Assembly: GCA_023653055.1 (NCBI GenBank)
Contig: JAMNXR010000024.1
Location: 1-32,506 of the forward strand
Reading direction: 5' to 3'
Source: Burkholderiaceae bacterium
Lineage (GTDB): Bacteria > Pseudomonadota > Gammaproteobacteria > Burkholderiales > Burkholderiaceae_B
Length of the DNA stretch: 32,506 nucleotides
The position numbers and the translations under genes are program-made. Below, in pieces: positions 1-32,506 of this stretch. Below the pieces are notes generated by a model. The model was not told where the DNA came from and made no database searches. It saw only the letters and a program-made list of their open reading frames with translations. The first letter of the stretch is position 1. Each line of letters starts with the position of its first letter.

Positions 1-125
1 TGACTTCGGACACTTACAACAATCCAGCCAGCACAAACAATCTTATTTCCTGTGGTTTCCGAATGTATATACCTTCGTATAAGTATGCGGGCGAAGGCAC
101 GATCTACTGGAGAAAGAAACTATGA
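1..125 (+). CDS. C-terminal fragment of a phage protein (partial at left edge)
   Basis: The third forward frame is open from the window edge to a TGA at 123-125, giving 40 residues that end in ...EGTIYWRKKL. The stop overlaps the ATG of the next gene in an ATGA arrangement, as is common between late phage genes, and this favours the frame over the other two. The Tyr/Gly-rich, beta-like end would fit a tail or other structural protein, but I do not recognise the family. A competing open frame ends at position 82 and is less likely because it leaves no coupling to the next gene. Confidence 0.55.
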   Translation, partial: TSDTYNNPASTNNLISCGFRMYIPSYKYAGEGTIYWRKKL

Positions 126-1288
126 AACTCGATCCAAAACTTAAAGAGTTTGGAAATGAGCAACAAGCGGAGCGCCTCGACGCTGTTAATTTTTATGGCT
201 CGTACAGCAAAGCTGCCGGCGAGCTTGGGGTAGCACCAAACGCAATTAAGCAGAGCATTGACATACTCAAGCGTAATGCGGCGATCCGTGGTCATTCGCC
301 AGAGCACGACATGACCAGAGTGGTTCCTGATGGCTTTAAAGTCAATGGCGTGTCGACTTATTACGACAAAGATGGGAAGGCGAGCGGCCAGTGGGTAAAG
401 TCTAGCGCCGATGCTGAAAGGCGCGAGCAGATAATTAAAGATGTCTTTGTCGCTATGGCGGATGAATTGCCTAAGATGAGGCCATCAAAGTCTCCGCGTG
501 TCCATGCAGATCATTTGTGCAGTTTGTACACAATGACGGACTGCCACGTTGGTATGCTCGCCTGGCACAAGGAAGGCGGACAAGGTTGGGATTTAAAGAT
601 AGCAGAAGAAGTGCTGACTGGATGCTTTGAGCAAATGGTGCTTGCCTCTCCTGCGTCGTCTACTGCAATCGTCGCACAGCTTGGTGATTGGCTGCATTTC
701 GATGGTATGGCAGCGGTCACGCCTACAAGCGGACACTCACTCGATGCCGATGGACGTTTCTCAAAAATTATTCAAATATCTGTAAAGATTCTTCGCAGGC
801 TTGTGGATTTTTGTCTGTCCAGACACGATAAAGTGGTCGTGCTGATGAGTGAGGGCAACCATGACATGGTGTCGTCAATCTGGCTTCGTATTATGTTTAA
901 GAGCCTGTACGAGAACGAGCCGCGCGTCGATGTCATCGACTCAGAATTGCCGTACTACATCTACCAGCACGGCAAGACAATGATCGGATTCCATCACGGT
1001 CATTTAAAAAAGAACGATCAATTGCCTCTGTTATTTGCGGCGCAATTCGCACCCGTCTGGGGAAGCACGACCAAGCGCTACATACATACCGGACACAGGC
1101 ACCACACAGAAGAAAAAGAACACAGTGGGGTAACTGTAGTGCAGCACCCAACACTCGCAGCACGCGACGCATACGCAGCTCGCGGCGGGTGGATTGCAGA
1201 GCGGCAGGTTTCAGCCATCACCTATCACAAAGATTATGGGCAGGTGGCTAAAAACACAGTCACGCCTGAAATGCTAATTGAAAACTAA
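122..1288 (+). CDS. Phage-associated metallophosphoesterase with N-terminal helix-turn-helix-like region
   Basis: This 388-residue protein carries the metal-binding motifs of the calcineurin-like phosphoesterase superfamily in order: D140-x-H142, GD at 188-189, GNHD at 245-248, paired histidines near 291-294, and GHRHH at 324-328. Together these should hold a two-metal centre that cleaves phosphodiesters, possibly in nucleic acid. Residues 20-50 resemble a small helix-turn-helix (SYSKAAGELGVAPNAIKQ), as in other phage proteins that join a DNA-binding end to a phosphoesterase. GGAGAAAG just upstream is a good ribosome-binding site, and the start overlaps the previous stop. The gene lies directly before the lysis genes. 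Its role in the phage is unknown; nuclease activity is inferred from the family. Confidence 0.8.
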   Translation: MKLDPKLKEFGNEQQAERLDAVNFYGSYSKAAGELGVAPNAIKQSIDILKRNAAIRGHSPEHDMTRVVPDGFKVNGVSTYYDKDGKASGQWVKSSADAERREQIIKDVFVAMADELPKMRPSKSPRVHADHLCSLYTMTDCHVGMLAWHKEGGQGWDLKIAEEVLTGCFEQMVLASPASSTAIVAQLGDWLHFDGMAAVTPTSGHSLDADGRFSKIIQISVKILRRLVDFCLSRHDKVVVLMSEGNHDMVSSIWLRIMFKSLYENEPRVDVIDSELPYYIYQHGKTMIGFHHGHLKKNDQLPLLFAAQFAPVWGSTTKRYIHTGHRHHTEEKEHSGVTVVQHPTLAARDAYAARGGWIAERQVSAITYHKDYGQVAKNTVTPEMLIEN

Positions 1289-1300
1289 CGGGGCAATGAA

Positions 1301-1519
1301 ATGGATCAAATAATTGTAAATAGCGCGTTTGCCCTTGTCGGGTTTCTCGGTGCTTTTGTACTCAACGGATTATCAGGCCGCGTCGCCTTGATCGAGACAA
1401 CAATTTCAAAGCTGCCATTTACCTACGTCGCCAAGACGGATTACTCGCAGGATATGTCGGAGATTAAAGAAATGCTCCGACGAATTGATGAAAAACTCGA
1501 TCGCAAGGTGGACAAATGA
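1301..1519 (+). CDS. Small phage membrane protein with one N-terminal TM segment
   Basis: This 72-residue protein has one hydrophobic segment at about residues 3-25, followed by a charged, helical tail (DMSEIKEMLRRIDEKLDRKV) that could form a coiled coil. It starts 12 nt after the phosphoesterase gene and its stop overlaps the endolysin ATG (ATGA at 1516-1519), so it belongs to the lysis cassette transcript. Proteins of this shape next to endolysins are often called holin-like or lysis accessory proteins. The two-TM protein downstream at 2030 is the better holin candidate, so the function of this one is open. Confidence 0.6.
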   Translation: MDQIIVNSAFALVGFLGAFVLNGLSGRVALIETTISKLPFTYVAKTDYSQDMSEIKEMLRRIDEKLDRKVDK

Positions 1520-2028
1520 TCGACTTTAACAAGGCATTCGATCGCCTGATTCACTCCGAGGGCGGTTTTTCTGATGACACTCGCGATCTAGGCAACTGGA
1601 CGGGCGGTAAGGTCGGCGTGGGCGAACTCAAGGGCACGAAGTACGGTATTGCTGCGCACAGCTACCCATACCTAGACATTAAGAATTTGACGCTCGCGCA
1701 AGCAAAAGAAATCTATCACCGAGATTTTTGGGCAATTATCGGCAACGCTCACCCGTCTATCAAGTTTCAGCTTTTTGACGCATCCGTGAATCACGGACAC
1801 CCAAATGCGATACGAATGCTTCAGGATGCGGTTCGGGTCGCGCCCGATGGTCAGTGGGGCAAGATCAGTCAGGCCGCACTGGACTCGATGGAGACCAATG
1901 ACGTACTGCTGCGCTTTGTCGCATTCAGGCTGAAATTCTGGGCAAAGCTCACGGTCTTTGATGTCTACGGGCGCGGCTGGACGAATCGCGGCGCGGATAA
2001 CCTTTTGTATGCGGCAGAGGATAACTGA
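1516..2028 (+). CDS. Phage endolysin, glycoside hydrolase family 108 (N-acetylmuramidase type)
   Basis: This 170-residue protein matches the GH108 lysozyme pattern: an N-terminal HSEGGFSDD motif in which E15 is the expected catalytic acid, then a Gly-rich stretch (NWTGGKVGVGELKGTKYGI), the YHRDFW segment, and a C-terminal peptidoglycan-binding-3-like region (QDAVRVAPDGQWGKISQAAL). It would cut the glycan backbone of murein at the end of the lytic cycle. There is no signal peptide or N-terminal TM segment, so export should depend on a holin; the two-TM protein encoded 1 nt downstream fits. The ATG overlaps the preceding stop. Length is normal for the family. Confidence 0.88.
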   Translation: MIDFNKAFDRLIHSEGGFSDDTRDLGNWTGGKVGVGELKGTKYGIAAHSYPYLDIKNLTLAQAKEIYHRDFWAIIGNAHPSIKFQLFDASVNHGHPNAIRMLQDAVRVAPDGQWGKISQAALDSMETNDVLLRFVAFRLKFWAKLTVFDVYGRGWTNRGADNLLYAAEDN

Positions 2029-2029
2029 G

Positions 2030-2263
2030 ATGGAACCCGTAGACCGCTGGAAAAATCGCAGGCGCATGGCGTGGCTGACGATCATTGCGGCTTTGCTTTT
2101 CCCGATGCTCGTTCTCATCAAAGATTCTGCGCAACTTTCGGCAATTGCGCCCCACTTTTATGTCTTCGCTCTGGCAGTAGTAATTGCCTATATCGGCGGG
2201 GCTGTCGTGGATGACAAATGGCAAAAGGTAAAAAATGATTCTGACAACACTGCTCACCAATAA
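2030..2263 (+). CDS. Putative phage holin (two TM segments)
   Basis: The ATG at 2030 follows the endolysin stop by 1 nt and has GCAGAGG upstream. The frame stays open further upstream, but that part lies inside the endolysin gene. The 77-residue product has a basic start (DRWKNRRR), TM segments at about 13-31 and 43-63, and a charged C-terminus (DDKWQKVKNDSD). Size, topology and position between endolysin and Rz fit a class II-type holin that forms the inner-membrane lesion. I see no specific family signature, so the call rests on architecture and context. Its end overlaps the start of the Rz gene by 29 nt. Confidence 0.65.
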   Translation: MEPVDRWKNRRRMAWLTIIAALLFPMLVLIKDSAQLSAIAPHFYVFALAVVIAYIGGAVVDDKWQKVKNDSDNTAHQ

Positions 2264-2633
2264 ATACGTCCAGCTCGCCCTAGTAGTCGTGGTCGCATTG
2301 GCGGCGCTGTGGGCTTACGGAGCAAGGCAGCATAGCCTCGGGTATAGCCAAGCACAGAACGAGCGCCACACGGCTGATTTGGAGTCATTCAAGGCTGAAT
2401 CTCGCAAGCTGCAGGGGCTGTCCGTAAGTATTGAGACGCAACTTGAGACGTTCAGGACGCTAGAGCCAAAATTCATAGAGAGGTACGAAAATGTCGTTAG
2501 CCAGAACCCTTTATCTACTAATTGCTTTATTGACCCTGACCGGCTGCGCGAACTTAACGCCGCCAGCGCGGCCTCCAGTACCCGCAAATCTGGCGAGTCC
2601 ATGCCAAGAGGTCAGGACTCTGAAGTCAAATAG
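2235..2633 (+). CDS. Rz-like i-spanin
   Basis: This 132-residue protein has a single N-terminal TM anchor at about residues 10-28 (VQLALVVVVALAALWAYG) and then a long polar, helical periplasmic region. That is the usual form of an inner-membrane spanin subunit, which with Rz1 fuses the inner and outer membranes in the last step of lysis. It follows the holin gene with a 29-nt overlap. A second gene with a lipobox begins inside it in the +1 frame, the hallmark of embedded Rz/Rz1 pairs. Spanins diverge strongly, so the call depends on topology and gene nesting rather than sequence identity. Confidence 0.75.
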   Translation: MILTTLLTNKYVQLALVVVVALAALWAYGARQHSLGYSQAQNERHTADLESFKAESRKLQGLSVSIETQLETFRTLEPKFIERYENVVSQNPLSTNCFIDPDRLRELNAASAASSTRKSGESMPRGQDSEVK

Positions 2634-2733
2634 TTGGGATGACTTGGCGCAGTCGTACATCGAGCTGCTATTCAACTATTCCGAGTGTTCGTCCAAGCAA
2701 GCCGGGCTTGTTAAGGCTTGGGGTTCTGAGTAG
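2491..2733 (+). CDS. Rz1-like o-spanin lipoprotein, nested in Rz
   Basis: This 80-residue protein has a lipoprotein signal (LYLLIALLTLTGC), so cleavage before the Cys of LTGC would give an acylated outer-membrane protein. A short Pro-rich stretch follows at once (LTPPARPPVPANL), typical of Rz1. It is read in the +1 frame relative to Rz, starts 256 nt inside that gene and extends 100 nt beyond its stop. It should bind the i-spanin across the periplasm. Its last 23 bp overlap the 3' end of the integrase gene on the other strand, an unusually tight packing. Confidence 0.78.
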   Translation: MSLARTLYLLIALLTLTGCANLTPPARPPVPANLASPCQEVRTLKSNSWDDLAQSYIELLFNYSECSSKQAGLVKAWGSE

Positions 2734-3715
2734 TTTTGATTCGTGCCGCGATCTGACTGGCTGACGGGTTGTAGTACGTCATCGCTTGCTTCGGGTTTGA
2801 CCAGCCAAACATCTTGCACAGGTCTAGGACATCCATTCGCGGGGCCAGCCAAGTCGCTGCGGTATGGCGCGAATCGTGAAACGTCACGCCCTCGATGCCA
2901 GCCTTACCCTTGGCCTTGCGAAACAAGGTGTCTAGGCTCGCAGCGCCAAGATTAAACACTTTGGTTTTGCTCAGGTCTGACGCTTTCTCAATCAGCTTTC
3001 TGGCTTTCTTGGTGAGCGGCACGTCTCGCGGCACTGTCTTGGTGACTGGCAGCACGCAATAATCCTCATGCACCCTGTCCCACTCTAGGCCGCACAACTC
3101 CCCTGCTCTCATGCCGGTTCTCTGAGCCACCAGAAAGGCCAGCGCTGCGCCTTGAGATTTGGTCTTGGCCTTGGCTCTAGGGTTGTATTCAAAAGCCCTC
3201 AGAATCGCCTTTGTCTGCCTCCAGGAGATCACGACACTTCGGTGAGCCGGTTCGCTGGGCTTTCTCATGTCGCGCATGGGATTATCAGAAATCCACTTCC
3301 ACTCGCGCCGGGCTGCTTCCAGCACGGCTGAGATCAGGTTTATTTCCCGTAGGACCGTTCCGGCTGACACCTCTAGCAGCCTAGCGTCGCGCCAGACGGA
3401 CAGCCTGTCGGTTGTCACCAGCTCGATCTTGGCATCTACTTTCAGGTGCGTGTCGCGCAGGAAGGCCTTAATCCTGATCTGCTCCCAATCACCGCCTCGT
3501 TTGCTTGGCGATACCTCTTTGGCGTACTTTTCGAGCGCTTGGCGTAGTGTGTGTCCACGCCTGATCTCATCTTGACCAGACTTTCTGAGCGCAGTCTCGC
3601 GCCCAGCTGCCCAGATTTCAGCCTCGCGCTTGGTTCGAAAGCGTTTGTTTTCGCGCACGCCTTTAACGTAGACTTGTGCCCTGTACCCGTCTTCAGTTTT
3701 AGAGATCGAGGCCAC
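2711..3715 (-). CDS. int: Phage tyrosine integrase
   Basis: This 334-residue site-specific recombinase has an N-terminal arm-binding-like domain (about 1-50, with YRAQVYVKGVRENKRFRTKREAE), a SAM-like core-binding domain (about 55-145) and a catalytic domain. The catalytic residues are visible: R203 (TGMRAGEL), K226, H280 and R283 (HDSRHT), W305 in place of His (FGWSN), and nucleophile Y314 (MTYYNP). The start codon is GTG, with AAGGA seven bases upstream. The gene starts 141 bp from the 3' end of tRNA-Leu and points away from it, the usual placement for a prophage inserted in a tRNA gene. It converges on the lysis genes and overlaps Rz1 by 23 bp. Confidence 0.93.
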   Translation of the reverse strand: MASISKTEDGYRAQVYVKGVRENKRFRTKREAEIWAAGRETALRKSGQDEIRRGHTLRQALEKYAKEVSPSKRGGDWEQIRIKAFLRDTHLKVDAKIELVTTDRLSVWRDARLLEVSAGTVLREINLISAVLEAARREWKWISDNPMRDMRKPSEPAHRSVVISWRQTKAILRAFEYNPRAKAKTKSQGAALAFLVAQRTGMRAGELCGLEWDRVHEDYCVLPVTKTVPRDVPLTKKARKLIEKASDLSKTKVFNLGAASLDTLFRKAKGKAGIEGVTFHDSRHTAATWLAPRMDVLDLCKMFGWSNPKQAMTYYNPSASQIAARIKTTQNPKP

Positions 3716-3856
3716 AATCTAATCCTTGGCGTAATTTTTGGCGTAGTGGGTGGCTAAATTTTGGTGAATTGGAGTGTAAATTATTTTTTCAGGCTACGTC
3801 TAAGTGCCTGATTTATAAAGAAAACGCGTTTTATTGATTGTTTTTTTAAGCGTTCG
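3716..3856. other. Prophage attachment region between integrase and tRNA-Leu
   Basis: This AT-rich stretch has no gene. It contains two direct copies of TTGGCGTA at 3726-3733 and 3738-3745, which are candidate integrase arm sites, and a 12-bp perfect palindrome AAAACGCGTTTT at 3821-3832. The crossover core is expected in the 3' end of the tRNA gene at about 3857-3880. The second core copy must lie at the other prophage end outside the window, so the exact att core cannot be drawn here. Confidence 0.5.
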
Positions 3857-3941
3857 TGGTGCCCCGAGCCGGAATCGAACCGGCACGCCCTTAAGCTGCA
3901 GATTTTAAGTCTGCTATGTCTACCAATTTCATCATCGGGGC
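3857..3941 (-). tRNA. tRNA-Leu (anticodon UAA)
   Basis: The minus strand folds as a class II tRNA. The acceptor stem GCCCCGA pairs with TCGGGGC, the CCA is encoded, the anticodon arm GCAGA-CTTAAAA-TCTGC has anticodon TAA, a long variable arm follows, and the T arm contains GGTTCGATTCC. The 85-nt length including CCA is normal. Its 3' end faces the prophage, so the element replaced the natural downstream sequence while keeping the tRNA intact. Confidence 0.95.
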
Positions 3942-3956
3942 AGGTACTGAGGCGCT

Positions 3957-3985
3957 ATTGTATCCAAAAGCGCCGAGGTGCATCA
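3957..3985 (-). promoter_or_regulatory. Candidate promoter for tRNA-Leu
   Basis: On the minus strand TACAAT (3957-3962) lies 15 nt before the tRNA 5' end, with a weak -35 match (TGATGC, 3980-3985) 17 bases upstream. The -10 sits inside an inverted repeat, GGCGCT/AGCGCC (3951-3956 and 3969-3974). The -35 overlaps the end of the preceding gene. Confidence 0.4.
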
Positions 3986-4342
3986 GCCCTTGCAGGGAAA
4001 CCGGATTGGGAGGTAGCGCAAAATCGATGCAGCGGCCTTTTCCTGATGGAATTGGGGATTAGCGATCGCCCAGCGAATGAACTCTGCCAACACTTCGTCC
4101 CGGGCGACCCCGCCTGGAGGTAAACATACTGTTTTAGCCGCTTTAGGATCCTTTGTGAGCTCTGAGCCCTGATACACACCCTCGCCAAATCCATAGCAAA
4201 AGGTTTGTGCTTCAAGATCAGTACGGCTTTGGCACAAGTTGATCATGGCACCAAGCGAGACGTCTGACGCGGGCGTGTTTTGAGCACCAGAAGCGAAAGA
4301 CAGCGTTGCAAACATCGCAGTAACAAATAATTTTTTCATCAT
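3983..4342 (-). CDS. Rap1a/Tai-like secreted protein
   Basis: This is a 119-residue protein with a Sec signal peptide (MMKKLFVTAMFATLSFASGAQ). The mature part has the FCYGFGEGVYQG motif and conserved Cys residues typical of Rap1a/Tai-family proteins, whose known members are periplasmic immunity proteins against type VI secretion amidases. The same fold is common in orphan genes of unknown role, and no effector gene lies nearby, so an immunity function is not shown. I chose the ATG at 4342 because GGAA lies at good spacing; the frame continues four codons upstream to a TTG. It follows the DUF3300 gene on the same strand by 42 nt and may be co-transcribed. Confidence 0.65.
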   Translation of the reverse strand: MMKKLFVTAMFATLSFASGAQNTPASDVSLGAMINLCQSRTDLEAQTFCYGFGEGVYQGSELTKDPKAAKTVCLPPGGVARDEVLAEFIRWAIANPQFHQEKAAASILRYLPIRFPCKG

Positions 4343-4384
4343 GGTTTTTTCCAAAAAGTAATGAGGCTGGTCTGAAAGGACGAT

Positions 4385-5686
4385 TTAGCGTCTAAATCCA
4401 CCGCCAAAATGACCGCCACCAAAACTGCGACCTCCCCCAAAATCTCTGCCACCACCAAAGCGATCTCCACCACCAAAGCGATCGCCGCCACCGAAGCGAT
4501 CACTATTAAAGTCACTGCGACCCTCACGACCTAACTGATTTTCCTGACTCGCCACACGCGCTTGATTTGGGTTTGCGCGGTCTTGAGTCCAATCGCTACG
4601 TGCCTGCTGGTTCATCTGGCCCGCCTGACTGCGCTCTTGAGGTGTGGCATTACGATTAAACGTATTTTGCGCATTTTGACGTGCTTGATCCGCGCGCTGC
4701 TTGTCCGCAAGTGAGGCATTATTTTTCCAGTCATTCACAGCATTTTGCTGGCGGGCGACATCGTTACGTGTAATGTCACTGCGATTGCCCTCACCAAAAC
4801 GGTTGTTTAACGCGGAATTACCGTAGGGCACGCCGTCACGATGTGCTGGGTTATGAGTCCAACTATTATTGTTGCCTAAATAATCGGATCTCAGATTTGA
4901 TCCTGAGTTAAAACGATTATTGAAATTATTAAAGTTTGCATTGTTGATCGTGATAGAACCCGATCCCCAATGCGGTGTGGACCACAGTGCAGCGCCGACT
5001 GCCATCCCCACCCCAAAACTCATCAAACCCCAGGCTGGGTTGTACATGGGATAGGGAGGGTAAGCCGCGTACGGCCAAGCGCCATACACCATCGTCGGGT
5101 TGTACGTGGGCACATAGACCACCTGGGGGTTGGACGGCACAATAATAATGTTGGACTGCGCATCACTAGATACAGACACCTGCTGATTCGACTTAAGATT
5201 GCCTGCCTGCCTTGCCTTGGCGCGCAAAGCCTGCACAGCCTGCATCAAATCTTTAGGCTGTGCCAGATAAGCATCACCCAACTTCTGTGTCCAACTCAGC
5301 TGATTGCCCATCAAATTGAGGGCGTCGGGAAAGGTCACGAGCGACTTGACGCTGTTGTCCCACGTTTGTGGTTTGAGCGCATTTTGCAGAGCGTCTCCCG
5401 TCAAATGCGAGTTGCTACGCAACCAGTTTGAAGCCTCTGCCACCTCAAGCGGATAGGTGGAAGCCATCAGCATTTGCGACAGCAATGAATCGGGGTATAG
5501 CGCGATGGATGACACCAGCGACTCAAGTTGTGGCAAGGTTAGGTTCGCATTCTGAGTACTTGATTGCGCATACGCAGGTGCAGTTAGTGACGTCCCAATA
5601 AGCTCGCCACCTGTTGCCAGTGTCAACGCCATCGCAGCGGTCGCAGCAGAAAGTGAAAATTTACGCATCATATTTTTTTGAATCAT
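4385..5686 (-). CDS. DUF3300 domain secreted protein with Gly-Phe repeat tail
   Basis: This 433-residue protein has a signal peptide ending near AYAQ (about residues 37-41). Next is a DUF3300 domain (about 47-250) with its recognisable start LPQLESLVSSIALYPDSLL and the PSNPQVVYVPTYNP segment, and an Asn-rich linker (about 250-300). The tail is Gln/Asn/Arg-rich and ends in six FGGG units (397-433). The family is widespread in Proteobacteria and uncharacterised; export to the periplasm or envelope is likely. GAGGGAAAT before the ATG at 5686 supports this start. A hydrophobic segment inside the domain (SFGVGMAVGAALW) could be a membrane contact. Confidence 0.85.
   Translation of the reverse strand: MIQKNMMRKFSLSAATAAMALTLATGGELIGTSLTAPAYAQSSTQNANLTLPQLESLVSSIALYPDSLLSQMLMASTYPLEVAEASNWLRSNSHLTGDALQNALKPQTWDNSVKSLVTFPDALNLMGNQLSWTQKLGDAYLAQPKDLMQAVQALRAKARQAGNLKSNQQVSVSSDAQSNIIIVPSNPQVVYVPTYNPTMVYGAWPYAAYPPYPMYNPAWGLMSFGVGMAVGAALWSTPHWGSGSITINNANFNNFNNRFNSGSNLRSDYLGNNNSWTHNPAHRDGVPYGNSALNNRFGEGNRSDITRNDVARQQNAVNDWKNNASLADKQRADQARQNAQNTFNRNATPQERSQAGQMNQQARSDWTQDRANPNQARVASQENQLGREGRSDFNSDRFGGGDRFGGGDRFGGGRDFGGGRSFGGGHFGGGFRR
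4388..4498 (-). repeat. FGGG tandem repeat region in the DUF3300 gene
   Basis: The last 37 codons encode six FGGG units. The first three are near-identical 18-bp copies of RFGGGD, and the others are RDFGGG, RSFGGG and HFGGG. The near-identity of the DNA copies suggests recent slippage or unequal recombination, so unit number may vary between strains. Confidence 0.85.
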
Positions 5687-5745
5687 ATTTCCCTCATCAG
5701 GATTAAATTAATCGGGGGCTCAGATCAAGCGCACCCAGTAGACAA

Positions 5746-6804
5746 CTAAGCCATCCCTTTGACAGCTTGATAAATCTTTCCAAACACCGCATCAGCATGC
5801 GCAGAGTTTAACCAACGGATAATGACAACCATCCCCATCTCGGGCTCAATCCAAGTAAATGAACTGCCTGCGCCCACCGCAAAATAGCTAGAGGCGGGAA
5901 CACTTGGAAACACCTTTTGCTGATCATTCAACCACACCAAATAACCATAAAAAGGTGCCAATTTACAAGGGATTTGCATGCGTTTGATCCATTCAGCGGA
6001 CAACACACGCTTGCCATTGGCCATGCCCTCGTCGAGCATCATTTGCCCGATCAATGCCTGATCTTCGCTGCTGATGGACATACCGCCACCCCAATGTGTA
6101 CCGCCCGGGACAGACTGCACACGCTTACCTGCAACCTCCACCCAAGCATCGTCATAGCCGACCCAATTCCAATTTTCTGATGCACCGACCGGGCGGGTAA
6201 TCGCCTCACGAAAGACCTCGGGTAATGGACGCTGAAATACGTGCAGCAAAGCAAGTGACAACTGATTAATACGCACGTCGTTATATTCCCAATACGTGCC
6301 TGCGGGTTGCAAGGGACGGGCATCCCCTTTGACGCCGTCTGGCGCTTTTGCAAATGTCACTGCGCGGTAGCGATCGACCTGATCGGGCAAGCCAAACAAG
6401 GTGCCTTCCCACTCGCTCGTCTGCTGAAGCATCTGTTCCCAGGTCACCAGAGCATTGTTGCCCTCATCAAAGCCAATGCCTTTTAAGCGCTTGCCAATCG
6501 GTTCATTGAGATCCGTAATCAAACCGCGATCCACGGCCACGCCGGCTAAAAGTGCGAGATAGGTCTTTGCTACGCTAAAAGTCAGGTCTGCTCGCGTGGG
6601 CTCGCCCCAAGAGGTCAGGGTTTTCCCGTGCAACAGGATGGTGCCTGAGTTGGGTCCACGAGAGTGCACAGGACCATAAAGCTTGTTGTAAGGGGCAGGA
6701 TCCCCGTGATGAACACCCCAATTGCTGCTAGTGCAGTCTCGGTCCCACGTACTTTCATGATCGATCGCAAACTGCACAGCTTGTTCAAGCGCGGGGTTCT
6801 GCAT
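5746..6804 (-). CDS. Class C beta-lactamase-like serine hydrolase
   Basis: This 352-residue protein belongs to the beta-lactamase/penicillin-binding-protein-like hydrolase family. The SxxK motif is S77-V-A-K80 (TFSVAKTYLALLAG), and a tyrosine motif appears at Y174 (EYNDVRIN). The C-terminal part (GGTHWGGGMSISSEDQALIGQMML) is typical of the esterase/EstB-like branch. I see no signal peptide, so a cytoplasmic esterase or amidase is more likely than an antibiotic-resistance enzyme. The substrate is unknown. AAGGTG lies four bases before the ATG. The gene is divergent from the ABC operon, with 217 bp between starts. Confidence 0.78.
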   Translation of the reverse strand: MQNPALEQAVQFAIDHESTWDRDCTSSNWGVHHGDPAPYNKLYGPVHSRGPNSGTILLHGKTLTSWGEPTRADLTFSVAKTYLALLAGVAVDRGLITDLNEPIGKRLKGIGFDEGNNALVTWEQMLQQTSEWEGTLFGLPDQVDRYRAVTFAKAPDGVKGDARPLQPAGTYWEYNDVRINQLSLALLHVFQRPLPEVFREAITRPVGASENWNWVGYDDAWVEVAGKRVQSVPGGTHWGGGMSISSEDQALIGQMMLDEGMANGKRVLSAEWIKRMQIPCKLAPFYGYLVWLNDQQKVFPSVPASSYFAVGAGSSFTWIEPEMGMVVIIRWLNSAHADAVFGKIYQAVKGMA

Positions 6805-6856
6805 ACATCACCTTGTGAAAATTAAATTCGATATGCGTGATCAATTTGTAAAACTT

Positions 6857-6882
6857 TTGACCACATTTTTCTAATAGGTCAA
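6857..6882. promoter_or_regulatory. Inverted repeat TTGACC-N14-GGTCAA, candidate operator
   Basis: Perfect 6-bp arms at 6857-6862 and 6877-6882 lie in the divergent intergenic region and end four bases before the sigma-54 -24 element. Position suggests a regulator site, but enhancer-binding proteins usually bind further upstream, so a repressor or a site for the divergent gene is also possible. Confidence 0.4.
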
Positions 6883-6885
6883 TTT

Positions 6886-6901
6886 TGGCACAGTAATTGC
6901 A
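6886..6901 (+). promoter_or_regulatory. Sigma-54 (-24/-12) promoter for the ABC transporter operon
   Basis: TTGGCAC-AGTAA-TTGCA (6886-6901) has GG at 6887-6888 and GC at 6899-6900 with exactly ten bases between them, as RpoN promoters require, and matches the consensus TTGGCAC-N5-TTGCA closely. Transcription should start about 12 nt downstream, leaving a leader of about 110 nt before the ATG at 7022. Activation would need an enhancer-binding protein encoded elsewhere. Confidence 0.75.
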
Positions 6902-7021
6902 TGTAGACCAAGTAACTAGGTATAAGTTCTTATTGCAACCGGTTGCCTCAGAGGTGACTTACCTGTTAAAAGAAATATGCTTGCTAGACGCATTCGTGAC
7001 AAACCGATTCAGAGGAAGACT

Positions 7022-8581
7022 ATGAACTACTCGAGCACTGCTTTAAAAGCCCCTTTGGCTAAATTGAGTCTGCGTAACGGCTTGTTGGCTTGCGCCCTAT
7101 CCGCTTGCGTGGCCTTCGCCCTGCCTGCCCATGCAGGAAAAAAGAACGATACGCTAGGCTTTGCTTACGACCAAACGCCTGAGAATATTGACCCCTACTA
7201 CAACAACGTGCGGATTGGGGTGATTATTGCCGCCAACGTTTGGGACACGTTGGTATATCGCGACCCCGTAACAGGTGAATACAAAGGTCAACTCGCTAAA
7301 AGCTGGAAGCAAATCGATGAACGCACTCTGGAATTCGATCTGCGCGAAGGAATCAAGTTCCATAACGGTGAAGAGTTTGACGCAGACTCAGTTGTGTTTA
7401 CGCTGAATTATGTCTCGGACCCTGCCAATAAAGCTAGACAACAGACAGTGACTGGCTGGATCGAGAAAGCAGAAAAAGTCAGTAAATACAAGGTCCGCGT
7501 TATCAGTAAGCAGCCCTTTCCAGCAGCGATTGACTATCTGGCAACTGCCATTGCGATTCATCCCGCCAAGTACTACAAAGAAGTAGGCCCAACCGGTATG
7601 AACCTCAAGCCAATTGGCTCAGGTCCCTACAAGGTTGTTGAACATATTCCAGGCAAGTCCTTGACCCTTGAGCGTAATAAAGACTATTTCAAAGATTCAC
7701 CCAAAGCGCAGCCTACGATTGGAAAGGTGCGCATTCGCTTTATCCCTGACCGCCAAACACAAATGGCTGAAGTCATGTCCGGCGGCGAAGATTTCATCAT
7801 GCACGTTCCAAAAGATCAGGCCGAGAAGCTGAAATCAATCCCAAGTTTGCAGGTGCAGAGTGGTAACACGATGCGCATTGTATTCTTGCAGATGAATACC
7901 CGTGATGGCACGCCTGCTCCACAACTCAAAGACCTACGCGTGCGTCAGGCCATTGCACACGCGATCGATCGCGAAGCGATTTTGAAAAACATCGTGGGTG
8001 GCGGTGAGATCATCAATACCATTTGTACCCCCTCACAGGTCGGCTGTACCAGCCAAGGTGTCATGACCTATAAATACGATCCTGCATTAGCCAAGAAAAT
8101 GTTGGCCGAGGCGGGTTACCCCAATGGTTTTGAAGTGGATCTGATGGCATATCGCGAGCGTCCACAAACAGAAGCCATGATCAACTACCTGAGTGCTGTA
8201 GGCATCAAGCCCAAGCTGAGCTTTATGCAATATGCAGCTATGCGGGATCTAGCACGCGCTAACAAGACCTCCCTCACGCACCAAACTTGGGGCTCCAACT
8301 TGGTCAATGATTTGTCGGCCTCTACACCGGTGTACTTTGGTGGTGGCGCTGACGATGTGAGCCGTAACCCAGAGGTCATCAAGCTGCTGAATGAAGGTGA
8401 CAGCACAGTTGACATGAAGAAACGCCAAGAGGTTTATCAGAAAGCGTTGTCGATCATTGCCGAGCAAGCCTACGCAGTGCCGCTTTGGACATTACCTGTC
8501 TATTACGTTGCCAGTAAAGAGGTGAACTTCAAGCCCTATCATGATGAATTGGTGCGTTTCTGGGAAATGAGCTGGAAGTAA
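7022..8581 (+). CDS. Dpp/Opp-type ABC transporter periplasmic substrate-binding protein
   Basis: This 519-residue protein of the SBP_bac_5 family has a long n-region and a signal peptide ending in PAHA|G (about residue 38). The mature part shows the family hallmarks: NVWDTLVYRDPVTGEYKGQLAKSW, LEFDLREGIKFHNGEEFDADSVVFTL, LKPIGSGPYKV and DLRVRQAIAHAIDREAI. It captures the substrate for the permeases encoded next. AGAGGAAG at 7011-7018 supports the ATG at 7022; the frame is open 15 codons upstream but without a good ribosome site. Relatives bind peptides, nickel chelates, opines or other compounds, so the ligand cannot be read from the sequence. Confidence 0.92.
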   Translation: MNYSSTALKAPLAKLSLRNGLLACALSACVAFALPAHAGKKNDTLGFAYDQTPENIDPYYNNVRIGVIIAANVWDTLVYRDPVTGEYKGQLAKSWKQIDERTLEFDLREGIKFHNGEEFDADSVVFTLNYVSDPANKARQQTVTGWIEKAEKVSKYKVRVISKQPFPAAIDYLATAIAIHPAKYYKEVGPTGMNLKPIGSGPYKVVEHIPGKSLTLERNKDYFKDSPKAQPTIGKVRIRFIPDRQTQMAEVMSGGEDFIMHVPKDQAEKLKSIPSLQVQSGNTMRIVFLQMNTRDGTPAPQLKDLRVRQAIAHAIDREAILKNIVGGGEIINTICTPSQVGCTSQGVMTYKYDPALAKKMLAEAGYPNGFEVDLMAYRERPQTEAMINYLSAVGIKPKLSFMQYAAMRDLARANKTSLTHQTWGSNLVNDLSASTPVYFGGGADDVSRNPEVIKLLNEGDSTVDMKKRQEVYQKALSIIAEQAYAVPLWTLPVYYVASKEVNFKPYHDELVRFWEMSWK

Positions 8582-8626
8582 TCATTTCGTTTATGACTTT
8601 ATTATTTGCATCTCAGGTAAGGCATC

Positions 8627-9544
8627 ATGTTGGCATACATTACTAAGCGACTGGGGCTCGCCGTCCTTGTCGCCTTGACAGTTTCAATTCTTGCCTACAT
8701 GTTGCTTTACCTTTCAGGCGATCCAGCATTAGCAATCGCGGGTGAAGGCGCGCGTCAGGTCGATATCGACATGGTGCGCAAAACCTACGGCTTTGACCAA
8801 CCGATTATTGTGCAGTTTGGTAACTGGTTGCTCAAAATCATTCAGGGCGATCTGGGTCAGTCCATTTATTTCAAAACCGATGTCGGCAAGCTGATTTTTA
8901 CTAAGCTTGAAACGACGATGTTGCTCGCGTTGTACTCGCTCGCATTTGCCCTGATTATTTCAGTGCCCTTAGGTGTTTTGGCAGCGATCTACAAAAACAG
9001 CTGGATTGACCGTCTTTGCCTAGGCGTTGCAGTGGTCGGTCAGGCCATGCCTAATTTCTTTTTTGCACTGATCTTAATCATGTTGTTTTCGATTACATGG
9101 CGAATCTTGCCGGTATCCGGAAGCGACACTTGGCAACATTTTGTCATGCCTTCGATTGCCCTAGGATATTATGCAGCCCCCGCATTTATGCGTCTGATCC
9201 GAGCAGGGATGATCGAAGTGCTGAGTGCCGACTATATTCGTACTGCCCGCGCAAAAGGCCTGCCAACAAGCAGCGTGATTTTCAAGCATGCGCTGCGCAA
9301 TGCAATCGTTCCAGTTGTTGCACTTGCCGCCGTCCAACTCGGCTTTCTTCTGGGCGGTTCGGTTGTGATCGAAACTATTTTCGCTCTGGATGGGCTAGGC
9401 TACCTCGCTTATCAGAGCATTATTCAAAAAGACTTTCCCGTCACGCAAGTGATCGTCCTGCTGCTTTCAGTGATCTATATTCTGCTGACTCTGGCTTCTG
9501 ATATTGCCAACGCTTGGCTTGATCCTCGCATCCGGGTGGCATGA
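8627..9544 (+). CDS. Dpp-type ABC transporter permease, DppB-like
   Basis: This 305-residue inner-membrane permease has about six TM segments and a large first periplasmic loop (IQGDLGQSIYFKTDVGKLIFTKLETT). The EAA loop for ATPase docking reads DYIRTARAKGLPTSSVIFKHALRN. It forms a heterodimeric channel with the next permease. The ribosome site AGGTAAGG lies just before the ATG. It follows the binding protein by 45 nt, with no terminator seen between them. Confidence 0.93.
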   Translation: MLAYITKRLGLAVLVALTVSILAYMLLYLSGDPALAIAGEGARQVDIDMVRKTYGFDQPIIVQFGNWLLKIIQGDLGQSIYFKTDVGKLIFTKLETTMLLALYSLAFALIISVPLGVLAAIYKNSWIDRLCLGVAVVGQAMPNFFFALILIMLFSITWRILPVSGSDTWQHFVMPSIALGYYAAPAFMRLIRAGMIEVLSADYIRTARAKGLPTSSVIFKHALRNAIVPVVALAAVQLGFLLGGSVVIETIFALDGLGYLAYQSIIQKDFPVTQVIVLLLSVIYILLTLASDIANAWLDPRIRVA

Positions 9545-9545
9545 T

Positions 9546-10373
9546 ATGAAAAAAAATATGGCGCTCTACGTGGGTTGCGGCCTGCTCTTATTCATTATTT
9601 TTTGTGCGATTTTCGCACCATGGCTTTCTCCGTACGACCCCTATGTGCAAGATCTTACCAACCGGACGATTCCGCCTGTTTGGTACGATGCAGGAACATG
9701 GGCGCATCCATTAGGGACCGATCAGCTTGGGCGTGACTATTTGTCCCGTTTACTTTACGGCGCACGGATTTCACTATTGATTGGCCTGAGTGTTGCTGTA
9801 ATCTCAGGTCTAATCGGTACAACAATGGGCATGCTTGCGGGTTACTTTGGTGGTCGAATCGACATGTTCGTGTCATTTATGGTGACCACACGACTGTCCA
9901 TGCCCGTGATTTTGGTAGCGCTCGCAACCGTCGCACTTGTGGGCGGCTCCTTGTGGGTCGTCATTATGGTGCTGGGTCTCTTGAAATGGGATCGCTTCGC
10001 CGTAGTCATGCGAAGCGCGACTCAACAAGTCCGCGCGATGGAGTACGTCTCAGCTGCACAATCAGCCGGCGCCTCGACGTTGCGCATCATGCTGACCGAG
10101 GTGCTACCCAACGTATTGCCACATTTGATCGTGATTGCCACCCTCGAAGCGGCAAGCGCGATTTTGCTCGAGGCTGCGCTTTCATTCCTGGGCTTAGGGG
10201 TACAACCTCCGCTCCCCTCTTGGGGTCTCATGATCTCTGAAGCAAAAGCCTATATGTTCTTTTCATTTTGGCTGATTGCGATTCCTGGTTCGGCGCTGGC
10301 CTTACTGATTTTCTCAATCAATCTGGCCGGTGATGGTCTGCATCAATTCTTTACACCGGGCGAGAGAGCGTAA
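9546..10373 (+). CDS. Dpp-type ABC transporter permease, DppC-like
   Basis: This 275-residue permease has an N-terminal TM segment (ALYVGCGLLLFIIFCAIFAPWLSPYDPY), the typical HPLGTDQLGRDYLSRLLYGARISL block and an EAA loop (EYVSAAQSAGASTLRIMLTEVLPN). I chose the ATG at 9546, one base after the stop of the first permease, because it yields the canonical N-terminus. The frame extends 14 codons upstream, but only within the preceding gene. It partners the DppB-like protein. Confidence 0.92.
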   Translation: MKKNMALYVGCGLLLFIIFCAIFAPWLSPYDPYVQDLTNRTIPPVWYDAGTWAHPLGTDQLGRDYLSRLLYGARISLLIGLSVAVISGLIGTTMGMLAGYFGGRIDMFVSFMVTTRLSMPVILVALATVALVGGSLWVVIMVLGLLKWDRFAVVMRSATQQVRAMEYVSAAQSAGASTLRIMLTEVLPNVLPHLIVIATLEAASAILLEAALSFLGLGVQPPLPSWGLMISEAKAYMFFSFWLIAIPGSALALLIFSINLAGDGLHQFFTPGERA

Positions 10374-10375
10374 TC

Positions 10376-11374
10376 ATGGTGACTGACGAACTTGTTCTGG
10401 ATGTACAGGGATTAACGGTAAACATTGCTACACCCCGCGGCACACTCCATGTGGTACGCGATATTTCGATCCAAGTGAAACGCGGCGAAACGCTTTGTAT
10501 CGTGGGTGAATCGGGTTGCGGTAAATCTATTACGTCCTTGTCGATGATGGGTCTATTGCCCAAAACAGCAACACGTCATAGCCGTGTCTTCGAGTTTTTA
10601 GGCGAAGACCTCGCACACGCCAGTAAACAACGCATCAACGATCTGCGCGGCGATCGCATGGCGATGATTTTCCAAGAGCCGATGACGGCGCTAAATCCTG
10701 CCTATACGATTGGCGATCAGCTTACCGAGCATTATCGTCATCATCACAAGGCCTCGGCTGAGCAAGCGCGTCAGCGTGCCGTCGAGCTGTTGGAAAAGGT
10801 TGGCATCGCCTCGGCGGCCGAGCGACTTGGGCAGTATCCGCACCAACTCTCGGGCGGCTTGCGTCAGCGCGTGATGATTGCTATGGCGCTGATGTGTGGA
10901 CCTGAGCTGCTAATCGCAGACGAACCAAGCACAGCCTTAGATGTCACGATCCAGGCACAGATTTTGCGGCTGCTGGCTGATCTGCAAGCGGAACTTGGTA
11001 TCGCCATGGTGCTCATCACCCACGATTTGGGTGTTGTTGCCAGAATCGCTGATCGCGTGGCCGTCATGTATGCGGGTCAGATTGTCGAAGAAGGCGCCGC
11101 AGTGGATATTTTTGCCTCACCACAGCATCCCTATACGAGAGGCTTGATTAGCTGTATTCCAATACCGGGCAAAACAATTCCCGGGGGCAGACTCGGCACG
11201 ATTCCGGGCGTCGTTCCGTCGCTTATCGGTGAAATGAAAGGTTGCGCCTTTAAAGATCGCTGCGCGCACGCCCAAGCACGTTGCAGCGAAACGATCCCCT
11301 TGCACCAGACACCACAAGGCCAACAGTGGCGCTGTGTCATGAATGAAACGAACCCGAGCGGAGCAGACCAATGA
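10376..11374 (+). CDS. Dpp-type ABC transporter ATPase, DppD-like
   Basis: This 332-residue nucleotide-binding subunit has Walker A GESGCGKS (44-51), Q-loop [16 protein letters not shown], signature LSGGLRQRV, Walker [13 protein letters not shown] and switch ITHDLG. The C-terminal oligopeptide-transporter extension contains clustered Cys ([15 protein letters not shown]), which in this family can hold an iron-sulfur cluster. It starts two bases after the permease stop and its own stop overlaps the next start (ATGA). It energises import with the second ATPase. Confidence 0.94.
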
Positions 11375-12330
11375 CTGCCCTGATTGAAACGAGAGATCTG
11401 CAGCGCACCTTTTCAGTCAGTGTCGGGATGTTTAAACCCCGTCAGACACTGCATGCGGTCAATGGCGTCGATCTCTCCGTGCAACGTAAAGATGTGTTGG
11501 GTATTGTGGGTGAGTCTGGTTGCGGCAAATCGACGCTTGCACGCATGCTGTTGGGTCTGACGCCCCCCTCGCGCGGCAGCGTCTTGATCGATGGACAGGA
11601 CATCAGCAAGATTGATCGACGTGATTTGGCGCGCCGCGTACAACCCATTTTTCAAGACCCCTACTCTTCCCTGAACCCACGTCGTACGATTGCTTCGATC
11701 GTGTCGTTCCCGCTGGATGTGCTGGGTGTGGGCACACGGAGCGAGCGTCGCAAGAAAGCCATTGAAATGCTGGAGCGTGTCGGTCTGCCTGCGCGCTATG
11801 CGGACAATACTCCGGGACAACTTTCTGGCGGACAACGTCAGCGCGTCGCGATCGCGCGTGCCTTGGTGATCAATCCTGAAATTGTGATTTGTGATGAACC
11901 GACCTCAGCACTTGATGTGTCGGTCCAGGCACAAATTTTGAATTTATTGCTGGACTTGCGCAAAGAATTTAATCTGACCTATGTGTTTATCAGTCACAAC
12001 TTGGCTGTGGTGGAGCATATTGCCACTCAAGTCGCCGTCATGTATCTTGGACGCGTAGTGGAGCAAACGCAAACAGCAGAGCTATTTAAACATCCGCGAC
12101 ATCCTTACACGCAGGCTTTACTGGCCTCGGTGCTGACGCCAGAGCCTGGTTTAGGCATTCCAGATATGGGCTTGGGCCTATCTTTTCCCGACCCCTTACA
12201 TCCGCCGACAGGCTGCTCATTTCATCCACGTTGCCAACAACGTCGACCCGAGTGTTCAGTGGATCATCCTCACTTGCTGCGCGATGCACACGGTGAGGTT
12301 GCCTGTCATCTTTACACTGCTAAAACATAA
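11371..12330 (+). CDS. Dpp-type ABC transporter ATPase, DppF-like
   Basis: This 319-residue second nucleotide-binding subunit has Walker [11 protein letters not shown]-loop IFQDPYSSLNPRRTI, signature LSGGQRQRVAIARAL, Walker B IVICDEPTSALD, switch ISHNLAVV and the C-terminal Cys-rich tail (TGCSFHPRCQQRRPEC). Its ATG overlaps the stop of the first ATPase, so the two are translationally coupled. It completes a five-gene importer with no gene missing. It is followed by a hairpin at 12336-12363 and then by genes on the other strand. Confidence 0.94.
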   Translation: MTALIETRDLQRTFSVSVGMFKPRQTLHAVNGVDLSVQRKDVLGIVGESGCGKSTLARMLLGLTPPSRGSVLIDGQDISKIDRRDLARRVQPIFQDPYSSLNPRRTIASIVSFPLDVLGVGTRSERRKKAIEMLERVGLPARYADNTPGQLSGGQRQRVAIARALVINPEIVICDEPTSALDVSVQAQILNLLLDLRKEFNLTYVFISHNLAVVEHIATQVAVMYLGRVVEQTQTAELFKHPRHPYTQALLASVLTPEPGLGIPDMGLGLSFPDPLHPPTGCSFHPRCQQRRPECSVDHPHLLRDAHGEVACHLYTAKT

Positions 12331-12335
12331 AAAAA

Positions 12336-12363
12336 TCGCTCCGTTATTGTCGTAACGGAGCGA
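12336..12363 (-). terminator. Intrinsic terminator for the split TPP decarboxylase genes
   Basis: A perfect 11-bp stem (TCGCTCCGTTA / TAACGGAGCGA) with loop TTGTCG is followed on the minus strand by seven T residues. On the plus strand the hairpin lacks a T-tract, so it should stop the importer transcript poorly. Confidence 0.85.
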
Positions 12364-12384
12364 GTGCTTTGTACAAATACCTAC

Positions 12385-12984
12385 TTAGAACGGTGCCAGA
12401 CCTAACGAAGCGCGGAAGCGGTTCTTGATGAACACGCCATCGCGCGAAGGTAACGCACGTGGCAGATCATCGGGTTTGACCAAAATTTGTGCAAACGTCA
12501 CACCTTGACGTGCGTTGACATTTTGCTCCACCTGTTTCAAGCCAGCCATATCCTTGACTTGGTAAGAGTTGACAATCCCGCACGCCTTGGCCACGGCGGA
12601 CAAATCTGTGCCGAGGCTAGAGTGACTGAACTGCATGCCTGTCTCGCCGAAATGACCGTTATCAATAACGACGATGGTGAGGTTGGCTGGTTTTTGAGCA
12701 CTGATGGTCGCCAAGGATCCAATACCCATCAATTGCTCACCATCACCTGTAATCACCATCACAGACTTGTCTGGCTGCGCCAGTGCAAGGCCCAGACCCA
12801 TGGCGGCTGCACCACCCATGGCGCCCCACAAATAAAAGTTTTTATCGCGATCACCCGCGGCAAATACGTCATAGGTGGCGGAGCCTAAACCTGTGACGAT
12901 CAAAGACTCTGGGCACTTGGCAATCAGAGCACTGACGAACTCGCGACGATCAATGACGCTAGTAGAAGACTGAACATGACTCAT
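12385..12984 (-). CDS. TPP-dependent decarboxylase, PP-domain subunit (ComE/sulfopyruvate decarboxylase beta-like)
   Basis: This 199-residue protein is only the pyrophosphate-binding half of a TPP enzyme. It has GDG at 80-82 followed by a conserved Asn at 109 (GDGEQLMGIGSL...VIDNGHFGETG) and the upstream LWGAMGGAAAMGLGLAL segment. It should form the active site together with the PYR-domain subunit encoded just upstream. The two-chain layout is that of sulfopyruvate decarboxylase ComDE and related phosphonopyruvate decarboxylases. Without a sulfonate or phosphonate gene nearby, the substrate is simply a 2-oxo acid of unknown kind. The gap to the partner gene is 83 nt and a strong terminator follows. 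Confidence 0.8.
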   Translation of the reverse strand: MSHVQSSTSVIDRREFVSALIAKCPESLIVTGLGSATYDVFAAGDRDKNFYLWGAMGGAAAMGLGLALAQPDKSVMVITGDGEQLMGIGSLATISAQKPANLTIVVIDNGHFGETGMQFSHSSLGTDLSAVAKACGIVNSYQVKDMAGLKQVEQNVNARQGVTFAQILVKPDDLPRALPSRDGVFIKNRFRASLGLAPF

Positions 12985-13067
12985 GGCAATTCCTATCTAA
13001 ATATCTTGAAAGATGTTGCACCACGCACGATGACTGAAATCAGCTCGGCACGTTTAACCGCAGTTGC

Positions 13068-13604
13068 TTAGTTGCGCAGCCATTTCTTGCGTCCAATCAG
13101 ACGCTGTGACAGCAACACCGCAACGGGCTCTCCGCCCTCAAACGCGAAATCCAACGCGGCGCCTACAACATCCTCTACCTCATCCGCGTACTCGGCGCGA
13201 TAGACCTTGATGCCCATCAACTCCATCGAGGCTTGCGTCGCTTTGCTCATAGGGACCTGCCAGGGATTGAACTCAGCATACTCGCCGCGCATTGTCACCA
13301 GCGTTAAAAACGGGAAGCGGCAACTCTGCAACAAGGACATCATATTGATACAGTTACCCACACCGCTACTCTGCATGAGCAGCGCATGACGTTGGCCTCC
13401 GAGCCATGCACCGCCAGCCACAGCAATACCCTCTTCTTCGGTTGTCAGCACAATGGCGCGCATATCAGGATCTTCGTTGACACGGCGAATCACGTGCGCA
13501 TGTCCAGCATCCGGCACATACGATACTTGCTGAATGCCGCCTTCTTTGAGAACCTTAAATATTTGTTCTTGCCAGGCGGGTGTGGGGGAGAAGACTTCAC
13601 TCAT
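13068..13604 (-). CDS. TPP-dependent decarboxylase, PYR-domain subunit (ComD/sulfopyruvate decarboxylase alpha-like)
   Basis: This 178-residue protein is the pyrimidine-binding half of a split TPP enzyme. TTEEEGIAVAGGAWLGG (54-70) carries the conserved Glu that activates the cofactor, followed by LLMQSSGVGNCINMM. It pairs with the PP-domain protein encoded downstream. Lengths of 178 and 199 residues match the ComD/ComE type. It lies 59 nt downstream of the Lrp-family regulator on the same strand, so all three may form one transcript. The reaction is non-oxidative decarboxylation of a 2-oxo acid to an aldehyde by family; substrate unknown. Confidence 0.8.
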   Translation of the reverse strand: MSEVFSPTPAWQEQIFKVLKEGGIQQVSYVPDAGHAHVIRRVNEDPDMRAIVLTTEEEGIAVAGGAWLGGQRHALLMQSSGVGNCINMMSLLQSCRFPFLTLVTMRGEYAEFNPWQVPMSKATQASMELMGIKVYRAEYADEVEDVVGAALDFAFEGGEPVAVLLSQRLIGRKKWLRN

Positions 13605-13627
13605 GTCTCGCGAATCCTTTGAACAGT

Positions 13628-13659
13628 TTTTTTGTAAAGAAGCTTTTTTGTAACGAAGC
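13628..13659. repeat. Tandem 16-bp repeat (two copies) between regulator and ComD-like gene
   Basis: TTTTTTGTAAAGAAGC at 13628-13643 is followed at once by TTTTTTGTAACGAAGC at 13644-13659, with one mismatch. It lies in the 59-nt gap between the two minus-strand genes. It could be a regulator site, a leader element or simple slippage. Confidence 0.8.
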
Positions 13660-13663
13660 GATA

Positions 13664-14140
13664 CTATACGTCCGTTTTTATCGGCAGCGGTAAGGCTGTT
13701 TTGTATCGCACCTGTTTGAGCGCGAAACTCGACCGGATTTTTTCAATCCCCGGTATCGGTGTCAATTGCTCCAAGATAAATTTTTCCAATGCTGCGATAT
13801 CGGCGACCGCGACACGAATCAGGTAGTCGCTGTCACCCGTCATGAGATAACACTCCATCACCTCGTCGTGCTCACTAATACGCTGCTCAAAGTGCGCGAG
13901 CGATTCTTTACTCTGGCTTTTGAGGCTGATGTTGATAAAGACATTGAGTCCCAAGCCTAGTGCAGTGGCATTCGCCAACGCCACGTAGCGGTCAATCACT
14001 CCTGCAGATTCCAGTGCACGTACCCGTGCCAGGCAAGGCGACGGGCTTAAATGCACACGACGTGCAAGCTCGATATTTGACAATGCACCATCTAACTGTA
14101 GCTCTGACAATATCTTCAAATCAATAGAATCTAGTTTCAT
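13664..14140 (-). CDS. Lrp/AsnC-family transcriptional regulator
   Basis: This 158-residue regulator has an N-terminal winged helix ([15 protein letters not shown], recognition part [22 protein letters not shown], about 3-60) and a C-terminal RAM/ACT-like ligand-binding domain (about 65-145, with [17 protein letters not shown]). Family members usually sense amino acids and control amino acid metabolism. It is divergent from the dehydrogenase E1 gene and lies upstream of the split decarboxylase genes. The arrangement resembles MdeR next to MdeB of Pseudomonas putida methionine catabolism, which is my basis for proposing local control. No methionine gamma-lyase gene is present here. Confidence 0.93.
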
Positions 14141-14170
14141 TATGCTGTTTTAAATAAAAAAACGGAATTT

Positions 14171-14189
14171 AATGCTGCATATTAGCATT
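14171..14189. promoter_or_regulatory. Candidate Lrp-family operator
   Basis: The inverted repeat AATGCT-GCATATT-AGCATT lies 30 bp upstream of the regulator start, in the divergent gap between the regulator and the E1 gene. Its AT-rich centre and length are typical of sites bound by Lrp/AsnC dimers, so autoregulation and control of E1 are plausible. Confidence 0.5.
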
Positions 14190-14273
14190 TCAACCCCTCA
14201 TAAAGGCATCCCATGCTGCAAACAAGTCTCTAGAATATCGACTTACACACACCTCACTAAAAGACTGCACACG

Positions 14274-16910
14274 ATGAACGCTGCCATTGATCCCCGACCC
14301 TCTTCCTGGATAAATGCCTCTGTCGATACCGACTCCCAAGAGACGCATGAATGGCAGCAAGCGTTGTTGGCGGTACTAGCAAGTGAAGGTCCCGAACGCG
14401 CTAAGTTTTTACTCGATGAGCTTGTTCGCACCGCACACACTGCGCAAGTGGGTTGGCGCCCTGAGCTCAGCTCACCTTATATCAATACGATCTCTGTCGA
14501 TCAGCAACCCGTTTTCCCAGGTGACCTGGCTATTGAGGAACGTCTAGCCTCCATCATGCGGTGGAATGCACTGGCGATGGTGGTGCGGGCCAATCAGGCC
14601 TATGGTGAGCTCGGCGGTCATATTGCCAGTTATGCAAGCGCTGCCGATTTATTCGAAACCGGCTTCAATCATTTTTTTGAAGCTCGACGCGGCACAGAAC
14701 CCGGACAACATCGTGGCGACTTAGTGTTTTTTCAGCCTCATAGCGCACCAGGTGTTTATGCACGTGCCTATCTCGAAGGCCGACTCCAAGAGCAAGATCT
14801 GTTGCATTATCGTCAAGAAATTCAAGCCATCAAAAACGGTGCGCAAGGACTGTCAAGCTACCCTCATCCCTGGCTGATGCCAGATTTCTGGCAATTCCCA
14901 ACAGGCTCGATGGGGATCGGTCCGATCAGCTCGATCTACCACGCGCGCTTTATGCGCTACCTCACGCATCGCAATTTGTTGAACTGCGATGCGCGCAAAG
15001 TCTGGGGCGTGTTTGGTGATGGAGAAATGGATGAGCCGGAGTCCATGAGCGCCTTGACGCTGGCGGCACGGGAGGGGCTGGATAATTTAGTCTGGGTCGT
15101 CAATTGCAACCTGCAACGTCTGGACGGTCCCGTACGGGGTAATGGCCGGATCATTGATGAGCTGGAAAAGCTCTTTACCGGTGCAGGCTGGAATGTCATC
15201 AAGTTAGTGTGGGGCAGCGACTGGGATGGTCTTTTTGCACGTGATCTCACGGGTGCGCTTACGCGTGCCTTTGCCAATACCGTCGATGGTCAGATGCAAA
15301 CCTTTGCCGCCAAAGACGGACGCTTTAATCGCGATACATTTTTTGGTCAAAATGAAGAGCTCGCACGTTTAGCGCAAGGCATGACGGACGATCAGATCGA
15401 TCACCTCAAGCGTGGCGGACATGATCTCGTCAAAATACACGCAGCCTATGCGGCGGCAGCCAATCATACGGGTCAACCTACCGTGATCCTCGCGCATACA
15501 AAAAAGGGCTATGGCATGGGCAGTGCGGGTCAAGGAAAAATGACCACGCATAGTCAGAAAAAACTCGACGATACCGATCTGATTGAGTTTCGTAATCGCT
15601 TTAACTTGCCTCTGACCGACGAACAGGCAACCTCCCTCAGTTTTTATCGCCCTGCGCCAGACAGTCCAGAAATGCAGTACTTACAAAAACAACGTCAAGC
15701 ACTTGGGGGCTATTTACCCAAGCGTGAAACGACGTGTGAATCTGTCGCAGTGCCAGAAATGTCTCAGTACAGTCAGTTTGCCATCCAAGCCGATGGCAAA
15801 GAAATGAGTACAACCATGGCCTTTGTCAGAGTACTGGGTAATTTGCTCAAGGACCCTGTGCTTGGGCCACGTATTGTGCCGATTGTGGCAGACGAAGCGC
15901 GCACGTTTGGCATGGCCAACTTGTTCAAACAAGTTGGGATTTATTCAAGTGTGGGGCAGCGTTACGCCCCCGAAGACATTGGTTCTGTGCTGAGCTATCG
16001 CGAAGCACTGGACGGTCAGATTTTGGAAGAAGGTATTTCCGAAGCAGGCGCGATTGCGAGCTGGACTGCCGCGGCAACAAGTTATAGCGTGCACGGCTTG
16101 GCGATGCTGCCCTTTTATATTTATTACTCCATGTTTGGTTTTCAGCGTGTGGGCGATCAGATATGGGCCGCAGCAGATCAACGTCCTCGTGGTTTTTTAT
16201 TGGGTGCGACCTCAGGCCGAACAACGCTTGGGGGTGAAGGTCTACAACACCAAGATGGCACAAGCCACTTGCATGCCGCCACCATCCCCAATTGCAAAGC
16301 CTACGATCCCGCATTTGCAGGGGAGATGGCCGTGATCATTGATCAGGGCGTGCGAGAAATGATGGTTGAGCAACAGGACGTGTTTTATTACGTCACACTC
16401 ATGAATGAAAACTACGCCCAACCAAGCTTGCCAGAAGGCATACATGAAGAAATTATTCGCGGTGCATATCTCTTTAATGTTTACCCGGCCAAAAAGGAAA
16501 CGGCTCAAGCGACCTTGCTAGGCTCTGGTGCAATATTGACCGAAGTCATCAAAGCTGCACAAATCCTGAGCGCTGAAGGCATCACAACCTATGTGTATAG
16601 CGTGACGAGTTGGAGCGAACTGGCGCGTGACGGCTTAGCGTGCGAACAAGCTGCGCTGGCAGGTGACCCAGCCGCTGGTGTACCATTTATCTACCAGCAA
16701 CTCTCTAAGAGCCAAGGTCCCATCATTGCAGCCACTGATTATGTGCGCGCGGTTCCTGAAACGGTCCGGGCGTATATCCCATCCAGCCGCCGACTGATGA
16801 CTCTTGGAACCGATGGCTTTGGACGTAGCGATACTCGCGCCGCGCTCAGGACATTTTTTGGAGTAGATGCGCAAACCATTGTCCGGGCAACCAAATATGC
16901 TCTGACATAA
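14274..16910 (+). CDS. Homodimeric 2-oxoacid (pyruvate-type) dehydrogenase E1, AceE/MdeB-like
   Basis: This 878-residue TPP enzyme is of the size and type of E. coli AceE (887). It has the conserved WNALAMVVRANQ and GLSSYPHPWLMPDFWQFPTGSMG blocks, then the TPP motif GDGEMDEPES (248-257) to NCN (277-279). Further on are LADEART-type (VADEARTFGM), EGISEAGA and LQHQDGTSHL segments. It would decarboxylate a 2-oxo acid and pass the acyl group to a lipoyl E2, yet no E2 or E3 lies nearby, so it must borrow them or act as a paralogue. The similar MdeB of P. putida uses 2-oxobutyrate. I chose the ATG at 14274; the frame is open 34 codons upstream through poor sequence with no family match. Confidence 0.88.
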   Translation: MNAAIDPRPSSWINASVDTDSQETHEWQQALLAVLASEGPERAKFLLDELVRTAHTAQVGWRPELSSPYINTISVDQQPVFPGDLAIEERLASIMRWNALAMVVRANQAYGELGGHIASYASAADLFETGFNHFFEARRGTEPGQHRGDLVFFQPHSAPGVYARAYLEGRLQEQDLLHYRQEIQAIKNGAQGLSSYPHPWLMPDFWQFPTGSMGIGPISSIYHARFMRYLTHRNLLNCDARKVWGVFGDGEMDEPESMSALTLAAREGLDNLVWVVNCNLQRLDGPVRGNGRIIDELEKLFTGAGWNVIKLVWGSDWDGLFARDLTGALTRAFANTVDGQMQTFAAKDGRFNRDTFFGQNEELARLAQGMTDDQIDHLKRGGHDLVKIHAAYAAAANHTGQPTVILAHTKKGYGMGSAGQGKMTTHSQKKLDDTDLIEFRNRFNLPLTDEQATSLSFYRPAPDSPEMQYLQKQRQALGGYLPKRETTCESVAVPEMSQYSQFAIQADGKEMSTTMAFVRVLGNLLKDPVLGPRIVPIVADEARTFGMANLFKQVGIYSSVGQRYAPEDIGSVLSYREALDGQILEEGISEAGAIASWTAAATSYSVHGLAMLPFYIYYSMFGFQRVGDQIWAAADQRPRGFLLGATSGRTTLGGEGLQHQDGTSHLHAATIPNCKAYDPAFAGEMAVIIDQGVREMMVEQQDVFYYVTLMNENYAQPSLPEGIHEEIIRGAYLFNVYPAKKETAQATLLGSGAILTEVIKAAQILSAEGITTYVYSVTSWSELARDGLACEQAALAGDPAAGVPFIYQQLSKSQGPIIAATDYVRAVPETVRAYIPSSRRLMTLGTDGFGRSDTRAALRTFFGVDAQTIVRATKYALT

Positions 16911-16922
16911 CAATGTCTAGGC

Positions 16923-17552
16923 ATGACCGAAGCTCAACACTCTGCTCTAAACAACGCTCAGCGCCCTGCTTTGGTTTTAGATGCCTGCATCATGATGTCA
17001 GGCTTACTCAGACCACTGCTGCTCAATCTTGCTAAAACGGGTTTGTTTGATCCACTCTGGACTGACAAGATTGGACAAGAGTGGCAACGCAATGCGGCGC
17101 GACTATGGCCAATCGATCCTGAGTTACTCAAGACTGAATGGCAACGTATGCAAGAGCAATTTCCAGCGGCCAACATGGGTGACGTGACGCCTTTTGAAGC
17201 ATCACTTAAACACACAGATCGTAAAGATAAGCACGTTGCGGCAACAGGTATTGCAGCAGTGGCGGCCGTTCAATCTGGTCCTATCAGCGTATTGACCTGG
17301 AACATCAAGGATTTCAGCCGTTCAGAGCTGAGGCGCCAACAACTTGGCCTCATCGATCCGGATCGTTTGTTCTCACAATGGTGGCCCACCCATCGGCAAC
17401 TCCTATCCGAGACGCTTGACTTCACCGTATCCGAGTTAGTCTCGAGTGGCAGAAGACAAGCTGAGCCCATGCTTGGCATGCTGCGTCGTGACCGGCTGTT
17501 TAGACTGGCAGGATTGTATGAACTGGCGCAAAAAAACCCTGCCGGCTTGTGA
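16923..17552 (+). CDS. PIN-domain protein, VapC-like ribonuclease candidate
   Basis: This 209-residue protein has the acidic residues of a PIN nuclease: D20 (LVLDACIM), E53 (IGQEWQ), D102 (TDRKDKHVAATG) and D130 (LTWNIKDF). The C-terminal extension (about 150-209) carries a helical Arg-rich end. PIN proteins of this kind often act as toxins with a HTH antitoxin encoded beside them, but no small antitoxin gene is visible on either side. It starts 12 nt after the E1 stop and so is probably co-transcribed with it. An orphan toxin, a housekeeping nuclease, or a toxin with a distant partner are all possible. Confidence 0.75.
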   Translation: MTEAQHSALNNAQRPALVLDACIMMSGLLRPLLLNLAKTGLFDPLWTDKIGQEWQRNAARLWPIDPELLKTEWQRMQEQFPAANMGDVTPFEASLKHTDRKDKHVAATGIAAVAAVQSGPISVLTWNIKDFSRSELRRQQLGLIDPDRLFSQWWPTHRQLLSETLDFTVSELVSSGRRQAEPMLGMLRRDRLFRLAGLYELAQKNPAGL

Positions 17553-17566
17553 CCTGACAGGGTTTT
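17533..17566. terminator. Bidirectional terminator between PIN gene and pnp
   Basis: AAAACCCTG (17533-17541) and CAGGGTTTT (17558-17566) form a 9-bp stem with a 16-nt loop. On the minus strand seven T residues follow, so it should end pnp efficiently. On the plus strand only four T residues follow. Its left arm lies inside the last codons of the PIN gene. Confidence 0.7.
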
Positions 17567-17585
17567 AAACGGAGGCTGTCCGTAC

Positions 17586-19760
17586 TTACTGAGCGGGCGC
17601 CTCTGGAGCTGCTGCGGCAGGAGCGGCTGCATCAGCGGCAGGTGCGCCGCCTTGCAGTTCAATGCCACCGATTGCTTTGACAGACAAGCGCAAACGGCCT
17701 TTGTCATCGGCCTCAATCACTTTTACGCGCAAAGCCTGACCGACCTTGAGCACGTCATTAATGTTGGCAATGCGGTAGTTTGCGATCTCGGAGATGTGCA
17801 ACAAACCATCACGTCCTGGCAAGACCTGAACAATGGCGCCGAAATCAAGGAGACGCAAAACGCTACCGTCATATTCCTGACCGACTTCGACATCCGCTGT
17901 CAGTTCAGTAATACGGCGCTGGGCATCATGCGCGCGATCAAGATCCGCACTGGAAATCACGATCGTGCCGTCATCAGAGATATCGATCTGGCAACCGGTT
18001 TCTTCGGTCAACGCACGAATCGTTGCGCCGCCCTTACCGATCACATCACGAATCTTTTCAGGATTGATCTTCATGCTGAGCATACGTGGTGCAAATGCGG
18101 ACAGCTCGCCACGTGAGTTTTGAATGGCTTCGCGCATTTTGCTCAAAATATGCAGACGTCCGTCGCGGGCCTGAGCCAAGGCGACTTGCATGATTTCTTT
18201 GGTGATGCCCTGGATTTTGATATCCATTTGCAGAGCAGTGATACCGTTTTCAGTGCCCGCCACCTTGAAGTCCATATCGCCGAGGTGATCTTCGTCACCC
18301 AAGATATCGGTCAGCACGGCGAATTTGCCCTCGTTGAGGATCAGGCCCATGGCTACACCTGCAACGTGGTCCTTGAGAGGCACACCGGCATCCATCATGG
18401 CCAACGAACCACCGCATACGGACGCCATGGAAGACGAACCGTTTGACTCAGTGATTTCCGAAACCAAACGAATGGTGTACTGGAAGTCTTGGGCATCGGG
18501 CAACAACGGCACGAGCGAGCGCTTGGCCAGACGACCGTGACCGATTTCGCGGCGCTTGGGTGTACCAACACGACCCGTTTCGCCCGTCGCAAATGGAGGC
18601 ATGTTGTAGTGCATCAGGAAACGGTCGCGATACTCGCCCATCAGGGCATCAATGATTTGCTCGTTTTGCTTGGTACCGAGCGTTGCGATAACCAACGCCT
18701 GTGTTTCGCCACGCGTAAACAACGCGCTACCGTGTACACGGGGCAGGACACCTAAACGGATTTCGATCGGACGTACGGTACGTGTGTCACGACCGTCGAT
18801 ACGTGGCTCACCGCTCAGAATCTGGCTGCGAACAATTTTGGCTTCGAGGTCAAACAAAATATTGTCGACGGTCACGCCATCAGGTGCGGAAACACCTTGG
18901 GCTGTAGCAGCTTCAGCAAGCTTGGCGTGCACACTTGCGTACACCTGACGCAATTGTGTGGTGCGCTCTTGCTTTTGACGTGTCTGGTAGGCAGCATAAA
19001 GCGCATCCTGAGCTGCGGCAGTCACCGAAGCAATCAATGCCTCGTTTTTGGCAGCAGGCTGCCAGTCCCAATCGGGCTTGCCAGCTTCGCGCACGAGGTC
19101 GTTGATCGCGCCGATCACGGCCTGCATGGCATTGTGACCGAACACCACACCACCCAGCATGATTTCTTCAGACAGCTGCTGAGCCTCAGACTCCACCATC
19201 AACACTGCGGCTTCTGTACCGGCAACGATGAGATCCATCTGCGAGGTCTTGAGCTGTGTGGCGGTTGGATTGACCATGTACTGGCCATCGAAGTAGCCCA
19301 CACGTGCGGCACCAATGGGGCCGTGAAAAGGAATACCTGAGATTGCAAGGGCAGCAGACGCGCCGATCATTGCAGGAATATCAGGATCGATCTCTGGGTT
19401 GCAGGACAACACGTGAATGATGACCTGCACTTCGTTGTAAAAACCTTCGGGGAACAAGGGACGCAAAGGACGGTCAATCAGACGCGACGTCAGCGTTTCT
19501 TTTTCAGAAGGCTTGCCTTCGCGCTTGAAAAATCCACCGGGGATCTTGCCTGCAGCGTAGGTTTTTTCGATGTAGTCAACGGTCAGGGGGAAAAAATCCT
19601 GTCCTGATTTGGCTTCTTTTTTAGCAACAACTGTTGCGAGTACGACAGTATCTTCGACGGTTACAAGCACAGCGCCTGAGGACTGGCGAGCAATTTCACC
19701 GGTCTCAAGCACGACAGTATGTTGTCCATACTGAAACGATTTGGTCACTTTATTGAACAT
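17586..19760 (-). CDS. pnp: Polyribonucleotide nucleotidyltransferase (PNPase)
   Basis: This 724-residue 3'-to-5' phosphorolytic exoribonuclease has two RNase PH domains (about 10-230 and 310-545, with [16 protein letters not shown] and [11 protein letters not shown]). A KH domain follows (about 555-615, [20 protein letters not shown]), then an S1 domain (about 620-690, [31 protein letters not shown]). The tail is Ala/Pro-rich. It degrades mRNA and can work with RNase E. It lies downstream of rpsO, as in most Proteobacteria, with a hairpin between them that fits autoregulation. Full length and intact. Confidence 0.98.
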
Positions 19761-19785
19761 GACAATTTATTCCTTACAAATGAAA

Positions 19786-19827
19786 AACCGTGGGCATTGC
19801 AGCAAGATTGCCGCACCGACCACGGTT
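19786..19827 (-). promoter_or_regulatory. rpsO-pnp intergenic hairpin (terminator/RNase III-type site)
   Basis: On the minus strand AACCGTGG pairs with CCACGGTT around an inner stem GCGGCAA/TTGCTGC with one wobble pair, and a T-run follows (TTTTTC). The fold resembles the rpsO terminator of E. coli, which allows readthrough into pnp; a neighbouring RNase III hairpin there mediates PNPase autoregulation. It sits between rpsO and pnp, 26 nt before the pnp start. Confidence 0.7.
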
Positions 19828-19859
19828 GAGTCACGGGGAGACTGCCCCATGGATACCGA

Positions 19860-20129
19860 TCACTTACGCAGACCGAGTTTTTCGATCAGTGCACGATAGG
19901 AATCTGGGTTGCGGCTCTTGAGATAATCTAGCAACTTACGACGACGGCTCACCATGCGAAGCAGGCCTCGACGTGAGTGGTGGTCTTTCATGTGGGTTTT
20001 GAAGTGACCTGTCAGCTCATTAATACGCGCTGTCAGCAAAGCCACCTGGACTTCGGGGGAACCGGTATCGCCCTGAGCGCGTTGGTATTGCGCGACGATG
20101 TCGGATTTATTAATATCAGCAACAGACAT
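19860..20129 (-). CDS. rpsO: 30S ribosomal protein S15
   Basis: This 89-residue protein has the complete S15 sequence pattern, including [21 protein letters not shown] and [21 protein letters not shown], the segments that contact 16S rRNA helices. It is needed for assembly of the small-subunit platform. GAGGT lies six bases before the ATG. It has its own promoter at about 20216 and a hairpin in the leader at 20151-20174, and continues into pnp. Confidence 0.98.
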
Positions 20130-20150
20130 TTTATGACCTCAAGTGACAAG

Positions 20151-20174
20151 CGTCAGGCCTGAGGCGACCTGACG
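20151..20174 (-). promoter_or_regulatory. Stem-loop in rpsO leader, candidate S15 autoregulation site
   Basis: A 7-bp perfect stem (CGTCAGG / CCTGACG) with a 10-nt loop lies 21 nt upstream of the rpsO start. S15 represses its own translation by binding leader structures in several bacteria, and these structures differ between lineages. Binding here is an inference. Confidence 0.45.
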
Positions 20175-20215
20175 TGAATAGAAAAAATAACAATAAACAA
20201 CGATAATGCTTTCGA

Positions 20216-20221
20216 ATTATA
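20216..20221 (-). promoter_or_regulatory. -10 element of the rpsO promoter
   Basis: A perfect TATAAT on the minus strand gives a leader of about 80 nt to rpsO. The -35 region is weak (TAGATA or TTAGAT at 17-18 bases), so activation or a strong discriminator may matter. Confidence 0.55.
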
Positions 20222-20278
20222 GCCGATTGGCTAAAATCTATCTAAACGGCCCAACTCGGACCGCTGATTAGACTTTGG

Positions 20279-20857
20279 ATGAGCCCCACCATGACCAAAA
20301 TGACACCTATTTCTGATCGCCACAACACTGCAAGACCAAACTTTGCCTTGCGTGCGCTGCGTCCAGTCGGCCTTGCGCTTGCAGTGGCATCCATCGCCCT
20401 TGTGACCGGTTGCGCCAATTATCAATCCGTCAAACCTGGCATGTCCGTGTCAGAAGCGATCCAAAAGCTCGGCAAGCCGTCAACCACTTGCACACGCGAG
20501 GATGGTACGCAGCGCCTGATTTGGACCATGCAACCCTACGGCCAGTATGCCTGGGGCACCAACACCACCAAAGATGGCAAGGTTGTTGAGATGCAGCAGT
20601 TATTGACTGACAAGCATTTTGAGGTGCTCTCCACCGGGAAATGGACGGATCAGCGGTTGGCGTGCGAGTTTGGCGAACCTGCCAACAAATACGGTATCTC
20701 AAAAGGCCATGAGATTGTCTGGGCCTATCGGTACAAACAAGAGGGCGTATGGAACTCCATGATGTATGTTTACATGGGCCCCCAGGGCAACCTTGTCAAC
20801 CGCTTCCACCCTGCACCCGATCCGGATTCGCTGGGTGACGGAGACAGAATGCGCTAG
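20279..20857 (+). CDS. BamE/SmpA-like outer-membrane lipoprotein
   Basis: This 192-residue protein has a lipoprotein signal: a long polar n-region, hydrophobic VGLALAVASIALVTGC and lipobox VTGC near residue 45. The segment after it (YQSVKPGMSVSEAIQKLGKPSTTC) is the start of the small BamE/SmpA-OmlA fold, and a second similar unit (LACEFGEPANKYGISKGHEIVWAYRY) follows. It is likely anchored in the outer membrane, with a role in envelope assembly or stability by family only. The true start may be the ATG at 20279, 20291 or 20300, since none has a clear ribosome site. It runs convergent with pssA, 42 nt apart. Confidence 0.72.
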   Translation: MSPTMTKMTPISDRHNTARPNFALRALRPVGLALAVASIALVTGCANYQSVKPGMSVSEAIQKLGKPSTTCTREDGTQRLIWTMQPYGQYAWGTNTTKDGKVVEMQQLLTDKHFEVLSTGKWTDQRLACEFGEPANKYGISKGHEIVWAYRYKQEGVWNSMMYVYMGPQGNLVNRFHPAPDPDSLGDGDRMR

Positions 20858-20899
20858 AGCAGTACGTTTCAGCAGCACACAGGCGCAATTTCTGAAATT

Positions 20900-21643
20900 T
20901 CAGCGCCTGCTACGCTGCCAGCGCCAGAGCCAGACACCCCACCCCGACAATCCGTATACGATAAATAATCCAAACAGGATGACGGGTGGGTTGCTAGAAA
21001 TAAAGACAAAGCCTGCAACAAACACCAAAATTACCCAGAACGGCACACTGCGCCCCAAGGCGAAGGATTTGCCACTATAGAAGGGTAAGTTTGACACCAT
21101 CGCCACACCACAATAAAGCGTAATGACGAAAGCCGTCCAGGCTAGGAGTTCCTTGGGGATCTGTAAGCGGTTATCCACTACGAGCCAAACGAAGCCCGCG
21201 ATCAACGCACCGGCTGCGGGGCTTGGCAGACCCTGAAAAAATCTTTTATCTACAACCGCGATATTGGTGTTGAAGCGTGCCAGACGTAAGGCCGCGCCGC
21301 ACACATACACAAAGGCTGCGAGCCATCCCCAGCGACCCAGATCATTCAGCGCCCACTCGTACATCACCAACGCTGGCGCGACGCCAAAGGACGTCATGTC
21401 TGAAAGTGAATCGTATTGTTCACCAAAGGCAGAGGTGGTCTTAGTCAATCGTGCAACGCGCCCGTCCATACCATCTAACACCATCGCGACAAAGATTGCG
21501 ATGGCTGCCATTTCGAAGCGACCATTCATCGCCTGAACGACTGCATAAAATCCCGCAAATAACGCGGCAGTCGTAAACGCGTTAGGCAGCAGATAAATGC
21601 TGCGGTGGCGTTGCTCAGGATCGCGTAACGGGTCAACAGGCAT
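20900..21643 (-). CDS. pssA: CDP-diacylglycerol--serine O-phosphatidyltransferase
   Basis: This 247-residue integral membrane enzyme has the CDP-alcohol phosphatidyltransferase motif from D57 to D82: DG-x2-GRVAR, then G74, D78 and D82. About seven TM segments follow. It makes phosphatidylserine from CDP-diacylglycerol and serine, the step before Psd, whose gene lies directly upstream with a 12-nt gap. This is the membrane-bound subclass II enzyme, unlike the E. coli type. The pair supplies phosphatidylethanolamine. Confidence 0.95.
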   Translation of the reverse strand: MPVDPLRDPEQRHRSIYLLPNAFTTAALFAGFYAVVQAMNGRFEMAAIAIFVAMVLDGMDGRVARLTKTTSAFGEQYDSLSDMTSFGVAPALVMYEWALNDLGRWGWLAAFVYVCGAALRLARFNTNIAVVDKRFFQGLPSPAAGALIAGFVWLVVDNRLQIPKELLAWTAFVITLYCGVAMVSNLPFYSGKSFALGRSVPFWVILVFVAGFVFISSNPPVILFGLFIVYGLSGWGVWLWRWQRSRR

Positions 21644-21655
21644 GGAATGTGCTCA

Positions 21656-22312
21656 CTAGAGAGTTTCAGGCAAGTCAGCCAACACAGTCGTGGTGGCGCT
21701 GACCTTGTCACCAATCGCGACACGGGGTCGTGAACCTAAAGGCAAGTAGACATCCACGCGCGAGCCAAAGCGGATAAAACCGTATCGCTGACCGCGGTAT
21801 AAATTGTCACCTTGTTTGGTGTAGCAAAGGATACGCTTGGCCACGAGACCTGCCACCTGTACCGCAGTCACAATATGACCGTCGGGCATCCGCAACACCA
21901 TCGCGTTACGCTCATTCTCAAGGGAAGCCTTGTCGAGCGCAGCGTTAAAAAACTTACCTGGAAAATATTGGGTCATCACCACCTCGCCATCCACGGGCGA
22001 ACGGTTGCTGTGCACATTAAACACATTCATAAACACGCTGATTTTGAGCGCTTTGCGATCAGCGTAAGGATCTTGGGTTTCTTCGACCACGACAATTCGG
22101 CCGTCGGCAGGAGAGAGCACAGCACGGGGCTCGGTTGAACCGGAGCGGGCTGGATCACGAAAGAACTGCAGGACAAAAATCGCAATGATCCAAAACAATA
22201 CAGACCAGGCGGGTGACCACCAGGTCACAAGCAAAGCAATCAGAATCGAGCCAGCCAGAAAAGGCCAACCCTCGCGGGCAATAATAGGATGGGGATAGTG
22301 AGGTGTATTCAT
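21656..22312 (-). CDS. psd: Phosphatidylserine decarboxylase proenzyme
   Basis: This 218-residue proenzyme is of the short bacterial type. Hydrophobic N-terminal segments ([33 protein letters not shown]) are followed by [31 protein letters not shown] and the self-cleavage site [10 protein letters not shown], where the Ser becomes the pyruvoyl group. It converts phosphatidylserine to phosphatidylethanolamine. I chose the ATG at 22312 because its protein starts like the family; the frame is open 24 codons further, but through the palindromic insert. It lies in the ilv-psd-pss gene string, downstream of the unusual hairpin, and may depend on readthrough or a local promoter. Confidence 0.94.
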
Positions 22313-22332
22313 TGTAGGTAGAAGGTTAACCC

Positions 22333-22417
22333 AAAAAAACACGCCCCGAGTGAACTGCACCCCAAGAGTTGGATGGGTGTCCAACTTTTGGGGTGCAGTT
22401 CACCGAGGGGCGTGTTT
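22333..22417 (-). terminator. ilvC terminator enlarged by a palindromic insert
   Basis: On the minus strand, outer arms AAACACGCCCC and GGGGCGTGTTT (22407-22417 and 22337-22347) form a perfect 11-bp stem followed by a T-run (22333-22339), a typical terminator after ilvC. Between the arms sits a 52-bp insert that is itself a 23-bp stem. The whole folds as one very long hairpin of about 35 bp. Confidence 0.85.
22351..22402. mobile_element. 52-bp palindromic mini-element with IS3/IS150-like ends
   Basis: It consists of two 23-nt arms (22351-22373 and 22380-22402), complementary at 22 of 23 positions, around a 6-nt centre TGGGTG. Each arm begins TGAACTGCACCCC read inwards, which resembles IS150-subgroup terminal repeats as I remember them. 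Both sides are flanked by CCGAG (22346-22350 and 22403-22407), a likely 5-bp target duplication. Nothing lies between the ends, so it cannot encode a transposase. Confidence 0.65.
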
Positions 22418-22442
22418 CAAATGCCTGCTGATTTAAATCAAA

Positions 22443-23510
<1,068 letters not shown>

Positions 23511-23529
23511 TTAAATATTGAGCAGCAAA

Positions 23530-24021
23530 TCACAGCTTGAGGATACGCTCGCCACGACCGATCCCTGAGACGCCTGTACGGACAGTCTCCAAAATCGCAC
23601 TTCGATCCAAGGCGTCGATAAACGCCTGAATCTTGTCTTGATTACCTGTCAGCTCGATGGTGTAGGCTTTATCCGTGACATCAATGATACGGCCACGGAA
23701 AATGTCCGCCATCCGCTTCATTTCCTCACGCTCCTTGCCTACCGCACGAACTTTGATCAACATGAGCTCACGCTCAATGTGGGGTCCTTCGGTCAAATCA
23801 ACAACCTTAATCACGTCCACGAGACGATTCAAATGCTTGGTGATTTGTTCAATCACATCATCCGAACCCATTGTTACCATCGTCAAGCGTGACAGTGTAC
23901 TGTCTTCGGTTGGAGCAACCGTCAAGGTTTCAATGTTATAACCACGTGCAGAAAACAGACCGACCACGCGCGACAGTGCACCGGGGGCGTTTTCCATCAG
24001 AACAGAAATAATATGTTTCAT
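23530..24021 (-). CDS. ilvH: Acetolactate synthase small (regulatory) subunit
   Basis: This 163-residue protein has an N-terminal ACT domain (HIISVLMENAPGALSRVVGL, about 3-75) and a C-terminal half (REEMKRMADIFRGRIIDVTD) that activates the catalytic subunit. It confers valine feedback inhibition by family. It begins 10 nt after the ilvB stop, so co-translation is likely. Length is normal for the IlvH/IlvN family. Confidence 0.97.
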   Translation of the reverse strand: MKHIISVLMENAPGALSRVVGLFSARGYNIETLTVAPTEDSTLSRLTMVTMGSDDVIEQITKHLNRLVDVIKVVDLTEGPHIERELMLIKVRAVGKEREEMKRMADIFRGRIIDVTDKAYTIELTGNQDKIQAFIDALDRSAILETVRTGVSGIGRGERILKL

Positions 24022-24031
24022 GGTGGTCCCC

Positions 24032-25750
24032 TTATAGATCTTCAGAGCCGAGCAACATTTCGGTCAAGCCTTTACCCGCCTTGACCATTGGCCAGACGTT
24101 TTCGCTTTGATCCGTAATGAAGTCCATGAATACGAGACGATCTTTGAGCTTGAAGGCTTCGCGCAACGCGCCATCCACGTCAGAAGGCTTTTCGATTCGC
24201 ATCCCGACGTGGCCGTATGCTTCTGCCAGCTTAACGAAATCAGGCAACGCATCCATGTAGGACTCTGAATAACGCGACGAGTAATCAATCTGCTGCCACT
24301 GACGCACCATTCCAAGGAAGCGATTATTCAAACAAATAATCTTGGGAGTCAGGTGATATTGACGGCAGGTCGAGAGCTCTTGGATATTCATCTGGATTGA
24401 GCCTTCGCCAGTAATACACGCCACAGTCGCATCCGGATTGGCCATCTGCACACCCATGGCATAGGGCAAACCAACGCCCATGGTGCCAAGGCCGCCCGAG
24501 TTGATCCAGCGGCGGGGCTTGTCAAAACCGTAATACTGAGCGGCCCACATCTGGTGCTGACCGACGTCGGAGGTAATAAATGCATCACCTCCGGTGACTT
24601 CCCAAAGCTTTTGCACCACGGCCTGAGGCTTGATCAGCTCGCTCGAGTCGGCAAACTTCATGCATTCTTTGCCGCGCCAGACGTCAACTTGTTGCCACCA
24701 CTTCGCCAAAGCCTCAGTATTTGGACGCGTTTCAGCGGCAGCCGCCTGATACTGGGACATCAGCTCGATCAAGACGTCTTTGACGTTACCGACAATCGGC
24801 ACATCGACTTTGACACGCTTGGAAATCGATGAGGGATCGATATCGATGTGAATAATTTTGCGTGGATTTTGCGAAAAGTGCTTGGGGTTGCCAATCACTC
24901 GGTCATCAAAACGCGCGCCCACTGCAATCAACACGTCGCAGTGCTGCATTGCCATGTTGGCTTCGTAAGTGCCGTGCATGCCAGGCATTCCTACGAACTG
25001 CTTGTCTGAAAACGGATAGGCACCCAGCCCCATTAAGGTGTTGGTGCAAGGGGCTCCAATCAGCTTGACGAACTGATTGAGTTCGGGAGAGGCGTCAGAC
25101 AAAATCACGCCACCACCGCTATAGATCATGGGTCGCTCAGCTTGCAACAACATCTGCACAGCTTTTTTGATCTGTCCCTGGTGGCCTTTGACGACAGGCG
25201 AATAAGAGCGCATCACAGGCTCAGCCTTTGGAGGCGAGTACTTGCAATGCGCAAAACTGACGTCCTTGGGGATGTCAACCAAAACGGGGCCAGGACGGCC
25301 GGTGCGGGCAATGTAGAAAGCTTTGCGCATCGTGTCGGCAAGCTCTTTGACATCGCGCACTAAAAAGTTGTGCTTGACGCATGGACGCGTAATACCAACG
25401 GTGTCGCACTCTTGAAAGGCGTCCTCACCGATCGCATGAGTGGGTACCTGACCGCTGATGATGACCATCGGGATCGAGTCCATGTAGGCAGTCGCGATAC
25501 CTGTGACGGCGTTTGTCACACCAGGGCCACTTGTAACCAGGCACACACCGACTTTGTTGGACGAGCGCGAGTAGGCATCGGCTGCATGTACTGCAGCTTG
25601 CTCATGGCGCACCAAAATATGTTTGAATTTGTCTTGCTTGTAAATCGCGTCGTAAATATAGAGTACGGCCCCACCAGGGTAACCAAATACGTGCTCTACG
25701 CCTTCTTCGGCTAAAACGCGTGTGACGATATCTGAGCCATTGAGTTCCAT
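24032..25750 (-). CDS. ilvB: Acetolactate synthase large (catalytic) subunit
   Basis: This 572-residue TPP-dependent enzyme has the cofactor-activating Glu in VRHEQAAVHAADAYSR and the FAD/TPP fold. The PP-domain motif is GEGSIQMNIQELSTCRQYHLTPKIICLNN-type, with GEG replacing GDG as usual in this family. It condenses pyruvate with pyruvate or 2-oxobutyrate, the first step of branched-chain amino acid synthesis. AAAGGAA lies before the ATG. It is the first gene of ilvB-ilvH-ilvC and has a long leader region upstream. ilvI is an equally valid name. Confidence 0.97.
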   Translation of the reverse strand: MELNGSDIVTRVLAEEGVEHVFGYPGGAVLYIYDAIYKQDKFKHILVRHEQAAVHAADAYSRSSNKVGVCLVTSGPGVTNAVTGIATAYMDSIPMVIISGQVPTHAIGEDAFQECDTVGITRPCVKHNFLVRDVKELADTMRKAFYIARTGRPGPVLVDIPKDVSFAHCKYSPPKAEPVMRSYSPVVKGHQGQIKKAVQMLLQAERPMIYSGGGVILSDASPELNQFVKLIGAPCTNTLMGLGAYPFSDKQFVGMPGMHGTYEANMAMQHCDVLIAVGARFDDRVIGNPKHFSQNPRKIIHIDIDPSSISKRVKVDVPIVGNVKDVLIELMSQYQAAAAETRPNTEALAKWWQQVDVWRGKECMKFADSSELIKPQAVVQKLWEVTGGDAFITSDVGQHQMWAAQYYGFDKPRRWINSGGLGTMGVGLPYAMGVQMANPDATVACITGEGSIQMNIQELSTCRQYHLTPKIICLNNRFLGMVRQWQQIDYSSRYSESYMDALPDFVKLAEAYGHVGMRIEKPSDVDGALREAFKLKDRLVFMDFITDQSENVWPMVKAGKGLTEMLLGSEDL

Positions 25751-26209
25751 AATATGATTCCTTTCATTACCGGCTTTTACCCTATGACTGCGTGCTCATA
25801 GAATGAGCAACACTGAACCGCGACAGGGATAAACAACATGCACCGACGTTTTCAAGCTCACAGAGCCTGGCCACCCGGACACCTTGCCAACCTAGCACGC
25901 ATTCGCCATCAGGCTATGCACGCACCCAACAGGGGTGCACTGGATCGAAACGGAAGTTGCTGACCCGAGCTTTTGGCAAGGACGGCAACAAAAGTTTATA
26001 TTTTTGGCGTGGCGCTACGAAGTGGTGACCTCGACACGAACGCCTTCAAGCAAAAAGACGGTAAGCTTTTTTGCCCGAATTTCAAACTTTAACGTGTTGT
26101 GCGCCGCAGCGCAAATCCTGTGCCTATAGACGTTGGGAGGTTGTCACCTCTGCCCGAGTCCGCTAGAGTGGAGACTTAGAGACAAATTGCTGCAGCGCAC
26201 ACAGGAATC
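25751..26209. promoter_or_regulatory. 459-bp divergent region upstream of ilvB and the FUSC gene
   Basis: No convincing protein gene is present. On the minus strand a 20-codon frame (25777-25839; start MLFIPVAVQ, end HAVIG then TAA) ends 27 nt before ilvB. It contains Leu, Ile and Val codons, but too few in a row for a clear attenuator peptide. A short hairpin GCACCC/GGGTGC lies at 25922-25938. The region is long enough to carry an ilv leader or regulator sites, which I cannot define. Confidence 0.35.
26141..26169 (+). promoter_or_regulatory. Candidate sigma-70 promoter for the FUSC-patatin operon
   Basis: TTGTCA (26141-26146) and TAGAGT (26164-26169) are spaced by 17 bases, 40 nt before the FUSC start. 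Four of six bases match the consensus in each box. Confidence 0.5.
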
Positions 26210-28405
26210 ATGAACGAAACTGCCAGCCAGCTACAGCGTTTTATATACAGCCACCACCTCTACAGCGGGGTCAGGCGCGCGGCGGGCACCTTGTTGCCCG
26301 TGACCATTCTGGGTGGGATATTCGGCTGGTACGCTGCTGGGCTGGTTGCGACGTTTGGCGCACTCTGTGTGGCGTTTATCGATCAGCCAGGCCCGCACGA
26401 GCACCGTGTCCGTGAAATGCTGGGTGGCACCGTACTGAGCACCCTGACCGTTGCCATCACGAGCTTAGCCTCTAATCACCCCCTCCTGCTATGGCTGGTG
26501 GTGATTAGTCAGTGCTTTGCCTACTCCATGCTGTCTGTCTATGGCAAAAGAGGGGGTCAAATCGGTTTTGCCTGCTTATTGCTCATGACCGTGACCATGC
26601 ATGAGGCGCTAACGGCCGATCAAGTATGGCTGCACACCCTCACCTCTTTTGGTGGTGGACTGTTTTACACCCTCTTTAGTTATTCGCTCAGCCGAGCCAT
26701 GAAACTAAGAGAAAAAGAACAAGCGCTCTCCGTGGCCCTGTTCGCGACCTCAGATTATGTGGCGCAACGGGCAAACATGTATAGCCTCGATCATGACTTG
26801 GACGAGAGTTATCGAACACTCATCACCTGTCAGTCCAACATGACAGACAAACAACAAGGCGCCCGCGATATGGTGCTGAGAGGTCTCTCGGGGCAAATCA
26901 ACACCGACCAGCCTAAACGCATCATGCTGTGGAATCTTTTTGTCGACACCATCGACATTTTAGATACCCTGGTCGCTACGCGCACGGATTACTCACTGTT
27001 ACGCGCCAAACTTGGGAACTCGGACATCCTGATTTTCATGCGAGATGCGCTCTTTAAAATGTCCGTTGATCTGGACCGTATCGCGCTAGCCGTATCGCGC
27101 GAGCGCGCGGCCTCTCCACGCAACAGTGTGAAAGCCGAATTACGCGCACTTGAATTTGAAATCGATCAGATGGCACGCAGTGGCTATGCCCAACGCGAAC
27201 CTGATGTTTACAACCTCTGTATCGAAATCCTGCGTCGACTCCGGCATAGCGCCAATATTGTCCAGAGAATGATCGTCACAACCGATCTGAGTAAAAAAAC
27301 AGAATCCATTCAACCGACTGTACTCGATCAATCACTCAGTCAATTTCTGTCACGTGAGCAGTACCGTCCTGGGATGATCACGAGTAACTTACGCTTGGAC
27401 TCTCCCATTTGTCGCTATGCCTTGCGCGTGACCTTGGCCGCTGCGTTAGCCATGACAGTTTGGACCCTGATTCCTACACTCGCCCCGCACGGGTACTGGA
27501 TTTTGCTGACCGTCCTGATCATTATGAAACCTGGCTTTGCGCTGACACGGCAGCGCAACGGCTGGAGACTGTTTGGTACCTTGATTGGGTGCGTTGTCGC
27601 CTTAGGCATGCTCTACAGCACAGACAACAACACTTGGCTGTTTGTCGCAATGGTGGTCTCCACGATCATTGGGGGTAGCCTACTTCAACTCAATTACATG
27701 TCGGCTTCAGTCTTTAATACCAATGCTGTGCTGCTGGCGTTTCACTTTGTTGATCCAAGCGCCACCACCATCATCACAGATCGCGCGATCGACACCCTGA
27801 TCGGGTCGGTTATTTCTTTTGCATGCAGTTACTTTTTACCTTGGTGGGAAGCGCAGTTTATGCCCTCACTTGCGCGCGCGGCGATCAATGCAAACCGAGA
27901 ATATCTCAAAGCTGGCTTGCACTACGTCGACGTGCTTCAAGCCAACAAAAAAGACCCCCATAATCCCGAAATACATCGCGCAGAAGTCGCGTGGCGGCTG
28001 ACCCGCAAAAACGTTTACGTAGCACTCGGTAACTTTGCTGAGGCGTTTTACCGGATGATGCTTGAGCCTCGCTCGCGTCAGTGGCATGTGATCGAATTTA
28101 ACAACTTGATGATTCAGACCCACATGCTGGCTTCGCAAATCAATGCGGTGATGCATGCGCTCACAACCTCTGCACAAGCCAATCCGATTGTCACCCATCA
28201 TCTTTCTCAAATCGTTCCACACTTGCAAGCGGATCGCAGCGTCCCCCTTCCCGCGCTCCCCACAGCCATCGTGGATGGAAGCTTGCCAAACTTTGCATAT
28301 CCTATGACGCAAATGCAAAAAACAATCGTTAATATTGATGATGAAATAGCGATTATTCATAGCAATATCTCCCCCACCCTATCCCCTTCAGGATCCCCCT
28401 CATGA
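26210..28405 (+). CDS. FUSC-family inner-membrane protein (YccS/aromatic acid exporter-like)
   Basis: This 731-residue protein has two membrane blocks. The first (about 22-165) has several TM segments including VTILGGIFGWYAAGLVATFG. The second (about 410-550) contains SPICRYALRVTLAAALAMTV and GYWILLTVLIIMKPGFALT. Long soluble regions follow each block. This is the layout of FUSC/YccS/AaeB relatives, some of which export hydroxylated aromatic acids; substrate and direction are unknown here. Its stop overlaps the start of the patatin gene (ATGA at 28402), so the two are translationally coupled, a clue that both act at the membrane. Confidence 0.85.
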   Translation: MNETASQLQRFIYSHHLYSGVRRAAGTLLPVTILGGIFGWYAAGLVATFGALCVAFIDQPGPHEHRVREMLGGTVLSTLTVAITSLASNHPLLLWLVVISQCFAYSMLSVYGKRGGQIGFACLLLMTVTMHEALTADQVWLHTLTSFGGGLFYTLFSYSLSRAMKLREKEQALSVALFATSDYVAQRANMYSLDHDLDESYRTLITCQSNMTDKQQGARDMVLRGLSGQINTDQPKRIMLWNLFVDTIDILDTLVATRTDYSLLRAKLGNSDILIFMRDALFKMSVDLDRIALAVSRERAASPRNSVKAELRALEFEIDQMARSGYAQREPDVYNLCIEILRRLRHSANIVQRMIVTTDLSKKTESIQPTVLDQSLSQFLSREQYRPGMITSNLRLDSPICRYALRVTLAAALAMTVWTLIPTLAPHGYWILLTVLIIMKPGFALTRQRNGWRLFGTLIGCVVALGMLYSTDNNTWLFVAMVVSTIIGGSLLQLNYMSASVFNTNAVLLAFHFVDPSATTIITDRAIDTLIGSVISFACSYFLPWWEAQFMPSLARAAINANREYLKAGLHYVDVLQANKKDPHNPEIHRAEVAWRLTRKNVYVALGNFAEAFYRMMLEPRSRQWHVIEFNNLMIQTHMLASQINAVMHALTTSAQANPIVTHHLSQIVPHLQADRSVPLPALPTAIVDGSLPNFAYPMTQMQKTIVNIDDEIAIIHSNISPTLSPSGSPS

Positions 28406-29652
28406 CTCAACGCCGTCTCAAGTTGCCAGACTATCCTCGAGTCGCTCTCGTCCTCCAAGGTGGGGGCGCACTTGGTTCCTATCAAGCTGGCGTATACGAG
28501 GGTTTAGCGAATGCTGGCATCCATCCTAATTGGGTTGCGGGCATTTCTATCGGCGCACTCAATTGCGCCATCATTGCAGGCAACCCGCCAGAAAAAAGAG
28601 TGGAGATGCTGAGAGGGTTTTGGGAAACAATCTGCAATCCGCCCAGACACACCGCTACGCATTTATCCAATCCCGGTACAATTTTTGATCAATGGGCATC
28701 CTCGTGGGGCGAGATGTTCAAACAATACGAACATTCAATGCTAGGCTCAATGTCGGCCATTTCTGCGATTGTCAAAGGGCAGGAAAATTTTTTCAAACCA
28801 AGACTGATGGCTACAGGTGGTGGAGCGCCTGACAATACAAGTTTTTATGACACCACACCCATTCTTGCGACGCTCGAACGTTTTGCGGATTTTGATCGCA
28901 TCAACAGCGGAGAAACAAGAGTTTCACTAGGTGCAACAAATGTAGCCACAGGCAATTTTGTTTATTTTGATTCTGAGGAGATCAAGCTAACGCCTAAACA
29001 TTTTTTGGCATCCGGATCTCTCCCTCCGGGTTTTCCAGCAACCGAAATTGATGGCGAGTACTACTGGGATGGCGGCTGTGTATCAAACACACCACTTGAG
29101 TATGTTTTGGGCGTGACACCACGTAAAGATACGCTCGTGTTTCAAGTTGATCTGTGGAGTGCACAAGGGCCTCTCCCCGTTGATATTTTTCAGGTCAACG
29201 AGCGACTCAAAGATATCCAGTTTTCAAGCCGGACTCGAACCGTTACCAATGCCGTTGAAATCGTGCAAAAGCTGCGTCGAATATGGTTTGACACGATCGA
29301 TCGCATACCCGCAAAAGTGCGTGCCAACGATCCTTGGTTCGATGAAATGATGCACGATATGATGGGTGCGCGCTACAACGTGATCCACCTCATTTACAGA
29401 AATAAACTCAGTGAAGGTCATTACAAAGATTACGAATTCAGTGCCGAAACTATGGGGCATCACTGGGACACTGGCTTGCATGACATGCACGAGACGCTTG
29501 AGTTTAAAGACTGTCTCGCGATGCCGGCGGAGGGTGAAAACTTTGTGACGTTTGATGTTCACACCCACCAACGAAGCTCCTCAGGACAATTTACGCAACC
29601 TGTCGTCAAGGCTTCAGGTAGTCGTAGGCGACCTCGCCCAGCCCCAAAGTGA
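28402..29652 (+). CDS. Patatin-like phospholipase with DUF3734 C-terminal domain
   Basis: This 416-residue lipid acyl hydrolase has the oxyanion-hole motif GGGALG (20-25), nucleophile S49 in GISIG and catalytic D223 in DGG ([11 protein letters not shown]). The C-terminal DUF3734 region (about 270-390) includes the [19 protein letters not shown] segment. Proteins of this type often lie beside 3-hydroxybutyrate dehydrogenase genes in Burkholderiales, which suggests a link with PHB or membrane lipid turnover; this is inference. It is coupled to the FUSC gene and its 3' end overlaps the acetoacetate decarboxylase gene by 47 bp on the other strand. Confidence 0.92.
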
Positions 29653-30352
29653 GATCGCACACTAAGTGCTTGGCGCCGACAATTTCAAGGACGGGCAAGT
29701 CGGCGACAGGCGCTAATGCATGCTGAAATAGCTCTAACCTTGCCGGCCCCGTCCAGGCACCTTTAACATTGACATTCTGCAAGTAGTAACGCACGAGCTC
29801 ACACACACGTGCACTACCGTCAACATGGGGAATGATTTTAAGTAAATAATTCGGTGTTTCGAGTAATTTCTTTTGCTCGGCCGCACAGTCCAAATCTGCA
29901 TGCTTATAGCCCATCGTCCCTGTCGCAACGCGAACTTGGCCATAATCGAGCGTACCCAAGAGCGTGTCGGAATCCACCATCAGTTTTGGTCTTGCGAGTT
30001 TTTTGGGAAAACCCCATAACTCACGTCCACCCGCGATAGGCGCCTCGTCATCCAGATACATCATGTGCGTGTAACCGCCACGCCGACCCTGCTCATCAAT
30101 CACTGAGATCACTTGGCCTGACTCGGTGTAATCACCAAATCCCGAGGAGTCGGGCATACGGATAAACTCGTAACTCACGATCGGGTCATCAATCGCAAGG
30201 GGTTCAGGCACCAACTCTCGAAGTTTTTTTGGATCCGTACGATAAGAAATGATTAAAAATTCGCGATTAATAAAGCGATAGGGTCCCTTTGGGTAAGAGG
30301 GACTTGCGAATGGCATCGAATAGGCATTCGCTTTGATATCGGCTATTTTCAA
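29606..30352 (-). CDS. adc: Acetoacetate decarboxylase
   Basis: This 248-residue protein has the catalytic lysine pair in [10 protein letters not shown] (K117-K118, matching K115-K116 of the clostridial enzyme), where the first Lys forms the Schiff base. The rest of the ADC core ([18 protein letters not shown]) is intact. It would convert acetoacetate to acetone and CO2. It is divergent from 3-hydroxybutyrate dehydrogenase, whose product is acetoacetate, so the two genes form a logical pair. Acetone formation is not proven; some family members use other 2- or 3-oxo acids. Confidence 0.92.
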
Positions 30353-30480
30353 GGCACTCTCCAGTTGAGTTGATCATCCTAATGTAATCTAGTTAATGTA
30401 GGCTACAAGCATGACATCAGCTTTACAATTGCCTTTGACAAGATTACTGACCCACATACTATCCCCTTCAGGAGTTTGAT

Positions 30481-31263
30481 ATGTCACTACAAAATAAAGT
30501 TGCCCTGATTACCGGCGCGGCAAGTGGAATTGGGCGCGAATGTGCTCTCAAGCTCGCCAGCAAAGGCGCAATAATCGTGATTGCCGACCTCAATCAGTCG
30601 GCAGCCGACGCAGTGGCAGACGAAATCAAGCAAGCGGGTGGCAAAGCAATGGGCGTCGTCATGGATGTCACCGATGAGGAGGCGGTCAACGCTGGCACGG
30701 ACCTTGCAGCAAAAACGTTTGGAGGCATCGACATTTTAGTTTCCAATGCGGGCATCCAGATCGTGCACCCAATCGAAGATTTTCCTTTCGCCGATTGGAA
30801 AAAAATTATGGCTATCCACCTTGATGGTGCATTCCTCACCACTAAAGCTGCCATTAAACATATGTATGCTGCAGGTAAAGGTGGTTCCATTATTTATATG
30901 GGTTCGGTTCATTCGCACGAAGCCTCACGCCTGAAAGCAGCTTACGTTGCTGCCAAGCACGGAATCCTAGGACTGGCACGCGTTGTAGCCAAAGAAGGCG
31001 GGCCCAAAGGCGTGCGCGCTAACGTCGTATGCCCAGGCTTTGTCCGTACACCGCTTGTCGACAAACAGATTCCTGAGCAAGCTGCGGCACTCAAAATTAG
31101 CGAAGCTGAAGTAATCAAAAACGTCATGCTCAAAGACACGGTGGACGGCGAGTTCACCACGACAGAGGATGTGGCCAACGTTGTCGCGTTTTTAGCGGGC
31201 TTTGAGAGCAGTGCGCTGACAGGTCAGTCAGTCGTGGTCAGCCATGGTTGGAGCATGCATTAA
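30481..31263 (+). CDS. bdhA: 3-hydroxybutyrate dehydrogenase (SDR family)
   Basis: This 260-residue short-chain dehydrogenase has the NAD motif TGAASGIG (11-18), NNAG-type SNAG (88-91) and catalytic S142, Y155 and K159 (YVAAK). The C-terminal part ([14 protein letters not shown]...[17 protein letters not shown]) is typical of BdhA. It oxidises 3-hydroxybutyrate, the PHB monomer, to acetoacetate. CAGGAG lies eight bases before the ATG. It neighbours acetoacetate decarboxylase on the opposite strand and converges with yaaA 22 nt downstream. Confidence 0.94.
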
Positions 31264-31285
31264 GTCTCAGACTACCCTTACGCTG

Positions 31286-32056
31286 TTACTCGGGTCTACG
31301 GAACACAAGCTTGTTTTCCGTAGACACCTCCGGTGCAAAGGCATAGCCTTCGCTCGCAAACTTTTGCAAACCCTCAGGTTTGGTGAGGCGTTTCTCGATC
31401 GCAAACCGTGCCATCAAGCCTCGGGCACGCTTTGCATGAAAGCTGACAATTTTCCACGTTGGGCCTTTGGCATCTTGAAATACGCACTGGATAATCCGGG
31501 CCTTGAGTGCCTTTTGATCCACTGATTTGAAATATTCCTCAGAAGCCAGATTGACGATAATCGGGTCTTTATCTTTGGCCAAGCGCTCATTTAAATAAGG
31601 CGCGATCGTTTTCGCCCAAAATTGATAGAGATTGGCACCGCCAGGATTGGCGATTTTCGTCCCCATTTCCAAACGGTAGGGCTGCATCAGATCCAAGGGA
31701 CGCAACACGCCATACAGACCGCTCAGAATGGCCACATGCTCTTGCGCCCACTCGAGGTCTTTTTCCTTGAGGGTGGCGGCCTCAAGACCCTCATACACAT
31801 CCCCATTAAAGGCGAGAACAGCTTGTCTTGCGTTGCTTTGTGTAAAAGTCGGCTTCCAGGCTGCGTAACGATCCACATTGAGCTTGGCCAAGGCAGGACT
31901 CAAATCCATGAGCGCAGCTACATCCTCGGCGCTCTGGGTCTTGAGGACCTTAATCAGCTGGGTCGCTTCTTTGACAAATAAAGGCTGGGTGTAGGTGTCG
32001 GTCTGGACAGTTGAGTCGTAGTCGAGTTTTTTAGCTGGAGATAACAGAAATAACAT
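31286..32056 (-). CDS. yaaA: Peroxide stress protein YaaA (DUF328)
   Basis: This 256-residue protein is full length for the YaaA family, with the start MLFLLSPAKKLDYDS, the YGVLRPLDLMQPYRLEMGTK core and the C-terminal FHAKRARGLMARF motif. In E. coli YaaA lowers free iron during hydrogen peroxide stress, which limits DNA damage. It stands alone on the minus strand, convergent with bdhA. No OxyR-type site could be identified by eye. Confidence 0.95.
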   Translation of the reverse strand: MLFLLSPAKKLDYDSTVQTDTYTQPLFVKEATQLIKVLKTQSAEDVAALMDLSPALAKLNVDRYAAWKPTFTQSNARQAVLAFNGDVYEGLEAATLKEKDLEWAQEHVAILSGLYGVLRPLDLMQPYRLEMGTKIANPGGANLYQFWAKTIAPYLNERLAKDKDPIIVNLASEEYFKSVDQKALKARIIQCVFQDAKGPTWKIVSFHAKRARGLMARFAIEKRLTKPEGLQKFASEGYAFAPEVSTENKLVFRRPE

Positions 32057-32197
32057 GGCTTAATCCGGCGCAAAGGGAGGTGTCAACATCGATCCCTGTA
32101 GTGTAGCGGGTCACAACCCCGTTTCTGCTAGAATGACGCCCTTGACCAAGGTGTAGCGACTGTTACATCGCGATTGATCCACACAATTGCACGCGCC

Positions 32198-32289
<92 letters not shown>

Positions 32290-32302
32290 CGAACAATCAT
32301 TT

Positions 32303-32325
32303 AGCGCCTTTCGGGGCGCTTTTTT
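32303..32325 (+). terminator. Intrinsic terminator after tRNA-Ser
   Basis: AGCGCC and GGCGCT form a 6-bp GC-rich stem around TTTCGG, followed by six T residues. It lies 15 nt after the tRNA. Confidence 0.88.
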
Positions 32326-32358
32326 ATTGCACACACCCCGCCACCCCTTACCAATTTC

Positions 32359-32506
32359 GGCTCTACCCCATTAACGGGGGATGGCAGTATTCATCAAATT
32401 AGCAGTACTCATCAAACACGGCAAAATACGCCGTTCCAACCGCAATGGGCCAAGACCCTTAGCCGGTAATTCTCAAAGTTCCTAAACCCATATGCCCTTC
32501 GGGACA
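32359..32506. mobile_element. ISL3-family insertion sequence end (partial at right edge)
   Basis: The transposase C-terminus at 32412-32506 identifies the family. The outer end probably begins with GGCTCTACCCC at 32359, in keeping with GGCTCT-type ends of ISL3 elements. An 8-bp target duplication would then be CCAATTTC (32351-32358), which needs the other end to confirm. Two 18-bp-spaced repeats (GCAGTATTCATCAAA at 32384 and GCAGTACTCATCAAA at 32402) lie inside the end. Confidence 0.65.
32412..32506 (-). CDS. ISL3-family transposase, C-terminal fragment
   Basis: The last 30 codons before a TGA at 32412-32414 encode a tail with RRAYGFRNFENYRLRVL and then a HCGWNGV segment. This is the conserved C-terminus of ISL3-family DDE transposases. 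The reading frame is open at the window edge, so the rest of the gene lies to the right. Whether the full gene is intact cannot be seen. Confidence 0.82.
   Translation of the reverse strand, partial: SRRAYGFRNFENYRLRVLAHCGWNGVFCRV

Follow-up and report, generated by a model that had tools for sequence, protein, structure and literature searches.

A 52-bp palindrome apparently derived from the left end of an IS3-family insertion sequence in the loop of the ilvC terminator of a Burkholderiaceae bacterium

Insertion sequences (ISs) that strike palindromes are already known. In the IS3 family, five of five ISPsy8 copies are described as lying on the axis of a REP palindrome, flanked by 3-bp direct repeats, and IS1397 and ISKpn1 are cited in the same article as further IS3-family elements that insert at the REP symmetry axis (PMC1525189). 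The IS1182-family element IS1272/TnSha1 targets hairpins with no primary sequence consensus, among them terminators confirmed by RNA-seq (PMC4923244). Small, terminator-like SPRITE repeats lie near the 3' ends of genes in Streptococcus pneumoniae and were proposed to be co-opted terminators (PMC3049150). The locus described here, in a window of 32,506 nt (the whole stretch of DNA analysed), carries a 52-bp palindrome in the loop of a terminator that separates ilvC from psd. As the possible scar of a full IS it resembles the footprint of nearly precise excision of Tn10, in which the body is lost between short direct repeats near the ends and a short end-derived remnant stays between the target duplications; unlike the elements considered here, Tn10 is a composite transposon of another family and is not known to target terminators.

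An IS3-family transposase and insertion at a palindrome centre link our locus to ISPsy8, but where ISPsy8 strikes a single repeated REP consensus (PMC1525189), most targets in the present case are intrinsic terminators that end in T-runs. Hairpin targets, including terminators, are shared with IS1272/TnSha1; that element differs in family, in blunt insertion, in deletion of part of the stem and in the absence of a duplication (PMC4923244). SPRITE brings its own T-tract, and the SPRITE portion of PMC3049150 describes no IS-end palindrome inside a pre-existing loop. Nor are the 52-mers REP or REPIN sequences, which are high-copy palindromes with a RAYT-type transposase, whereas the 52-mers have two copies in the genome and an IS3-family partner transposase. 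A search of the open-access literature, with subscription papers outside its scope, found neither IS3-family elements aimed at terminators nor IR-only palindromes in terminator loops. This weakly suggests that an IS3-family lineage aimed at terminator loops, together with its IR-only palindromes, is what is apparently new here.

The features of the locus are collected in Table 1. The original prediction placed a palindrome in the terminator loop between ilvC and psd with CCGAG on both sides, and the sequence, a repeat search and folding all confirm that arrangement. The repeat search returned arms of 24 nt each at 22350-22373 and 22380-22403, 96% complementary and separated by a 6-nt spacer. 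A 121-nt segment folds at -70.4 kcal/mol, compared with -32.8 (sd 3.9) for 200 shuffles (z -9.7), which rules out a chance inverted repeat.

Table 1. Features of the ilvC-psd interval, in order of position in the window
Feature	Position	Strand	Description or basis
psd, phosphatidylserine decarboxylase, downstream of terminator	21656..22312	-	NCBIfam NF003680, E 5.6e-112
A-run on the plus strand, the terminator U-tract	22333..22339	-	sequence; T7 kept in relatives
ilvC terminator 3' half-stem, AAACACGCCCC on the plus strand	22337..22347	-	sequence, fold
Target duplication, left copy, 5 bp	22346..22350	.	CCGAG on plus, CTCGG on minus; relatives' empty sites
52-bp IS-derived palindrome	22351..22402	.	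presumably IS150-like left-end hairpin, terminal repeat closing both ends
Target duplication, right copy, 5 bp	22403..22407	.	relatives' empty sites
ilvC terminator 5' half-stem, GGGGCGTGTTT on the plus strand	22407..22417	-	sequence, fold
ilvC, ketol-acid reductoisomerase, upstream of terminator	22443..23492	-	NCBIfam NF004017, E 4e-169

Since ilvC and psd both lie on the minus strand, the ilvC terminator is read on that strand and the A-run serves as its U-tract. The split host site has the makings of an intrinsic (Rho-independent) terminator: it lies beyond a stop codon, and a T-run comes directly behind its GC-rich stem. A simple terminator scan did not flag the ilvC-psd site, because only loops of 3-8 nt were allowed. 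The predicted fold energy of the terminator is -18.3 kcal/mol for the empty site and -64.4 kcal/mol for the occupied one, and termination probably survives the palindrome, because in the modelled fold the outer stem and the U-tract are intact; the suggested influence on readthrough into psd is conjecture. The longest psd ORF (21656-22384) begins at a TTG within the palindrome, so that ORF callers could mis-start the gene; the start conserved among relatives is the ATG at 22312.

The ilvC loci of 30 genomes in the genus, the window being one of them, were read downstream of the stop codon and then recounted. At 25 of the 30 loci the terminator is a short hairpin with no insert, and the predicted empty site, AAACACGCCCCTCGGGGCGTGTTTTTTT, occurs letter for letter in three relatives (L132, L133, L144). 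The gain of the window over the empty site is 57 bp, that is, the 52-bp unit plus a 5-bp duplication. From these sequence comparisons, the short hairpins and exact empty sites in relatives argue that the insertion in the window is derived, and that it consists of 52 bp plus the duplication CTCGG. The earlier proposal of an insertion into the loop with a target duplication, left empty in relatives, is thereby borne out. An ancestral, host-made long terminator hairpin that resembles IS ends by chance, which would have undone that proposal, could appeal to two of the 30 loci (L148, L150), where the terminator loop is somewhat longer but contains no IS sequence; with the short hairpin in 25 of 30 loci, an insert 98% similar to IS left ends over 45 bp and a duplication around it, that reading is extremely improbable, and the empty sites refute it. 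A foldback copying the left flank was also rejected: it predicts an inverted CCGAG after the insert on the minus strand, where the direct repeat CTCGG is found.

The same loop carries a different, degenerate IS-like palindrome (TGAAAGGCGCCC...GGGCGCAGTTCA) in another species (L154, genome G029), so that it has been struck at least twice. In the nearest relative by ilvC identity (L131, genome G031) the contig stops inside the ilvC terminator loop; contigs C71 and C55 of that genome (L131, L160) end and begin within this one loop.

Over 45 of its 52 bp, the palindrome matches the left ends of ISs resident in the same genome at 98% (G000:C26:104, C24:99044 and C10:104). We designate the parent types IS-A and IS-B. 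IS-A was assembled in pieces: three left ends read TGAACTGCACCCCAAAAGTTGGACACTCATCCAACTCTTGGGGTGTTTTTCATG, in which ATG is the orfA start, and the right end was inferred from separate contigs (C11, C18, C25, C30). IS-B is complete on C14, with 1451 bp, ends TGAACTGACCCC, terminal repeats that carry TG...CA tips, and OrfA and OrfB in frames 0 and 2. OrfA contains HTH_28/HTH_Tnp_1 domains and OrfB contains rve, rve_2 and HTH_21, with a match to NF033516 transpos_IS3 at E 3.3e-106. An HTH OrfA, an rve-type DDE OrfB in a different frame, TG...CA tips and duplications of 3-5 bp place the parent elements in the IS3 family. Within it we take them to be IS150-like, judging from the 175-aa double-HTH OrfA.

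The first 52 bp of both IS-A and IS-B form an imperfect palindrome that stops where the start codon of orfA begins. In length the solo 52-mer equals this left hairpin, but its inner end is made of a complete terminal repeat. As RNA, 20 distinct left ends of ISs of this kind have predicted folds of between -25.9 and -39.9 kcal/mol, and in IS-A-like left ends the inner arm places a Shine-Dalgarno-like GGGGTG stretch and a T-run directly before the orfA ATG. From this arrangement we infer that the left-end hairpin may screen orfA from outside transcripts, by termination or by hiding the ribosome site. The insert had been read as two IS ends, to be abandoned if no IS shared the arm. A resident IS does carry the arm, and the IS origin stands; the notion of an unrelated pair of ends does not, the palindrome being one left-end hairpin closed by the terminal repeat.

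A second 52-mer, derived from IS-B, lies elsewhere in this genome at C16:19241-19292 (L017, L127), in the loop of a terminator between AAAAAAAACCCGTCGAAG and AAGCGGGTCTTTTTT. No aligned empty site was found for it among eight relatives; two of the eight matched the flank, and there a different gene follows. An A-run (at least 5 A in six bases) adjoins all 11 IS ends with a readable flank in this genome, and at 10 of the 11 a GC-rich half stem also stands between the A-run and the element. When the flanks of both solo palindromes and one remnant are included, 14 of 16 flanks pass the half-stem criterion, compared with 1343 of 19926 random window positions; the flanks that fail are that of the C25 end and one of the two around the ilvC-psd palindrome. 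At C30:7338-7384 (L006, L126) an IS left-end hairpin is fused directly to T8. This remnant seems to have lost the body of the IS together with one half of the stem of the host terminator, and the IS hairpin looks like the present terminator.

Among full ISs, we considered 13 with both ends, picked by eye from a motif scan that also returned one-ended ISs, which were left aside. Hairpins with a stem and T-run are split by 10 of these 13, as against 117 of 1227 control sites, the misses being L194, L197 and L205; duplications of 3-4 bp flank 10 of 13, as against 37 of 1227. The ten measured duplications are 3 or 4 bp long, and that of the window is 5 bp. Two plasmid-borne IS left ends (L248, L251) show no half terminator, and two others (L250, L246) are doubtful. 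Similar insertions recur in many bacteria, and a preference of this IS family for terminators is the apparent reason.

For solo palindromes, a pattern scan of one genome per species required TGAACTG at both ends and gave 81 sites, one of which is an IS left end and not a solo (L081); palindromes closed by TGTACTG-type right ends, as in Streptococcus, are invisible to it. The flanks were joined less one copy of the duplicate and folded, and a site was scored positive with at least 6 spanning pairs and a T-run. By this measure 54 of the 81 sites split a hairpin, compared with 76 of 810 positions drawn at random from the same loci, and 27 fail; the spanning stem alone does not discriminate (72 of 81 against 507 of 810). 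Duplications of at least 3 bp flank 34 of the 81 sites and 27 of the 810 random ones, with lengths of 3, 4, 5 and 6 bp in 22, 8, 2 and 2 sites; at another 34 of the 81 the junction has no repeated base at all. The hosts belong to several phyla and include Betaproteobacteria, Gammaproteobacteria and Firmicutes. E. coli genomes and phages, each queried with one 52-mer, gave no match. The expectation that further copies would also sit in terminator loops thus holds for the second 52-mer at C16 and for sites in other genomes.

Some individual sites depart from the common pattern. In Pseudomonas, the palindromes at L048, L100, L237 and L238 split REP-like hairpins with GGGGCAAGCCCGCTCCCAC-type flanks, those at L048, L100 and L237 resembling REPs and not terminators, so that the target may be hairpins in general. 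At L037 (genome G021) the palindrome lies in a terminator and has one arm tandemly doubled, hinting at replication slippage. L081, on the reverse strand near one end, is a decayed IS with an interrupted OrfA and a perfect 52-bp palindromic left end that runs into the orfA ATG; to judge from its sequence, in-place conversion of the inner tip does occur.

Very probably, the 52-mer is a derivative of an IS3-family element, presumably IS150-like, that consists of the left-end hairpin with terminal repeats and stands where a transposase inserted into the ilvC terminator loop, the parents favouring hairpin loops and mostly those of intrinsic terminators. The IS origin, the insertion point, the duplication, the empty site and the recurrence elsewhere are read directly from the sequences. 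As we envisage it, the IS transposase would have inserted into the loop and duplicated CTCGG, the left end of the parent forming a hairpin of left terminal repeat, short loop and inner arm. Insertion of the full IS would split the host terminator; around the solo palindrome the half-stems could still close over the compact hairpin, and the terminator would be lengthened, not broken. Several details sit poorly with this explanation. The last 7 bp of the palindrome, CAGTTCA after GTG, differ from the inferred IS-A right end, GGGGTCAGTTCA, and right ends of the type GTGCAGTTCA occur in none of the 13 full ISs, so that the 52-mer of the window could not come from an IS of today by collapse alone. 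The 27 sites of the species scan that fail the test for stem and T-run, the 34 with no repeated junction base, the plasmid left ends L248 and L251 and the 5-bp length of the duplication in the window also count against it.

The chances appear even that the solo palindrome is a scar: a full IS would have entered the loop, and slippage or recombination would later have removed its body, so that what stayed behind has the length of the left hairpin. The partners would be the inner arm of the left hairpin and the right terminal repeat, two direct repeats separated by about 1.4 kb, and the collapse would amount to a near-precise excision aided by template switching among left repeat, inner arm and right repeat, a mechanism already known to perfect hairpins (PMC8794818). 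In keeping with scars, palindromes are few and mostly dissimilar within a genome (47 in the 28 genomes covered by the copy count, from among those behind the 81 sites, with 1-6 in each). Their length also tracks the hairpin geometry of the local IS lineage, at 55 bp in Streptococcus mitis, where 48 bp agree exactly with the IS, 54 in S. ratti, 49 in Marinomonas and 47 in Cupriavidus. If both ends had fused, one tip should be of the left type and the other of the right type, and this is seen in 9 of 67 TTGGA-type palindromes, and the remnant at C30:7338, with the rest of the IS and half the terminator stem gone, also fits such a loss. However, in 18 of the 67, among them that of the window, both tips are of the left type, GCACCCC, and no such right end exists among the 13 full ISs; for these 18 an extra templated step would be needed. 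No strain pair with a full IS and a scar at the same site was found; the contigs of G031 break in this very loop.

The chance falls a little short of even that the IS transposase recognised the terminal repeat at each end of the palindrome and moved the palindrome itself, as a MITE-like unit of 47-55 bp that perhaps travelled as an extruded hairpin. The 52-mer does share with MITEs terminal repeats common to an autonomous IS, a lack of coding capacity and a target duplication. As to multiple copies at separate sites, the genomes give two different 52-mers here, 1-6 mostly unlike copies in each of 28 others, and a near-identical pair with individual duplications in G040. Such movement would leave what is seen, a unit that has a full terminal repeat on each side and is bounded by an exact duplication, and a perfect palindromic left end, as in L081, would supply a second usable end. 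In G040, two 47-mers that differ by one base lie in two terminators on two replicons, with duplications GATG and TGCT, and were the only matches at up to 3 mismatches; genome G032 has two identical 53-mers. One of the latter lacks a duplication, however, and a full IS with the same 47-bp hairpin geometry exists in Cupriavidus campinensis (L247), so that the two G040 copies could have arisen in parallel as scars of an IS since lost. Their value as a private deletion proving mobility is weakened accordingly. The low copy number also speaks against mobility, as does length, since a duplex of 52 bp would probably be too stiff and too short to form the circle through which IS3-family elements transpose. 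Transposition of a non-autonomous element, as first proposed for this site, therefore keeps its IS origin and its target duplication, with movement of its own as one candidate route and collapse in place at least as likely. We regard as unlikely the broadest version, in which a cross-phylum IS3-family lineage homes to terminator hairpins, brings a terminator-like left end and spawns free-living transposable palindromes of 47-55 bp, hardly larger than a pair of terminal repeats, that would move from loop to loop, probably as extruded hairpins, and lengthen terminators without breaking them.

A mobile element that aims at terminator loops would have a near-neutral site beside nearly all operons. 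IS decay would be a source of new long terminators, provided that the remnants left behind keep or strengthen termination. TGAACTG arms in a terminator loop offer a simple sequence marker of past IS activity. Whether the shape of a DNA or RNA hairpin can direct insertion also becomes open to test in this system. A palindrome that moves by itself would rank with the smallest transposable units and would be hard to reconcile with a circular intermediate in the IS3 family.
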